A stretch of 64,000 nucleotides of DNA, taken from positions 682,001 to 746,000 of the forward strand of contig NZ_JAMGBA010000001.1 in the NCBI RefSeq assembly GCF_023516455.1, read 5' to 3'. This stretch comes from Sphingomonas caseinilytica. GTDB taxonomy: Bacteria; Pseudomonadota; Alphaproteobacteria; Sphingomonadales; Sphingomonadaceae. The notes beneath the pieces were generated by a model that worked only from the letters and a program-made list of their open reading frames with translations, searched no databases and had not been told where the DNA came from. Positions 1 to 64,000 of this stretch are shown here, in pieces. Within the stretch, counting starts at the first letter, position 1. Each line of letters starts with the position of its first letter. The position numbers and the translations under genes were made by a program.

Positions 1-1958
1 TCGCGTTCCAGATAGGGACCAAATCGCCCGCTCTTCAGCTCGATGCCATTGCCGATCTCGGTCGGCCCCTCGCTCGCCGTTTCCTCGCCCTGCCCGAAGC
101 GGCGCGTGTATTTGCACTCCGGATAGTTTGAGCAGGCAACGAACGCGCCGAATTTCCCGCCGCGAAGGCCAAGCTGACCCGTTCCGCAAAGCGGGCACAA
201 ACGAGGGTCCGAACCGTCCCCCTTGTCCGGGAACAGCCAGGGCGAAAGGAAGTCGTCGAGCGCCGCCGTCACGTCCGACGGCTTCTGCTCCATCACCTCG
301 CCGGCCTTCGGCTTGAAGTCGCGCCAAAACTCTTCGAGCATCTTCTGCCAATTGAGCCGGCCGCCCGAAATATCGTCGAGCTCTTCTTCCAGTTCGGCGG
401 TGTAGTCGAAGCTGACGTAACGTTCGAAGAAGCGCTCGAGGAACGCGGTTACAAGCCGCCCGCTCTCTTCCGGAGTGAAGCGGTTCTTTTCGAGCCGGAC
501 ATACTCGCGATCCTTGAGCGTCTGCAGCGTCGCGGCGTAGGTCGACGGTCGGCCGATCCCAAGCTCCTCCAGCCGCTTGACGAGGCTCGCTTCCGAATAG
601 CGCGGCGGCGGCTGGGTGAAGTGCTGCGTCGCCTCGACACCGGTCTTGGTCGGCGCATCACCCGACCGAAGGGCCGGCATCCGCGCACCATCTTCGTCGT
701 CCGACTTTTCGTCCCGGCCTTCTTCGTAAAGAGCTAGGTAGCCCGGGAATATCGTAACCTGACCCGTCGCGCGCAGCGTCGCTCGGCCCGCGCCATCGGT
801 CAGTTCGACGGTGGTGCGCTCAAGCCGCGCCGACGCCATCTGGCTGGCCAGCGCACGGTTGAAGATCAGCTGATAAAGCCGCGCATGATCGCCGCTCGCC
901 GCACGATCCTTGGTGAAGTCGGTAGGCCGGATCGCCTCATGGGCTTCCTGCGCATTCTTGGCCTTGCTACTGTACTGGCGCGGCTTGTCGGGCAGGTAAC
1001 CGGCGTCATAGCGGTCGGCGACCGCGCGGCGCGCGGCGCTGATCGCTTCTCCGGCCATCTGGACGCCGTCCGTACGCATGTAGGTGATGAGACCGTCCTC
1101 GTAGAGCGACTGAGCGAGCCGCATCGTGTGGCTGGCCGAATACCCCAGCTTGCGCGCAGCCTCCTGCTGCAAGGTCGATGTGGTGAACGGCGGCGGCGGG
1201 TTCTTCGACAGCGGCTTGGTTTCAACCGAAACGACCGTGAAGCGGCCATCCTCGACGACCCTCTTCGCGGCATCCGCCGAACCCTTGTCGCCAATCGACA
1301 GGCGATCGAGCTTGTTGCCGTCGAGCGATACGAGACGGGCGTTAAACGGAGTGCCGTCAGCTTCGAACGTGGCCGAGACCTGCCAATACTCCTGCGTCTT
1401 GAAGAGTTCGATCTCGCGTTCGCGATCGACGATCAGGCGAAGCGCGACCGACTGGACGCGACCTGCGGACTTTGCGCCCGGCAGCTTGCGCCACAGGATC
1501 GGCGAAAGGGTGAAGCCGACCAGATAATCCAGCGCGCGACGCGCCTTGTACGCGTCGATCAGATCTTCATCGAGCGCGCGAGGGCGAGCCATTGCCTCGG
1601 TCACCGCGCTCTTCGTAATGGCGTTGAAGGTGACGCGGTCGACCTTCGCCGGCAGGGCCTTGCGCTTCTTCAGCACCTCCTGGACGTGCCAGCTGATCGC
1701 CTCGCCTTCGCGGTCGGGGTCGGTCGCGAGGATCAGCGCGTCCGCGCCCTTGGCCGCTTCGGCGATGGCCTTGAGCTGCTTCGCCTTGTCTGGATAGGTG
1801 TCCCACTCCATTGCGAAGCCATCGTCCGGATCGACCGAGCCGTCCTTGGGCGGCAGATCGCGGACATGGCCGTAGCTGGCCAGAACCTTGTGGCCTGGCC
1901 CAAGATATTTTTCGATGGTCTTCGCCTTCGCGGGCGATTCAACGACAACAAGCTTCAA
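1..1958 (-). CDS. topA: DNA topoisomerase I (3' end outside window)
   Basis: Type IA topoisomerase that relaxes negative supercoils. About 652 codons are present; the C-terminal part lies beyond the window edge. The N-terminus reads KLVVVESPAKAKTIEKYLG (Toprim domain), followed by the DPDREGEAISWH motif. The catalytic tyrosine lies in GLITYMRTDG at about residue 293. A C-terminal zinc ribbon (CPLC...CSNYPEC) is visible near positions 140-200. I chose a TTG start at 1958 because the conserved N-terminus begins there and AAGGGG lies a few bases upstream; there is no ATG in frame nearby. It is divergent from the dioxygenase gene. Confidence 0.95.
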   Translation of the reverse strand, partial: MKLVVVESPAKAKTIEKYLGPGHKVLASYGHVRDLPPKDGSVDPDDGFAMEWDTYPDKAKQLKAIAEAAKGADALILATDPDREGEAISWHVQEVLKKRKALPAKVDRVTFNAITKSAVTEAMARPRALDEDLIDAYKARRALDYLVGFTLSPILWRKLPGAKSAGRVQSVALRLIVDREREIELFKTQEYWQVSATFEADGTPFNARLVSLDGNKLDRLSIGDKGSADAAKRVVEDGRFTVVSVETKPLSKNPPPPFTTSTLQQEAARKLGYSASHTMRLAQSLYEDGLITYMRTDGVQMAGEAISAARRAVADRYDAGYLPDKPRQYSSKAKNAQEAHEAIRPTDFTKDRAASGDHARLYQLIFNRALASQMASARLERTTVELTDGAGRATLRATGQVTIFPGYLALYEEGRDEKSDDEDGARMPALRSGDAPTKTGVEATQHFTQPPPRYSEASLVKRLEELGIGRPSTYAATLQTLKDREYVRLEKNRFTPEESGRLVTAFLERFFERYVSFDYTAELEEELDDISGGRLNWQKMLEEFWRDFKPKAGEVMEQKPSDVTAALDDFLSPWLFPDKGDGSDPRLCPLCGTGQLGLRGGKFGAFVACSNYPECKYTRRFGQGEETASEGPTEIGNGIELKSGRFGPYLER

Positions 1959-2056
1959 CGCTGACCCCTTTACGTACGTACGCGCGATTGTCGGACGCCG
2001 GATTCCACCTCGTCAAGCACCTCGCCTTTTACAAACGTGCCTGCCATAGCCCGCGC

Positions 2057-3016
2057 ATGGCGCGACATCCGATGCTCAACCAGGCCATTGCCTTGTCCAA
2101 CGCCGGACGCAATGCCGAAGCGGTCCAATTGATCCGCCAGGTTGCTGCCACGGGCAATGCGGAAGCGCTCGGCGTCCTGGCGGAGATGACCTGGCGTGGC
2201 GGGTTGGTCGCGCAGGACCCCAAGCAGGCACGTCGATTTTTCGAACAGGGGGCGGCTCGCGGCCATGGCAAGTCCAACCTGGTCGTTACCAATTTGCTGG
2301 CGAGCGGTGTGGCCGGGAACAGGAATTGGCGTCAGTCCATGGAGCGGCTCCGAACGGAAGCTCGCCAGGTGCCGGCACGACGCAAGGCATTGAGCCTCAT
2401 CGAGGCGATGGATCTGGACCCCGAAGGTGATCCGAACGCCGTTCCCGGAGGCAAAAAGCTGAGCGACGACCCGGAAGTAGTGCATTTCGAGCAACTGCTG
2501 ACCCCAGCCGAATGCCGTTACCTGATGGAAGCAACCGGCGATCAGTTCGAACCGTCGATGGTTTATGATTCCAACCGCCAGCTGGTCCGCGACGAGATCC
2601 GGACGTCCGACGGATCGACGATCCACTGGCTGATCGAGGATCCCGCGGTTGTCGCCCTCAATCGCCGCATCGCAGCGGTCAGCGGAAGTCACTATGAAGG
2701 TGGCGAGGCGCTAGCCCTGCTCCGATACTCGCCCGGCCAGGAATATCGGCCTCACTTCGATTTTGTCGAAGGCGCGGAGAACCGGCGCATCCTGACCGCG
2801 CTCATTTACCTGAATGACGATTATGAGGGCGGCGAGACGGAGTTCGTCCGCACCGGTTTGAAGGTCAAAGGAAGGACCGGCGACGTCCTTCTGTTTCGCA
2901 ACGATGGGGCCGGTACCGGCCCCAATCCGAACAGCGAGCATGCGGGCCTGCCGGTGACCAGGGGCGCCAAATATCTGGCGACGCGCTGGATCCGCGAAGG
3001 GCGCTGGATACCCTAG
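2057..3016 (+). CDS. 2OG-Fe(II) oxygenase, prolyl 4-hydroxylase-like, with N-terminal Sel1/TPR-type repeats
   Basis: Predicted 319-residue iron- and 2-oxoglutarate-dependent dioxygenase. Residues 1-110 look like helical Sel1-type repeats (EALGVLAEMTWRGG, DPKQARRFFEQGAARGH). The C-terminal half is the P4H fold. The iron ligands H233 and D235 are in RPHFDF, the distal H295 in SEHAGLP, and the 2-oxoglutarate-binding basic residue is probably K305 (GAKYLATRW). I chose the ATG at 2057; the frame is open upstream but there overlaps the topA start region. Its 3' end overlaps dprA by 4 nt (convergent). The substrate is unknown; bacterial homologues hydroxylate prolines in proteins or small molecules. 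Confidence 0.85.
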   Translation: MARHPMLNQAIALSNAGRNAEAVQLIRQVAATGNAEALGVLAEMTWRGGLVAQDPKQARRFFEQGAARGHGKSNLVVTNLLASGVAGNRNWRQSMERLRTEARQVPARRKALSLIEAMDLDPEGDPNAVPGGKKLSDDPEVVHFEQLLTPAECRYLMEATGDQFEPSMVYDSNRQLVRDEIRTSDGSTIHWLIEDPAVVALNRRIAAVSGSHYEGGEALALLRYSPGQEYRPHFDFVEGAENRRILTALIYLNDDYEGGETEFVRTGLKVKGRTGDVLLFRNDGAGTGPNPNSEHAGLPVTRGAKYLATRWIREGRWIP

Positions 3017-4104
3017 CGGAGGCTGACCTTGTTGCCGGCATGGCGATCCAGCCGGCCTGCCAGATCGAGCTCAAGCAGGGCCAACTGGACTGCTCCTGGG
3101 CTCGCGCCCGAAAGCCGAACGATCTCGTCCACCGGGGCCGGCGAAGGACCGAGCAATGCTTCGACCAGTGCGAGAACCTCGGGTTCGCCTTCGTTGCGTT
3201 CGGGCCCGGGACGAAATTCCGAAGCGTTGGGCGGGCTGGCTAGCTTGCCGTGGAGGTTGCCGATGCATTCGATGACGTCGGCGGCCGATTGGATCAATGT
3301 CGCTCCCTCTCGAATGAGCTGGTTGCATCCCTGGGCGCGGGGATCGATCGGCGATCCGGGGACGGCCATCACCTCCCGGCCCGCTTCTGCCGCCAGCCGG
3401 GCGGTGATCAGCGAACCGGACTGTGGAGCGGCTTCGATGACGACGGTTCCTACGGCGAGGCCGGCAATGATCCGGTTGCGGTAGGGAAAGTGACGCGCCC
3501 TCGGCTCCGTCCCGGGCGGCATCTCGGCCACCAGCAGCCCGCGCTCCGCAACGTCCTTCTGCCGAACCTCGTTTTCCGGCGGATAATAGACGTCCACGCC
3601 GCCGGCGATAACGGCAATCGTGCCGCTATCGATCGAACCGTCGAGCGCGGCGCTGTCGATGCCCCGGGCCAGCCCGGATACGACGGCGACCCCTTCCCGG
3701 CTCAAGTCATGCGCGAGGCCGCGTGCGAAGCGGCATGCCGCGGCGCTGGCGTTGCGAGCCCCGACGATGGCAACCATCGGCTGCTCCAGCAGCGCAAGCC
3801 TGCCGATGACGGTAAGCAGCGGCGGCGCGCTCTCCAACTCCGCGAGCGCTCGCGGATACAGGCCTTGTCCGAGGATCAGGTAACGGGCGCCGGCCTTCTC
3901 GACCGCCGCAAACTCGCGATCGGCTGCGCTTTTGGGGAATATCGCCGGAGCCTTGCCGCCGCCACGGCGGGCCAGGTCCGGGATGGCCGCCAAGGCCGCC
4001 TCGGCGCTGCCGAAGCGAAGCAGGAGCTGGCGGTAAGTTACTGGTCCTATTCCGGGAGTCCGGATCAACCGCACCCGGTCGATAATGTCAGGCGGGGCCT
4101 TCAA
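3013..4104 (-). CDS. dprA: DNA-processing protein DprA
   Basis: Single-strand DNA-binding RecA loader used in natural transformation; also called Smf. It has 363 residues. There is an N-terminal helix-hairpin-like segment (RTPGIGPVTYRQLLLRFG). The Rossmann-like DNA-processing core spans about 75-290, with VAIVGARNAS, VVSGLARGIDSAA and PYRNRIIAGL. A C-terminal winged-helix region covers roughly 305-363 (VDEIVRLSGASPGAVQLALLEL). Its start overlaps the 3' end of plsY by 17 nt, so the two are probably co-transcribed. No other competence genes are visible here. Confidence 0.95.
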   Translation of the reverse strand: MKAPPDIIDRVRLIRTPGIGPVTYRQLLLRFGSAEAALAAIPDLARRGGGKAPAIFPKSAADREFAAVEKAGARYLILGQGLYPRALAELESAPPLLTVIGRLALLEQPMVAIVGARNASAAACRFARGLAHDLSREGVAVVSGLARGIDSAALDGSIDSGTIAVIAGGVDVYYPPENEVRQKDVAERGLLVAEMPPGTEPRARHFPYRNRIIAGLAVGTVVIEAAPQSGSLITARLAAEAGREVMAVPGSPIDPRAQGCNQLIREGATLIQSAADVIECIGNLHGKLASPPNASEFRPGPERNEGEPEVLALVEALLGPSPAPVDEIVRLSGASPGAVQLALLELDLAGRLDRHAGNKVSLR

Positions 4105-4690
4105 CCTTCTTCTTGCCTACCTTGGGTTCTTCTCCCTTGAGTAGGCGACGGATGTTTTCCTGATGCTTCCAGATAATTAAGAGCGCGAAGCCCAGCAGCA
4201 TCGGGACCAGCGCCATTTTACCAAGCACCGCGGCGGTGATCGGAGCACTAAGGGCTGCCGCCATGCCCGAAGCCGAGCTGATCCTTATAATCAAAAGCAT
4301 GCCCAGCCAGACGACCGCATAGACAAGCGCGCCCTGCCAGAAGAGCGGGACGAGAATGCCGAGCATCGTGGCCACGCCCTTGCCGCCCTTGAAGCGGAGC
4401 CAGACAGGATAGAGGTGGCCGACGAGCGCGCCGGCCGCGGCAAAGTTGACGGCGTCAGGCCAGAAGCGCTGGGCGATCATGACCGCGACCGCACCCTTGA
4501 AGGCATCCAAGATCAAGGTCGCGGCGGCCAAGCCTTTCGCTCCCGTCCGCAGAACATTGGTTGCGCCGATGTTGCCCGATCCGATGTCGCGGATGTCGCC
4601 CTTTCCCGCCAGCCGCGTGAGCAGCAATCCGAAGGGGATGGAGCCCAGCAGATAGCCAACGGCCAGGGCAAGGACAGTCGCGCTGTTCAT
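4088..4690 (-). CDS. plsY: Glycerol-3-phosphate acyltransferase PlsY
   Basis: Inner-membrane enzyme that moves an acyl group from acyl-phosphate to glycerol-3-phosphate, the first step of phospholipid synthesis. It has 200 residues with about five hydrophobic segments. The family signatures are present: LLGSIPFG near the N-terminus, GSGNIGATNVLR at about 37-48, and FKGGKGVAT at about 100-108. The C-terminal tail is Lys-rich. It is upstream of and overlaps dprA. Confidence 0.95.
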   Translation of the reverse strand: MNSATVLALAVGYLLGSIPFGLLLTRLAGKGDIRDIGSGNIGATNVLRTGAKGLAAATLILDAFKGAVAVMIAQRFWPDAVNFAAAGALVGHLYPVWLRFKGGKGVATMLGILVPLFWQGALVYAVVWLGMLLIIRISSASGMAAALSAPITAAVLGKMALVPMLLGFALLIIWKHQENIRRLLKGEEPKVGKKKVEGPA

Positions 4691-4765
4691 CGTCAGATGG
4701 GTAGCAGATCATTTGCCGCCCGCAACGTTGCGCGAGCCGGGCCTTCACCCTAGCTCAGCCGGACG

Positions 4766-5551
4766 ATGGATCCTTCCGCTCCACTACTCTTCTTTGATTC
4801 GGGCGTCGGCGGCCTCAGCGTGCTTGGTCCGACCCGCGAGCTGCTGCCTAACGCCCCGATCGTCTATGCGGCCGACAGCGCCGGCTTCCCCTATGGCAAG
4901 CGGACCGAGGAGGAATTGGCGGTCAGGGTGCCTGAGCTACTCGCCCGCCTGGTTGCGCGATTTCGCCCGCGCCTGGCCGTGATCGCTTGCAATACCGCCT
5001 CGACGATTGCGCTCGACCACGCACGGGCAGCGCTCGAGATTCCGGTTGTCGGCACCGTGCCCGCCATCAAGCCGGCCGCCGAGCTTTCGAGGAGCAGGGT
5101 CATCGGCGTGCTCGGCACCGAAGCTACCGTTCGCCAACCCTATGTCGACGACCTCGCAGCGCGCTTCGCATCCGACTGCACGGTGATCCGTCACGGCAGC
5201 CCGGAACTGGTCGAACTGGCCGAAGCCAAGCTCGCCGGCGAACCCATTTCCATAGAGTCCATCCATGATGCGATCGCGCCGATGGTTCGGCAGCCCGACG
5301 GCGAAAAGATGGACGTGATGGTTCTGGCTTGCACCCATTTCCCTCTTCTGGCCGATGAAATCGCGACGGCTTTCCCAAGCATCGCGCAGGTCGACGGCGG
5401 AACCGGCATCGCGAGGCGCATCGCCTACTTGACCGGCGGACAGGAATGGCCGGCCCGGCCGACGGGAAAGGCAGTGTTTACGTCGCCGCCCGCAGACGCC
5501 CTGCGGGGGGCATTGTCCAGGTTCGGACTCGACGAGGTCCACCAGCTCTAA
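4766..5551 (+). CDS. murI: Glutamate racemase
   Basis: Cofactor-independent interconversion of L- and D-glutamate for peptidoglycan. It has 261 residues. The N-terminal FFDSGVGGLSVL motif is present, and the two catalytic cysteines are C75 (IACNTAST) and C189 (LACTHFPLL), each in its usual motif. The start is ATG at 4766, 75 bp after the divergent plsY start. Confidence 0.95.
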   Translation: MDPSAPLLFFDSGVGGLSVLGPTRELLPNAPIVYAADSAGFPYGKRTEEELAVRVPELLARLVARFRPRLAVIACNTASTIALDHARAALEIPVVGTVPAIKPAAELSRSRVIGVLGTEATVRQPYVDDLAARFASDCTVIRHGSPELVELAEAKLAGEPISIESIHDAIAPMVRQPDGEKMDVMVLACTHFPLLADEIATAFPSIAQVDGGTGIARRIAYLTGGQEWPARPTGKAVFTSPPADALRGALSRFGLDEVHQL

Positions 5552-5552
5552 C

Positions 5553-5569
5553 TTGCGAGTCGTTCGCAA
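5553..5569. promoter_or_regulatory. Palindrome TTGCGA-N5-TCGCAA upstream of hemA
   Basis: A perfect 6-5-6 inverted repeat lies just after the murI stop and about 100 bp before hemA. The shape resembles operators of Fur-family iron regulators in alphaproteobacteria, which would suit a haem-synthesis gene. That assignment is inference from one site. Confidence 0.35.
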
Positions 5570-5671
5570 TGGCCTTTGTCTACAACTGCGGTTAATTGGC
5601 CGCCTTATACGGAGGGGTGGTTCCGGGAATTCCCCTAATCCGCAAGTGCGCCGCATCGGGTAAAGCTTGGC

Positions 5672-6895
5672 ATGATGAACTACGACAGCATTTTTCAGGC
5701 GGCGATCGATCGGCTGCACGAGGAAGGCCGCTACCGAGTCTTTATCGACATCCTGCGCACCAAGGGCAGCTTCCCCAATGCCCGCTGCTTCCACGGCCAC
5801 AATGGTCCGAAGCCGATCACCGTCTGGTGTTCCAACGACTATCTCGGCATGGGCCAGCACCCCGCGGTCGTCGCGGCGATGGAAGAAGCGCTTCACGATG
5901 TCGGCGCCGGTTCGGGCGGCACGCGCAACATCGGCGGCAACACCCACTACCATGTCGAACTGGAAGGCGAGCTCGCCGACCTCCACGGCAAGGAAGCCGC
6001 GCTTCTGTTTACGTCGGGCTATGTATCCAACGAGGCAGCATTGTCGACGCTCGGCAAGCTGCTGCCCGGCTGCATCATCTTTTCGGACGAGCTGAACCAC
6101 GCCTCGATGATCGCGGGCATCCGCAATTCGGGCTGCGAAAAGCGGGTCTTCCGGCACAATGATCTCGAACATCTCGAGCAATTGCTGCTCGAAGCTCCGG
6201 CGGAAACGCCGAAGCTGATTGCGTTCGAGAGCGTCTATTCGATGGACGGCGATGTCGCGCCGATCGGTGCGATCTGCGATCTTGCCGACAAATATGGCGC
6301 GATCACCTATCTCGACGAAGTCCACGCGGTCGGCATGTACGGCGAGCGCGGCGGCGGCATCTCCGAGCGTGACGCGGTCGCGCACCGGGTAACGATCATC
6401 GAAGGGACGCTGGGCAAGGCGTTCGGCGTCATGGGCGGATATATTGCGGCAGACCGCAACATCATCGATTGCATCCGCAGCTACGCCCCGGGGTTCATCT
6501 TTACGACCTCGCTGTCGCCGGTGCTGGTCGCGGGTGCACTGGCGTCCGTAAAGCACCTCAAGCAATCGAGCGAAGAGCGCGCGGCTCAGCAAGCGGGCGC
6601 CGCGGCGCTCAAGGCCAAGTTCGGCGAGGCTGGCCTCCCCGTCATGGAGAGCGTCACGCACATCGTGCCGTTGCTGGTCGGCTGCCCGGTCAAGGCGAAG
6701 CGCATCAGCGACATCTTGCTCGCCGAGTATGGGCTTTACGTCCAGCCGATCAATTTCCCGACGGTACCCCGCGGTACGGAGCGCCTGCGCTTCACCCCTG
6801 GGCCGACCCACAGCGAGGCCATGATGGACGAGCTCACGACCGCGCTGGTCGAAATCTGGGGCCGCCTCGAACTGGAATTCCGCAAGGCCGCTTAA
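5672..6895 (+). CDS. hemA: 5-aminolevulinate synthase
   Basis: PLP-dependent condensation of glycine and succinyl-CoA to 5-aminolevulinate, the C4 route to haem used by alphaproteobacteria. It has 407 residues. The AAT-I fold signatures are clear: [41 protein letters not shown]. The PLP lysine is K249 in EGTLGKAFG. Two ATGs are adjacent (5672, 5675); the first was kept. glyA nearby supplies or uses glycine, a possible link that is inference. Confidence 0.96.
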
Positions 6896-6944
6896 TCGGT
6901 CCGATGGACTGGCGAATCTTGGGCCTTTGGCCTAGGTGCATGCC

Positions 6945-7391
6945 ATGCGCATCGCCCTTGCCGCCGACCATGCCGGTTACCTCTTGAAAGACGAACTCAG
7001 CCAATGGCTGACTGAAGCAGGTCACGACGTCCTCGATCTGGGTACGAATGGTCCCGAAAGCGTGGATTATCCGGAGTTCGGCGCCAAGCTGGCGGATGCC
7101 GTTTCCAGCGGCGAAGCCGAACGCGGCGTTGTCGTCTGCGGCTCCGGCATCGGCATCTCCATCGCGGTCAATCGCAACCCGGCGTGCCGCTGCGCGCGGG
7201 TCGACGATCCGCTGTCCGCGGGCCTCGCCCGGGAACATAATGACGCCAATGTGCTTGCGCTTGGCGCAAGGCTGATCGGCCCCGACATGGCCAAGGCCTG
7301 CGTGCACGCCTTTCTTGGCACCGAATTCGCCGGCGGGCGCCACCAGCGCCGCGTCGACCAACTCTCACAACTCCTGCAGGAAAGCGACTGA
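6945..7391 (+). CDS. rpiB: Ribose-5-phosphate isomerase B
   Basis: Interconverts ribose-5-phosphate and ribulose-5-phosphate (RpiB/LacA fold). It has 148 residues from the ATG at 6945, which gives the canonical [11 protein letters not shown] start. An in-frame GTG three codons earlier (6936) is possible. The catalytic cysteine is C65 in [12 protein letters not shown], and DYPEFG and [12 protein letters not shown] are conserved. Its stop overlaps the glyA start by one base (TGATG), suggesting coupled translation. Confidence 0.92.
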
Positions 7392-8713
7392 TGGCCACCG
7401 CGCCCGAAGCTGACACCCGTAATTTGGCCGACGTCCAGCCACTCGGCTTCTTCACCCGGCAGCTCGGCGACGCCGACCCGGCCGTGGCTGATGCGATCAA
7501 GGCCGAGCTCCGCCGCGAGCAGGAGCAGATCGAGCTGATTGCTTCGGAGAATATCGTCAGCAAGGCGGTGCTGGAAGCGCAGGGCTCGGTCCTCACCAAC
7601 AAATATGCGGAAGGCTATCCCGGCCGTCGCTACTACCAGGGCTGCGGCCCGTCGGACTCGGTCGAGACGCTGGCCATTGAGCGGGCCAAGCAGCTGTTCG
7701 GCTGCGGATTCGCCAACGTCCAGCCGCACTCGGGCGCCCAAGCAAACGGCGCGGTGATGATGGCGCTGTTGAAGCCCGGCGATACGATCATGGGCATGAG
7801 CCTGGCGGCCGGCGGCCACCTGACCCATGGAGCCCCGCCCGCGCAGTCGGGCAAATGGTTCAACGCCGTCCAGTACGGCGTCCGTCCTGACGATCACCTG
7901 GTCGATTTCGACGAAGTCGAGAAGCTGGCCAGGGAGCATCAGCCGAAGATGATCATCGCCGGCGGTTCGGCCTACCCGCGGCACCTCGATTTCGCGCGAT
8001 TCCGTGCGATTGCCGATGAGGTCGGGGCCTTTCTGTTCGTCGACATGGCCCATTTCGCCGGCCTGGTCGCGGCGGGCGAGCATCCGACCCCGTTCGGTCA
8101 TGCGCACGTCGTGACCACGACTACCCACAAGACCCTGCGCGGCCCGCGCGGCGGCATGGTGCTGACCGATGACGAGGCGATCGCCAAGAAGATCAATTCG
8201 GCGGTGTTCCCCGGCCTTCAGGGCGGCCCGCTGATGCATGTCATTGCCGCCAAGGCGGTGGCCTTCGGCGAGGCGCTGGAGCCGGGCTTCAAGACCTACG
8301 CCAAGGCGGTCATCAAGAACGCGCAGACCCTCGCCAATCGCCTGAAGGAGCGCGGCGCCGACCTGGTTGCCGGTGGTACCGACACGCACCTCGCGCTGGT
8401 CGATTTGCGGCCGCTGGGCGTCACCGGTGCCGACGCAGACCAGAGCCTCGAGCATGCCGGCATCACCTGCAACAAGAATGGCGTTCCGTTCGACCCGCTT
8501 CCGCCGGTCAAGACCAGCGGCATCCGCGTCGGTTCGCCCGCCGGTACGACCCGCGGCTTCGGCGAAGCGGAATTCCGCGACATCGCCGACATGGTCGCCG
8601 ATGTGCTGGACGGGCTGCAGGCCAATGGCGTCAACGGCAACGGAGCGGTCGAGAAGTCCGTTAACGAACGCGTTCGTGCGCTGTGCGCACGTTTCCCGAT
8701 CTACGAGGGCTGA
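7391..8713 (+). CDS. glyA: Serine hydroxymethyltransferase
   Basis: PLP enzyme converting serine and tetrahydrofolate to glycine and 5,10-methylene-THF. It has 440 residues. [35 protein letters not shown] and the PLP-lysine motif [14 protein letters not shown] (K247) are all present. It lies between rpiB and nrdR with almost no spacing. It complements the glycine cleavage genes at 46.9-52.4 kb in one-carbon metabolism. Confidence 0.97.
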
Positions 8714-8716
8714 CGT

Positions 8717-9196
8717 TTGCGCTGTCCGTTTTGCGCCCATGAAGACAGCCAGGTGAAGGACAGCCGCCCGTCCGAAGACGGCGCGGCGATCCGGCGGCGG
8801 CGTCAGTGCGAGGGCTGCGGTGCCCGCTTCACGACGTTCGAGCGCGTGCACATCCGCGACCTCACGGTGGTCAAGAAGGACGGCAAGCGCGAACCATTCG
8901 ACCGGGCCAAGCTGGAGCGTGCGATCAGCCATAGCTGCCGGAAGCGCGACATCGACCCGGCCAAGGTCGACCAGCTGATCAGCGGCGTCCAGCGCCAGAT
9001 GGAAACGATGGGCGACGAGGTCTCGTCGGTGAAGATCGGCGAGGCGGTGATGGCCGGTTTGAAGGCGCTCGACCATGTCGCCTACATCCGCTTTGCCAGC
9101 ATCTACAAGGACTTCAGCGAGCCGGGCGACTTCGCCGAGATCGCCGAGCGGGTGGAGAAGGAAGCGATCCCGCCGGGTCACACCAAATTGCTATGA
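8717..9196 (+). CDS. nrdR: Transcriptional repressor NrdR
   Basis: Zn-ribbon and ATP-cone repressor of ribonucleotide reductase genes. It has 159 residues. The zinc ligands are C3, C6, C31 and C34 (RCPFC and CEGCG). The ATP-cone spans about 47-137 ([20 protein letters not shown]). The start is TTG at 8717, three bases after the glyA stop, and is fixed by the conserved MRCPFC N-terminus. It follows glyA in the usual proteobacterial order. Confidence 0.95.
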
Positions 9197-9213
9197 AAGC
9201 GGGCCGTGCAAAG

Positions 9214-9346
9214 GTCCTTCGAGACGCCGGTTCGGCAGGCTCACCGGCTCCTCAGGAGGAACGGAAGGCTTGGGATTTCCCAACTTACGTTCGTCCTGAG
9301 GAGGGATTGAGCAAGCGAAGCGCGTCGAAGGCCCGTCTCGAAGGAC
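9214..9346. repeat. Inverted repeat pair: short arm (+) then long arm (-), upstream of the GIY-YIG gene
   Basis: Short arm 9215-9264 starts TCCTTCGAGACG and ends CTCCTCAGGAGGAACGG. Long arm, about 9285-9345 on the minus strand, starts with the same TCCTTCGAGACG and ends CTCCTCAGGACGAACG. The outer 13 bases GTCCTTCGAGACG match exactly in inverse orientation (9214-9226 and 9334-9346). Related arms occur at 9631-9680 and at 50775-50890. This whole stretch between nrdR and the next gene is taken up by the repeat. Confidence 0.85.
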
Positions 9347-9350
9347 TGGC

Positions 9351-10418
9351 ATGAGCTTTTTCGCCTACATGCTTCGTTGTTCCGACGGCAGCTATTACGT
9401 CGGACACAGTGAGGAATTGGAAGCCCGTTTCGCGGCTCACCAGTCCGGCCAAGTTCCTGGCTACACACAAAACCGCCGTCCAGTTCAGCTAGTATGGGCT
9501 CAGGAGTTTACTTCACGCGAAGAAGCGTTGGCCGCCGAGCGACAGGTAAAGGGATGGAGCCGGGCCAAGAAGGAAGCCCTCATTCAAGGTGATTGGAAGG
9601 CAATCAGTGCGTTGGCGAGCCGTGCCAAGATCCTTCGAGACGCCGCTTCGGCAGGCTCACCGGCTCCTCAGGACGAACGGGTGGTGGACGGCAACCTCAA
9701 CGCACCCATCATCGTTCTCGTCCGCCCCCAGCTCGGCCAGAATATTGGCAAGGCCGCACGCGCGATGCTCAATTTCGGCATTACCGAGTTGCGGCTGGTG
9801 AGCCCACGCGATGGGTGGCCCAATCCGGACGCAGGACCGGCGGCCAGCGGCGCGGACGCGGTACTCGAAGGCGCGGAGGTATTCGAGACGACGGCAGAGG
9901 CAATCGCCGATTGCTCGCTGGTATTCGCCTCGACGGTCCGGCGCCGCGACCTGGTCGTCCCGGTAGTCGGGCCTGATGAGATGGCTCGCGAGATCCACGA
10001 CACGGGCGGCCGCACCGCGATCCTGTTCGGCCCTGAACGATCCGGCCTTGAGACCGAGGATGTGGCTGTCGCGAACCGCATCGTCACTGTTCCGATCAAC
10101 CCGGAGTTCGGCAGCCTGAACCTGGCGCAGGCGGTGATCCTACTTGCCTATGAATGGTCGAAGGGCACCAGCCTCGTGCAACCTACCGCGCGGGAGACCG
10201 AGCCAGCAGCGCCGATGAGCAACCTCGAAGGCCTAATTGGACAGCTTGAAGAGGAACTGGAAACGGTCGGCTATTTCTTTCCGCCGGATCGGATCCAGGC
10301 GACCAAGACGACGCTTCGAACCATCCTTACCAAGCCGCAATGGTCGAGCCGGGAGATCTCCGCACTTCGGGGTGTGATCCGGGCACTGGTCACCCACCGT
10401 TCATCGAAATCGGGCTAG
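9351..10418 (+). CDS. Fusion: GIY-YIG nuclease domain + TrmJ-type SPOUT RNA methyltransferase
   Basis: One 355-codon open frame. Residues 1-90 are a complete UvrC/YhbQ-like GIY-YIG domain, with AYMLRC (Y6), YYVGHS, R27/H30 and E63 in AAERQVKGW. Residues about 94-110 are encoded by a copy of the intergenic repeat (ILRDAASAGSPAPQDER). Residues 115-355 are a TrmH-family SPOUT methyltransferase of the TrmJ type, with RPQLGQNIGKAARAMLNFG, FGPERSGL and PEFGSLNLAQAV (2'-O-methylation of tRNA position 32 in characterised members). GTG codons at 9681 and 9684 could start a separate TrmJ behind an AGGA. So either a true fusion or two products; the nuclease portion looks inserted. No terminator or stop separates them. 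Confidence 0.85.
   Translation: MSFFAYMLRCSDGSYYVGHSEELEARFAAHQSGQVPGYTQNRRPVQLVWAQEFTSREEALAAERQVKGWSRAKKEALIQGDWKAISALASRAKILRDAASAGSPAPQDERVVDGNLNAPIIVLVRPQLGQNIGKAARAMLNFGITELRLVSPRDGWPNPDAGPAASGADAVLEGAEVFETTAEAIADCSLVFASTVRRRDLVVPVVGPDEMAREIHDTGGRTAILFGPERSGLETEDVAVANRIVTVPINPEFGSLNLAQAVILLAYEWSKGTSLVQPTARETEPAAPMSNLEGLIGQLEEELETVGYFFPPDRIQATKTTLRTILTKPQWSSREISALRGVIRALVTHRSSKSG
9631..9680 (+). repeat. Solo short arm of the repeat, inside the fused reading frame
   Basis: 50 bases, 48 identical to the short arm at 9215-9264 (differences at the 16th and 44th bases). Being inside the open frame, it encodes the linker between the nuclease and methyltransferase domains. Confidence 0.9.
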
Positions 10419-10480
10419 CGGCTAGCCAAGTTCGCCAGTAGGCGACCGCAACTTAAATCAACTAACTGGACGGGCTTTCC

Positions 10481-10714
10481 ATGATTCCTGCACTGTTTGC
10501 GTTGCTGCTTGTTGCCGACAATTCGGCCTCGACGGAAGTTACCCAGCCGGCGGAAACCGCCGCGACGGCCGAGAAGGAAAAGAAGATCTGCAAGGTCGAT
10601 CCCAACTATACGGGTTCGCGGATGCGCAAGAAGCTTTGCCTGACCGAAGCCGAATGGGATTTGAAGTCGCAGGGCAAGAGCGCCGCTGACCTTAAGACGA
10701 TCGGCGCGCGCTAG
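10481..10714 (+). CDS. Small secreted protein with conserved Cys pair
   Basis: 77 residues: a short hydrophobic leader (MIPALFALLLVADNSAS), an Ala/Glu/Thr linker, then the core KKICKVDPNYTGSRMRKKLC followed by LTEAEW. The two cysteines lie about 16 residues apart and could form a disulfide in the periplasm. It is paralogous to the next gene. Unknown function; the start at ATG 10481 is preceded by a purine-poor region, so translation strength is uncertain. Confidence 0.7.
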   Translation: MIPALFALLLVADNSASTEVTQPAETAATAEKEKKICKVDPNYTGSRMRKKLCLTEAEWDLKSQGKSAADLKTIGAR

Positions 10715-10817
10715 TAATTTCCCCCGCCGTTTGTCGAAAAATCAAGGCAAACTCCTTTTCATTCCGTCTTTCGGACGGCTAGGGGCGCAAGCTCATAATC
10801 TATGTTAGGGGAATCCA

Positions 10818-11036
10818 ATGATCGCCGCGTTGCTTAGCGTCTTGCTGATCACGTCCGAAAGTGCCGCAGGTACGGCCGTCACGCCGCCAGCGCCGCCCGC
10901 CAACGAGGTGGTTGAGGCCGAGAAGAAGATCTGCAAGCGCCAGCCTGTTACGGGCCAAATTCAGGGCACGAAGCGCGTCTGCATGACTGCCGAGCAGTGG
11001 AAGCGGGTCCAGGAAGCAACGCAGCGCCGCCGTTGA
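10818..11036 (+). CDS. Small secreted protein, paralogue of the preceding gene
   Basis: 72 residues with a hydrophobic leader (MIAALLSVLLITSESAAG), a Pro/Ala linker and the core EKKICKRQPVTG...TKRVCMTAEQW. It shares ICK, a basic residue before the second Cys, and T-x-(x)E-x-W with the 77-residue neighbour. AGGGGA lies upstream of the ATG. Function unknown; the tandem arrangement suggests duplication. Confidence 0.7.
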   Translation: MIAALLSVLLITSESAAGTAVTPPAPPANEVVEAEKKICKRQPVTGQIQGTKRVCMTAEQWKRVQEATQRRR

Positions 11037-11040
11037 TCGG

Positions 11041-11349
11041 CTAGCCGCGCGTAAGGTCGAACACCTCTAGCTCATGGGCGATCGAAGTTTCGATCAGATC
11101 TTCATAAAGCCTTGCCATCAGCGCCCGGTCCAAGCCGAGCGCCGCAGCCGTATCGTCCACTTTGGATAGCACGTCGGCCTTGCGCCATTCGTCGCGGACG
11201 GCCGATCGATCCGGTTTGATCCTGGCCGCGGCATCCATATAGCCGAAGCGCCGCTTGAGGAGCGCGACGACCTGTCGGTCGACATCGTCGACGCCAGCGC
11301 GGACTTCGGTCATGGTGTTGCAATCGGCGGGGTCATGAATCTCAGACAT
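11041..11349 (-). CDS. Chorismate mutase (AroQ type)
   Basis: 102-residue all-helical AroQ-class protein: VDRQVVALLKRRFGYMDAAARIK with Arg and Lys at active-site positions, and a third helix LYEDLIETSIAHEL. It converts chorismate to prephenate for Phe/Tyr synthesis. It is monofunctional here, since no prephenate dehydratase is attached. PchB-like isochorismate-pyruvate lyase is a possible alternative in this family. It is convergent with the small secreted protein gene; its upstream region (177 bp) is shared divergently with rpsD. Confidence 0.85.
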   Translation of the reverse strand: MSEIHDPADCNTMTEVRAGVDDVDRQVVALLKRRFGYMDAAARIKPDRSAVRDEWRKADVLSKVDDTAAALGLDRALMARLYEDLIETSIAHELEVFDLTRG

Positions 11350-11526
11350 TCCGGACTGATGCCAAATGCTGCTGCGCCTTGCAAAGCTTGACCTTTCCGC
11401 CCTCGGCCGCTAGGCGCGCGGCTCGCAATTGACCCTGCATGTCCGGTGAAGCGGTGGTCGCGGAGAGCATATCGGCTTTCCGGTGCGGTTCCGGACGTTT
11501 TTGAGAACGCGAATTGGAGAATATAA

Positions 11527-12141
11527 ATGTCGAAGCGCAGCAGCGCCAAGTATAAGCTCGACCGCCGCATGGGCGAAAACGTCTTCGGACGTCCCAAGAG
11601 CCCGGTCAACCGCCGCGAATATGGCCCCGGCCAGCACGGACAGCGCCGCAAGGGCAAGATGTCCGACTTCGGCCTTCAGCTGCGCGCCAAGCAGAAGCTG
11701 AAGGGCTATTACGGCGACGTCACCGAAAAGCAGTTCAAGCAGACCTATCAGCAGGCCAGCCGCATGAAGGGCGACGCCTCGCAGAACCTGATCGGCCTGC
11801 TCGAGCGCCGCCTGGACATGGTCGTCTATCGCGCCAAGTTCGCGCCGACCATCTGGGCCGCTCGCCAGCTGGTCAGCCACGGTCACATCCGCGTCAACGG
11901 CGTGAAGTGCAACATTGCCTCGCGCCGCATCGACATCGGCGACGTGATCGAGCTCGGCTCAAAGGCGCAGGAAATGGCGCTGGTCCTCGAGGCACAGAGC
12001 CTCGCCGAGCGCGACATCCCTGACTATGTCGCTCCGGACGGCACCGCCAAGGTCCAGTTCACCCGCGTCCCGACGCTGGACGAAGTGCCCTATCCGGTCC
12101 GGATGGAACCGAACCTGGTCATCGAATTCTATTCGCGCTGA
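11527..12141 (+). CDS. rpsD: 30S ribosomal protein S4
   Basis: Primary 16S rRNA-binding protein. It has 204 residues, as expected for the family. The N-terminal S4 domain and an S4 RNA-binding domain at about 94-155 ([28 protein letters not shown]) are clear. Here it stands alone rather than in the alpha operon, the usual situation in alphaproteobacteria. GGAG precedes the ATG. A strong terminator follows. Confidence 0.97.
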
Positions 12142-12162
12142 TCCTTAGGGACAGTCGAACAG

Positions 12163-12193
12163 AAAAGGGCGGCCGCCATGGCCGCCCTTTTTT
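12163..12193. terminator. Bidirectional intrinsic terminator
   Basis: Stem GGGCGGCC (12167-12174) and GGCCGCCC (12180-12187), with AAAA before and TTTTTT after. It serves rpsD on the plus strand and the converging S9 peptidase gene on the minus strand. Confidence 0.9.
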
Positions 12194-14174
12194 ATTGGCC
12201 CAATGCCTTCTGAAGCTGCGCGCCGATCTGGGTCAGCATCTGGATTCGCGCCTGACTGTCATCCAATTGATGATCCAGATCCTTGAAGCGCAGGAATTCC
12301 ACGGGCCTTCCAAGACCCTGGAGCGCCGATGCCATTTTGACGCTGTGCTGCACGCCGACGTTGAGGTCGAGATCGCCGTGCACAAGCAGGACTGGCGCGG
12401 TTATCGAAGACGCGTTCTGAAGAGGCGAGCCTTCGCGAACATGTTCGCCGCTTCCGACGAAATCGCGAACCATCTGGGAGCTGGTATATTCGTCGGCTTC
12501 CCGTTTCAGAAGTGCAAGATCCGTAACCGGCGCGATGGCTGCAACTGCCTTGTAACGCGTCGGTTCGACGGCGGCCGCCTGAAGGGCGGCATATCCGCCA
12601 TAAGACCAGCCCACGATCGCCAGCTTGGCCGGGTCCGCGATACCCTGGTCCACGAGGTAGCGCGCTGAATCATTGACGTCCGAAATGGCCTTTCGCCAAT
12701 CCTTGAAGCCGTTGGCTCCCTGGAAATCATCGCCATATCCGGACGAGCCGCGATAGTTCGGCTGGATGACGGCATAGCCCCTGGCTGCCAGGAACTGGGC
12801 AAGCCAATCGAAACCCCATTCGTCGCGAGAGCTTGGGCCGCCATGCGGCAGCACGACAGCCGCTAGCTTCTTTCCGGCCGACCCGGGAGGAAGCGTCAGA
12901 TAGGCCGGGATCGAAGTTCCGTCCGCCGCGCGATAAGTGATCGGCTTAACCGGGCTCAGCGTCCGCTTGGCAAGCGCCGGTCGCGCGTCGAACAAGGGGC
13001 TCATTTCCTTCGTCTTGCGATCCAGGAAATAATAACCGCCAGGATTGGTGTCCGATCCCGCGAAAATCAGCAGCTTTGTGCCGTCGCTGCTAGAATCCGA
13101 AAAGGAGATGATCGGCAAGTTCGGAATCGCATTGCCGAGACTCTGCGAGAGTCCGTCAAATTCCCGGTCGAAATAGACCACTTCGCGCTTGTCGGTAGCG
13201 AAGGTGTAGCCAATCACTTTCTGCCCCCGACCGAAGCGGGTCACGCCGTCGATATCCACGGCATCGTTCTTGGCGACCAGCTCAGGCTTGTTGGATCCGT
13301 CGAGTACCATTCGATAGAGCGCGTCGCGACCGTTGAGCTTCTGGGTATAAAAAAGCGAATTGCTTTCCGCTTCGATCGCGAGCGGCTGCATTCCGTTTTC
13401 ATTGCGCTGGTCGTAGGTCCCGAGCGCCTGCCAATCACCGCCGTTGGCACCCCGATATTGATATTTGACCTGGCCGCTCAAAATTCCGGAAGAATCTTCG
13501 GCATAGTCGGTCCGGATACGAACATGTCCCCGCCCGTCGGTGACGAAGTCGTCATACTCCGGTCTCGGCGGCTCTACCTCTTCCGATTTCAGCGTGAGGA
13601 GGTCGATGCGATCTACGCCCAGGCCCCTTTTCGAGCGCGACATCCGGGTGCCGGTGCGGCCCGCTTCCTTCATATATTCGCGGGCCATCAGGACGGAGCC
13701 GCCATCGTTGGTGACCCAATCCAAGACCTGCCCGTCAAACTGACGAACACCTGCATCGTAAAAGCTCGAGCGTTGGCCAAGCTGGGCGAGACCGGTGCCG
13801 TCGACCCCGATCCTGATCAACCGGCCGAAGCCGAGGAGCAAACCGTCGACCATCAGGTTGCCGCCGTAACGGCAGACGATCTGCGTCTCGCTTCCAAAGC
13901 GGCACCAGCGAAGGGTTTCGGGCGTGCCGGGGGCGGACAAGATCGTCCGTTCCTCTCCAGTAAGAAGGTGGAATACCTTCAACGAGGTTTGCGCGCCCCT
14001 GCCGGGAACCAGCATCAGTATCCGGTCGCCTGAGGGAGAAATCGCAACCTGCTCGGCAGCAGGACGGACACCAAACGCCCCTGCATCTTCCACCAATGTT
14101 CCCGCGTTAGCCGCCGTTGCGGCCCAAAACGCCACGCTCGCGGCAGCTACCCGCCACTTCATTGAAACGCCCAT
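12192..14174 (-). CDS. Prolyl oligopeptidase family (S9) peptidase, exported
   Basis: 660 residues. A signal peptide (MKWRVAAASVAFWAATAANA) follows a short MGVS start; an internal ATG at codon 5 is an alternative. Residues about 30-400 form a beta-propeller-like region and the C-terminal 260 the alpha/beta-hydrolase. The triad is S524 (GWSYGGYA), D603 (HGDLDLNV) and H635 (DLDHQLDD). It resembles DPP4/acylaminoacyl-peptidase-type enzymes acting on short peptides in the periplasm. It is downstream of a close paralogue in the same direction. Confidence 0.9.
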   Translation of the reverse strand: MGVSMKWRVAAASVAFWAATAANAGTLVEDAGAFGVRPAAEQVAISPSGDRILMLVPGRGAQTSLKVFHLLTGEERTILSAPGTPETLRWCRFGSETQIVCRYGGNLMVDGLLLGFGRLIRIGVDGTGLAQLGQRSSFYDAGVRQFDGQVLDWVTNDGGSVLMAREYMKEAGRTGTRMSRSKRGLGVDRIDLLTLKSEEVEPPRPEYDDFVTDGRGHVRIRTDYAEDSSGILSGQVKYQYRGANGGDWQALGTYDQRNENGMQPLAIEAESNSLFYTQKLNGRDALYRMVLDGSNKPELVAKNDAVDIDGVTRFGRGQKVIGYTFATDKREVVYFDREFDGLSQSLGNAIPNLPIISFSDSSSDGTKLLIFAGSDTNPGGYYFLDRKTKEMSPLFDARPALAKRTLSPVKPITYRAADGTSIPAYLTLPPGSAGKKLAAVVLPHGGPSSRDEWGFDWLAQFLAARGYAVIQPNYRGSSGYGDDFQGANGFKDWRKAISDVNDSARYLVDQGIADPAKLAIVGWSYGGYAALQAAAVEPTRYKAVAAIAPVTDLALLKREADEYTSSQMVRDFVGSGEHVREGSPLQNASSITAPVLLVHGDLDLNVGVQHSVKMASALQGLGRPVEFLRFKDLDHQLDDSQARIQMLTQIGAQLQKALGQ

Positions 14175-14249
14175 TACTCCCCCTTACCCCCTCGCGATTC
14201 GACGGTTGAGAATTGCGCTACGTAACTGCCCGCGCAACCTCTTGGCGCG

Positions 14250-16238
14250 TCAGTTACCGATCGTCCGATCGAGCAACTGGCCGATCTTCATCAGCATTTC
14301 GGCCCGGGCGTTGCTGTCGTCGAGCTGATGTTCGAGCTCCTGATAGCGCACCAATTCGACCGGAGTGCCTGCTTTCTGAAGCGCGTCGGCCATCTTCGTG
14401 CTGTGGGCGATGCGCACGTTCAAGTCCAAGTCGCCGTGAACGAGCAGCACCGGAGCCTTGATGCGCGAGGCATTCTGCAGCGGGGATCCCTGCCTCAAGT
14501 TCACGCTGTCCGAACCGATGAAATCACGCGCCACCTTGCCGTTGATATAGTCGTCGGATTCGCGGCGCAGCAGTGACAGGTCGGTAACCGGTGCGATGGC
14601 GACCACGGCCTTGTAGCGGTCGGGCTCAAGAGTTGCAGATTGAAGCGCGGCATAGCCGCCGTAGGACCAGCCCACGATCGCGAGCTTGCCGGCGTCCGCG
14701 ATGCCCTGGTTGACCAGATATTGGGCGGATGCGGAAATATCGCTCATCGCCTTCTTCCAGTCGCGGAAGGCATTCTCGCCCAGGAATTCTTCGCCATAGC
14801 CCGCCGACCCGCGATAGTTGGGCTGGATCACGGCATAGCCGCGCGAAGCAAGGAATTGGGCGAGCCAGTCAAAACCGAAGCTGTCGCGCGCACTTGGCCC
14901 GCCGTGGGGCAATACGACGGCCGGACGCCCCTTTGCCGGACCGTCCTTGGACATGGTCAGGTAGGCCGGGATCATTTTCCCATCCGCGGCCGGAAAGCTG
15001 ATCGACTGGACGGGAGCGAGCTGCTGACCGTCGAGCTGTTCGCGCGACAGCAGTAGCTGTTCCATTTGCTTTGTCGCACGGTTCAGAACGTAGAAAGTGC
15101 CCGGGTGCGTGTCCGCGCTGGCGTGAACCAGCAGCGTCTTGGCATCGCGCGAAGCGGCAACGAAATCGATCAATGGGGTCGTCGGAAGCGCCCGGCTAAG
15201 CGAGCCACCGAGCTTTTTGAACTCGGGATCGAAATAGATCACCCGGGCGCGGTCGTCCGTGTAGCTGTAGCCAATGACCGGAAGTCCGCGATCGATGCGG
15301 ACCACGCCGTCGATGTCGACCTTGTCATTGCTTGCGACCAGTGATCGGGCACCGGATCCGTCCAGCGTCACCCGATAGAGCGCATCCCGACCATTGAGGT
15401 TTTCCAGCACATAGGCCGAATTGGAAGACTGCTCGACCGCGACGGGCCAGATACCTTCTTCACTGACGGTGTTGTAATTGCCGAGCGGCTTCCACTCCTG
15501 GTCGCCCGGGGTGCGATAGCGATACTTGATAATCCCGGTGAGATTGTCGGTACCGTCGAAGTCGCTGAACGCCATGATGCGCACGTTGCCGCGCCCATCC
15601 GACATATATCGCGATGCTGTCCTCTTCGGCTCCTCGACAACCTTCGATCGAAGCGTGGCAAGCTCGACCCGGTCCACTCCAAGCCCAAGCCGGTCGTCCT
15701 TGATATTGGTCGCGCGTTCTTCGACCTTGGGGACATAGGTCCGCGCCATGAGCACGGAACCTTCATTGTCAGGCAGCCAATCAAGGACCGATCCGTCGCT
15801 CTGGCGGATATACATGTCATAGCCGGCCCGCTTCGAGCCGAGCGATTGCTGCTTCGTCCCGTCCGAGCGCAAGGTAACCAGCTTCGAGAAGCCTGCCAGT
15901 ACGCCGCCGATGTTATCGACCGCCGTATACATGCAAATCAGCTGCGTCTCGGTCGCAAATTCGCACCATTCGAGTGACTCGGGCTTCCCGCTCGATCCAA
16001 AGATCGGTGTCACCTGCTTGGTGTCGAGATCGAGGATTTTCGCAATTGTCGAGGAACCAGGTCCGGCCGAGAGAAAGACCAGCTTGCGCCCTGAAGGAGA
16101 CAAGTCGGCGGCCCAGGCGCTTTCCCGCACGCCGAACTGCCGGGCCGCCTGGTTGAGCGGCATTACTTGAGCAGACGCGCTAAAAGATACGCCGGCCAGC
16201 AGGGCTGCAGCTATTATATTCTTCAACTTCACTGACAT
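14250..16238 (-). CDS. Prolyl oligopeptidase family (S9) peptidase, exported (paralogue)
   Basis: 662 residues from the ATG at 16238, which gives the signal peptide MSVKLKNIIAAALLAGVSFS and has GGGGGAGG just upstream; the frame is open further upstream but lacks support. The predicted triad is S525, D605 and H637 in GWSYGGYA, HGDLDLNV and LEHQLDD. Domain layout is the same as in the next gene, consistent with tandem duplication. It probably acts on peptides in the cell envelope. Confidence 0.9.
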   Translation of the reverse strand: MSVKLKNIIAAALLAGVSFSASAQVMPLNQAARQFGVRESAWAADLSPSGRKLVFLSAGPGSSTIAKILDLDTKQVTPIFGSSGKPESLEWCEFATETQLICMYTAVDNIGGVLAGFSKLVTLRSDGTKQQSLGSKRAGYDMYIRQSDGSVLDWLPDNEGSVLMARTYVPKVEERATNIKDDRLGLGVDRVELATLRSKVVEEPKRTASRYMSDGRGNVRIMAFSDFDGTDNLTGIIKYRYRTPGDQEWKPLGNYNTVSEEGIWPVAVEQSSNSAYVLENLNGRDALYRVTLDGSGARSLVASNDKVDIDGVVRIDRGLPVIGYSYTDDRARVIYFDPEFKKLGGSLSRALPTTPLIDFVAASRDAKTLLVHASADTHPGTFYVLNRATKQMEQLLLSREQLDGQQLAPVQSISFPAADGKMIPAYLTMSKDGPAKGRPAVVLPHGGPSARDSFGFDWLAQFLASRGYAVIQPNYRGSAGYGEEFLGENAFRDWKKAMSDISASAQYLVNQGIADAGKLAIVGWSYGGYAALQSATLEPDRYKAVVAIAPVTDLSLLRRESDDYINGKVARDFIGSDSVNLRQGSPLQNASRIKAPVLLVHGDLDLNVRIAHSTKMADALQKAGTPVELVRYQELEHQLDDSNARAEMLMKIGQLLDRTIGN

Positions 16239-16330
16239 CCTCCCCCGAAGTTCGCGGATGCTGGCAATCAGAATTGCAAGATGCAAGCTTCGCTTGGCGC
16301 AATTTGTTGCTCCTGTTACTGGCCCGCCCC

Positions 16331-17305
16331 ATGACTCAGCTTCCACTTCCTGAATGGGCACCCCACCAAGCCGTTTGGATTGGTTTTCCAAGCGCCGCCG
16401 ACCTTTGGGAAGATGACCTTGCGCCCGCGCAAGCCGAAGTCGCGGCGTTCGCGGCTGCCGTTCACGCCGATGGCGCGGGCGAGAAGGTTTGGCTTGTCGC
16501 GGCGGATGAAGCCGCGGCGGATGAAGCTCGGCGGCTGGCGCCATTTGCCGAAGTGATTGTCGAACCGTTCGGCGATATCTGGCTGCGCGATACCGGGGCG
16601 ATCGTCACCGACGACGGTGCCGGCCGCAAGGCACAGGGGTTCCATTTCAACGGCTGGGGCGGAAAATATGATCTGCCGGGCGATGACAGCATTGGCGAAC
16701 GGCTCGCGGGTCAGGCCGGCTTGCCCTATGCCAAGGCAGACTGGATCCTGGAAGGCGGAGCGATCGACGGCGACGGCTCCGGAACCTTCATCACGACGGA
16801 GCAATGCCTGCTCAATCCCAACCGCAATCCCGGTTTCGACAAGGACGAGGTGGAAGCCCGCCTAAAGCGCGACCTTGGCGCTTCGCGCGTCGTTTGGCTC
16901 GGCGACGGCCTGCTAAACGACCACACCGATGGCCATGTCGATAATCTCGCCCGCTTCGTTGGCCCGGGCCGGGTCGCAATTCCGGAAGCGATGTCGGACG
17001 ATCCCAACGCCGAAACATATGCCGACGCGGCCGAAGCGCTGCTCGACGCGGACCTGGAAGTCGTCGCAATCCCTTCGCCCGGGCTGGTCGAACGCGACGG
17101 AGAGATTATCCCGGCGAGCTACATGAACTTCTATATCGGCAATGCGACCGTCGTCGTTCCCCTCTACGGCGCGCCCAATGACGGCGCAGCGGTCGAAGCG
17201 GTCCAGGAGCTTTTCCCGGATCGTCGGGTTGTCGGCCTGCGTGCCGATCACATATTGACCGGCGGCGGTAGCTTCCACTGCATCAGCCAGCAGGTGCCAG
17301 CATGA
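16331..17305 (+). CDS. aguA: Agmatine deiminase
   Basis: Converts agmatine to N-carbamoylputrescine and ammonia (PAD fold). It has 324 residues from ATG 16331 (MTQLPLPEWAPHQAVW); an upstream in-frame ATG at 16274 gives an unlikely extension. Key motifs: DIWLRDTGAI, ILEGGAIDGDGSG, NDHTDGHVDNLARF and the nucleophile C317 in GGGSFHCISQQ. Its last 4 bases overlap aguB, its pathway partner. Confidence 0.95.
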   Translation: MTQLPLPEWAPHQAVWIGFPSAADLWEDDLAPAQAEVAAFAAAVHADGAGEKVWLVAADEAAADEARRLAPFAEVIVEPFGDIWLRDTGAIVTDDGAGRKAQGFHFNGWGGKYDLPGDDSIGERLAGQAGLPYAKADWILEGGAIDGDGSGTFITTEQCLLNPNRNPGFDKDEVEARLKRDLGASRVVWLGDGLLNDHTDGHVDNLARFVGPGRVAIPEAMSDDPNAETYADAAEALLDADLEVVAIPSPGLVERDGEIIPASYMNFYIGNATVVVPLYGAPNDGAAVEAVQELFPDRRVVGLRADHILTGGGSFHCISQQVPA

Positions 17306-18153
17306 GTCAGAAGATCACCGTCGCCGCGATGCAATTGGCTTTCGGCGACGACATCACCGAGAATATCCGCAACGTGACCGAGCTGGTCCGCGAGGCGACG
17401 GACCGCGGCGCGCAGGTCGTGCTGCCCCCCGAGCTGTTCGAAGGCCCCTATTTCTGCAAGGTCGAGGACGAGGGCCTGTTCGCGACGGCCAAGCCCACCG
17501 AAGAGCATCTGGCGGTTCGAGCCATGCAGCAGCTGGCCGAGGAACTCCGGATCTGGATCCCGACAAGCTTCTTCGAAGCGGACGGGCAGCATTACTATAA
17601 TTCGCTGGCCATGATCGGACCCGACGGGAAGATCGAGGGCGTCTATCGCAAGAGCCACATCCCCGACGGTCCGGGCTATGAAGAGAAGTTCTACTTCCGC
17701 CCCGGGAATACCGGCTTCAAGGTGTGGAAGGGCGCCGGGACCACTCTGGGCGTCGGGATCTGCTGGGACCAATGGTACCCCGAGACGGCGCGCGCGATGA
17801 TGCTGATGGGTGCCGAGGTCCTGTTCTACCCTACCGCGATCGGCACCGAGCCGCATGATCCCGACCTGGATACGTCGCGGCTCTGGCGCCGGGCGATGGT
17901 CGGCCACGCGGTTTCGAATGTCGTGCCCGTCGTGGCGTCGAACCGCATCGGAAACGAGGGCGGCCAGATCTTCTACGGCGACAGCTTCATCTGCGACGAG
18001 CGCGGCGACATGCTGGCCGAGTTCGGCAAGGAGGACACCGGCGTCCTCGTCGCGACGCTCGACATCGACCAGGCGAAGCGCCATCGCGCCGCCTTCGGCT
18101 TCTTCCGCGACCGCCGGCCGGAGCTTTACGGCAGGCTGGTTGAAGACCGGTGA
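17302..18153 (+). CDS. aguB: N-carbamoylputrescine amidase
   Basis: Nitrilase-family enzyme that hydrolyses N-carbamoylputrescine to putrescine. It has 283 residues. The catalytic triad is E44 (LPPELFEG), K117 (VYRKSHIPDG) and C154 (GICWDQWYPE). With aguA it completes arginine-derived putrescine synthesis from agmatine. It overlaps the genes on both sides by 4 nt. Confidence 0.95.
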   Translation: MSQKITVAAMQLAFGDDITENIRNVTELVREATDRGAQVVLPPELFEGPYFCKVEDEGLFATAKPTEEHLAVRAMQQLAEELRIWIPTSFFEADGQHYYNSLAMIGPDGKIEGVYRKSHIPDGPGYEEKFYFRPGNTGFKVWKGAGTTLGVGICWDQWYPETARAMMLMGAEVLFYPTAIGTEPHDPDLDTSRLWRRAMVGHAVSNVVPVVASNRIGNEGGQIFYGDSFICDERGDMLAEFGKEDTGVLVATLDIDQAKRHRAAFGFFRDRRPELYGRLVEDR

Positions 18154-19739
18154 GTTCGCTTGAACCGGTGACATTGCAAGCAATCGAGCAAGCGCTGGTC
18201 GAGCGCGACATAGCGCGCGCCGCGGACCTGGCGGAACAAGCACTAGCCAATGGCGCCCGCGATCCGATGCTCCTCAACCTGGTCGCCTGGAAGCTTGAGG
18301 AAGCAGGCGAATATGACGCCTCGCGCCAACTGCTGGATGAAGCGCTGTCACTGTCCCCGGGGGACCCGAGCATCATCGGCGCCATCGGCGCCGTCCTTCG
18401 AAAGCAGGGCAAGCTTGGCGATGCGCTGCGCACGCTCGACGAGGCAATAAAGCTGGACCCGACCGCCGCTGCCCCCTGGCTTGAACGAGGCATGGCTCTG
18501 GAAACTGGCGGCTCGCTCGAGCCGGCAATGGCCAGCTATCGCCGTGCCGCGGAGCTTGATCCGCAGTCGGCATCCGCATTCGGGGGTGTCGCGGCGGTCG
18601 CATCGCGGCGCGGCGACTTCGACGTTGCTCTGCAATTTGCAGAACGCGCCCTTTTGCTGGACCCGCTGGACCCGCAAGGCGCCGCCGGAATGGCACGCAT
18701 CGACATCGAACGAGGCCGGGCGGATTCCGCGCTTCCGATCCTGGACGCGGCCCTTGCCTCGAACCTCAGCGACGCAAACCGGTCGAACCTTGCCGGCATT
18801 CGGGGCGATGCGCTCGACCGTCTCGGCCGGTACGCGGAAGCCTTCGACGCCTATGCGGAGTCAAAGCGGGTTTCGGCCCGCCGCTTCGAACAGCTTGGCG
18901 TCGACGGCGAAACCCAGCGCGAACTGGCCGACCGCATCGCAAGCGAATTCACGTCTATCGACAACTGGCCCGGCGACGTCACCAGCGCGGCCTCCGACCC
19001 CGCCTTCATCATCGGATTCCCGCGATCGGGAACAACGCTGGTCGAAAATATGCTCGCATCGATCCCTGGCGTCGTGGCGCTCGAGGAACGGCCGACCCTG
19101 GCCGCCAGCGAGCAATATTTGGGCGAAGGCGGCCTAGCCCGTTTCGCCTCCGCTTCCGCGAGCGAACTGGAGGAACTTCGCCAAGCCTATTGGCAAGTGG
19201 TCCGCGCCGCTGGTGTCGATCCGGACGGCAAGCTGTTCGTCGACAAGGATCCGCTCAAAGGCCTGATGCTGCCACTGATCGCGAGACTCTTTCCGGCCGC
19301 CAGGATCATCGTCATGCGCCGCGATCCGCGTGACGTGGTCCTGAGCTGCTTTCGCTCCAATTTCGCGCTCACTGCCGCCGCGCTCGAATTCACCGACCTG
19401 GAGCGTACGGCTCACCATTACGACGCGGTCATGCGGACTCAGGAGGCGTTCCTGGCCGCCCTGCCCTTGGCCCGCCACGAACTGCGCTATGAGGCGCTGG
19501 TCGCGGACTTCGAAACCGAAACGCGCCAGCTTTGCGATTTCCTTGGGGTCGAGTGGAGCGAGGATATGCGCGACTTCGCCCAGACCGCGCGCCGCCGCGG
19601 GGTTTCGACGATGAGCGCGACGCAGGTCACCAAGAAGCTCTACGACGGGTCGAAGCAATGGCGCCGATATGAGGAGCGGCTGCGTCCCATCCTGCCGATC
19701 CTTGATCCCTGGGTGAAGAGCTTCGGATATTCCGCGTGA
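18150..19739 (+). CDS. TPR-repeat sulfotransferase
   Basis: 529 residues. Residues about 1-240 are tetratricopeptide-like repeats (ARAADLAEQALANGARDP, DALRTLDEAIKLDPTAAAPW, DVALQFAERALLLDPLDPQG). The C-terminal half is a PAPS-dependent sulfotransferase: 5'-phosphosulfate loop FIIGFPRSGTTLVENML at about 286-302, and 3'-phosphate segment RIIVMRRDPRDVVLSCFRS. The start is GTG 18150 inside the aguB stop (4-nt overlap). Substrate unknown; members of this class in proteobacteria are often linked to proteins or polysaccharides. Confidence 0.85.
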   Translation: MSSLEPVTLQAIEQALVERDIARAADLAEQALANGARDPMLLNLVAWKLEEAGEYDASRQLLDEALSLSPGDPSIIGAIGAVLRKQGKLGDALRTLDEAIKLDPTAAAPWLERGMALETGGSLEPAMASYRRAAELDPQSASAFGGVAAVASRRGDFDVALQFAERALLLDPLDPQGAAGMARIDIERGRADSALPILDAALASNLSDANRSNLAGIRGDALDRLGRYAEAFDAYAESKRVSARRFEQLGVDGETQRELADRIASEFTSIDNWPGDVTSAASDPAFIIGFPRSGTTLVENMLASIPGVVALEERPTLAASEQYLGEGGLARFASASASELEELRQAYWQVVRAAGVDPDGKLFVDKDPLKGLMLPLIARLFPAARIIVMRRDPRDVVLSCFRSNFALTAAALEFTDLERTAHHYDAVMRTQEAFLAALPLARHELRYEALVADFETETRQLCDFLGVEWSEDMRDFAQTARRRGVSTMSATQVTKKLYDGSKQWRRYEERLRPILPILDPWVKSFGYSA

Positions 19740-20227
19740 ACGCTTCGTCTCACCTCTATGCCGTCGCGATCGGTTCCAACCGCCGCCATGGCCGCTTCGG
19801 AAGGCCGTCCGGGGTCGTCGAAGCGGCGATTTCGCGCCTCGATGCCGATTTCGACCTGTTCGATGCGGCGCCGATCATCCTCAACAAGGCGGTCGGCGGG
19901 GCCGGCCGCGATTTCGCCAATTCGGTCGCGCTGGTGAGCAGCAAGCTTGAGCCGCCGGCCATGCTTGCGGCGATCAAGCGGATCGAGCGGGAATTCGGTC
20001 GCCGCCCCGGCCGGCGCTGGGGAGAACGGGTGCTCGACCTCGACTTGGCCGCCTGGGACGGAGGACGATATCGGGCCTTGAGCCTTACGATCCCCCACCC
20101 TCGCCTCGCCGAACGGGATTTCGTTCTGGGTCCGCTGGCAGCGGTGGCGCCCGACTGGCGCATTGCCGGGCCGCTTAGCGTCCGCCACCTGCTATCGCGC
20201 CTTGGCAAGCGCCGCCCCAGCCGCTAA
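19736..20227 (+). CDS. folK: 2-amino-4-hydroxy-6-hydroxymethyldihydropteridine pyrophosphokinase
   Basis: HPPK of folate synthesis, transferring pyrophosphate from ATP to hydroxymethyldihydropterin. It has 163 residues. Motifs: YAVAIGSNR, IEREFGRRPGRRWGERVLDLDLAAWDG (with the metal-binding DLD) and IPHPRLAERDFVLGPL. GTG start overlapping the sulfotransferase stop by 4 nt; last gene of this overlapping run. Confidence 0.93.
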   Translation: MNASSHLYAVAIGSNRRHGRFGRPSGVVEAAISRLDADFDLFDAAPIILNKAVGGAGRDFANSVALVSSKLEPPAMLAAIKRIEREFGRRPGRRWGERVLDLDLAAWDGGRYRALSLTIPHPRLAERDFVLGPLAAVAPDWRIAGPLSVRHLLSRLGKRRPSR

Positions 20228-20251
20228 CGGCGGCCATCCGAACGATGGTGC

Positions 20252-20327
20252 GGGCCCTTAGCTCAGTCGGTAGAGCAACTGACTTTTAATCAGTAGGTCG
20301 CTGGTTCGAATCCAGCAGGGCTCACCA
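20252..20327 (+). tRNA. tRNA-Lys (anticodon TTT)
   Basis: 76-nt cloverleaf with encoded CCA. Acceptor GGGCCCT pairs with AGGGCTC (one G-U). The anticodon stem ACTGA/TCAGT encloses loop CTTTTAA, with anticodon TTT at 20285-20287. T arm GCTGG-TTCGAAT-CCAGC. Confidence 0.97.
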
Positions 20328-20377
20328 GCCTCATTACACTTCAAAATAAACGCCACGCGTCAGCGTGTCCGCTTCTG

Positions 20378-21088
20378 TCAAAGATTGACGACGTTGTAGC
20401 GCTTCAGCTCCTCGGGGGTCAGGCAGCGCCGTGTCGAGCGGTCCTGCCCTTCCGTCTCGACCGCCTTTTGCTGGTACATCACGTCGCTCAGCAGCTTGCG
20501 CGACACGCCCATGCGGATGAGGAAGTCATTGTCCTCTGTCGCGAGGATCGCCGAGCTTTGCTCGATCTCGCCGATCAGGCCGACGGTGGCGTTGGCGCCC
20601 TTCGATACTTCGACGTCGATCAAGGCTCGGTTGGCGGTGTGGGTGAACATATGGACAATGAACAATCCGCCCGCGTCGACCGAGCGAATGGGGCCGCCCA
20701 TGAAGAGAAAGTTGCAGGCGGAGAAGCACGCCGCGCCGGCGGGGACGCGCGTCGGGATCATCGCCTTGCGGATCAGGCGGCCGCCTTCGTTGCCGATGGC
20801 GGCATTTCCGCCGGGAGAGCTGAACCAGATCTCCTCCACCGGCGCGTTGGCGGTGAGCGCTTCGGCCAGCCGGGTCGCGGCGCCATCGTCGATCACGCCC
20901 TCGGCCCGAAGCACGCGGCCTCCGCGGCTTGTGTCGAGCGTGAAGCGCATTTGCGGATAGGTCGCCCAGCCGGGCGCCTCCGGGCAGGTCGGGTTGACGG
21001 GATCGTTGACCGCAGCGACGGGGGCGGCCCAAAGCAGCGCGGTCAGAGCCGCGAGGCAGCCCGCCCTATGTGGCCAGGGCATAGCCAC
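20378..21088 (-). CDS. Exported ClpP/crotonase-fold-like protein
   Basis: 236 residues with an N-terminal signal region (CLAALTALLWAAPVAA). The middle resembles periplasmic ClpP-like proteins (COG3904 type): IWFSSPGGNAAIGNEGGRLI, and a Ser in ACFSACNFLFMGG at the position of the ClpP nucleophile, followed by a conserved His in IVHMFTH. A serine hydrolase role is possible but not shown. Its start overlaps the 3' end of the next upstream gene by 23 nt. Confidence 0.7.
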   Translation of the reverse strand: MAMPWPHRAGCLAALTALLWAAPVAAVNDPVNPTCPEAPGWATYPQMRFTLDTSRGGRVLRAEGVIDDGAATRLAEALTANAPVEEIWFSSPGGNAAIGNEGGRLIRKAMIPTRVPAGAACFSACNFLFMGGPIRSVDAGGLFIVHMFTHTANRALIDVEVSKGANATVGLIGEIEQSSAILATEDNDFLIRMGVSRKLLSDVMYQQKAVETEGQDRSTRRCLTPEELKRYNVVNL

Positions 21089-21608
21089 TTTCGCCGGGCT
21101 TGCGGCACATCTTCTTCAAGGCGGTGGTTTCCTCGCCATCGACAATGACGACATCGGTGACGGTCACGCAGCTGGTGCCGTCGGCGAGCTTGTCCTCGCC
21201 GGTAACGGTGGACGTCCCGGAAACATTCTCGCGGGTCTCACTCTTCCAGGCCGAAGATGTGCCGACGCCGCCGCGAACCGCGCTGTTGGTGGCTTCCGCC
21301 GCCTGGACCTGCTCCTTGCAGTCGAGCTGTTCAATGATCGCGGTCGACAGCAGGCTTCCGACCGGTACCGCAAGGCCGACCACAGCCCCGCTTGCCCCGG
21401 CGCTGCCGAGCGCGGAACCGGCGATGCTACCCGCGATCGCGCCGAATAGGCTGTTGCGCTGCTTCCTGGACTCCGAAGTCTGGCACTGCTGGGTGGTGGT
21501 GGAGCTTTCGCTCTTCTTCTTGCCGAGGCCGAAGAATTGGGCCTGCGCAGGCTGCGCGGCGAGTGTGGCAATGGCGATTGCCGCAGTGATGAATTTGGTC
21601 GCGTTCAA
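21066..21608 (-). CDS. Exported glycine-zipper protein
   Basis: 180 residues with signal peptide MNATKFITAAIAIATLAAQP ending near AQAQ. Residues 50-85 form a Gly/Ala-rich membrane-interacting stretch (LFGAIAGSIAGSALGSAG) like the glycine zipper of 17-kDa surface-antigen proteins. The C-terminal part has a Cys pair (TSCVTVTDVVIVDGEE...KKMCRKPGESGY) typical of that antigen's tail. Probably an envelope protein; role unknown. It overlaps the downstream ClpP-like gene, so the two are likely co-expressed. Confidence 0.65.
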   Translation of the reverse strand: MNATKFITAAIAIATLAAQPAQAQFFGLGKKKSESSTTTQQCQTSESRKQRNSLFGAIAGSIAGSALGSAGASGAVVGLAVPVGSLLSTAIIEQLDCKEQVQAAEATNSAVRGGVGTSSAWKSETRENVSGTSTVTGEDKLADGTSCVTVTDVVIVDGEETTALKKMCRKPGESGYALAT

Positions 21609-21824
21609 CTGCCCGCTCCCTGTTTACTGGCCAGGACGCCGGTCTATGCCTGCCCGTCAAGCCGGTCAATCGGCGGGAGTACCCTTAGCCATCTGCTACC
21701 AGCTTTTCCGGATTCCGTTTCGGAGTTTGCGGGCCTAGCCCCGCACGCGGATCGGGGGTGATCGCGATTGGTGCGATGGTCGATGCGATCGCTTTTCTGA
21801 AATTTCCAGAAGGGGAGCTCTCAA

Positions 21825-22715
21825 ATGACCCAGAACCTTTGCAAGGCGCTAATGTCTGCCGCGGCACCCGCCCTGATCCTGTTGCCAGCGCTATCGTCCT
21901 GTTCGAAGCCAGCGCAGGAAAATGCAACCGAGCAAGCCGCGACCGAGACAAGCGCCACGGAGCAAGCTGGCACCGAACAGGCAGGGGCGGCGCAAGACGA
22001 ATCCGCAAAGAATGCAAAGGGCCTGCTCAAGGCCATGGCGGACTATCTCGCGGCGCAGAAGGTCATATCACTGAGCTATGACTCGGTGTTCGAAGTGGTC
22101 ACCGACCAGCAGCAGAAACTCCAGGTCGCGACTTCCGGCACCGTGCTTCTGAACAGGCCGGACAAGGTTCGAACGACCCGCAAATCCGGTTTCTCCGATA
22201 CCGAAATGGTCTTTGACGGGAAAACGCTTTCGTTCCTCGGCAAGGGTCAGAATGCCTACATCCAGGCGGAAGCTCCCGGCACGATCGATACGTTGGTCGA
22301 GCAGCTGAGGGACAAGTTCCACAGGCAGCTTCCCGGTGCCGATTTCCTGACGTCGAACGTCTACGATGAACTGATGACCGACGTCACTGACGTAAAGGAT
22401 CTCGGAAGCGGCGTAATCGACGGCAAGGAATGCGATCACCTGGCGTTTCGCGCCAAGGACACCGACTGGCAAATCTGGATTGCGCAGGGCGATACTCCGT
22501 ATCCCTGCCGCTATGTGATCACCAGCAAGGGCGTCGATCAGGCGCCACAATTTACGATGACCATTCGCGACTGGAACGCGAGCGCCGGTGCAGGACAAGG
22601 TGATTTCAGCTTCACGCCGCCCGCAGGCGCCAAGAAGCTGGACATCAAGGACCTCGCGGCGCTCAAGGAAACCAGCGACCTGCCCGAAAATTACAAAGTG
22701 GGAGCTTCCAAATGA
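21825..22715 (+). CDS. DUF2092 family lipoprotein
   Basis: 296 residues. The leader ends LLPALSSC, a plausible lipobox with Cys at about residue 26, then a Gln/Glu/Thr/Ala linker. The rest matches the DUF2092 fold, related to LolA/LolB-type lipoprotein carriers (SYDSVFEVVTDQQQKLQ, VRTTRKSG, MVFDGKTLSFLG, PYPCRYVITSKG). Probably periplasmic-facing and outer-membrane anchored. The stop overlaps the next small gene by 4 nt. AAGGGGAG precedes the ATG. Confidence 0.8.
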   Translation: MTQNLCKALMSAAAPALILLPALSSCSKPAQENATEQAATETSATEQAGTEQAGAAQDESAKNAKGLLKAMADYLAAQKVISLSYDSVFEVVTDQQQKLQVATSGTVLLNRPDKVRTTRKSGFSDTEMVFDGKTLSFLGKGQNAYIQAEAPGTIDTLVEQLRDKFHRQLPGADFLTSNVYDELMTDVTDVKDLGSGVIDGKECDHLAFRAKDTDWQIWIAQGDTPYPCRYVITSKGVDQAPQFTMTIRDWNASAGAGQGDFSFTPPAGAKKLDIKDLAALKETSDLPENYKVGASK

Positions 22716-22924
22716 CCATGTCCAGGAAAGTGCGGATCGTGCTGCTGGCGGGGCTCGTCGGCTTCGGCGCGTCGGAGGCGGCAAACTACCTCACGAACAG
22801 CAACTCATTCAGCCTGGTAGCTCCGGCTGAAGCACGAGTGGGCCGTCCGTTGACGCCGGTCAGCGTAGCCGGCGTCGCTCGACGGACGTCGAGGCGCTGT
22901 GCGGCGGGCGTGTATAACTGCTGA
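22712..22924 (+). CDS. Small exported protein, translationally coupled to DUF2092 gene
   Basis: 70 residues: a hydrophobic N-terminus (VRIVLLAGLVGFGASEAANY) and an Arg-rich tail ending in two cysteines (RCAAGVYNC). It starts in the stop codon of the DUF2092 gene (ATGA overlap), so it is likely expressed with it. Unknown function. Confidence 0.6.
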   Translation: MTMSRKVRIVLLAGLVGFGASEAANYLTNSNSFSLVAPAEARVGRPLTPVSVAGVARRTSRRCAAGVYNC

Positions 22925-22974
22925 AATGCGCACCAGCCGCCGAGTTCGGCGCGCTGGAGAGCTGAAAAATAAGT

Positions 22975-23015
22975 GAAAAAATGGGCCGCGTTCCGGGGAA
23001 ATGGAACGCGGCCCA
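22975..23015 (-). terminator. Intrinsic terminator of the ABC exporter operon
   Basis: Perfect 13-bp stem TGGGCCGCGTTCC / GGAACGCGGCCCA (22982-22994, 23003-23015). On the minus strand it is followed directly by six T, so it ends the leftward operon stopping at 23031. Confidence 0.85.
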
Positions 23016-23030
23016 GGCGTGCTCCCCTTT

Positions 23031-25523
23031 TTATTCGTAACGAAGAGCGTGGATCGGGTTTGCCCGCGCGACCTTGAAGGCGTGGCTGATTACCGTGACG
23101 ATGGCGATGGTGAGCGCGACCAGCGCGGCCACCACGAACGGCGCGGGACCAAGGTCGATCCGGTCGTCGAACTGGTTCAGCCAGTCGCGCATCAGCCACC
23201 AGGCGGCCGGCCAGGCGATGATGTTGGCGACGATGACCGGACGGCTGAACTGCCAGACCAGCAGTTGCACGATGTCGCGAGTCCGGGCCCCCAATACCTT
23301 GCGGATCCCGATTTCCTTGGTCCGCCGTTCGGCGGTGAACGCCGCGAGACCGAACAGGCCGAGGCAGCCGATGACGACCGCCAGCATGGAGAATGCCGCG
23401 AACATCTGCGCGCGAGCATCCTCTGCCTCGTACAGCTCCTTCATCACGTCCTCGCTGAACTCTGCGTTGAACGGCACCTCGTTGGTGATCTGCTTCCATT
23501 CCCGCTCGACGGCCGAGCGAACGGTCGCGGGATCGCCGTCGTAGCGGACGATCATCCACGCCGGACCCTTGTTGACGTTGCGGAACATGATGGGATCGAT
23601 CGGCGTGCGGACCGAACGGAAGCGGGTATCGCCGACGACGCCGATGATGTGCACGTCGGTGATGCCGGTGTCGGGCGAGAACATCTCGCTGCGCACGGTC
23701 TTGCCGACCGCGTCCTGCGGCGATTTGAAGCCGAGCTGGCGGACGGCATATTCGTTGAGGACGACGTTGACGCCGCGCGCGGTCAGCGCTTTTTCCACTT
23801 CGACGTCCGTCGGGAACGGGGTGGTCATGTCGTCCATCGGCCGGTTCGGATCGAACCAGCGCCCGGCCTTCATCGTCAGCCCCATGGCGTCGAAGAAGCC
23901 CTCGTCGACATTATATTGGCCGATCAGGATCTGCTTGGTGCTGCCCGGCGGGATGATGAAGTTGTTGTTGTTGTTCGACGTGTTGACGCCGATGTCGGTG
24001 CGCCCGACCGCGGTAACGCCCGGCACCCGCTTCATCCGCTCGACGATGGATTCTCCGGTATCCCAGAGCTGGGCGCGGGCGAGTTCGTCCACCTGGAGGA
24101 TATGGTCGCGCTTGTAGCCCGGATCGACCGAGCGCGCGTACACCGTCTGGCCGTAGATGACCGCGGTGCAGATGATGAGGCCGATCGAAACCGCGAACTG
24201 CAACACGACCAGGGCCGCGCGCAGGCGACCCGAACCCGGCGTTTCAGCAGCGGATCGGTTGGCCTTGAGCACCTGCGCCGGCTGGAACCGCGACAGGAAG
24301 AAGGCCGGATAGAGGCCGCTGACGATACCGACCGCCAAGGTAAGGCCGATGGCCGGCAACAGGATACCGCCGCTGCCCAGATAGTGGAGCTGCAGGTCCG
24401 CATCGAGGAACGCCGCGAACGGCTTCACCAGCAGTTCGACCAGCGCCAATGCCAGAAGCATCGATGCGGCGGAGATCAGGATCGATTCCCCGACGAACTG
24501 GATGATCAGCTGCTTGCGATTGGCCCCAAGCACCTTCCGAAGCGCGACTTCACGGGCGCGCTGGCTTGCGCGCGCCGTGGCTAGGTTGGTGAAGTTCACG
24601 ACAGCCATGCCGAGGATCAGTGCGGCGATGATCGCGAAGGTCGTGATCGTCTGCTGCTCATTGCTGGGCGTCATCTCGCCATCCTTGGCCTCGCCGAGGT
24701 GGATGTCGCTAACGTTGGTGAACTTCCATTCCTGGAAATCGCCCTGGTTGAACTTGATGCCGCCGGTGTCCTCGTCCGGGATGTTGCGCTTTTCCCAGGC
24801 GGGAAGCTGCGCTTCCAGCTTCTTGGCATCGGTGCCCGGTTTCAGTTTCAGATAGACCCAGCCTGACTGGCAGCCCCAGCAGCTCAGGAAGAAGGGATCG
24901 TCCTTGAAGAAGGCCGCCATGTCGAGGCGTAGGATGGCGTTGATCTTCATGTGCGAATTCTTCGGCACATCCTTGAGGACGCCGGTGATCTTGAAGTCGC
25001 GCTTGATGCCGCGGGAAATGACCGTCAGCGTCTTTCCGACGACGTCTTCGGTGCCATAGCGGCGCATCGCCTCGCTCTGGGTGACGACACCGGTCTGCGG
25101 CGCGGTGAGGGTCGTTCCGGCCACCAGCGGCAGGTTGACGACCTTCAGGAAGTCTTCGTCGGCATATTTATAGTCTTCGGTAGCGGTGGCCTGCCCGTCC
25201 TTCAGGAAGACCGGCTCCGTGCCGAGGATGTAGGCGCCGTTCTCGACCTGCGGGAAGTCCTTCTCGATGCGTTCCTTGGTCGTGTAGGACGCCATCTGGA
25301 AGGCGAATTCTTCGCCCGTGTCCGGGTTCTTGCCGAAGGTCTGGAACTGGTAAGTGTTCTCAGCGTCCGGGATCCACTTATCGTAGCTCTGCTCGTAACG
25401 GATGTAGAGCAGGATCATGATGCAGGCGGCCATGCCGATGGCGAGGCCGGCGATGTTGATGATCGAATAGGTCTTGCTCTTGGCGAGCGCCCGAACAGCT
25501 ACCGTCCAATAGTTCCGCCACAT
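23031..25523 (-). CDS. ABC exporter permease, MacB/FtsX type (copy 1)
   Basis: 830 residues with the eight-helix layout of double MacB_PCD/FtsX proteins. A TM helix at about 20-42 is followed by a periplasmic domain to about 280, an FtsX block at about 290-420, a second periplasmic domain, then FtsX at about 705-825 ([20 protein letters not shown]). It is the last gene of the operon adaptor-ATPase-permease-permease. Its first 50 residues are identical to those of the adjacent paralogue, indicating recent duplication or conversion. Substrate unknown. Confidence 0.88.
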   Translation of the reverse strand: MWRNYWTVAVRALAKSKTYSIINIAGLAIGMAACIMILLYIRYEQSYDKWIPDAENTYQFQTFGKNPDTGEEFAFQMASYTTKERIEKDFPQVENGAYILGTEPVFLKDGQATATEDYKYADEDFLKVVNLPLVAGTTLTAPQTGVVTQSEAMRRYGTEDVVGKTLTVISRGIKRDFKITGVLKDVPKNSHMKINAILRLDMAAFFKDDPFFLSCWGCQSGWVYLKLKPGTDAKKLEAQLPAWEKRNIPDEDTGGIKFNQGDFQEWKFTNVSDIHLGEAKDGEMTPSNEQQTITTFAIIAALILGMAVVNFTNLATARASQRAREVALRKVLGANRKQLIIQFVGESILISAASMLLALALVELLVKPFAAFLDADLQLHYLGSGGILLPAIGLTLAVGIVSGLYPAFFLSRFQPAQVLKANRSAAETPGSGRLRAALVVLQFAVSIGLIICTAVIYGQTVYARSVDPGYKRDHILQVDELARAQLWDTGESIVERMKRVPGVTAVGRTDIGVNTSNNNNNFIIPPGSTKQILIGQYNVDEGFFDAMGLTMKAGRWFDPNRPMDDMTTPFPTDVEVEKALTARGVNVVLNEYAVRQLGFKSPQDAVGKTVRSEMFSPDTGITDVHIIGVVGDTRFRSVRTPIDPIMFRNVNKGPAWMIVRYDGDPATVRSAVEREWKQITNEVPFNAEFSEDVMKELYEAEDARAQMFAAFSMLAVVIGCLGLFGLAAFTAERRTKEIGIRKVLGARTRDIVQLLVWQFSRPVIVANIIAWPAAWWLMRDWLNQFDDRIDLGPAPFVVAALVALTIAIVTVISHAFKVARANPIHALRYE

Positions 25524-25602
25524 CGTTCCTGTCCTCGTCCAAATCCTGGCTGCGAAGGGGGCCGAACCAGCAGCGAAGCGGGTTCGGCCCGGCGATATTC
25601 CG

Positions 25603-28098
25603 TTATTCGTACCTCAGTGCGTGAATGGGGTTGGCTCTCGCCACCTTGAACGCGTGACTGATGACCGTGACGATGGCGATGGTGAGCGCGATCAGTGCGG
25701 CCGCCACGAACGGTGCCGGGCCCAGAGTGACCCGATCGTCGAACTGGTTCAGCCAGTCGCGCATCATCCACCAGGCCACCGGCCAGGCGATGATGTTGGC
25801 GACGATAACCGGACGGCTGAACTGCCAGACCAAGAGGCGCACGATGTCGCGGGTGCGGGCTCCCAGCACCTTGCGAATGCCGATCTCCTTGGTCCGCCGC
25901 TCGGCGGTAAAGGCGGCGAGGCCGAACAGGCCGAGGCAACCGATCACCACCGCGAGCAAGGAGAAGGCCGCGAACATCTGCGCGCGGGCATCTTCCTGCT
26001 CATATGCCTCGCCAATCACGTCTTCGCTGAACTTGGCGTTGAACGGCACCTCGTTGGTGATCTGCTTCCACTGGCGCTCTACGGCGGATTTTACCGTCGC
26101 GGGATCGCCATTGTAGCGGACGATCATCCACGCCGATCCGGTCGTAACCTTGCGGAACATGATCGGTTCGATCGGGGTGCGGACCGTGCGGAACCGGCTA
26201 TTGCCGACCACACCGATGATAGTGATGTTCACCATGCCCGCTTCCGGTGACAAGAGCTCACTCTTCACCACCTTGCCGACCGCATCCTGAGGCGATTTGA
26301 AGCCTAGCCGCTGGGCGGCAAGTTCGTTGATGACGACGTGGATTCCGCGCTGGGCGATCGATTTCTCGACGTCCAGGTTCTGCGGAAATGGTATGGTCGT
26401 ATCGTCGATCGGACGGCTGGCATCGAACCAGCGGCCGGCCTTCAAGGTGAGACCCATCGCGTCGAAATAATCGGCGCCCACATTGTACTGGCCGATCAGG
26501 ACCTGCTTGTTTGCACCGGGCGGAATGATGCCCGAATTGCTGTTGTTGGTGGTCGCGACGCCTATATCGGCAAGCGAAGCAGCGGTCACACCAGGGATGC
26601 GCTTCATCTGATTCACGATCGTCTCGCCGAGCGGATAGAGCTGGGCACGCCCCAGTTCATCGACCTGGAGGATGTGATCCCGCTTGTATCCGGGGTCGGC
26701 CGACCGGGCGTAGACCGTCTGACCGTAGATGACCGCGGTGCAGATGATGAGCCCGATCGAAACCGCGAACTGCATCACCACCAGCGCGGTACGAAGACGT
26801 CCGGAACCCGGCGTTTCAGCGGCGGAGCGATTGGCTTTCAAGACCTGCGCCGGCTGGAACCGCGACAGGAAGAAAGCCGGATAGAGCCCGCTGATGACGC
26901 CGACCAGCAAGGTCAGCACGATCGCCGGAAGCAGGATCCCGCCCTGACCGAGGTAGTTGAGCTGCAGATCCGCATCGAGGAATGCAGCGAAAGGCTTCAC
27001 CAGCAGCTCGACCAGCGTCAACGCCAACAGCATCGAAGCGGCGGAGATCAGGATCGATTCACCGACGAACTGGATGATGAGCTGGCGCCGGTTCGCACCG
27101 AGAACCTTCCTCAAGGCCACTTCGCGAGCACGCTGGCTGGCCCGGGCCGTGGCGAGATTGGTGAAATTGACCACCGCCATTCCGAGGATCAGCAAGGCGA
27201 TCACTGCGAAAGTGGTGATCGTCTGCCGGTCGTTGCCCGGGGTTATGGTGCCATCCTGCCCCTTGCCTAGGTGGACGTCCGCGATGTTGACGAAATGCCA
27301 GTCCTGCTCCTGGCCGGCGTTGTACATGATGTCGCCGTTCGGCTCGTCAGGGATGTTGCGCTTTTCCCAGGCCGGAAGCTGCGCTTCCATCTTCGACACG
27401 TCGGTGCCGGGCCGGACTTTCAGATAGACCCAACCGTTCTGGCAACCCCAGCAAGTGAGGATTTGCGGATTGTCGGCGTTGAAGGTCGGATAATCGAGGC
27501 GCAGGACCGCCTTGACCTTCATGCTCGAATTCTTGGGTATATTCTTGAGCACGCCATTGATCTTGAAATCACGCTTTTGGCCGCGCGAGATCACCGTCAG
27601 CGTGCGTCCCAGCACCTGATCGGTGCCGTAGCGGGCGATGGCCTCGTCCTGCGCGATCACCGCCGTCTGCGGCGCGGTAAGGGTCGTTCCGGAGAGCAGC
27701 GGAAGGTTGATCACCTTCAGCATGTCGTCGTCCGCGAACAGATAGTCTTCGGTCGACGTCGCCTGGCCGTCCTTCAGGAAGACCGGCCCATTGTCCTGGA
27801 CGTAGACGGCGTCCGTGACCTGCGGGAAATCCTTCTTGATCCGGTCCTTGGTCACATAGGCGGACATTTGCAGCAACGCCGGATCACCGCCCGATTCCGG
27901 GTTCGGATACCAGGCCTGGAACTGGTAGGTGTTCGCATGATCCGGGAGCCATTTGTCATAGCTCTGCTCGTACCGAATATAGAGCAGGATCATGATGCAG
28001 GCGGCCATGCCGATCGCGAGACCGGCAATATTGATGATCGAATATGTCTTGCTCTTGGCAAGCGCCCTAACCGCCACCGTCCAGTAATTGCGCCACAT
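25603..28098 (-). CDS. ABC exporter permease, MacB/FtsX type (copy 2)
   Basis: 831 residues with the same architecture as its downstream paralogue: TM1 at about 20-42, two MacB-like periplasmic domains, FtsX blocks at about 290-420 and 705-825, with the motif [18 protein letters not shown] before each set of helices. The first 50 residues are identical to copy 1; the periplasmic domains have diverged (for example EPNGDIMYN against EDTGGIKFN), which would fit different partner or substrate contacts. It lies 30 bp after the ATPase gene. Confidence 0.88.
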
Positions 28099-28128
28099 CG
28101 CGGCTTATTCCCTTCGAACCGAGTGCAA

Positions 28129-28809
28129 TCAGGCGGCGCGGCGCCGTTCCTGGAGGATACGACCGTCGAGCATGTTGACGACGCGCGAGGCGAAGTCGGC
28201 ATGGGCCGGCGAGTGGGTAACCATGACGATCGTCGAGCCCTCCTGGTTGAGCTGGCGAAGCATCCGCATCACTTCCTCGCCATGGGCCGTATCGAGGTTG
28301 CCGGTCGGCTCGTCGGCGAGGATCAGCTTCGGCTCTCCGACCAGGGCGCGGGCAACGGCGACGCGCTGCTGCTGGCCGCCCGACAGCTGGGTCGGACGAT
28401 GCTTGGCGCGGTGGGCGATCCCGACCTTGTCGAGCACGCGATCGACCCGCGACTTGCGCTCGCCCGCAGGGATGTTGTGGTAGAGTAGCGCGAGCTCGAC
28501 ATTCTCGCGGACCGTCAGCTCGTCGACCAGGTTGAAGCTCTGGAAGATGAAGCCGATGTTGCTTTTGCGGGTATCCGCCAGCTTGGCCTCGGTGAGGCCC
28601 GCGACCTCATGGCCGTTGAACACATATGATCCTTCGGTCGGGCTATCGAGCATGCCCATCACATTGAGAAGGGTCGACTTGCCGCATCCGGACGGGCCCA
28701 TGATCGCGACGAATTCGCCGTCGGCAATATCAAGGTCGATCGCGTCGAGCGCGGTCGTTTCAACGGAATCGGTCCGGTAGGTCTTGGTCAGGCCGGTCAT
28801 GGTCAGCAT
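28129..28809 (-). CDS. ABC transporter ATP-binding protein (LolD/MacB family)
   Basis: 226 residues. Walker [11 protein letters not shown]-loop FQSFNL, signature [15 protein letters not shown], Walker [13 protein letters not shown] and H-loop MVTHSPAHA are all intact. The ATPase subunit for the two FtsX-type permeases that follow. It lies 14 bp downstream of the adaptor gene. Confidence 0.93.
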
Positions 28810-28823
28810 GGAACGTTCCCCTT

Positions 28824-30134
28824 CTACTCGTCGGTGTCGAAGCTGAGGTGGTCCTTGTCGACCAGCCCGCTATAGGTTGAGGTGATGACGCGCTCTCCGG
28901 GCTTCAGGCCGTCGAGCACTTCGATGAAATCATTATTGCGGCGGCCGAGTTGGACCGGGCGGCGCTCGGCGCTGTTGCCGTCGACCACGAAGATCCAGTT
29001 GCCGCCGGTATCGTTGAAGAAGGCGCCGTTGGGGATCAGTACCGCACGGCTGGAATCGCCCAGGGTCAGCTTGGTCGACATGGTCTGGCCGCGCTGCATT
29101 TGCGCCGGTTCCGGACCTTCGAACACAAGGTCGATGCGGAACTGGCCGTTGCGGACCTGAGGATAGATTTTGGCGACCTTCAGCCCATAGGTCTTGCCGC
29201 CGACCTCGATGCTGGCCGTCTGGCCCACGACGACGCGGCCGAGGTAGAATTCGTCGACGTCGGCCTCCAGCTTGTTGCGGCCGGCGCTGTCGATCTGGCC
29301 GAGCCGTTCGCCTTGCTGAAGCGACTGGCCGAGCTGGATGGAGAAGCCGCTGAGCTGGCCGGAAACCGGCGCGCGCAGGCTAAGCTGGCTGAGGCTGCCC
29401 CGCGCGATCGAAAGGCTTTGGTTCATCGAAGCAGCCGAAGCGCGGAGCTGGCCGAGCTGGTTCGCCTGCAGCGTCTCGTCTTCCGCGATGCTACCCTTGA
29501 GGATCGCCAAGCGGCTGCGCTGCATTTGCAGGTCGTCCTTGGTGTCGTTGAATGTCTTGGCCGAAACGAACCCTTTTTCAGCCAGCGGGCGCTGCAGGTC
29601 GTAGAGTCGCTGGGCCTTGGATAGATCGTTCTGCACCTGGTTCATTTCGCGCCGGTTGGCGCTTCGGGTCTGCTGCAGGGCCAATTCCTGGCTGCGCATA
29701 TTGTTGAGCTGCTGCTCGACCTCGGTCTGACGCGCGAGCGTCGACAGTTGCAGGTCAGCATTGGAAAGAATGGCGAGCAGCTGTCCCTTTACGACAGTTG
29801 TGCCATCTTCGACCGCCAGCTGCTCGACACGGCCCCCTTCGACGGCGTCCAAATAGACCGTCACGAGCGGTGCGACCCGCGCTCTAAGGGGTAAAAAATC
29901 CTCGAAAGTGCCCTGCCTCGCTTCGGCAATTGTAAGCCGGCTTGGGTTGACGGTCTGCGATCCGGAACGCGGAGCGAACAACCAGAACAGCAGCAATAGA
30001 AGCAGAACGGCGCCTGCACCGGCACCGATCAGGATACGCTTGTCGATCTTCTTTCGAACGACGACGCGATCCATTGCCCCGCCGCTGACTGCCCCGGTCT
30101 CCCCCTTCACTTCTCGCAACTCCACCAGGCTCAT
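28824..30134 (-). CDS. HlyD/MacA-type periplasmic adaptor
   Basis: 436 residues: a cytoplasmic N-terminus, TM helix at about 35-55 (RILIGAGAGAVLLLLLLFWL), lipoyl/biotinyl half-motifs, a coiled-coil hairpin at about 125-235 (QQLNNMRSQELALQQTRSAN), then beta-barrel and membrane-proximal domains (GRRNNDFIEVLDGLKPGERV). It would join the ABC pump to an outer-membrane duct, but no TolC-like gene is in the window. First gene of the operon, behind the sigma-54 promoter. An internal start (MDRVVVRKK) is possible. Confidence 0.88.
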   Translation of the reverse strand: MSLVELREVKGETGAVSGGAMDRVVVRKKIDKRILIGAGAGAVLLLLLLFWLFAPRSGSQTVNPSRLTIAEARQGTFEDFLPLRARVAPLVTVYLDAVEGGRVEQLAVEDGTTVVKGQLLAILSNADLQLSTLARQTEVEQQLNNMRSQELALQQTRSANRREMNQVQNDLSKAQRLYDLQRPLAEKGFVSAKTFNDTKDDLQMQRSRLAILKGSIAEDETLQANQLGQLRASAASMNQSLSIARGSLSQLSLRAPVSGQLSGFSIQLGQSLQQGERLGQIDSAGRNKLEADVDEFYLGRVVVGQTASIEVGGKTYGLKVAKIYPQVRNGQFRIDLVFEGPEPAQMQRGQTMSTKLTLGDSSRAVLIPNGAFFNDTGGNWIFVVDGNSAERRPVQLGRRNNDFIEVLDGLKPGERVITSTYSGLVDKDHLSFDTDE

Positions 30135-30155
30135 TGTCCATCTCCGAACAGCGAA

Positions 30156-30171
30156 TGTCCGGAAACGGACA
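30156..30171. promoter_or_regulatory. Palindromic operator candidate, copy 1
   Basis: TGTCCGGAAACGGACA, a perfect TGTCCG-N4-CGGACA inverted repeat lying between the sigma-54 promoter and the adaptor start. Likely bound by the adjacent NtrC-type regulator; that is inference from its position and repetition. Confidence 0.6.
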
Positions 30172-30243
30172 GTGATTGGCCGGTTTTCGCCGGCGCTTTG
30201 CTCTTAATGTCGAAATTGACCCCGCTAATCATGCCGCCATCGT

Positions 30244-30259
30244 TGCAACTGGCGTGCCA
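30244..30259 (-). promoter_or_regulatory. Sigma-54 promoter of the ABC exporter operon
   Basis: On the minus strand the bases read TGGCACGCCAGTTGCA, an exact match to the RpoN consensus TGGCAC-N5-TTGCA with GG and GC at the required spacing. It lies about 110 bp upstream of the adaptor start and points at it; the divergent gene encodes a sigma-54 activator. Confidence 0.85.
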
Positions 30260-30280
30260 AATGGATTGCACGGTCGCCAC

Positions 30281-30296
30281 TGTTCGTTTCCGGACA
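30281..30296. promoter_or_regulatory. Palindromic operator candidate, copy 2
   Basis: TGTTCGTTTCCGGACA, matching copy 1 on the opposite strand apart from one base. It sits just upstream of the -24 element on the exporter side and 20 bp before the regulator start, so it could serve activation and autoregulation. Confidence 0.6.
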
Positions 30297-30315
30297 ATGG
30301 CGTTAGGCTCGGGCG

Positions 30316-31686
30316 GTGGATGCCCCTTTCGACCTTGCTGTCGTCTGCGACGACGACCCGGATATCGCCCTTGCGGCGAAGCTCGCGCTTCGCGGCATGT
30401 TCAAGGAAATCGAGACCTTGGCATCGCCTCGCGAGCTGCAGGATTTCATCAAGGCGCGGGCACCCGACGCGATCCTGCTGGACCTTAATTTCGAGCGCGC
30501 AGCCACCGACGGCAGCGAGGGGCTCGACTATCTCGGCCGGATCATGACGGCGGACCCGGAAGCGGCGGTGGTCATCATTACAGCCCATGGCGCGGTGTCG
30601 GTCGCGGTCGAGGCGATCAAGCGCGGCGCCAGCGACTTTGTCGCGAAGCCTTGGAGCAATGAGCGCCTTGCAGCCACGGTCAGAAGCGCGGCGGCGCTGC
30701 GCCAGACACGCCTCGAAGCACAACTGGAGCGCGGCCGAAGCTCCGAGCTTGGCCATAATGGCGAAACGCCGCTGCTGGGCGATTCCGAAGCGATGGAGCG
30801 GGTTCGCACCCTGATCGACCGCGCTGCGCCGACGGACGCCAATGTGCTGATCCTGGGGGAGAACGGGACAGGCAAGGAAATCGTAGCCCGCGAGATCCAT
30901 CGCAAGTCTCGGCGAAGCGGCCAGCCGATGCTCTCCATCGACCTGGGTGCGACCGCGGAAAGCCTGTTCGAATCCGAACTGTTTGGTCACACCAAGGGAG
31001 CATTCACCGGCGCCAGCGGCGACCGGATGGGACGGCTGAAGGCCGCGGACCAGAGCACCTTGTTCCTGGACGAAATCGGCAATTTGCCGCTTCACCTGCA
31101 GCCCAAACTGCTGACGGCACTGGAACAGCGGCAAGTGGTCCCACTCGGGTCAAACCGTCCCGTTACCATCGACGTCCGCGTCGTCGCCGCGACCAACCTC
31201 ACTTCCGACCGACTGGGGGATGAAACGCGTTTCCGGCAGGACTTGCTGTTCCGCCTGAACACCATCGAAATCCACCTGCCGCCGCTTCGTGCGAGGCGCG
31301 ACGACATCCCGCGGCTGCTGGAACATTATCTCAGGCTCTATGAGCGCAAATATGAGCGCCCGGAGCGGCTTGTCCCGGCGGATGTGATGGAGCCGCTGGT
31401 AAAGCACGACTGGCCCGGCAATGTGCGCGCCCTGCGCCATGCCGCCGAGCGTGCAGTGATCATGGCGGACGGCACCGCCTATCGGCTCGACGATTTCCCG
31501 CTTCCGCAGCGGCATGAGGGCGCGGCGCTATCGCTGGTGCCGGGCAGCCTGAACCTCGACCAGCTCGAACGGCAGATGATCGAGCGTGCCTTGCGGATGC
31601 ATCACTTCAATATCTCGCTCGCCGCGTCCGAATTGGGCCTGAGCCGCGGCGCGCTCTATCGGCGCATGGAAAAACATGGGCTTTAG
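30316..31686 (+). CDS. NtrC-family sigma-54-dependent response regulator
   Basis: 456 residues. Receiver domain 1-125 with acidic D12-D14, phospho-acceptor D56 (ILLDLNF), T89 and K111. The AAA+ domain has Walker A GENGTGKE (181-188), the sigma-54 contact loop GAFTGA (228-233) and Walker B LFLDEIG (249-255), plus an arginine-finger region. The C-terminal Fis-type HTH is NISLAASELGLSRGALYRRM. GTG start at 30316. It overlaps the kinase gene by 11 nt and is divergent from the exporter operon it probably activates. Confidence 0.93.
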   Translation: MDAPFDLAVVCDDDPDIALAAKLALRGMFKEIETLASPRELQDFIKARAPDAILLDLNFERAATDGSEGLDYLGRIMTADPEAAVVIITAHGAVSVAVEAIKRGASDFVAKPWSNERLAATVRSAAALRQTRLEAQLERGRSSELGHNGETPLLGDSEAMERVRTLIDRAAPTDANVLILGENGTGKEIVAREIHRKSRRSGQPMLSIDLGATAESLFESELFGHTKGAFTGASGDRMGRLKAADQSTLFLDEIGNLPLHLQPKLLTALEQRQVVPLGSNRPVTIDVRVVAATNLTSDRLGDETRFRQDLLFRLNTIEIHLPPLRARRDDIPRLLEHYLRLYERKYERPERLVPADVMEPLVKHDWPGNVRALRHAAERAVIMADGTAYRLDDFPLPQRHEGAALSLVPGSLNLDQLERQMIERALRMHHFNISLAASELGLSRGALYRRMEKHGL

Positions 31687-33004
31687 GAGGCGGTTCGAGT
31701 TCGGGCTGGCGTGGCGAACGCTGGTCCTGATGCTAGCTATCTGGCTGTTCATGCATTCGCTGTCCTTGCCGGACCTTCGCGCCGCCAGGCTGGTCGCGGC
31801 CTTCGTTGCCTTCGCGGCGCTGGCAAGCCTTTGGCAATTCATCCGCCGAACCAATTTCCAGGTTGCGCGGTTCATCGAATCCGTCCGATTCGAAGATTAT
31901 TCGCAGCGCTTTTCCGACCCGAGCGGCGGCGGCTTCGACGTGCTCGGCGATACGCTCGATGCGGCGCTGAAGGCGCTCCAGGCCCGGCACGTCCAGGCTT
32001 CCGGCGAAGCGCGTTATCTTTCGGCGATCGTCGACGATTCACCGAGTGCGCTGCTGTCGGTCGACAAGGAAGGCCGCGTTGAATTGTTGAACAAGGCCGC
32101 GCGCCAGCTTTTTGCCCGCCAGCCGCTGACCCGGCGTGAGGATTTGCTGGCACTGGGCGCAGAGATGGCGGCAGCGGCCGACCTTCCGCCGGGAACGCGA
32201 AAGATCACGCGCCTGATGATCGATGGCATTCCGCATAGGGCGATCTTTGCTTCCGCCCAGGTCGCGCGGCTCGATGGCGGGGTTACGATCCTGTCGATCC
32301 TGCCGGTGCAAAGCGAACTGGGAGCGCTGGAGGTCGCGGCGCAGGCCGACCTGGTCCGGGTGCTGACCCATGAGATCATGAATTCGCTGACGCCGGTCAC
32401 CTCATTGGCGCGGACCAGTGCGGAAATGGTCGCGTCGGCGGAGCAGCAAGGCGCGGATCTGGGAGATGTCCGTGTTGCTACCGAGACGGTCGCGCGTCGC
32501 GCCGAAGGCATATTGCGGTTCGTCGAGAGCTATCGTGAATTCGCGCAGACGCCGGAGGTTCGCCGCCGTTCGTTCATGGCCCTGCCCTGGGCTGAGGAAT
32601 TGCTTCGTCTCGCCCTTGCCAATGCCGACGAACGCCATGCCGGGGCAGCTTTGGAGGTTGTGCCGGAGACATTGAAGATCAGCGCCGACCCGGAGTTGCT
32701 TGCGCAGGCGCTGCTGAACCTGCTGCGCAACGCATTCCGGATAACGGCCGACGTCGCCGATCCTGTCGTCGTGCTGGCGATCACTCGCCAAGCGGGAAGC
32801 CGCTTCCGCATCGAGGTTCGCGATAATGGCCCGGGCATTCCCGCGGAGCGTCGGGAGGACGTGTTCCTGCCCTTCTATACTACGCACAAGGGCGGTAGCG
32901 GCGTTGGCCTGAGCTTCGCGCGCCAGGTTGCGCTGGCCCATGGCGGATCGATCAGCGCCGGGGATTCTCCGGAAGGCGGCGCTTCGATCGCACTGATGAT
33001 CTGA
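31676..33004 (+). CDS. Membrane sensor histidine kinase (NtrY-like)
   Basis: 442 residues. Two N-terminal hydrophobic segments (about 12-30 and 38-55), with little periplasmic loop between them. A PAS-like region lies at about 112-210. The HisKA box LTHEIMNSLTP has the phospho-acceptor H232, and the HATPase domain contains RDNGPGIPAERREDVFLPFY and GGSGVGLSFARQV. Cognate kinase for the overlapping regulator. With so short a periplasmic loop it may sense membrane or intracellular state. Confidence 0.92.
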   Translation: MGFRRRFEFGLAWRTLVLMLAIWLFMHSLSLPDLRAARLVAAFVAFAALASLWQFIRRTNFQVARFIESVRFEDYSQRFSDPSGGGFDVLGDTLDAALKALQARHVQASGEARYLSAIVDDSPSALLSVDKEGRVELLNKAARQLFARQPLTRREDLLALGAEMAAAADLPPGTRKITRLMIDGIPHRAIFASAQVARLDGGVTILSILPVQSELGALEVAAQADLVRVLTHEIMNSLTPVTSLARTSAEMVASAEQQGADLGDVRVATETVARRAEGILRFVESYREFAQTPEVRRRSFMALPWAEELLRLALANADERHAGAALEVVPETLKISADPELLAQALLNLLRNAFRITADVADPVVVLAITRQAGSRFRIEVRDNGPGIPAERREDVFLPFYTTHKGGSGVGLSFARQVALAHGGSISAGDSPEGGASIALMI

Positions 33005-33006
33005 CT

Positions 33007-33061
33007 GAAAATGCCGCCGCCCCGCCCGGGATACAGGGGGTGTTTAAGCGGGGCGGCGGCA
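33007..33061 (-). terminator. GC-rich stem-loop between convergent genes
   Basis: Stem TGCCGCCGCCCCGC / GCGGGGCGGCGGCA (33012-33025, 33048-33061). On the minus strand it is followed by TTTT, so it most likely ends the autotransporter transcript; on the plus strand no T run follows. Confidence 0.75.
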
Positions 33062-33069
33062 CTCGGGCT

Positions 33070-36000
33070 TCACAAGCCTAGGACAAGGCTTGCCCGAGCT
33101 GACAATCCGATCTTCTCTTCGCGTTCTTCAGCACCCAGTTCGCCGGCGATGCGGAAGCCGTAACCGCCGCCGATGCCGCGAAGCCGTCCGACCCAGCCGC
33201 TTTCGCGGTCTTCGGGTTCGAGTGTGAAGTCATCGCCATCGGCGAAGTGCGCGGTGGTATCGCCGAGGGATCCGCCGACGATCTGGCGGCGGCCCGCCTC
33301 GATTTCCATGCGGAAGAAGCTGTCGTCAGGGCGGTAGCCGCCCATCTCGAAGCCCGCGACCAGCAAGGCGTTGACCGCCAGTTCATCACTGGTCCGGTCG
33401 TCAACCGTCAGGTCGAGCGCAGCACCGCCGCCCTCTTCCTCATAGCCATCTTCGCTGAGCCGATAATATTCGATGCCGGCCGTCGGACGGATGTAGAAGG
33501 ACCCGGCCCAAAGCTCCTGGCTGGCGTCAGCCGCCAGCGAGAATAGCGAGCCGTTCCAGCTGCCTTCGATCTGACGCTCGATCGCCTCGCCGCCTTCCTG
33601 GCCGCGGAAGAAGCGCTTGCCGTCGAAATCGATGTAGGAATAGCTGGCGCGGGCACCGACCTGCAGGCCCTCGTGCTGGAGCCGCCAATGCGCTGCGAGA
33701 GCATATTGGTTGGCGTTGACCTTATTGTCGCTGCCCTTGTCCTCGTCCTTGCCCCAGATGTAGCTCAAGGAACCGCCGAACTTGCCAAGCTTGGTGTCAT
33801 ATTCGGCGCCCATCGTGGCTCCCCAGCCGCCGATCTCATAACCGGCGGTTTCGCCGATGCTCTTCGACGAGCCGAAGACGGCCTGGGCGGCGTAGTAGCT
33901 GACATTCCCCTCTTGCTTGTGGGTCGACTTGGGGTCGGCCAGCATCCGCGCGAGGGTACGGTCGCCCATCGTCACCGCTTCGAACGTGCCGCCGGCATGA
34001 TCCGGAAGCATCTGCCGGATGGAGTCGACGAATTCCTCCTGGTTGCGGATCGCGAGGAAGCTGTCGCCGATGGCGTCATCCTCGGCCAGCGCTTCGTAAA
34101 TGGCGGGATAGGCCGCGGTCTCCGAGCGGTTGAGCCCGAGTTCCGTTGCCGACTTGCGGCTGATGTCGACGGAAATCTGGTTGCCGGAAACGGTCAGCGC
34201 TCCCTTGTACAGGAACGGCAGCAATTCGTTGTTCGCGGTGAGGTTGTTTCCACCCGTCAGCGTGCCTGCGTTCAGCACTACGAACTGGCCCTCGGCGTGT
34301 TCGACGTCGGCAACATTGAGCTGCAGCTTCGAGTCCGCGCCGAAGCTTGCGGAGCCGCTGACGTTGAGCATGCTCGATGCACCCGGCGTCTTGTCGAGGG
34401 TTACGGCCAAGGTGCCGCCTTCGGTCACGTTCAGCGACGCGATCGTCGCCGATTTGACCACACCGAACGTTCCCTTCTGGACGTTGACCGCCAGGCCTGA
34501 GGAATTGCTGAGCTGGGCGGTGAATTTGGACGTCCCGCCAATGGTCAGCACGTCCGCGCCGCCGCCGAAATCGACCGCACCTTTGAAGACGGAGGTACCG
34601 CCGGTCGTGATCGTGTCGACGCCCGATCCAAAGCTGAGATTGCCCGAGGCGATTGCGTCGCCCGACAGGAGGAAGCGATTGTTGCCTGCTCCAAACGCGA
34701 CATTGCCAGTGAGCTTTCCGTCCGCGATGTCCAGCGTGTCGCTCCCCGTACCGAGGCGGATGTCGCCGACGATCGTCGGTTCGGCGAAGCCTGCGCCTAC
34801 GGCGGTTTGCTTGATCGTAGCGCCGGTCGTGTTGGCGCTCAGATCGATCGCGACGTTCCGGGTCGACGTGGCCGCAGCGCCAGAAGCCGAGATGGTACCG
34901 CTATTTTCAATGAGGTTTAGCGTGCCGGACTTGTCGACAATGGCCACGGCCGTGCCGGCCTCACCCGTCGAAGACTTGATCTCTCCGCTGTTGCGAAGGA
35001 CCGGAAGGTTCGCGCCGGCCGCGATGTCGATCGCGGTTGCGACCGAGCCGGCGGTATTGCCGCTGGTTGCGTTGATCTTGCCGGCGTTGCGCAGCTCCGG
35101 CGTGGTGGTTCCTGCGCCCAGGCGCACGGCCGTCGCATTCTTGTCGAAGGACTTGGCGCTGATCGTGCCGCTCACGCCTATTCCGTTGGCGATGGAGACC
35201 GTCCCTCCGAGACCGCCGATCTGCAGCGCGTTGCCGTCAACGCCTGCATAGAGCCCGTCGCCCAATATGCCGCCGTCGACGATGAGGCCGAACCCCGTGC
35301 CCGTCCCTTCGGTAGCGCCGATCGTGATTGCGCCAGCGGAACCGATCCTGAGGGCAGCCGCCGAGCCGTAGGAGATGATGGAGGCGGTGCCTTCCTTGGC
35401 ATCCTCGATGCCGTCGTCGTCCTCGTCATTGTCCGTCGAGCTCTGGTCCTTCGGCGGCACGGCGAGAATGATGCCCTTGGCGACACTTCCTTCGATGGAG
35501 ACTGCCGGTCCGCCCTGAAGCAGGTCATCTGCGTCGAGCTTGGTCCGATCGCTCGGCGGAGTGGTGAAGCGATAGCCGGTCGAGACGATTGCGCCCTGAA
35601 GCACCATCGATCCACCGACGTCGCCAGTGGAACGGACCGCAATGGCATTCTCGCCGCGTGCCGAAATCGTCCCCGCCAGGCGAGCATTGCCGCTGACGCC
35701 CGATAGCTGGACGCCGACCGAATTGTTGCCGAGAACGTCGATCTTGCCGTCGGTCCGGAAATTGCCGGTCAGCGGACCGCCCATCATGATACCGGCGCTG
35801 TTGTTGCCTTCGACCGTGATGCTGCCGGCGGCGCCGATCAGGATGTTGCCGGTCATCGCGCCATTGGTCCGGATACCGAACCGGTTCGATCCGGTCGCGA
35901 ACGGTCCGTCGAGGTCGCCGTCATTGTCCGCGTCCGTCGCGGTGTAGGATTCGTCGACGACGATCTTGCCGTTCAAGGTGATGTCGCTGGTGACGCCAGC

Positions 36001-36267
36001 CGCGACGTCCACGCCCGCGACGTTGGAAATGTTGCCGATCTGGATCGTGCCGTCATTCTTGAGCTTGTGGTTGCTGTCGATGATGACGCCGCCGGCAGCG
36101 GTGCCGTTCACGACGCCGCTGGTGTTGATCAGGATGTCATCGGGGGCGCCCGCCTTTACCGTTGAGGTGCGGACTGGGCCGTTGACCGTATTGGCAATGG
36201 TGGTCTCGGCAGCAACCGGCGCGGCCAGCGCAACAATGCAGGTCGACGTAAGCAAGAAAGGACGCAT
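33070..36267 (-). CDS. Autotransporter (type Va) outer membrane protein
   Basis: 1065 residues from ATG 36267, which gives a clean signal peptide (MRPFLLTSTCIVALAAPVAA). Residues about 25-760 form a passenger of short Gly/Asn/Ser-rich beta-helix repeats (NSAGIMMGGPLTGNFRTDGK, NNSVGVQLSGVSGNARLAG), with an acidic, perhaps calcium-binding insert (DNDEDDDGIEDAKEG). The C-terminal 270 or so residues are the autotransporter barrel (GGWGATMGAEYDTKLGKFGG to the end). No catalytic motif is seen; an adhesin or surface role is likely but unproven. It is 100 bp downstream of the TonB receptor gene in the same direction. Confidence 0.88.
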   Translation of the reverse strand: MRPFLLTSTCIVALAAPVAAETTIANTVNGPVRTSTVKAGAPDDILINTSGVVNGTAAGGVIIDSNHKLKNDGTIQIGNISNVAGVDVAAGVTSDITLNGKIVVDESYTATDADNDGDLDGPFATGSNRFGIRTNGAMTGNILIGAAGSITVEGNNSAGIMMGGPLTGNFRTDGKIDVLGNNSVGVQLSGVSGNARLAGTISARGENAIAVRSTGDVGGSMVLQGAIVSTGYRFTTPPSDRTKLDADDLLQGGPAVSIEGSVAKGIILAVPPKDQSSTDNDEDDDGIEDAKEGTASIISYGSAAALRIGSAGAITIGATEGTGTGFGLIVDGGILGDGLYAGVDGNALQIGGLGGTVSIANGIGVSGTISAKSFDKNATAVRLGAGTTTPELRNAGKINATSGNTAGSVATAIDIAAGANLPVLRNSGEIKSSTGEAGTAVAIVDKSGTLNLIENSGTISASGAAATSTRNVAIDLSANTTGATIKQTAVGAGFAEPTIVGDIRLGTGSDTLDIADGKLTGNVAFGAGNNRFLLSGDAIASGNLSFGSGVDTITTGGTSVFKGAVDFGGGADVLTIGGTSKFTAQLSNSSGLAVNVQKGTFGVVKSATIASLNVTEGGTLAVTLDKTPGASSMLNVSGSASFGADSKLQLNVADVEHAEGQFVVLNAGTLTGGNNLTANNELLPFLYKGALTVSGNQISVDISRKSATELGLNRSETAAYPAIYEALAEDDAIGDSFLAIRNQEEFVDSIRQMLPDHAGGTFEAVTMGDRTLARMLADPKSTHKQEGNVSYYAAQAVFGSSKSIGETAGYEIGGWGATMGAEYDTKLGKFGGSLSYIWGKDEDKGSDNKVNANQYALAAHWRLQHEGLQVGARASYSYIDFDGKRFFRGQEGGEAIERQIEGSWNGSLFSLAADASQELWAGSFYIRPTAGIEYYRLSEDGYEEEGGGAALDLTVDDRTSDELAVNALLVAGFEMGGYRPDDSFFRMEIEAGRRQIVGGSLGDTTAHFADGDDFTLEPEDRESGWVGRLRGIGGGYGFRIAGELGAEEREEKIGLSARASLVLGL

Positions 36268-36367
36268 CAAATTCCCCAGTAGTTCGCGAACATGAGATGC
36301 AGCGGCCGGTCGGCTGCTGGCTTCAGTCCGACAGACGGAGCCGGGGCGAACTTGCCTTGGAAATTTT

Positions 36368-38761
36368 TTAAAAGGGCTGCTCGAAGCCGATGCGGATGGT
36401 TCGCGGCCGGAGCGGCGTGATCTGGTCGGCGCCGGTCGCGATCGGAGCGCCAAATGCAAATCGGTTGCCGATCTCATCCGTGAGATTCGTGACAGTCAGG
36501 GAAATCGCACGCCGGGGATGGGCGAACCGCAGGATCAGCCCTGAATCCAGATAATCGCCTTGCTCGTCGCCCAGGTGCGGGCCCACGCCAAGACGGGAAC
36601 GGCCGACGAAGCGAGCATAGGCGTTGGCTTCCAATCGCCAGTCGCCGCCCAATTGCGTTTCCCAATCAACAGCGCCCCGCGCGACGATGCGTGCGATGTT
36701 GGGAATTTCCATCGAACCCTGCCGGGCAATCTCAGGGCCGGCGAATGCGATGAACTCATTGCTTGGGTGCGTGATCTTACCGTCGTTCCAGGCGACGCCA
36801 GCTTCAAACCGAAGCTCCGGCGTGACGCGTACCCCGCCATTGACCGTAAGCGTCCAAACGCGGCCATCGCCGATATTGTTGGTCACTGGCAATCCGGACG
36901 GATCGAGAAAGTCCGCCTGGATGTCCTTCCACCGGCTGAGCGTTGCACTCCCCTGCAAGTCGAACTGGTCGCGACCCGGTTGGCCGTAGCGGAACCCGGC
37001 CTCGGCTGTCCCCAATCGGTCGTTGCGATAAAGGTGCACGGTGTCGTTGGCGATCGAAAGGCCGCCTGGCCGGAAACCCTGCTGATAGCGCGCGTAAAGC
37101 GTGAGCCCTTCGATCGGGCGTGCAAGGAGCGCTGCCGAGGGCAGGAAGCGATGCTCTTTCCGATCGGAGTCCGCCTGGGCCAGCTTTGCCTCGGCAAAGG
37201 GGCTCAAATGCTCTCCGGAGCCGGACAGCTTGGAAATTGTATAGCGACCGCCAAGGCTCGCTTCGACCTCCGGGAGAATCTCGAATGCGGCTTCGCCGTA
37301 AAGCGTTGTCTCGCGGACGTTATTCTCGACGCCGGCGAGATCGGTTGTCGAATCCCCCTCGGTGACGTCGCGTGCCGTATCGTAGCGGTGGTCGATCAGG
37401 CTGAACCCGACCAGCCAGCTATAGCCGTCGGCCATCGGCCGCCACAGCCGCGTTTCGTTACTGACCGCCCGGGCATTGCTGTGCTGATCAAGCTGACGGA
37501 TCCTGGTGCCCGTCGACGCGTCGAATGTCTCGTCGACGTCCTGCCAGCTGGCCCCGGTCGTCGAGCGAAACCGGATCGGCCCCATGTCCTTGCGAATGAC
37601 GACGCTCGCCAAGGAGAAATCGGACGAGAAGGGCTGATCAACGACACTGTCTCGCGAAAGGCTTGGTTCCCCATCCTGGGCATATTGGCTGTCGTCGCCG
37701 TCGATCCGCTGGGCGACGCCGGAGATGTCGACAAACCAGCCGGGCACAAGCTCCGCGCTGAAGGTTGCGCGGCCGCCGGTGATTTCGACATCGTTGATGT
37801 CCTTCTCTCCGGTGGCGATATTGTCGATGTAGCCGCCCTCGCGGGCATGATACCCGACCAGCCTCAGTGCGGCACTGTCGCTAACAGGCGCGTTGAAGAC
37901 GCCTGAGGCGTCATAGCCCATGTCCCCATGCCAGGTTGAGGTGACGCCGACCGACGCCAGACCGGACAGGCGGCTCGTTTGCGGCATGTTCGGCTTGAAC
38001 AACACGATCCCGCCGAGTGCGCCCGATCCGTAGAGCGTTCCTTGCGGGCCCTCCAGGATTTCGATCGAATCCATGTCGACCAACTTCAGGTCCGGATCCG
38101 GCCCGCTGTAGCCGGTCCTCATGTCGCCGAAATATTGCCCGACCGGCGACTGGGTCGGCCCGCTGAAGCTGGAATCGGCGATGCCGCGAATGAAGAGCTT
38201 GTTTCGACCGGCGCCCAGATGAGTTGATGAAAAGCCGACCGTGCGGACTTCGATCGCTTCGGTCCCCGGCACACCAAGCGGAGTGAATTCGTCGCCGTCG
38301 ATCCGCGACCATTGACCAGGAAAGCGCTGCGACAGCGTATCGCGCTTGCTGGCCGTGACGATGATGTCCTGAGGCTCGGGTTCAGGCTCGGGTACGTCGG
38401 CTCGCGACGCGGTTATCACTGGAGGCTTGGGCTTCCGTGGGGGCGGCGCAACCGCGGTCCGGGCCGGAGCCGCGGTCAACACAAAGGAGTTAGCACCAAC
38501 CTTCTTGAGCTTCAGGCCGCTCGCCCTTGCCAGTCGGGCCAGTGCGTCGGCGCCTTCCATTCGGCCCCGGATCGCCGGAGTCGGCCGGTTCATTAGGCTT
38601 CGGTCCGGAATTGAGATGCTGATGCCGGCCTGCCTGCCGAGGGCAAACGCCGCCTGCCCGACCGTTCCGGCAGGAACATCGATCGGTCTGGGAGTGGCGT
38701 GGCCAGGGGTGGCGAGGGTCAGGAGCGCGGCAAGAGACGCGCAAGCATACAGCGTCCTAAT
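36368..38761 (-). CDS. TonB-dependent receptor with STN signalling domain
   Basis: Outer membrane receptor of the FecA class. The first canonical start (ATG 38593) cuts through the STN domain. Reading upstream in frame to an ATT at 38761 adds 56 codons that encode a signal peptide (RTLYACASLAALLTLATPGHA) and the rest of STN (PIDVPAGTVGQAAFALGRQA), with no stop; the ATT lies 2 nt after the fecR stop with GGGAGGAAAGG upstream. The full protein is then 797 residues. TonB box-like DIIVTASKRD, plug motifs (IEILEGPQGTLYGSGALGG) and a 22-strand-type barrel ending in RIGFEQPF are present. Substrate unknown. Confidence 0.85.
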   Translation of the reverse strand: MRTLYACASLAALLTLATPGHATPRPIDVPAGTVGQAAFALGRQAGISISIPDRSLMNRPTPAIRGRMEGADALARLARASGLKLKKVGANSFVLTAAPARTAVAPPPRKPKPPVITASRADVPEPEPEPQDIIVTASKRDTLSQRFPGQWSRIDGDEFTPLGVPGTEAIEVRTVGFSSTHLGAGRNKLFIRGIADSSFSGPTQSPVGQYFGDMRTGYSGPDPDLKLVDMDSIEILEGPQGTLYGSGALGGIVLFKPNMPQTSRLSGLASVGVTSTWHGDMGYDASGVFNAPVSDSAALRLVGYHAREGGYIDNIATGEKDINDVEITGGRATFSAELVPGWFVDISGVAQRIDGDDSQYAQDGEPSLSRDSVVDQPFSSDFSLASVVIRKDMGPIRFRSTTGASWQDVDETFDASTGTRIRQLDQHSNARAVSNETRLWRPMADGYSWLVGFSLIDHRYDTARDVTEGDSTTDLAGVENNVRETTLYGEAAFEILPEVEASLGGRYTISKLSGSGEHLSPFAEAKLAQADSDRKEHRFLPSAALLARPIEGLTLYARYQQGFRPGGLSIANDTVHLYRNDRLGTAEAGFRYGQPGRDQFDLQGSATLSRWKDIQADFLDPSGLPVTNNIGDGRVWTLTVNGGVRVTPELRFEAGVAWNDGKITHPSNEFIAFAGPEIARQGSMEIPNIARIVARGAVDWETQLGGDWRLEANAYARFVGRSRLGVGPHLGDEQGDYLDSGLILRFAHPRRAISLTVTNLTDEIGNRFAFGAPIATGADQITPLRPRTIRIGFEQPF

Positions 38762-38763
38762 CG

Positions 38764-39684
38764 CTAGACCTTTCCTCCCAATTTCCAGCCTTGACCCGCT
38801 TGTTCGACGGAAACGCCCAATAGGGGCGCAAGCGAACGCGGATCGCGCTTGACCTCGGCGACCGACAAGGTGCCACTGAAGCGGCGAGCGCTAATAGCGG
38901 CGCTCGCTGAAAAGTCGATACCGGTCGACCGGTGGAGGTCGGCAACGACATGGCCAATCGGCTCGTCGATATAGCTAAGCTGCCCTCGCTCGAACGAGCC
39001 GACCGAGGAAATATCGGCCGGCATGGCCTGAAGGACCGCCGCGCCATCGGTCGTGTCCAGCCTTTGCCCGGGCATCAGCTTCAGGCCCGCGCCGCCGGGG
39101 TCCGCAACCACCGCGCCCTCGCTGACGACCACCCGCGTATCCTGCCCGTCGCGAGCGACCTCGAACACGGTGCCTACGTCGACGAGCCTCAAGTCGCCCG
39201 ACAATAATTCGATCTTGTCCTGGCCCGGATCCTTGAGATCGAGCAGCACTTGCCCTTTGGCCAGGTGCACCGTGCGGCGGTCGAAGCCGGCCAGTTCGAG
39301 CCTGGTCTCTCCGTTCATCACCAGCCGATCCTGACCGCCTAGCGAAACGACGCGAATTTCGCCGGGTCCCGTCGAATATTCCACGGCCATCATCCGCGGC
39401 GCTACGATAGCAGTAGCCGCAGCCGCGAGGGCCGCAACGCCGGCGGCAATGGCCAGCCGGGGTCGCTTGCGCTCCGGCGCGACCACGTCGGCAGCCGGCA
39501 TCGCCTCGACGAACGGGCTCATCCGTTCCTCGCTTTCAACCAGCGCATGATAGGCGTCGGCATTGGTCGGGTCGGCCTCAAGCCAGGCCGTGAACTCGTC
39601 CCATGCCTCAAAGTCCGGATCGTTAGTCCGAACCAGCCAATCGAGCGCGGCTTCCTGTTGGTTGGCGCTCTGCGTCATTCCCAC
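38764..39684 (-). CDS. fecR: FecR family anti-sigma/signal transducer
   Basis: 306 residues. The N-terminal cytoplasmic part has the FecR DUF4880-like segment (ALDWLVRTNDPDFEAWDEFTAWL). A TM helix lies at about 76-92 (LAIAAGVAALAAAATAIVA), then the periplasmic FecR domain (VEYSTGPGEIRVVSLGGQDR, VDVGTVFEVAR). It relays the ligand-occupied state of the receptor STN domain to the sigma factor. It sits 30 bp after fecI; the receptor gene starts 2 nt after its stop. Confidence 0.9.
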   Translation of the reverse strand: MGMTQSANQQEAALDWLVRTNDPDFEAWDEFTAWLEADPTNADAYHALVESEERMSPFVEAMPAADVVAPERKRPRLAIAAGVAALAAAATAIVAPRMMAVEYSTGPGEIRVVSLGGQDRLVMNGETRLELAGFDRRTVHLAKGQVLLDLKDPGQDKIELLSGDLRLVDVGTVFEVARDGQDTRVVVSEGAVVADPGGAGLKLMPGQRLDTTDGAAVLQAMPADISSVGSFERGQLSYIDEPIGHVVADLHRSTGIDFSASAAISARRFSGTLSVAEVKRDPRSLAPLLGVSVEQAGQGWKLGGKV

Positions 39685-39714
39685 CTCATGCCCTGAATGA
39701 CGGAGTCGAGCCGA

Positions 39715-40230
39715 TTATTCCTCATCGAGATCCCTCTTCAGCTCGTCGAGCAGCCGATAGACGATGCGCAAATCGCTCTCGATGGTGCTGGCGCTGAGGC
39801 CCATGGCGCTGGCTATTTCCCGCTGGGTCAGCCCATCGATCCGATGCTGGCGAAAGATTGAAAGCGCGCGCGGCGGAAGTTTTTGAAGCTCCGCCTGCAC
39901 CTTATTTAACGCCTGCCTGCCTGCCACTTCCCTTTCGGCACCGGGGTCGTTTGCAGGCGAATGGGGCAATCGGTCGGTTAAGCCCGACCATTCAACCTCG
40001 CGCCGCTGCTGCTGCGCCTCCGATCTGCGGACGTCGATCATGAGATTGGTCGCGGCACGGAATAGATAGCTTCGCGGCGAGGCGATCGGTCCTTGCACGC
40101 TGGTCGAAACCTTCAGCCAAAGATCCTGCAGAAGATCCTCCGCACTATCTCCGGCACCATGCGCACGGAGATATCGCAGCAATTGCTCGCGATTATCCTC
40201 GAATATTGCTTGGAGGCCGTGATGCTGCAT
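39715..40230 (-). CDS. fecI: ECF sigma factor, FecI type
   Basis: 171 residues: region 2 (HGAGDSAEDLLQDLWLKV, SYLFRAATNLMIDVRR) and region 4 (LQKLPPRALSIFRQHRIDGL, TQREIASAMGLSASTIESDL). Directs RNA polymerase to its own regulon in response to signalling through FecR and the receptor. First gene of the fecI-fecR-receptor-autotransporter set. Confidence 0.92.
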   Translation of the reverse strand: MQHHGLQAIFEDNREQLLRYLRAHGAGDSAEDLLQDLWLKVSTSVQGPIASPRSYLFRAATNLMIDVRRSEAQQQRREVEWSGLTDRLPHSPANDPGAEREVAGRQALNKVQAELQKLPPRALSIFRQHRIDGLTQREIASAMGLSASTIESDLRIVYRLLDELKRDLDEE

Positions 40231-40325
40231 TGGCGAAACGGCGGCCTCTATAGCCGCATTCCGCCGGATGGACAGCTACCCCAGGAAGCCAATGCTAGGT
40301 TGAAGGCAGCTGTCCGATCGCAGGA

Positions 40326-41666
40326 TCAGGAGCCGGCGGCGGTCGACTGTGCCGCAGCGACAGCCGACGTCGCCGACGGACGAGGGTCCCAGCCATAGAC
40401 GTCGCGACCCAGCGCGACTTCACCAATATGCGGCTGGGCCGTCAGGTAGGTGACGAACACAGGAATGCCCTGCGGCAGGGAGACGTGCTGCTCGGCTTCC
40501 GCCGTCGCCGCGACCGGCTCACGCCCCATCAGCCAGCGGCCGAGCCGCTTGGCATCCTCAAGGCGGATGCAGCCGTTGCTGAGCGCGCGATTGCTCTGCG
40601 CAAACAGCGCCTTGTTCGGCGTGTCGTGGAGGTAAATCCCTTCCGGATTGGCGAAGTTGAACTTCATCTTGCCCATGCCGTTGGTCGGTCCAGGCAACTG
40701 CCGGATCTTGACCTGCGTCGTGCCCGCCGCAACGCCCTTCCAGTCGATGCTGGACGGCGGCAATGCCTGGGTTCCGTTCCAGTCGGAAACGACCTCGTAG
40801 CCGCCCTTCTTGAGATAGGCTTCGCCGTCGCTCAAAACGCGCTTGGCGATGATCTTCTTCGCCATATGGTCCGGCACGTGCCAGTAGGGATTGAGCGTTG
40901 CATACCAGATGACGCTGGCGATCATTGGCGTCGGAAGGCCAAGCTTCGCCTTGTCGCCGACGATCACCTTCATGGAATCAACCGGACGGCCATTTTCGTA
41001 CATCCACAGCCGAGCCGTCGCGGCATCCACGAGGACGAACTTGCCGGTCGCCGGAATCGAACGAGCGCGCTCGAGGTTCGCGGCATAGCGCAACGAATTG
41101 CCACCGCCCGGCTTTTGCGCCTCGGCAACCGCGGCGTCACGAAGCCCCGCATAGATCGGATTGACGTCCGAAATAGTCTTGATGTGTTCGGCCAGCGAAG
41201 GCGCGCGAAGCGCCTTCCCCAGGATCGAGAAAGAGGTGGGAACCACGGGCGTGACCCATTTTTCCCCGTAAAGCATGCCAGGCGTCGGCTTATGCAGGGC
41301 CTGAACATAGGCAATCCAGGCGACTGAAAGCGTGCGGTCGGCTGCCTGCAATGCGGCAGGATCGCCAGTCTGTGCCTTGGCAATTGCCGCTTCAACTTCT
41401 GCGGCGAGCTGCGGGCCACGCGTGAAGCCTTCGATCGCCGAACGCTTGAGAACAGAAGCTAGCAAAGGCGCCGCTTCCACCTGTCCGGAACGGAACCAGA
41501 TCGGGGCGTTCTTGCTGGCGTTGTAGAAACGCGAAATGTCATCATTTGCCTGCAGCGAAGAGACCGCGGGTACCGATGCGGGAGTGCTGGTTACCTGTGC
41601 GGTTACCGCTGTTGACAACAAGGTTAGGACCGTCAGGGCCAAGGCTTTTGAAATGAATTTCTGCAC
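40326..41666 (-). CDS. L,D-transpeptidase (YcbB/LdtD-like, YkuD domain)
   Basis: 446 residues from GTG 41666, chosen because AAGGAG lies 6 nt upstream and the signal peptide starts there (KFISKALALTVLTLLSTAVT); an ATG 8 codons earlier is possible. The large N-terminal domain is typical of YcbB-like enzymes. The YkuD catalytic domain spans about 205-400. H347 is in IYLHDTPNK and the nucleophile C366 in SNGCIRLEDA. It forms 3-3 peptidoglycan crosslinks in the periplasm. Confidence 0.9.
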   Translation of the reverse strand: MQKFISKALALTVLTLLSTAVTAQVTSTPASVPAVSSLQANDDISRFYNASKNAPIWFRSGQVEAAPLLASVLKRSAIEGFTRGPQLAAEVEAAIAKAQTGDPAALQAADRTLSVAWIAYVQALHKPTPGMLYGEKWVTPVVPTSFSILGKALRAPSLAEHIKTISDVNPIYAGLRDAAVAEAQKPGGGNSLRYAANLERARSIPATGKFVLVDAATARLWMYENGRPVDSMKVIVGDKAKLGLPTPMIASVIWYATLNPYWHVPDHMAKKIIAKRVLSDGEAYLKKGGYEVVSDWNGTQALPPSSIDWKGVAAGTTQVKIRQLPGPTNGMGKMKFNFANPEGIYLHDTPNKALFAQSNRALSNGCIRLEDAKRLGRWLMGREPVAATAEAEQHVSLPQGIPVFVTYLTAQPHIGEVALGRDVYGWDPRPSATSAVAAAQSTAAGS

Positions 41667-41878
41667 ATCCCGCTCCTTATAGAAGCCCATATTAACCTAA
41701 GCTGCCCCTTATAGTTCAAGCCCTTAGCTAATGAGATTGCGCCAAAAGGCCCTTCCCCAGCGCCCTGTGGCCCTAAAGTCACAATTGTCTGCAAAGCCAA
41801 TATTGTGAGAAAATTAAGGGAACCGGCGAAAAATTCCGGGGTTGGCGCAATGCATAGTTCCAGAAAGGGGAATACTGC

Positions 41879-42886
41879 ATGAAGTATTGTTTGTTAGCCG
41901 CAGTAGCGGTGACGGCCATTGCAGCACCTGCGCAAGCACGTGACGGGCAGGCCTATTTCGGGGTCGAGGGCGGCATCATGAAGCCCAAGAGCATGGATGC
42001 CGACGCCTTGGTCGATTTTTCAACAACGCAGTCGCCTGCGACGCCAATCGGTCCCGCCGGTCCCCTGGACGTGGTGGTCGATGACGCGATCGGATTCGAC
42101 TTCGACATGGGCTGGGACGTCGACGCCATTGCCGGCTACGACTTTGGCGTGTTCCGGCTCGAAGCCGAGCTCGGATACAAGAAGGCCGATCGCGAATTCG
42201 ACGTCGATGAGGACTTCATTGCCGGTCTGAACACGGCCTTGAACCGTCCGTCGGGCGTGGGCGATCCGGGTGCGCCCGGCCTGCCGGCCCTGACTTCGGA
42301 TGATCTGGCCCTCGAAGGCAAGGTTGGCGTCCTGTCGCTGATGGTCAACGGACTGCTCGACTTCGGCGATGAAGACGGACTTTCGTTCTACGCCGGCGGC
42401 GGTTTCGGCCGCGCCAGCGTCCGTGCATTGAACGAAAAGGACAATGCGTGGGCATGGCAGCTGATTGCAGGCGTTCGCTATGCGATCAGTTCCAACATCG
42501 ATATCGGCCTGAAGTATCGTTACTTCAGCACCGGTAACGTTGACCTGGAAGACGAAGGCGGACTTGCCCTTGCCGGCAATCCGAACGTCGTGAACGCAGG
42601 CACTGTCACGGCGCCGATCCTGGTCAATCAGACCACGAACGCGCTGGTCTATCCGGCGGTTGACGACAACTTCAAGTCGCACAGCCTGCTGGCGAGCCTG
42701 ACGTTCAACTTCGGTGGAGCGGAACCGCCGCCCCCGCCGCCGCCGCCGCCCCCGCCGCCTCCGCCGCCGCCACCGGCGACGCAGACGTGCCCGGACGGTT
42801 CGGTGATCCTGGCGACGGACGCATGTCCGCCACCGCCGCCTCCGCCGCCGCCGCCGCCGCCTCCGCCGGAGCCGGAACGCGGTTAA
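41879..42886 (+). CDS. Outer membrane beta-barrel protein with polyproline tail
   Basis: 335 residues with signal peptide MKYCLLAAVAVTAIAAPAQA. Residues about 25-280 are an OmpA/Surface-antigen-type barrel (GYDFGVFRLEAELGYKKADR, LSFYAGGGFGRAS, GLKYRYFSTGNVDL), closing with SLLASLTFNFGG. The tail has 17 consecutive prolines, then ATQTCPDGSVILATDACP, then 14 more prolines and EPERG. The stop comes where many relatives continue into an OmpA peptidoglycan-binding domain, which is absent here. The proline runs would need EF-P. A strong terminator follows. Confidence 0.85.
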   Translation: MKYCLLAAVAVTAIAAPAQARDGQAYFGVEGGIMKPKSMDADALVDFSTTQSPATPIGPAGPLDVVVDDAIGFDFDMGWDVDAIAGYDFGVFRLEAELGYKKADREFDVDEDFIAGLNTALNRPSGVGDPGAPGLPALTSDDLALEGKVGVLSLMVNGLLDFGDEDGLSFYAGGGFGRASVRALNEKDNAWAWQLIAGVRYAISSNIDIGLKYRYFSTGNVDLEDEGGLALAGNPNVVNAGTVTAPILVNQTTNALVYPAVDDNFKSHSLLASLTFNFGGAEPPPPPPPPPPPPPPPPPATQTCPDGSVILATDACPPPPPPPPPPPPPPEPERG

Positions 42887-42904
42887 GCGACCTACGGCAT
42901 GATG

Positions 42905-42938
42905 AAGCCCGGGCGAGCATCCCTCGCCCGGGCTTTTT
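42905..42938 (+). terminator. Intrinsic terminator after the polyproline porin-like gene
   Basis: Stem AAGCCCGGGCGAG / CTCGCCCGGGCTT with a 5-nt loop, followed by a T run. Confidence 0.9.
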
Positions 42939-42959
42939 CAATGGCTAACGTCGAAGGAA

Positions 42960-43934
42960 TCAGCTGGTTGCGGCCGCCACTCTCAGCTCTTTTCGCATGC
43001 TGGTGCTTGGAAGGACGAAGCGCACCTTCTTCGCCGCGAAGTCGATGGAGATCTGGTCGAAAGCTTTCATGGCATTCATGCCGAGGAGCAGCGCAGGACG
43101 ATCGTCGAGATCCAGTTGTCGGAAGATATGCGCATCGGCGAATGCGATCGACAAGTCGGTAAGAGTGACACCGCCAAGCTCGACGGCGGCAACGCGAGTG
43201 ACATTGGCGCTCATCTGTTCCCCGGTTACGGATTCGATCGTCACCGTTTCCGGGATCGGCACATGGCCCTTCTTCATGAGCAACTTCCGGAGCGCCATAT
43301 TGGCGATCGTCACCTGGGAACCCGTATCCACGATAACCGACACGCGTTGCCCGTCGATCTTCGCCTTGGTGAAGATCAGCCGGCCGTCCTTGGAGCGGGC
43401 ACGGACGACGATCGTGTCGCCCTCAAGCCTCTCCAGGGGCTGGTTGGAGGGCGTGATCGACATTGTTTTGGACTTGAAATTGAAAAGGACGCGCTGAGAT
43501 CGAAGGCTGTCGATGCCAAGCATCCCGTCCGCACCGATGTTGGAGGCGCCTAGCGCCGGCGCATCGACCACCGAGATGGTGTTGCTGCTGACCTGCAGGC
43601 GGGGAATGTGAACCGTATCGATGTTGTTGGCCCCCATCACGCTGTGAAGGACCGCCGATCGACCGCTGGTCAGACGAAGCTGCTTGGCAAGCTCCTTGGA
43701 AATCACCGTTCGCTCCGAACCGGTATCGACCAGGAACTGATAAGGCCCGGTTCCGCCGACGGACACGGGCACAGTCATCCGATCGGCCCCATCAGAGCTG
43801 AGGGCGACTTCGTCCGACGTTGTAATATTGTCGATCTGCTCCTTGACACCAACCTCGATATCAAGCCGCTGAGGCTCGGCGGCGATAGGAGTGCCGGCCA
43901 AGATAAGGCCGGCCGTTAGCCAGTGAGAAAGCAT
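42960..43934 (-). CDS. Exported aspartyl protease-like protein with two retropepsin domains
   Basis: 324 residues from ATG 43934, behind GGAG; this gives a signal peptide (SHWLTAGLILAGTPIAA). A TTG at 43979 would add 15 residues. Two retropepsin-like repeats are visible, each with a DTGS motif: D70 (FLVDTGSERT) and D203 (VIVDTGSQVT). Each is followed by a hydrophobic glycine motif (ADGMLGID and ALLLGMN), so one chain could supply both halves of an aspartic active site. Periplasmic location is likely; substrate unknown. Confidence 0.8.
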   Translation of the reverse strand: MLSHWLTAGLILAGTPIAAEPQRLDIEVGVKEQIDNITTSDEVALSSDGADRMTVPVSVGGTGPYQFLVDTGSERTVISKELAKQLRLTSGRSAVLHSVMGANNIDTVHIPRLQVSSNTISVVDAPALGASNIGADGMLGIDSLRSQRVLFNFKSKTMSITPSNQPLERLEGDTIVVRARSKDGRLIFTKAKIDGQRVSVIVDTGSQVTIANMALRKLLMKKGHVPIPETVTIESVTGEQMSANVTRVAAVELGGVTLTDLSIAFADAHIFRQLDLDDRPALLLGMNAMKAFDQISIDFAAKKVRFVLPSTSMRKELRVAAATS

Positions 43935-44139
43935 AAGCTTGGCTCCGAACTGACCCCTGACAGGTTGTTCTTCTCCCAAAGGCTACGCCTCAAGGTAATT
44001 AGCGGCAATCAAATCTAGGCGTGAACGTCGATATAATTCGACAAACGGTCGCGCCACAATGGACCTGCCATCAACCCGTTGGTAAGTCCTGCCTACCTAG
44101 TTTGCGTTCATCTGAAGTCCCGTTCGGTGGAGCAAGCGA

Positions 44140-44787
44140 GTGGATATGCAGCCGGTTGAAACGACGCTCTATTCGCTTTCGGATGAGCCGCCGACACCCA
44201 GCGGCGAAATCGACCGCCGAGAGGGCGAGCGACACATGACCCTTTATCGGGTCGGTTCCATATTGGTCGAAGACCGCCGCGAACTCTGTTTGATCAAGAA
44301 TATCTCGGCCGGCGGGATGATGATCCGGCTCTATTGCAGCGTAGCGATCGGAACGAGCGTCATCGTCGAACTGAAGAGCGGACAGCCCATCCAGGGCAAG
44401 GTCGGCTGGGTTCGCGATCAGAACGCCGGCGTCACCTTCGAACAACCGATCGACGTGATCGACGTCCTTTCCAATTCGATGGAGGGTCCGCGACCGCGAA
44501 TGCCTCGTATCGAAACCAATTGCCAGGCGACCATTCGCGAAGGCGCCAATGTGTTCCGGGTCATCGCCTGCGACATTTCACAGGGCGGAATAAAGATCCG
44601 CACCGAGGCCGATCTTCCGATCGGTTCCGATATCGTCGTCTCGCTTCCAGGCCTTCCCGCCCAGGCGGGGATCGCTTGCTGGTGTTCCAACGGCCATGCC
44701 GGCATTGCCTTCAATCGGCTCATGCCGCTTGGCGAACTTGTCACCTGGTTGCAGGTGCAGCGGGATCTTCATCGAGCCGCCGGCTAG
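44140..44787 (+). CDS. Double PilZ domain protein
   Basis: 215 residues with two PilZ-like c-di-GMP-binding modules. The first has the Arg-rich DRREGER and the NISAGG motif (about 26-55); the second has RIETNCQA and DISQGG (about 125-150). GTG start at 44140; ATG at 44146 is an alternative. Likely a cytoplasmic c-di-GMP effector acting on the envelope or motility; a second PilZ gene converges on it. Confidence 0.8.
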   Translation: MDMQPVETTLYSLSDEPPTPSGEIDRREGERHMTLYRVGSILVEDRRELCLIKNISAGGMMIRLYCSVAIGTSVIVELKSGQPIQGKVGWVRDQNAGVTFEQPIDVIDVLSNSMEGPRPRMPRIETNCQATIREGANVFRVIACDISQGGIKIRTEADLPIGSDIVVSLPGLPAQAGIACWCSNGHAGIAFNRLMPLGELVTWLQVQRDLHRAAG

Positions 44788-44817
44788 ACCGGCGAGAAGG
44801 CTGGCAGAAGCGGCTGC

Positions 44818-45222
44818 TCAGTCCGTATCGGCCGGGAAGCGCCACACCCAGGACTCGCCGAACTTGCGCTCCTCGGCAGTCATCGTCCCCTTGAGGCCGG
44901 TCCGCTTGAAATCGGGCGCCACCCTTGGACGGGGCGTCGGGATGTGGCGCAGCAGCTGGTCGGGATTGAGCTTCTGCGCGAAATTGACCCCGGCCTGCCT
45001 GCCGTTCACCCAGGCCACTCGGCCGGGCATGCTGAGATCGCCCTTGCGAAACAAGACAGATGAGCCTTCGACCGGCAGCCGGTCACCCTGGACCAGCGCG
45101 CCCTCGGCGCTCAGGTTGCGAAGCTTTACCGGAACCGAAGTGCCGGACAGCTCAAGGCTTGCCGACATCAGCACATTCGACCGGCGATTCTTGCGGTTCT
45201 GGCTACTGCTACTCTGGTCCAT
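44818..45222 (-). CDS. PilZ domain protein
   Basis: 134 residues from ATG 45222; a longer frame to 45279 would overlap the divergent PAP2 gene start. N-terminal RKNRRSN provides the arginine motif and LRNLSAEGALVQG the D/NxSxxG-type motif, followed by GRVAWVNGRQAGVNF. Predicted to bind c-di-GMP. Confidence 0.78.
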   Translation of the reverse strand: MDQSSSSQNRKNRRSNVLMSASLELSGTSVPVKLRNLSAEGALVQGDRLPVEGSSVLFRKGDLSMPGRVAWVNGRQAGVNFAQKLNPDQLLRHIPTPRPRVAPDFKRTGLKGTMTAEERKFGESWVWRFPADTD

Positions 45223-45272
45223 TCCACTGAACCTAGACGAAAGCGGTAAAGCTTCGTTTAACGTGGACGGAC

Positions 45273-45929
45273 ATGACAATCTTTTCCCGGGCCATAACGG
45301 CGCTGTTCCTCGCCATACTTTTCCTGCTGCTCGCGGTCAGCGGTGGCCCTCTCAGTGGCTGGGACACTGCGGTGGCGTCCTGGTTCGGCGAGTTTCGCGC
45401 CGAGGCACTTGACGCGGCCCGGTGGGCTGCAGTTCTCACCACAATTGGCGGGGCTTATGTAACTTTGGGTTCCGCATTGGTCGGGACGCTGTGGCTGCTG
45501 GTCAGGCGAATGCCCCGCCGGGCGCTGCTGCTGGCGGCAACCGTCCTGCTCGAACGCCTTTCCGTCGAGCTGATGAAGGACGGGTTCGGCCGTCCACGCC
45601 CGGAGGTTGAGAATTTGCCGACAAGCCTTGCCTTCCCGAGCGGACACGCGGCCAACAGCATGACCGCGTTCCTGGCGATCGCGCTGATTGCAGTACCGGC
45701 ACCCTATCGACGGCCGGCGATCCTCGTTGCCCTTGCGGTCAGCTTCATCGTCGGGGCGACACGGCTCGTTCTTGGCGTGCACTGGGCGAGCGACGTATTC
45801 GGCGGGTGGATTTTCGGCCTATTGGCCGTTGGGCTGGCAGTGACGATCGGCGAACGATCAGCTGCCCTGCATCTCGAAGCGCAGCATGATATTGTTGCTC
45901 GGCATGGCACGCCGGTCGGCAAGGATTAG
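45273..45929 (+). CDS. PAP2 superfamily membrane phosphatase
   Basis: 218 residues with about six hydrophobic helices. The three phosphatase motifs are intact: KDGFGRPRP, FPSGHAANS and TRLVLGVHWASDVFGG. It probably hydrolyses a lipid phosphate such as undecaprenyl pyrophosphate or phosphatidic acid. Its 3' end overlaps the convergent DUF938 gene by 72 nt. Confidence 0.88.
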   Translation: MTIFSRAITALFLAILFLLLAVSGGPLSGWDTAVASWFGEFRAEALDAARWAAVLTTIGGAYVTLGSALVGTLWLLVRRMPRRALLLAATVLLERLSVELMKDGFGRPRPEVENLPTSLAFPSGHAANSMTAFLAIALIAVPAPYRRPAILVALAVSFIVGATRLVLGVHWASDVFGGWIFGLLAVGLAVTIGERSAALHLEAQHDIVARHGTPVGKD

Positions 45930-46505
45930 CCCGCGCGAGGCTGCTTCAAGCGCGAAATCGTCGACAAGGCGCAGCCCCCAGCGCGGATCACGCGACTTCA
46001 GGCTTTGATCGAAAGCCAGGTTTGACGGAGCAGTGGGAACGTCGGATTCCAGCCACGGCCCGTAAAGGACCAGCGACGCGCCCTTCCCTAGCAGCCGCGC
46101 TGAACCGTCGATCAGTCCCAGCGCCGCTTCCCAGGGCGCGATATGGACCATGTTGGTGCAGAGGATGGCCTCAGCCCACTTGATCGGCCATTCCGGCGCG
46201 CAGACATCCAAATGTACTGGCGGCAGCAAGTTTGGCGGGCCGTCTGCCTGCCACGCCGCGATCGATGCAAGCGCATCGCCGTCGGGATCGCTCGGCTGCC
46301 AATCGAGTCCCGCGAACCGGCGAGCGAAAGCCAGCGCATGCTCACCCGTTCCGCTCGCGATTTCCAGCACCAGTCCCGACTTCGGAAGCCAATCCGCGAG
46401 CACATCGCCGATCGGTTCGACATTGCGGGCCGCTGCCGGCGCCATCCGCTTCGCGCCTTGGCCGAGATCGCCGACATTATAGGGCGGGAAACTCGGCTCG
46501 GCCAT
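45858..46505 (-). CDS. DUF938 family SAM-dependent methyltransferase-like protein
   Basis: 215 residues. Rossmann motif VLEIASGTGEHALAFARRF at about 46-64, then WQPSDPDGDALASI and ILCTNMVHIAPW, all typical of DUF938. Substrate unknown. It is the last gene of the leftward glycine cleavage run, 3 nt after the ABA4-like gene. Confidence 0.85.
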   Translation of the reverse strand: MAEPSFPPYNVGDLGQGAKRMAPAAARNVEPIGDVLADWLPKSGLVLEIASGTGEHALAFARRFAGLDWQPSDPDGDALASIAAWQADGPPNLLPPVHLDVCAPEWPIKWAEAILCTNMVHIAPWEAALGLIDGSARLLGKGASLVLYGPWLESDVPTAPSNLAFDQSLKSRDPRWGLRLVDDFALEAASRGLILADRRAMPSNNIMLRFEMQGS

Positions 46506-46508
46506 TTT

Positions 46509-46937
46509 TCAGCCCCTGACCGATGCCCGGGCGCGGCGTTCGCGCACGACCAGCCAGATCAACAACCCGATCGGGCCTGCCAGCAGAGTCAGGAGCAATA
46601 TCGGCGCCTGCGCGACACGCGAGAAGCCCTTGTGATCAGCGTCCTTGGCGATCCACTGTCCGATGAACAGGTCGAAGGCGAGGTAATGGGTCCAGCCAAT
46701 GACGATCCCGCCGTCGCTTGCGAATAGCGCCCTGATTCCTTCAACGGACAGGAAATCGCCGGCAACAATCGAACCGAACTGGCTGGCGAACATCACCGTG
46801 TAAGTCAGGCACAGCAAGCCGACGCAGAGATAGAGAACATAGGCAGCGACCCGTGGCCCGCGCGGCGCCAGGAAGAGCAATGCCCATCCTGCGAGCGCCA
46901 CGACATGGACGAAGGTGAACAGCCCGCCCCAGGGCAT
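46509..46937 (-). CDS. ABA4-like (DUF4281) membrane protein
   Basis: 142 residues, four hydrophobic segments, with GWTHYLAFDLFIGQWIAKDA in the middle, the family signature. Plant ABA4 is needed for neoxanthin formation; the bacterial role is unknown. It overlaps the stop of gcvPB by one base. Confidence 0.8.
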   Translation of the reverse strand: MPWGGLFTFVHVVALAGWALLFLAPRGPRVAAYVLYLCVGLLCLTYTVMFASQFGSIVAGDFLSVEGIRALFASDGGIVIGWTHYLAFDLFIGQWIAKDADHKGFSRVAQAPILLLTLLAGPIGLLIWLVVRERRARASVRG

Positions 46938-48565
46938 CAGCCGCCGCCGAAATGTGCCCCGAGACCCGTCGAGGAACCATCGGGCGCCGGATTATTGTAG
47001 GACAGGACCGGCTTTCGGGCCGCCAGTGTCTCGTCCAGCCGGCGGCGCGGCGCATAGATAGGTGCGGCCTTGAGCGCCTGGTCGCCCGCCTTGGCCCGCT
47101 CGGCGATTGAGCGAAGCGCTGCGATGAACTGGTCGAGATTGGCCTTGGATTCTGTTTCCGTGGGCTCGACCAGCATCGCGCCATGGACGACCAGCGGGAA
47201 ATACATGGTCATCGGGTGGAAGCCCTCGTCGATCAGCGCCTTGGCGACGTCGATCGTGGAGAAGCCTTCGGCGAAGCCCTTATCGCTGAAGATCGCCTCA
47301 TGCATGCACGGGCCGGAGAAGGCGAAGGGCGCGTCGAGTACGTCTTCCAGGCTGCGGAGGATGTAATTGGCGTTTAGCACGCTGTCCTCCGCCACCTGGG
47401 CCAGGCCGTCGGCGCCATGGCTCAGGATGTAGGTCAGGGCGCGCGTGAACATGCCCATCTGGCCATGGAAGGCGACCATTCGACCGAAAGCGTCGGGATG
47501 TTCCTCGCCGGCCGTTTCTTCCTCGACCATCTTGTAGCTGCCGTCGGGATATTTCGCGGCGAACGGTAGCGGTCCGTATGGCGCCAGCGCTTCAGACAGC
47601 ACGACCGGACCGGAGCCCGGACCGCCGCCGCCGTGCGGCGTCGAGAAGGTCTTGTGCAGGTTGATGTGCATCGCATCGACGCCGAGGTCGCCGGGGCGAA
47701 CCTTGCCGACGATCGCGTTGAAGTTCGCCCCGTCGCAATAGACGAAGGCGCCAGCAGCGTGCACCGCATCGCTGATCGCCTTCATGTCCGGCTCGAACAG
47801 TCCGCAGGTGTTGGGATTGGTGATCATCACTGCCGCGACATCCGGACCCAGCCGAGCCTTGAGCGCTTCCAAATCGACGCGGCCAGTCTTGGTCGCCGGA
47901 ATATTCTCGACGCGATAGCCGCAGAAGGCCGCGGTTGCCGGGTTGGTGCCATGGGCACTTTCCGGAACCAGCACGACCTGACGAGCATCGCCGCGCGCTT
48001 CGAGCGCCGCACGGATACATAGCAGGCCGCAGAGCTCGCCGTGGGCGCCGGCCTTGGGGCTCATCGCGACGCCGTGCATGCCGGTCAGGTCGATCAGCCA
48101 GAAGGCGAGCTTGTTGATGAGTTCCAGCGCGCCCTGCACCGTTTCCTGCGGCTGCAGCGGGTGGATGTCGGCAAAGCCCGGAAGGCGCGCCATCTTCTCG
48201 TTGAGGCGCGGGTTGTGCTTCATCGTGCAGGAGCCGAGCGGGAACAAGCCCAGGTCGATCGCGTAATTCTGCCTCGATAGGCGAGTGTAGTGGCGCACCG
48301 CTTCGGGTTCGCTGAGGCCCGGCAAGTCGAGGCTATCGCGTTCAAGGCCACCCATGCGGGATGTCCCTTCCGAATGGGGTTCGAAGTCCACGCCGGTTTG
48401 ATCGCGGCTGCCAATCTCGAACAGCAGCGGCTCTTCCAGCATCAGTGCGCGGTTGCCGGTCACGGTTGGAGCCGAGCTGACTTCGCCTGCCACCGGCGCC
48501 GACGGACGCCATCCCGACGGATTGGGGCTCGCTGGCTTGGTTTCGGTTGCGACGGTCACTTGCAC
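46937..48565 (-). CDS. gcvPB: Glycine dehydrogenase (decarboxylating) subunit 2
   Basis: 542 residues. P-protein C-terminal subunit: PLP lysine in [35 protein letters not shown], and SHMT-like core. It carries an N-terminal extension of about 20 residues rich in Pro/Ser. With gcvPA it forms the heteromeric P-protein that decarboxylates glycine and loads the aminomethyl group on GcvH. It overlaps gcvPA by 10 nt. Confidence 0.95.
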
Positions 48566-49914
48566 ACCTCCTTCAGCGCAGCTTCCAGCGCATCGATATC
48601 CGCATCGCTGACGACTTCGGTCACCGCGACGACCAGCCCGTTCTTCAGGCTGTCGACACCCGGATACAGTCGGCCGAGGGAAACGCCGCCAAGGACGCCC
48701 TTTTCGACCATCGCGTGGACCGCGGGTCGTGCCTCGACCGGAAGCTCCAGCGTGAATTCGTTGAAGAAACTGTCGTTGACCAGCCGGACGCCCGGGATCG
48801 CTCCCAGCCGCGCGGCCGCTTCACGCGCGCGCGCGTGATTCAATTGTGCGAGACCGGTCAGGCCCTTCTCGCCCAGCAAGGTCATGTGGATCGAGAAGGC
48901 CAGCGCACAGAGCCCGGAGTTGGTGCAGATGTTCGACGTCGCCTTTTCGCGGCGGATATGCTGCTCGCGGGTCGATAGCGTCAGCACGAACCCGCGCTTG
49001 CCCTCCGCATCGACGGTTTCACCGGCCAGGCGGCCCGGCATCTGGCGGACAAATTTCTCGCGGGTCGCGAACAGGCCGACATAGGGCCCGCCGAACTGCA
49101 GGCCGACGCCGATCGATTGGCCTTCGCCGACGACGATGTCGGCACCCATCTCGCCCGGCGACTTGATCGCGCCCAGTGCTACTGGCTCCGTAACAACGGC
49201 GATCAGCAGGGCGCCCTTTGCCTGCGCCGCTTCGGCGATCGGCGCCAGATCTGTGATGCGGCCGAGGATGTCGGGATACTGCACGACGACGCAGCTGGTC
49301 TCGTCATCGATGCCAGCAATCAGCCTGTCCGCATCGGTCGCGGCCTCAAGCGTTGGCAGTTCGGTCTCCAGCGTATCGCCGGTGAACTTAGCCATCGTCT
49401 TGCATACGGACAAATAATGCGGGTGCAGGCCCGAAGAGAGGATCGCCTTCTTCTTGCGCGTGATGCGCCGGGCCATGCCGATCGCTTCCCAGCAGGCAGT
49501 CGATCCGTCGTACATCGACGCGTTGGCGACTTCACAGCCGAGCAGGCGGGCGACCTGGGTCTGGAATTCGAACAGAACCTGCAGCGTGCCCTGCGCGATT
49601 TCCGGCTGATAAGGCGTGTAGGCGGTCAGGAACTCGCCGCGCTGGATGATGTGGTCGACCGTCGCGGGGACGTGATGCTTGTAGGCGCCGCATCCGAGGA
49701 AGAAGGGCACCTCGCCCGCCACCATATTCTTCCGGGCCATCGCGCCGAGCTCGCGCTCGACCGCCATTTCGCTGGCGTGAAGAGGAAGGCCGTCGATCGG
49801 CTCCTTGAGCAGCAGTCCTTCCGGAACATCGCGGAACAGCTCGTCGGCAGAGCTCGCCCCGACCTTTTCGAGCATTGCAGAGCGATCGGCATCGGAGAGT
49901 GGAAGATACCTCAC
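48556..49914 (-). CDS. gcvPA: Glycine dehydrogenase (decarboxylating) subunit 1
   Basis: 452 residues, N-terminal subunit of the split P-protein: [56 protein letters not shown]. Split P-protein subunits are common in alphaproteobacteria. It is separated from gcvH by a methyltransferase gene and two repeat elements. Confidence 0.95.
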
Positions 49915-49927
49915 TGCATCTCTCCCT

Positions 49928-49998
49928 TCGTCATCCCCGCGAAAGCGGGGACCCAGATTGTTTGCTTGGCTAGGTTCCCGCTTTCGCGGGAATGACGA
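49928..49998. repeat. Inverted repeat of CGTCAT-CCCGCGAAAGCGGG type
   Basis: Two inverted arms: left TCGTCATCCCCGCGAAAGCG (from 49928), right ending AATGACGA at 49998, each itself holding the hairpin CCCGC-gaaa/ttt-GCGGG. It fills the gap between the gcvPA start and the methyltransferase stop. The family is distinct from the TCCTTCGAGACG repeat. Confidence 0.8.
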
Positions 49999-50005
49999 GT
50001 ATTTT

Positions 50006-50755
50006 TCACTTGGGCTTCCTCATGATGAAGCGAAGGCGGACATAGTCCGCGACATTGGTGCCGACCCGGTCGGCGACCGCTTCGGCGATGGATTGGCGTT
50101 GGTCGTGCGGCACGCCGGCCCGGTCGAGCCAGCCAGCGCGAAATGTGGTGACCCAGGCGGCGACGCCATGTTCCAGCGGTGTGGGTCGTTCGATCAGGCT
50201 TGCGTCGATGTCCTTGAAGCCGGCCTGCTCATAGACTTCGGCGAATTCCTCCACCGACGGATACCAGTTGGCGGCGTAGGTCGGCGGTCCGAAACCGCGT
50301 TCCACCAACTCTGCGTCGAGCGCCTGGCGAAGCGTAGCGAGATTGCCCTGCCCGCCCATTTCCCCGGCAAACCGCCCGTCATTCTTCAGCGCGAACCATA
50401 TCGCCCGTGCTGCCCGTTCCTTGTCGAGCACCCAGTGCAAGGTCGCGTTGGAGAAGGCTGCGTCGAATGCTTCCCCGAACTTCAGCTGGGCCGCGTCCAT
50501 CAGCCGCGCGTCGAGACCCTTGGCCTTGGCCGCCGCGACCATGGAGAGGCTGTTGTCGATACCGACCACGTCCGCGCCCATTTCCTTGATCTTGAGCGTC
50601 AGCGTCCCGTCGCCGCAACCGACGTCAAGGATATGCTCACCCGGCTGCGGGTCGAGCAAGTCGAGCGCCGCCTGGCCCAGCGCGGGCACGAAGCCGCCGA
50701 TGCGGGCATAGTCCGCGGCATCCCACTTGCTCGTCGAGGCGGGCGCTTCAGTCAG
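50006..50755 (-). CDS. Class I SAM-dependent methyltransferase (non-canonical start)
   Basis: The SAM-binding motif is [17 protein letters not shown]; motif [19 protein letters not shown] and [17 protein letters not shown] follow, as in trans-aconitate or UbiE-like methyltransferases. The first canonical start (GTG 50689) leaves only about 20 residues before motif I. Upstream the frame stays open with [12 protein letters not shown], a family-like N-terminus, to a CTG at 50755 with GGAG 7 nt upstream, giving 249 residues. No ATG, GTG or TTG occurs in frame before that, so a rare CTG start or a frameshift near ATG 50779 are the options. It splits the gcv operon. Confidence 0.8.
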
Positions 50756-50774
50756 TAGATTTCTCCATTCCGCT

Positions 50775-50890
50775 CCGTTCGTCCTGAGGAGGGACTGAGT
50801 AAGGCTGAAGGCCGCACCGAAGGCCCGTCTCGAAGGACCATCCTTCGAGACGCTGCTTCGACAAGCTCAGCGGCTCCTCAGGACGAACGG
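50775..50890. repeat. Palindromic element: long arm (-) + short arm (+) of the TCCTTCGAGACG family
   Basis: Long arm 50775-50837 (minus) and short arm 50841-50890 (plus), separated by about 3 nt. Outer ends CCGTTCGTCCTGAGGAG / CTCCTCAGGACGAACGG match perfectly, as do the inner TCCTTCGAGACG heads, so a large cruciform or RNA hairpin can form. It lies between gcvH and the methyltransferase. It has the same long-short order as the arms flanking the GIY-YIG domain at 9.3-9.7 kb. Confidence 0.9.
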
Positions 50891-50896
50891 TGAACC

Positions 50897-51268
50897 TCAC
50901 TGCGTTTTTACCCACTCGCGGTAGGCGGCCTCGTCCATCAGGCCTTCCAGCTCCGACGGGTCGCTGAGCTTCAGCTTGAAGAACCAGCCGTCGCCTTCGG
51001 GATCGCGGTTGATCAGCGAGGGATCATCGGCGAGGGCCGCGTTGCCTTCGACGACTTCGCCACCGACAGGCGCGTAAACGTCACTGGCGGCTTTCACGGA
51101 TTCAACGACCGCGGCGTCATCGCCCTTGGCGACCGTACGTCCGGCGTCGGGCACTTCCGCGAAGACAATATCGCCGAGCGCTTCCTGGGCATGATCGGAG
51201 ATGCCGACGGTCGCGACGTCGCCTTCGACGCGGACCCATTCATGCTCCTTGGTGAAATAGAGGCTCAT
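50897..51268 (-). CDS. gcvH: Glycine cleavage system H protein
   Basis: 123 residues, lipoyl carrier: YFTKEHEWV at the N-terminus, and lipoylated lysine in [19 protein letters not shown] (about residue 59). Shuttles the aminomethyl group between P- and T-proteins. It overlaps gcvT by 4 nt; a palindromic repeat follows its stop. Confidence 0.97.
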
Positions 51269-52389
51269 GCGACTGCTCCCTGCTTGCGATGATAACGATG
51301 GGGGACGAAGGGTGTTGGCGCGACCGTCGCCTGGAACAGCTTTCCGCGCTGTTCGAGGGTCAGCGTCGTTCCAGCTTCCGACTGTGCGGTTGCGACATAG
51401 CCCATGGCGATCGGACGGCCGAGCGACGGCGAATGTCCGCCCGAGGTGACCCGGCCGATCTCACTGCCTTCCGAATCGAGGATCAGTGCGCCCTCGCGGA
51501 CAGGCTGCCGACCATCGACGAGCAACCCGACGCGCTTTTGAACCGGGCCATTTTCAAGCTCCGCCATGATCCGCAGGGCACCAGCAAACCCGCCCTCGGC
51601 GCGGCGGCGCTTGCCGATCGCGAAGTTGAGGTCGGCCATTACGGGGGTCGTGCCGCCGTCGAGATCATGGCCGTAGAGCGGCAGCCCCGCCTCAAGCCGA
51701 AGCGAATCGCGAGCGCCAAGGCCGATCGGCTTGACCCGCTCATCCGCTACCAGCGCGTCTGCGAGAGCTTCGACATCGCGGCCGGAGACCGAAATCTCGA
51801 ACCCGTCTTCGCCGGTGTAGCCCGAACGGCTGATCCACAGCGGCTTGCCGTTCCAATGGAAAAGGCTGGCCTGCATGAAGCTCAGTTCGCGAACGCCGGC
51901 CACAATCGCTTCGAGCGCATCGACTGCCTTGGGACCCTGCAGTGCAAGCAGCGCCTGCTCCTTCATGTGATCCATCGCGATGGTTCGCGGAAGGCGACGC
52001 TCGAACTCACCGATATCGCCATGCTTGGTGGCGCCGTTGACGACCAGGTAGAAATGGTCGCCGCGCCGCGTCGCCATCAGATCGTCGATGATCCCGCCAT
52101 CTTCGGCGAGAAGCATCGAATAGCGAAGACGTCCGTCCTTGAGGGCCAGCAGGTCGCCCGGAAGCAGTGATTCCAGTGCGCGGTCGATATCCTGCCCGTG
52201 GAACAGCAGCTGGCCCATATGGCTGACATCGAACAGCCCGGCGTGCTCCCGGACCCACAGATGCTCGGCCATGATGCCTTCATACTGGACCGGCATTTCA
52301 TAGCCAGCGAAGGGAACCATCCGCCCACCCTTGGAACGGTGCCAGCTATCGAGCGGCAATTTGGCCAGATTTTCAGTTGTCTCTGTCAC
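51265..52389 (-). CDS. gcvT: Glycine cleavage system T protein (aminomethyltransferase)
   Basis: 374 residues from GTG 52389 (then [16 protein letters not shown]), which matches the usual family length and has AAAGGA upstream; TTG 52425 would add 12 residues. Core motifs: [47 protein letters not shown]. Transfers the one-carbon unit to THF. First gene of the operon, directly behind the glycine riboswitch. Confidence 0.93.
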
Positions 52390-52452
52390 GCCGCCCAGTC
52401 CTTTGAAGCCCGTCACGCGGGACAAGCGTCCTCGCGCGATTTTGATAGGGTT

Positions 52453-52477
52453 CCCATCAAAGTACTACTTTGATGGG
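52453..52477 (-). promoter_or_regulatory. Hairpin in the riboswitch expression platform
   Basis: Perfect 11-bp stem CCCATCAAAGT / ACTTTGATGGG with a 3-nt loop. On the transcribed strand its second half can pair instead with the following CCTATCAAA (to about 52441), giving a 9-bp alternative hairpin. The two cannot coexist, as expected of a switching element. Confidence 0.55.
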
Positions 52478-52487
52478 TCCTGTTCCG

Positions 52488-52653
52488 GGCCCCCTTCTGT
52501 CGCGGTAACCTGAGAGCTTTGCCCCTTCGGTGGCTCCTCTCGGAGCGCTTTCCAGACTGTCCAGGCGCGCGCGGTCCCTGATGCCTGAGAGATTCCGGGG
52601 GCGGTTGCTCCTTCGGCGCCCTGGATCGGGTCCAGGGTCTCTCCCGCGCGGCC
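52488..52653 (-). ncRNA. Tandem glycine riboswitch
   Basis: On the minus strand two gcvT-type aptamers follow each other. The first has GGGAGAGACC, CGCCGAAGGAGCAA and AATCTCTCAGGCA; the second has GAGAGGAGCCACCGAAGGGG and AGCTCTCAGG, ending in ACAGAAGGGGG. Cooperative glycine sensors of this kind activate gcv operons. It is 60-100 nt upstream of gcvT and takes up most of the 390-bp gap to the divergent gene. Confidence 0.95.
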
Positions 52654-52779
52654 TTCCGACGGCAAGCCATCGGAGACGCGGGGAGCCTTGGCCCTGCCCG
52701 GCGCGCGAGTCAACGCCGCCTGCAAGACTCCAATAGAATTCGGCAGGAATCGGATTTTCGCCAACTTAGACCAGCTCGC

Positions 52780-54033
52780 ATGATCAAGGGAATTAGCCTG
52801 CTGGCCGCCAGCACCGTCCTTCTCGCGGCGCCGGCGTCCGCCGACATCGTCTGTGAATGGGTAGATTTCGCACAGGCCATCCAGTCCGCGGCAGCGCCGC
52901 CTTCGACAAGCCCCAGGTCGCCCGAACAGGAACGCGCCCAAACGCGGGTTGCGCTCGCCATGTTCGAAGCGCTGAACGCCATCGATCGGCGCTACGAGAC
53001 TTATCTTGGCCTGGAAATCGGGAATTCCTCGGCTTCGCAAGACGCCGCGGCTGCGACCGCCGCCTATGAGGTGCTCATGGCTCAATTTCCGAGCCAAAAG
53101 ACCGCATTGAGCGAAAGCTACCAGATCACCCTCGAAACCGTTCGCGACCCTGCCGCCCGCGATGCCGGGGTCGCGATCGGCAAGCTTGCGGCCGCGCTGG
53201 CCCTGAAGGCCGGCGGAATTGACCCGGCGGCGATGCAGCTGCCTTACCTCCCGCGAACACAGCCAGGCGTCTGGGTGCCGACGCAGCTGCCCGTCATCGA
53301 GCCATGGTTCACGGCCTTCAAGCCGTGGATCCTCGAGCGCGCCGACAGCATCCGGCCCGGCCCTCCACCGCCCCTTTCCAGCGAACGCTGGGCCAAGGAT
53401 TATGACGAGATAAGGCGGTTGGGCGGAAAGGAGAGCAAGGAACGTACCGCGCACCAGACACTGATGGCGCGCTATCGGATCACGCCGCACCTGATGCCTG
53501 CCTATCGCCAGGTTGCCGACGCGCCGGGCCGGTCATCGGTGCAGAATGCCCGCATGTTCGCGATGCTGGCTATCATCAATGACGACGCCATCCTCGCCGT
53601 GTCCGATGCAAAGCTACATTATGATTTCTGGCGACCGATCACTGCCGTTCGGAACGGCGACAAGGACGGCAATGATGCGACCGCCGCGGATGCCGCCTGG
53701 GAACCGCTGATCGCCACCCCGAATCATCCCGAATATCCCTGCGCCCATTGCATCACCGCGTCGGCGACCGCGGAATTTATGAAGCAAGAGTCGCAAGATT
53801 CTCCACCGTCCGGCGTCAGGGTCGCGACGCAGTCGATTCGGCTGGCTGCAGTCCAATCCCTGCCAAGCTGGGACGCCTGGGTGAAGGAGGTCAGCTTTTC
53901 ACGCACCTTGGGCGGCGTTCACTATCGCTTTTCCAACGAAGTCGGCGAGGAAATGGGGCGAAAGGTCGCCCGACTTGCCATGGCCAAGGCGATGCGGCCC
54001 CTGCCGCGAACTGCCGACGGGAAGTCCCGTTAG
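52780..54033 (+). CDS. Exported vanadium haloperoxidase/PAP2-like protein
   Basis: 417 residues with signal peptide (ISLLAASTVLLAAPASA). The C-terminal half has the vanadate/phosphate pocket of the family: K278 and R285 in KLHYDFWRPITAVR, H323 in HPEYPCAHC, and H381 in GGVHYRFSNEVGEEMG. The usual PSGH is CAH here, with Cys residues on both sides of the His. It could be a haloperoxidase or an acid phosphatase; substrate unknown. It is divergent from gcvT. Confidence 0.8.
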   Translation: MIKGISLLAASTVLLAAPASADIVCEWVDFAQAIQSAAAPPSTSPRSPEQERAQTRVALAMFEALNAIDRRYETYLGLEIGNSSASQDAAAATAAYEVLMAQFPSQKTALSESYQITLETVRDPAARDAGVAIGKLAAALALKAGGIDPAAMQLPYLPRTQPGVWVPTQLPVIEPWFTAFKPWILERADSIRPGPPPPLSSERWAKDYDEIRRLGGKESKERTAHQTLMARYRITPHLMPAYRQVADAPGRSSVQNARMFAMLAIINDDAILAVSDAKLHYDFWRPITAVRNGDKDGNDATAADAAWEPLIATPNHPEYPCAHCITASATAEFMKQESQDSPPSGVRVATQSIRLAAVQSLPSWDAWVKEVSFSRTLGGVHYRFSNEVGEEMGRKVARLAMAKAMRPLPRTADGKSR

Positions 54034-54662
54034 CGCGTAGCGTTGTAGCGAAGCTGTGCGTCAGTCAGCTGGAACCCGATCAGATGTTCGAACGTCGCGC
54101 GGGCAACTGCATCGCGAATCTCCGGGTTCGACAGCGGATCGATCGCCGCATCGGGATCGTCGGCCTTGCGTTCGCGGGTGAGTTCTTTGCGAACGTCCTC
54201 CGGCAACGTGGCAGCGCCCCGGGCGATCTGAACCGTGGCCTGTCCCGAAGTCTGTGCCCGCTGGCTTCCGGCTGCGAAATTGAGGCCAATGTTGCCAACC
54301 CGCTTGGCGACGACTGAAGTGCCGCCCTGCATTGCCACGGTGAAGTAAGGCAGGACCACCATTCGGGCCTCGCCCGCATCGCGGCGGGTCGCGACGACAT
54401 CGAACGACACGGTCGAAACGACGTTTGCGCCCGTTTCATCGCAAGTGGAGCGAAGATTTGTGATGGCGGCGGAAACGTCGATCGCCGCGGCGTCCGTGCG
54501 ATTCGCCGGATTGAAGAGCGTGATGTCCCCCGTCGCGGCAGGAATTCCGACCTGCGGGCAAGCGGAGCGCGTGATGTAGATGCCACCCTCGCCGATCTGG
54601 CCTTCTTTCGAACAGGCCGTGGCGATCAGGACCAAGGCGAGGGCAGTAAGGCGACGCTTCAC
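54030..54662 (-). CDS. Predicted lipoprotein of unknown function
   Basis: 210 residues. Signal peptide with lipobox LIATAC (Cys at about 17). The rest is Ala/Thr/Val-rich with GGIYITRSACPQVGIPA and no enzyme motif I recognise. Its 3' end overlaps the haloperoxidase-like gene by 4 nt (convergent). Envelope location likely. Confidence 0.7.
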   Translation of the reverse strand: MKRRLTALALVLIATACSKEGQIGEGGIYITRSACPQVGIPAATGDITLFNPANRTDAAAIDVSAAITNLRSTCDETGANVVSTVSFDVVATRRDAGEARMVVLPYFTVAMQGGTSVVAKRVGNIGLNFAAGSQRAQTSGQATVQIARGAATLPEDVRKELTRERKADDPDAAIDPLSNPEIRDAVARATFEHLIGFQLTDAQLRYNATR

Positions 54663-54754
54663 GATATGGCTTCCTTCATCGAACGGCTTTGTAGTGCCGC
54701 CCGTTCATAGGAAGCGCCTAGCAATGCTGCAAGCGAGGCCTTAAATCGCCGCCG

Positions 54755-55702
54755 ATGAGTTTGAACAAGCCCCCATTGCATGTCCTGATCGCGGCACCGC
54801 GCGGCTTCTGTGCCGGCGTGGACCGCGCGATCAAGATCGTGGAGCTGGCGATCGAGCGGTTCGGGCCGCCCGTCTACGTCCGGCATGAAATCGTTCACAA
54901 TCGCTTTGTCGTGGACCGGCTGCGCGGAATGGGGGCCGTGTTCGTCAAGGAACTGGACGAGGTGCCGGACGGTCGCCCGGTCGTTTTTTCCGCTCATGGC
55001 GTTCCCAAGGTCGTGCCGGCAACCGCGGCGGCGCGCGGCCTTGATTATCTTGACGCGACCTGCCCGCTGGTCAGCAAGGTTCATCGCCAGGCTGAAAGGC
55101 TGATCGAAGCCGGCCGTCACATCATCTTTATCGGCCATGCCGGCCATCCCGAGGTGGTGGGCACATTCGGCCAGGTTCCATCGGGCACGATGACATTGGT
55201 CGAAACGGTCGAAGATGTCGCGATGCTCGACCTCAACGATTCCGACAATCTGTCCTTCCTGACCCAAACCACCCTGTCGGTGGACGACACCGCACAGATC
55301 GTAAAGGCGCTGCAGCTGCGCTTTCCATCCATCCTCGCGCCCCGCAGCGAAGATATTTGCTACGCCACGTCCAACCGCCAGGCAGCGGTAAAGTCCATCG
55401 CGCCATCCTGTGACCGCCTTCTGGTGATCGGGGCGCCGAACAGCAGCAATTCCTTGCGGCTGGCCGAAGTCGCCGAGCGGAGCGGAGCCCCGGCGAAACT
55501 CATCCAGCGGGCGACGGATATCGATTGGGATTGGCTCGGCACTCCCTCGACAGTCGGGATCACCGCCGGTGCTTCCGCCCCCGAAGTGCTTGTTCGCGAA
55601 GTCGTCGATGCGCTGAGCGAGCGGTTCGACGTGACGGAGGAAATCGACGATCATGAGCCGGAGCGGATGACGTTCAAGCTACCGCGCGAACTCGTCGCCT
55701 GA
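54755..55702 (+). CDS. ispH: 4-hydroxy-3-methylbut-2-enyl diphosphate reductase
   Basis: Last step of the MEP isoprenoid pathway, making IPP and DMAPP. 315 residues with the three iron-sulfur cysteines C19 ([13 protein letters not shown]), C103 ([11 protein letters not shown]) and C202 ([10 protein letters not shown]). Its stop overlaps the rnhA start by one base. Confidence 0.96.
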
Positions 55703-56145
55703 TGGCTGAGCTTCCCAACGTCGAGATCTTCACGGACGGCGCATGCAAGGGGAACCCGGGGCCAGGCGGCTGGGGTGCCATCTTGCGGTCGAATGGCAAG
55801 GAGCGGGAGTTGTCCGGCGGGGAATCGCCGACAACCAACAATCGCATGGAGTTGATGGCCGCGATCGAGGCGCTCAACGCGTTGAAGCGGCCGTGCCATG
55901 TCCAGCTTTACACCGACAGCGTTTACGTCCGCGACGGAATCACCAAGTGGATCCACGGGTGGCGCAGGAACGGCTGGAGGACGGCGGACAAGAAGCCGGT
56001 CAAGAACGCCGAGCTTTGGCAGGCGCTGCTCGACGCGACTGCGTCGCACCGGATCGACTGGCATTGGGTGAAGGGCCATGCCGGCCATCCGGAAAATGAG
56101 CGGGCCGATGCTTTGGCATGTGCCGAGGCCGAGGCGCGCCGCTAG
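55702..56145 (+). CDS. rnhA: Ribonuclease HI
   Basis: Degrades RNA in RNA-DNA hybrids. 147 residues with the acidic active site D12 ([17 protein letters not shown]), E50 ([10 protein letters not shown]), D72 (LYTDSVYV) and D136 (NERADALA), plus H in KGHAGHPEN. Coupled to ispH, a common pairing in this group. Confidence 0.95.
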
Positions 56146-57251
56146 GAGCGAATCGAACGCGGCGCGAAATCCTCCGCACTGACGCTCGCCAATTCAATCG
56201 GCAGTACTTCTCCACGGATCAGGGCTGCGCAAAGCAGGGAGGCCGCAGGTGCGGTCTGGATACCCATGCCGCCCTGCCCCACGCACCAGAAAAAGCCGGG
56301 CTGATCCGGATCGAATCCGAATTTCATGCCCCGATCCGGCGCAAAGGTCCTGAGGCCCGCCCATTTGCGCTCGACCGCTTCGACCGGCCAGTCGATCGCC
56401 CGTTCAAAGCGATCGATGGCGATGGCCACGTCCAATTCTTCCGGAGCGACATCGCACGGATCCACCGGCGTTTCGTCCAGGGGGCAGACCCAGACGCTAT
56501 TGTCGCCCTCCCCCTTGAAATAGAAGCTTTCATGGAGGTCGGTGACAAACGGCAGATCCCGGAGGCCGCGCTGCCCGACCCGCAACTGTACGACCGTCCG
56601 CCGCTTCGCGGTTAGTCCGATCCCGGGCACCCCCGCCAAGACCGCCACCTGATCCCCCCATGCGCCGGCTGCGTTCACCAGCACCGCGGTCGCGATCGGC
56701 CCTGCACTGGTTTCTATGTGCCACGCCTGGCCGTCCCATTGCGCGGATGCGAGGGCTGCATCCGTCTTCACGATTCCACCCTTCCGGCGAACCGCGCCCA
56801 GGCAGGCGTTGTGAAAGGCCGCAACCTCGATGTCGGCGCAGCTCGATTCGTACCAGGCGCCGGTCCACTGTTCCCGAAGGCCCGGAATGAGTTGATCCAG
56901 TTCGTCCCGGCTGAGGCGAGCGGGACGATATTCACCGCCAAGCTCGGATGCTTCTGCGAATGTCTCGCCGCAGGGCCCGGTGAGGTGGACCGCTCCGCGG
57001 GGCCGAAGCAAGGGAGTATCGCTGCCCGGCCAGTTTGAATCGAACATTGGCTTCGATGCGAGGCTGAGTCGCCGCTCGGGTGTGTCGCCGCCAAGGCTAG
57101 CCTGCCAGAAGGCTGCCGACCGACCCGTCGCGTGCCGGCCGCACACATCTTCCGCCTCCACGATCATCACTCGGAGATCGCCGGCAAGTCTCGCGCCAAT
57201 GCTCGCTCCGGCAATTCCGCCGCCGACAATCAAGACGTCCGTTTTATCCAT
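56142..57251 (-). CDS. FAD-dependent amino acid oxidoreductase, DauA-like
   Basis: 369 residues of the DAO family. The N-terminal dinucleotide motif is [18 protein letters not shown], followed by [13 protein letters not shown]. Towards the C-terminus are [12 protein letters not shown] and [19 protein letters not shown]. The pattern resembles D-arginine dehydrogenase DauA more than glycine oxidase. Probable substrate a D-amino acid; exact specificity not readable from the sequence. It is convergent with rnhA and divergent from cpaA. Confidence 0.8.
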
Positions 57252-57299
57252 CGCGGCGCTGGTTACGGTTTAGAAAGGCGGGACGTCTAGAGGTGCGTC

Positions 57300-57791
57300 A
57301 TGATGAATGACGGATTCACCTTGGGACTGCTGGGCCTTCTGGCCGCGATGCTCGCCTGGATCGCGGTCGTCGATGTCCGCACCTATACGATTTCCGACCG
57401 GATCAACATCGCCATCGCGCTGCTTGCGCCGGTCTATTGGCTGTCAGCCGGCGTACCGCTGTGGCCGGACGCGGCAATCCGCGTCGGCGTGGCCGTGCTG
57501 GTCTTCTTCCTGTTCGCCGGGGCTTTCTACATGAACGTGATGGGCGGCGGCGATGTGAAGCTCGCCGGGGCCCTCGCATTATGGTTCACGCCCTTTGAGG
57601 CGCTAACCCTAATCGTCGTCATGTCGATCGCCGGCGGCTTCCTCACTCTGATCGTTCTGGTGGCTCATCGCATGCGCCGGAAGGAGGGCCGTCCGGAGGT
57701 TCCGTACGGTGTCGCAATCGCCGTGGGCGGAATGTGGTTACTCGCCCAACGCTTTCTTAACCATTTTGCCGGAATGTCGGTCGGTAACTGA
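57300..57791 (+). CDS. cpaA: Prepilin peptidase, CpaA/TadV type
   Basis: 163 residues, A24 aspartic protease of the Tad pilus. The two catalytic aspartates are in VVDVRTYTISDRIN (about residue 23) and the GxGD-type MGGGDVKLAG. Short N-terminus, as in CpaA, without the methylation domain. It begins the cpa cluster; no Flp pilin gene is seen before it in the window. Confidence 0.92.
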   Translation: MMNDGFTLGLLGLLAAMLAWIAVVDVRTYTISDRINIAIALLAPVYWLSAGVPLWPDAAIRVGVAVLVFFLFAGAFYMNVMGGGDVKLAGALALWFTPFEALTLIVVMSIAGGFLTLIVLVAHRMRRKEGRPEVPYGVAIAVGGMWLLAQRFLNHFAGMSVGN

Positions 57792-57818
57792 GTTACCCTT
57801 TCGGGAGGCGTAATCGCC

Positions 57819-58841
57819 ATGGACGTCAAGAAAATCGCCCTGCTCGTCGGAGCGCTGGTCATTGCGGTGGTCACCGCGGTCATGGCCAAGAACATGTTCA
57901 CTGGAGCCGGAGCCGAGCAGGCTAATGCGGCACCCGTCGTGCCGGCAGGTCCGAAGGTGCTCGTAGCTCGCAAGGCGCTTCCCGTCGGTACGATCATCGA
58001 CGCCGAAAGCCTCGCCTTCCAGGCATGGCCCAAGGAACTCGTTCAGAACGCCTACTATACGGAAGGTGCTCCGGACGCCGACGTCACCAAGCTCATTGGA
58101 ACGGTTGTCCGCAACGCCGTCACTGCCGGCCAGCCGCTTACCAAGGGCGCGCTTGTCGGCCCCAACGATCGCGGCTTCCTGGCTGCGGCGCTTGGCCCGG
58201 GCATGCGTGCAGTCACGGTTCCCGTTTCGGCTACCACCGGCGTCGCCGGCTTCATCTTCCCGGGCGACCGGGTCGATATGGTCCTGACCCAGGAAGTCCA
58301 GGGTGGCGGCGATGGCCCGCCGCTGAAGGTTTCGGAAACGGTCGTGCGTAACCTGCGCGTCCTCGCAACCGATCAGCGCATCGACAGCAAGGACGAGGAA
58401 GGAAAGACCGTGGTCAAGACCTCTTCGACCGTCACTGTGGAAGCAACTCCCCGCATTGCGGAGAAGATCGCGGTTTCCCAATCAATGGGTTCGTTGAGCC
58501 TGGTTCTGCGCTCGATCGCCGATAATGCGTCGGAGCTCGAGCGGGCGGTTGCTGCTGGCGACGTCAAGGTCCCCGCAGGCACCAATCCGGCTGAAGAGCG
58601 CAAGATGCTGCTGACGATCGCCAATCAGCCTGCCGACAGCAATACAACTTACGTCACGGGCGGCGACGTGTCGCGCTTCCAGCGCCGCAGCGTTCCGGGT
58701 CGTGCAGAGGCCGCGCCGACCGGCGGTGCCTCGGCCGCTGGCGCTCCAGCGGGCGCAAGCAACCCAGGGCTAGTCACTGGCCCGGTCGTCCGCGTCGCAC
58801 GCGGCAATAATGTCACCGTCGTTCCGGTGGGAGCTCGCTAA
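57819..58841 (+). CDS. cpaB: Flp pilus assembly protein CpaB/RcpC
   Basis: 340 residues. N-terminal TM (IALLVGALVIAVVTAVMA), SAF domain at about 46-115 (VLVARKALPVGTIIDAESL), then the RcpC domain (VPVSATTGVAGFIFPGDRVD). Periplasmic part of the Tad secretin complex. Only 1 nt precedes cpaC. Confidence 0.92.
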   Translation: MDVKKIALLVGALVIAVVTAVMAKNMFTGAGAEQANAAPVVPAGPKVLVARKALPVGTIIDAESLAFQAWPKELVQNAYYTEGAPDADVTKLIGTVVRNAVTAGQPLTKGALVGPNDRGFLAAALGPGMRAVTVPVSATTGVAGFIFPGDRVDMVLTQEVQGGGDGPPLKVSETVVRNLRVLATDQRIDSKDEEGKTVVKTSSTVTVEATPRIAEKIAVSQSMGSLSLVLRSIADNASELERAVAAGDVKVPAGTNPAEERKMLLTIANQPADSNTTYVTGGDVSRFQRRSVPGRAEAAPTGGASAAGAPAGASNPGLVTGPVVRVARGNNVTVVPVGAR

Positions 58842-58842
58842 G

Positions 58843-60333
58843 ATGACCAGCAATAACATCCGTCGCCACGCTCGCTTGGGCACTGCCCTCGCCGCGCTGG
58901 CCCTGGGGTTCGGCAGTTTCGCCGCCTCAGCACCCGCTTCGGCGCAGCGCCCGGCAGGTACCTATCGCCCAAGTCAGCAGGTCCTGCTGTCGCTCGGCGA
59001 AGGCCAGTTGGTCCGCCTGCCCTCCAGCGCCGCCGATGTCTGGACGTCCAATCCGGAAGTCGCCGACGTCTATGTCAGCAATCCGAAGCAGATCAATCTG
59101 TACGGCAAGGGCGCTGGCGAAGCCACCGTCATCGCGACTGGGGCAAACGGCTCTGTAGTCTACTCGGCGAACGTCCGTGTCAGCCAGAACCTGACCTCGG
59201 TCGACGAGTTGTTGCGGGCCGCTATGCCGGAATCCAACATCAAGGTGATTAATGCCGGTCAGATGGCGGTACTCACCGGCACGGTCGCTTCGCCATCCGA
59301 CTCCGCCAAGGCGGAGATGATGGTCTCGTCGATGCTCAATCCGGGCGTGGACATGTCGAAAGACGGATCGACCTGCAAGATCTGCGTGATCAACAATCTG
59401 AAGACGGCGACGCCGCTCCAGGTCAATTTGAAGGTCAGGATCGCAGAGGTGAACCGCAGTCTGCTGAAGCAGGTCGGCGTCAACCTCTTTGCGTCGGATC
59501 CGACCAGCGGTTTCAAATTTGGTCTCGGCCAAGGCCTCAATGCGACGAGCGGAGCCAATTCGGACCCGTTCTCCGTTGGCTCCCTGCTGACCGGCGGTAC
59601 CCGCCTGGGCGCGGCAGGATCGCTGTTCGGCCTCGACATCGCAGGTTCTCTGGACCTGGCTGCGAAGGATGGTCTGGTGACCATTCTCGCGGAGCCTAAC
59701 CTTACGGCATTGTCGGGTGAAACCGCGAGCTTCCTGGCCGGCGGCGAATATCCAATCCCGGTGTCACAGTCGCTCGGCGCGGTGACGATCGAGTATAAGC
59801 AATATGGTGTCGGCCTCGCCTTCACCCCGATCGTCTTGGCCGACGGCCGCATCTCGATGCGTGTCCGCCCGGAAGTCAGCGAATTGAGCAACGAAGGCGC
59901 GGTACGCCTCAACGATTATCTAGTCCCCGCGCTTACCACGCGGCGAGCGGAAACGACCGTCGAGATGGGCTCAGGACAGTCGTTCATGATTGCCGGCCTG
60001 CTGCGCAACGTGAACACCAATGACATCACCAAAGCGCCGTTCCTCGGCGATCTGCCGATCCTCGGCGCGCTGTTCCGGTCGACCAGCTTCCGCCGCCAGG
60101 AAACGGAACTGGTGATCATTGTCACGCCGTATCTGGTTCGCCCGATCTCCGGCCAGCTTGCCGCCCCGACCCAGGGATATCGCGCTCCAACCGATGTCCA
60201 GCAGGTTTGGGAAGGCCAGAACTACGTCGGAGTCAGCGGTAAGCCGGCACCGGTGCAGGCCCCCGGACCGGGTCCCAGCACTGCGGCCGGATCTGCCGCC
60301 GGCGCCGCTGCTGCTCCAGGGTTCAAGCTGTGA
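58843..60333 (+). CDS. cpaC: Tad pilus secretin CpaC/RcpA
   Basis: 496 residues from ATG 58843, giving signal peptide (LGTALAALALGFGSFAASAP). N-terminal pilus-assembly domain (QQVLLSLGEGQLVRLPSSAA), BON-like middle, and C-terminal secretin domain (VTILAEPNLTALSGETASFL, GGEYPIPVSQS). The tail is Ala/Pro-rich. Outer-membrane channel for the pilus. An earlier in-frame start inside cpaB is unlikely. Confidence 0.94.
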   Translation: MTSNNIRRHARLGTALAALALGFGSFAASAPASAQRPAGTYRPSQQVLLSLGEGQLVRLPSSAADVWTSNPEVADVYVSNPKQINLYGKGAGEATVIATGANGSVVYSANVRVSQNLTSVDELLRAAMPESNIKVINAGQMAVLTGTVASPSDSAKAEMMVSSMLNPGVDMSKDGSTCKICVINNLKTATPLQVNLKVRIAEVNRSLLKQVGVNLFASDPTSGFKFGLGQGLNATSGANSDPFSVGSLLTGGTRLGAAGSLFGLDIAGSLDLAAKDGLVTILAEPNLTALSGETASFLAGGEYPIPVSQSLGAVTIEYKQYGVGLAFTPIVLADGRISMRVRPEVSELSNEGAVRLNDYLVPALTTRRAETTVEMGSGQSFMIAGLLRNVNTNDITKAPFLGDLPILGALFRSTSFRRQETELVIIVTPYLVRPISGQLAAPTQGYRAPTDVQQVWEGQNYVGVSGKPAPVQAPGPGPSTAAGSAAGAAAAPGFKL

Positions 60334-60362
60334 ACCGCCGCTTTTTGAGGAAGGAAGCCAAT

Positions 60363-60995
60363 ATGGCCCGCAAATCCGCTCTCATCATCGTCGCGGCGGC
60401 GCTCTCGGCCTGCCAACACGTGCCCTACGATCAGCCTGATCGCGGTCTGGAATCCGTCAATGTCCCGGTCGTGACCCGCTCCGATTTCGCACTGGACGTA
60501 GCCGCCCCCGATGGTTCGCTTCCGTCGTCGGAAGCTGCCCGTCTGGACGCATGGTTCCGTTCGCTGCAGCTCGGTTACGGTGACACGGTTCATGTCGATG
60601 GCGCCTATTCCGCAGCGGCGCGCGATGACGTTGCCCGCGTGGCCGGCCAATATGGCCTGTTGCTGAGCAATGGCGCTCCGGTGACGCAGGGCACCATTCC
60701 CCCGGGTTCGGTGCGCGTCGTCGTTAGCCGTACACGTGCCGAAGTGCCGGAATGCCCCGATTGGAGCGTCCCCGCCAGCCCCAACTACAACAATCGCTCC
60801 ATGTCCAACTTCGGTTGCGCAGTGAACAGCAACCTGGCTGCGATGGTCGCAAACCCCGAGGACCTGGTCCACGGCCGTGAAGGCAATCCGTACGTCGATG
60901 CTGATGCAGCGACGCGCGGCGTCGGTGTCTACTACTCGACGCAGCCGACCGGGAAGGGCGGTCTCAAGGACGTCAACACGAAGAACGGGAACTAG
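60363..60995 (+). CDS. cpaD: Pilus assembly lipoprotein CpaD
   Basis: 210 residues from ATG 60363, behind GAGGAAGG; a GTG at 60330 would overlap cpaC. Lipobox AALSAC near residue 17. CpaD domain with CPDWSVPASPNYNNRSMSNFGC and NLAAMVANPEDLVHGR. Helps the secretin localise and assemble. Confidence 0.9.
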   Translation: MARKSALIIVAAALSACQHVPYDQPDRGLESVNVPVVTRSDFALDVAAPDGSLPSSEAARLDAWFRSLQLGYGDTVHVDGAYSAAARDDVARVAGQYGLLLSNGAPVTQGTIPPGSVRVVVSRTRAEVPECPDWSVPASPNYNNRSMSNFGCAVNSNLAAMVANPEDLVHGREGNPYVDADAATRGVGVYYSTQPTGKGGLKDVNTKNGN

Positions 60996-60997
60996 AG

Positions 60998-62266
60998 ATG
61001 AACGCACCATTCCATGCGCGCGCCGGTCTGCGTGACCCCTTCACCGCCTTCGTCTGCGACGACGCAACGGCCGACATGCTTCGTCCCGTTGCGGTCGAGC
61101 ATGGTTGGTCGCCGGAAAAGGTGAACAAGGGCGGCCTTCGCAATGCCGTGCAGTCACTATCGGTCTCGGCAAGCCCGACGATCCTGTTCGTCGACCTTTC
61201 GGAATCAGCCGACCCGCTGAACGACATCAACGCGCTTGCCGAAGTCTGCGAGCCCGGAACTGTCGTCATCGCGGCGGGCCAGGTGAACGACGTCCGATTG
61301 TACCGTGACCTCGTTGCCAGCGGCATTCACGATTATCTTCTGAAGCCGTTCACGGTCGACCAGCTGCGCGACACTTTCGCGCACGCCCAGTCGATCCTGT
61401 CGGGTCCGCGCGGCGAAGCACAGGCAGAGAAGCCGCACGTGATGACCGCGGTCATCGGTGTTCGGGGCGGCGTCGGCGCATCGACCATCGCAACCAGCCT
61501 CGCCTGGCTGATGGGCGAAAAGGCCCACCGCTCGACCTCGCTCCTGGATCTCGACGTGCATTTCGGCACCGGCGCGTTGGCGCTCGACCTTGAGCCCGGC
61601 CGCGGCCTCACCGACGCGATCGAGAACCCGAGCCGTATCGACGGCCTGTTCATCGAGCGCGCGATGATCCGCGCCAACGAACGGCTTTCGGTCCTCTCGG
61701 CCGAGGCCCCGCTTCACCAGCCCCTGATCACGGACGGCACGGCATTCTTCCAGCTCCAGGAAGAGATGAAGAATGCATTTGAATCGACCGTGCTCGATCT
61801 GCCGCGGCAGATGCTGATCCAGTATCCGCACATGGTGCATGATGCGCATGTTGCAGTCATTGTCAGCGAGCTGACCCTGGCGGCCACGCGCGATACCATT
61901 CGCGTCCTGGCCTGGCTGAAATCGAATGCGCCGCAAACCAAGGTGATTGTGGCTGCCAATCGGGTTCCGTCGGGCGGAGCGCTGGAGATCAGCAAGAAGG
62001 ATTTCGAGCAGTCGATCGAGCGCGGCGTGGATATCGTTTTCCCGGATGACCGGAAGGTCGCGGCCCAGGCCGCAAAGCTTGGAAAGCCGATCGCTGAAAT
62101 CGCCACTGGGAAGATGGCGGCGCCCTTCACCCAGCTGTCGAACATGGTTCTAAGCCATGCCAGCGAAGAAGGTGCTTCGGAAGCCAAGCCGGCCGCGGCA
62201 GGCAACAAATCGCTCGTCGACAATCTGAAGTCGATGCTGGCGAAGCCGAAGGACAAGGCAGCGTAA
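60998..62266 (+). CDS. cpaE: Pilus localisation ATPase-like protein CpaE/TadZ
   Basis: 422 residues. N-terminal receiver-like domain (about 15-130), then a MinD/ParA-like domain with a deviant Walker A VRGGVGASTIA (155-165). Starts 2 nt after cpaD. Polar localisation factor in characterised Tad systems. Confidence 0.93.
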   Translation: MNAPFHARAGLRDPFTAFVCDDATADMLRPVAVEHGWSPEKVNKGGLRNAVQSLSVSASPTILFVDLSESADPLNDINALAEVCEPGTVVIAAGQVNDVRLYRDLVASGIHDYLLKPFTVDQLRDTFAHAQSILSGPRGEAQAEKPHVMTAVIGVRGGVGASTIATSLAWLMGEKAHRSTSLLDLDVHFGTGALALDLEPGRGLTDAIENPSRIDGLFIERAMIRANERLSVLSAEAPLHQPLITDGTAFFQLQEEMKNAFESTVLDLPRQMLIQYPHMVHDAHVAVIVSELTLAATRDTIRVLAWLKSNAPQTKVIVAANRVPSGGALEISKKDFEQSIERGVDIVFPDDRKVAAQAAKLGKPIAEIATGKMAAPFTQLSNMVLSHASEEGASEAKPAAAGNKSLVDNLKSMLAKPKDKAA

Positions 62267-62328
62267 TCTAATGACCGTGGCGGAGGGACGCTGAGTCCTT
62301 CTGCCGGATTGATGGGCAGGACGAACTG

Positions 62329-63306
62329 ATGGATATGATCTACATCGTCATCTTGGCAGTCGGCGTGCTGGGCGCGCTGCTGCTCGGTGCCCAGGCCCTG
62401 GCCGGCCCAAATCCGCGCAAGGCGCTCAAGCGGCGGATGGAGCTTGTCAAGGAACGGCATGGCGACAGTGCGCTGGCGGCAAACGCACAGGCGCAGATCC
62501 GAAAGCTGATGGCAGCTCGCGCTAGCCGGGTTGATAGCTGGGCATCCACGCTGATGCCGAAGCCGGCGTTGATGCGCCAGCGGCTGGAGCGCACTGGCAA
62601 GGACATCACACTCGGCAAATATGCCATGATTTCCCTTGGCCTTCTGCTGTTCGTTGCCGCGCTGTTGATGATCAAGGGAGCGCCGTTCCTGCTCGCTTTG
62701 TTCGCAGGCTTGTTTTTCGGCGTTGCCGTTCCGCACTTCGTTGTGAACTTCCTGATCGGCCGGCGGCTCAAGCAGTTCAATTCCAATTTTCCGGACGCGA
62801 TCGAATTGATGGTCCGCGGCCTGCGATCCGGCCTGCCAATCACCGAGACGCTGGGCATTGTTGCGGGCGAAATCACCGGCCCTGTCGGCGCCGAATTCCG
62901 TTCCGTCGCAGACAAAATGAAAATCGGACGGACGATGGAAGTTTCGCTTCAGGAAACCGCCGACCGTCTCGGCACGGCCGAATTCCAGTTCTTCGTCATC
63001 ACTCTGGCGATCCAGCGGGAGACGGGCGGCAACCTGGCGGAAACCCTGTCCAACCTTGCGGACGTGCTTCGCAAGCGCGGCCAGATGAAGCTCAAGATCA
63101 AGGCAATGAGTTCGGAATCCAAGGCTTCGGCTTTCATCCTGGGCTCGCTGCCATTCGTCGTCTTCGCATTGGTGTCGATGGTGAACCCAAAATACATGTC
63201 AGGATTCTTCGTTGACGAACGACTGATCATCGCAGGTCTTGGCGGCATGTGCTGGATGGGGATCGGCGTCTTCATCATGGCCAAGATGGTCAATTTCGAG
63301 ATCTAG
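62329..63306 (+). CDS. tadB: Tad pilus inner-membrane platform protein TadB
   Basis: 325 residues, type II secretion F domain (FNSNFPDAIELMVRGLRSGL, LPITETLGIVAGEITGPVG) flanked by hydrophobic helices at about 4-24, 105-145, 265-285 and 300-320. It follows cpaE after only 62 nt, so the motor ATPase gene cpaF, often found here, is missing from the cluster at this point. Confidence 0.92.
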   Translation: MDMIYIVILAVGVLGALLLGAQALAGPNPRKALKRRMELVKERHGDSALAANAQAQIRKLMAARASRVDSWASTLMPKPALMRQRLERTGKDITLGKYAMISLGLLLFVAALLMIKGAPFLLALFAGLFFGVAVPHFVVNFLIGRRLKQFNSNFPDAIELMVRGLRSGLPITETLGIVAGEITGPVGAEFRSVADKMKIGRTMEVSLQETADRLGTAEFQFFVITLAIQRETGGNLAETLSNLADVLRKRGQMKLKIKAMSSESKASAFILGSLPFVVFALVSMVNPKYMSGFFVDERLIIAGLGGMCWMGIGVFIMAKMVNFEI

Positions 63307-63319
63307 GAGCGATAAGACA

Positions 63320-64000
63320 ATGCAAGCTGCTCCGACCGGACCAACACTCCTCGGCATCGACGTCGTCTGGGTTGCGACCCTGCTGGCCGCCGTTGCGACG
63401 TTCGCCGTGCTGATCGCCCTTTATGCCGCGACAACCGTGCGCGATCCCATGGCTCGCCGCGTCAAGGCGCTTAACGAGCGCCGCGAGCAGTTGAAGGCAG
63501 GCATCGTCGCCTCGACCAACAAGCGCAAGAAATTGACGAACCGGAACGCCGCGGCCGACCGGGTACGCGGCATCCTGGGCAGCTTCAAAATGCTGCAGGA
63601 CGACCAGATCAAGAAAACGCAAGTCCGACTGATGCAGGCGGGCATCCGCACCAAGGACCTTGCATTCTTCATCATCTTTGCGCGCTTCGTCCTGCCGGTG
63701 GTGCTCGGCATTGGCGCGGTCGTCCTCATCTACGGCATCAACTATTTCCCGGACTGGTCATGGTTCAAGAAATACGGAACCGTCGCCGGAACGCTGGTGG
63801 GCGCTTACAAGGCCCCGGACATCTGGCTCAGCAACAAGTGCAAGAAGCGCAGCGATGCCGTTCGCAAAGGCTTGCCCGATGCGCTGGACTTGCTGGTCAT
63901 CTGTGCTGAAGCAGGCTTGACCGTCGACGCGGCCTTCAACCGTGTCGCCAAGGAATTGGGCAAGGCCTATCCGGAACTGGGCGACGAATTCGGATTGACG
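63320..64000 (+). CDS. tadC: Tad pilus inner-membrane platform protein TadC (3' end outside window)
   Basis: 227 codons are present. Start ATG 63320 behind AGGAGCGATAAG. N-terminal TM at about 14-36, further helices at about 113-160, then GLPDALDLLVICAEAGLTVD of the second type II secretion F domain. Partner of TadB. The frame is open at the window end. Confidence 0.9.
   Translation, partial: MQAAPTGPTLLGIDVVWVATLLAAVATFAVLIALYAATTVRDPMARRVKALNERREQLKAGIVASTNKRKKLTNRNAAADRVRGILGSFKMLQDDQIKKTQVRLMQAGIRTKDLAFFIIFARFVLPVVLGIGAVVLIYGINYFPDWSWFKKYGTVAGTLVGAYKAPDIWLSNKCKKRSDAVRKGLPDALDLLVICAEAGLTVDAAFNRVAKELGKAYPELGDEFGLT

Follow-up and report, generated by a model that had tools for sequence, protein, structure and literature searches.

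Small GIY-YIG nucleases paired with palindromic repeats of their own, and a conserved copy joined in frame to TrmJ in Sphingomonas caseinilytica

We analysed a 64,000-nucleotide stretch of the Sphingomonas caseinilytica genome (contig NZ_JAMGBA010000001.1, positions 682,001 to 746,000), here called the window, in which a GIY-YIG nuclease domain lies downstream of nrdR between inverted copies of a repeat (Table 1). Direct reading located both arms, and an extra short arm upstream, where an original prediction made from the letters alone had placed them; it also bore out a gene-less pair of the same long and short arms, separated by 2-3 nt. Repeat detection recovered these arms and the gene-less pair (direct repeat family D8; inverted pairs I12, I13, and I16-I19). 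The inverted repeat that spans the gene scored 19.0, above all 56 control positions of the same geometry in the same stretch, and these controls, together with the repeat counts of the genome, rule out a chance inverted repeat. A second gene-less pair in the window belongs to a different, CGTC-tagged repeat, whose matching nuclease (L003) lies outside the window at C1:41795 of the source genome, G000. Apart from the palindromes, the window contains long direct repeats at 23031-28100 (blocks of 189-300 nt, 73-87% identical, about 2,572 nt apart; D1-D3, D6), as if a gene cluster had been duplicated in tandem, and direct repeats at 12454-15014 (71-73% identical, 2,061 nt apart; D5, D13) that are probably duplicated genes.

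Table 1. Features of the nuclease locus and of the gene-less repeat pairs in the window
Feature	Position	Strand	Evidence
nrdR, upstream neighbour of the nuclease site	8717..9196	+	Pfam Zn_ribbon_NrdR and ATP-cone; gene order kept in 46 loci
Extra short arm, upstream	9215..9264	+	Sequence read directly; direct repeat family D8
Long arm 5' of the nuclease	9285..9346	-	Direct reading; inverted pairs I17, I19; control-position scoring
GIY-YIG nuclease domain	9351..9632	+	Pfam; Y6, Y16, R26, H30, E63 invariant in 29 aligned fusions
Short arm, translated in frame as inter-domain linker (low model confidence, residues 93-109)	9631..9680	+	
trmJ domain (SpoU/TrmJ methyltransferase), in-frame fusion to the nuclease	9690..10418	+	ORF, Pfam, fold search
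Gene-less long(-)/short(+) pair, repeat of the window nuclease	50775..50890	.	Direct reading; inverted pair I12
Gene-less inverted pair, second (CGTC-tagged) repeat	49928..49998	.	Inverted pair I3

The nuclease domain, however, does not make up a whole gene by itself. From its ATG at 9351 the frame continues without a stop through the short arm into trmJ, which encodes a tRNA-modifying protein, forming a single open reading frame (9351-10418) in which Pfam recognizes GIY-YIG (residues 4-74) and SpoU_methylase (residues 120-267) and no other domain. In the predicted structure of this fusion, the GIY-YIG domain is modelled with confidence, residues 93-109 have low confidence, and a TrmJ fold is present; because the pTM is 0.50, the placement of the two folded parts relative to each other is uninformative. 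A fold search of the PDB with the fusion returned only methyltransferase relatives of the TrmJ part among the best 50 matches listed, and the only PDB sequence matches of the nuclease were UPF0213 proteins (1zg2, 1ywl), which have the same domain.

Copies of the repeat are dispersed through the source genome (2.78 Mb). The outer 13-mer of the arms, CTCAGGACGAACG, had 41 matches with at most one mismatch, versus 1 for the reversed pattern; 9 of these matches stand alone and the remainder make up 16 close pairs, of which 14 have the tag-outward (-,+) order, with a spacing of 71-101 bp. A further pattern, TCCTTCGAKACG, is present in 15 copies. The four matches to PF01541 in this genome are UvrC and three small GIY-YIG genes, each of which lies between inverted arms, and the three palindromes are different: CCGTTCGTCCTGAGGAG.. 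for the window copy, GTTCCCCGGCGAAGGCCGGGGCCC.., and TCGTCATTCCCGCGAAAGCGGGAACCCAG.

We then compared GIY-YIG genes in three samples: (i) S1, 42 genes, being 41 matches in 40 stretches plus the window copy, from about 64 non-UvrC matches in 61 relatives; (ii) S2, the first 40 small matches by E-value in 100 genomes drawn across the phylum, the source genome left out; and (iii) S3, the best 80 matches that a window-led alignment gave in GTDB genomes, a sample that leans towards relatives of the window copy because of that lead. Arms were called present where an inverted repeat across the gene scored at least 16. They were found at 30 of 42 genes in S1, 18 of 40 in S2, and 57 of the 79 testable loci in S3, versus 32 of 8,452 same-geometry control positions in the same stretches (maximum 45), frequencies that uphold the association of such genes with flanking arms on which the original prediction turned. 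An earlier control, which joined upstream and downstream flanks taken from different loci (995 pairs, maximum 39.0), and whose maximum only 1 of 68 true pairs exceeded, was discarded as unclean because many loci share a repeat family.

The presence of arms depended on the class of nuclease. Within S2, arms flanked 18 of the 23 genes with a K-x-W-x-R-like motif and none of the 17 without it (Fisher p = 3.3e-7), and the corresponding figures in S1 were 27/32 and 3/10. The count of zero in 17 rules out that all GIY-YIG genes attract repeats; the armless genes of S2 belong mainly to other GIY-YIG subfamilies, and many of those without the motif are, by eye, UPF0213-like, differing in this lack of flanking repeats from the window nuclease. 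Some genes with the motif were without paired arms (5/32 in S1, 5/23 in S2, and 22/78 in S3), and nearly all of the 22 testable armless genes of S3, together with one untestable locus, appeared by eye to have repeat-like sequence on at least one side. S3 extends to Chloroflexota (L297, L300) and Myxococcales (L332). Across several phyla, small GIY-YIG nucleases of the K-x-W-x-R class are thus bracketed by a palindrome in inverted orientation. Which palindrome it is varies with the nuclease, and several such nuclease-palindrome pairs can be present in a single genome.

Nuclease and palindrome vary together. Across 100 elements, arm similarity tracked nuclease identity (Mantel r 0.573), and none of 1,000 permutations gave a value as high. 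When elements from different genomes were compared, arms were similar in 77% of pairs at nuclease identity of 70% or more and in a fraction of 0.00 below 30%; within single genomes only 2 of 19 pairs had similar arms, and the nucleases of those two pairs were 78% and 99% identical. Further copies of the arm were found within about 10 kb at 31 of 96 elements (0/96 with reversed arms as a control), while the fetched stretches of the other 65, the window copy included, held no further arm copy.

The number of repeats in a genome was likewise related to the presence of the matching GIY-YIG nuclease, a relation on which the original prediction depended. Exact pattern counts in 61 genomes of the genus, with the copies at the gene itself subtracted, were higher in genomes with a matching nuclease for repeat A (p = 2.6e-4; 5 versus 56 genomes), repeat B (p = 1.8e-3; 9 versus 52), and repeat C (p = 4.4e-3; 5 versus 56), where "matching" is defined by the arms themselves and the counts are not independent, because the genomes are related. 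For instance, repeat A (TCCTTCGAKACG) was counted 49, 31, 15, 9, and 4 times in the five genomes that have a nuclease of this type and 1.2 times on average in the remainder. An exception is G016, with 12 copies of A though its nuclease has other arms. Conversely, G016 and G018 have nucleases scored as B-bearing, yet their genomes have no exact copy of pattern B. Orphan repeats, carried by no nuclease of the same genome, also occur: G074 has 19 copies of B, and the source genome has 7 exact copies of C (CGTCATGCTGAACTTGTTTCAGCA), at 7 places.

The window copy occupies a site shared with many Sphingomonadales. We collected 46 loci in which nrdR and trmJ flank the nuclease (45 from S1-S3, of which 42 are from S3, plus G082), and the identical order in the 45 loci other than the window rules out an assembly artefact. 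Within the genus, nrdR was located in 60 of 61 genomes, and 50 of these loci were read: in 45, nrdR adjoins trmJ without a nuclease and with gaps of less than 80 nt (the 20 junctions whose sequence was inspected contain no repeat); in four (G000, G082, G031, and G029) the nuclease lies between the two genes; and in one trmJ lies outside the fetched stretch.

At 45 of the 46 site loci the nuclease frame is open into trmJ. In all 45 the distance is divisible by three, with linkers of 28 different lengths (29 when the one out-of-frame locus is counted), whereas the position of the nuclease relative to the nrdR frame is random (14/16/16 over the 46). The linker contains a strict repeat motif in 37 of the 46 loci and, by eye, a diverged repeat in the other nine, and its peptide depends on which frame of the repeat is translated (e.g., ..RDAASAGSPAPQDER.. 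versus ..SFDTGLRQAQPLLRTNG..). Because the fusion stays open while linker lengths and frames vary, we conclude that selection keeps it open as the repeat turns over. Residues Y6, Y16, R26, H30, and E63, which we take to be the catalytic set, are invariant in an alignment of 29 fusions. The window copy is therefore anchored: it forms the N-terminal part of a conserved GIY-YIG::TrmJ fusion whose linker is translated from a repeat arm. In this conserved case a mobile palindrome supplies the peptide that connects the two domains of a protein, with length and frame varying and openness into TrmJ kept.

The nuclease and its neighbours at this site have diverged to different degrees: divergence of the nuclease correlated with that of nrdR at r 0.34 and with that of trmJ at r 0.19, versus 0.67 between nrdR and trmJ. 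A weakly supported tree of 107 nuclease domains needs 10 changes of the site label, and its well-supported forks force at least two, e.g., where L317 (at the site) falls inside a clade of off-site copies. Since the window copy is anchored and in frame at a site common to many Sphingomonadales, it is best read as a resident copy, RAYT-like or domesticated, rather than a hopping element, and the claim that it is itself a self-mobilising element was not sustained. Such a resident nuclease may serve repeats elsewhere in trans.

Copies outside this locus seem to differ in that respect. The G145 genome holds the gene plus its arms twice, 98.7% identical over 298 bp in different surroundings; in one copy (L241) the nuclease gene is interrupted by an insert of 144 bp, which itself carries the repeat as an inverted pair and has TTTA at both ends, and the second copy is without the insert. 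Two copies in G139, 88% identical over 463 bp and ending at the arms, form an older pair. For the window copy, no recent duplicate of gene and arms at another site was seen. The unit of gene and arms thus seems to move outside the window locus. At a further locus (L077, in G058), two tandem nuclease genes with identical predicted proteins lie 578 nt apart, with repeats between them.

A comparison of filled and empty sites was possible in G079, the closest relative by nrdR. Its nrdR-trmJ junction is bare, and its nuclease, the best match (73% identical), lies between arms at another site, SDR-cysQ. Among 30 SDR-cysQ loci, this arm-gene-arm arrangement in G079 is accompanied by gene-less pairs of the same general type in G000 and G009 and by pairs of other repeat types in G074 and G064; the other 25 loci hold no repeat pair, their genes either touching or being separated by a gap sequence without one. 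For a homing endonuclease, whose gene would break up its own recognition site and whose gene-less alleles would keep that site intact, the relevant observations are this distribution and the bare nrdR-trmJ junctions. The filled and gene-less states, whose comparison the original prediction called for, are thus both present at a single site, while the comparison does not give their order.

These observations bear on the self-mobilising reading of the original prediction, in which arm, gene, and arm jump as a unit that gives rise to gene-less pairs by internal deletion. The near-identical copies in G145 and the older ones in G139 speak for it, as do the filled and gene-less states at SDR-cysQ and the presence of the G079 nuclease there rather than at its bare nrdR-trmJ junction. 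However, the window copy sits at the site common to 46 loci, fused in frame to trmJ; nuclease genes are few per genome against tens of repeats; and independent insertions at SDR-cysQ are possible, because other repeat families occupy that site in two other genomes. We regard the self-mobilising unit as unlikely.

We favour, as the probable and best overall explanation, that the arms are part of a dispersed REP-like palindrome and that the nuclease beside them is its dedicated enzyme, each nuclease pairing with its own palindrome in a REPIN/RAYT-like division of labour in which the window copy is anchored. The suggestion of a REPIN-like system built on a GIY-YIG enzyme is accordingly supported, having withstood the two comparisons of arms and repeat counts described above, and gene plus arms occurring twice in the unrelated G145. 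The resemblance to REPINs and RAYTs, the closest known system in working, lies in dispersed palindromes that occur mostly as inverted pairs, in a flanked gene for the matching enzyme, and in several independent pairs per genome. The differences are in the enzyme, here a GIY-YIG nuclease instead of a Y1 HUH transposase, and in the fusion of the window copy to TrmJ; the window protein contains no Y1 (HUH) transposase, its only Pfam domains being the two given above. RAYTs act on REPs with a GTAG tag, which on direct reading is absent from the window arms.

Under the dedicated-enzyme explanation, the nuclease would recognise the palindrome with which it is paired, probably in the form of a hairpin in DNA left single-stranded by replication or uptake, and would cut beside it; through repair of the cut, new intergenic sites could then receive a copy of the palindrome pair and sometimes of the gene as well. 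The division of labour would be that of RAYTs and REPINs, with a hydrolytic GIY-YIG nuclease replacing the Y1 transposase. Hydrolysis of DNA is the chemistry of GIY-YIG enzymes, which, in contrast to RAYTs, are not known to rejoin ends; the weak point of the proposal is that such a nuclease would need host repair to complete a move.

CGTC-tagged REPs have been described as seemingly without a dedicated transposase: no RAYT or other IS200 transposase gene was flanked by them, in the parts of the survey covered here, and the term GIY-YIG is absent from the survey (PMC3733652; Di Nocera, De Gregorio, and Rocco 2013). The same parts define these REPs by a C/TGTC tag, a stem of 8-9 bp, a loop of 4-5 nt, and a CCA tail (PMC3733652). 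Arms with a C/TGTC tag, a stem of 8-10 bp, a loop of 3-5 nt, and mostly a CCA tail were present in 23 of the 46 strong elements of S1 and S2, not counting a 24th match of this type (G016a) that was judged spurious. Among the repeats of the window, the second family, TCGTCATTCCCGCGAAAGCGGGAACCCAG at L003, is of the CGTC kind, whereas the repeat of the window nuclease itself has another tag (CGTTCGTCCTGAG) and its arms fall outside that definition. The enzyme, if any, that spreads CGTC-tagged REPs was left open by the 2013 survey, as far as the parts covered here go (PMC3733652); the pairing names a candidate for each repeat, and a GIY-YIG nuclease is our candidate for the CGTC-tagged REPs. With three nuclease-repeat pairs, the source genome alone makes the question testable by cross-cleavage. 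The open-licence papers that we searched yielded no link between GIY-YIG genes and REPs.

A 2025 study in Nat Commun reportedly describes GIY-YIG site-specific single-strand nucleases, termed Ssn, that modulate transformation, the repeat in Neisseria being NTS. By that description, the window nuclease is Ssn-like in its small GIY-YIG domain, which retains the conserved motif residues, and in a matching sequence with many genome copies (the 41 of the 13-mer and 15 of TCCTTCGAKACG given above), and Ssn nucleases would be the closest known system in kind. If Ssn covers the general pairing, the new elements here are the CGTC-REP link, the gene copies that have moved, the filled sites set against gene-less ones, and a TrmJ fusion joined through the repeat. 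Ssn nucleases, which are said to affect natural transformation and to cut a repeated single-strand site, also lend some weight to another reading: that these are defence, DNA-uptake, or repair nucleases whose recognition sequence happens to be a repeat that is spread by something else and accumulates at the gene owing to protection or cutting by the nuclease. Repeat families that are orphans, without a matching nuclease, would fit as well, but the arms lie on both sides of the gene in most cases, and nuclease and arm co-vary even within one genome, so we rate this reading slightly below the already unlikely jumping unit.

Returning to the dedicated-enzyme explanation, a broader proposal can be built on it, to which we give about as much credence as to its opposite: a second, RAYT-independent route may spread REP-like palindromes, with diverse GIY-YIG nucleases each serving its own palindrome, the missing CGTC-REP enzyme among them, and one such nuclease may have been captured at the start of trmJ in Sphingomonadales, where a selfish repeat would have become a linker under reading-frame selection.

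The fusion itself has a precedent. A single GIY-YIG::SPOUT protein (COG0565, TrmJ family) was noted in Erythrobacter litoralis in 2006 and 2007 and, in the parts of those papers covered here, judged possibly not functionally relevant (PMC1564403, PMC1829167). Its two domains and their order match those of the window protein, but it was a single instance, in passages that do not mention repeats, whereas here there are 46 loci with the frame kept in 45 and a linker that is mostly repeat. That the GIY-YIG domain instead serves TrmJ in RNA processing, the repeats being incidental linker DNA, is very improbable: the conserved frame and active-site residues of the fusions and the RNA role suggested in passages of the 2006-2007 papers (PMC1564403, PMC1829167) would suit it, but unfused family members and distant W-motif nucleases have the same flanking repeats, and the genomes of the genus that are richest in the repeat are those with this nuclease type. 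In Bradyrhizobium, according to the part of that paper covered here, the nuclease domain found in TrmJ-family proteins is of another kind (DUF559, PD-(D/E)XK) and is C-terminal (PMC1829167).
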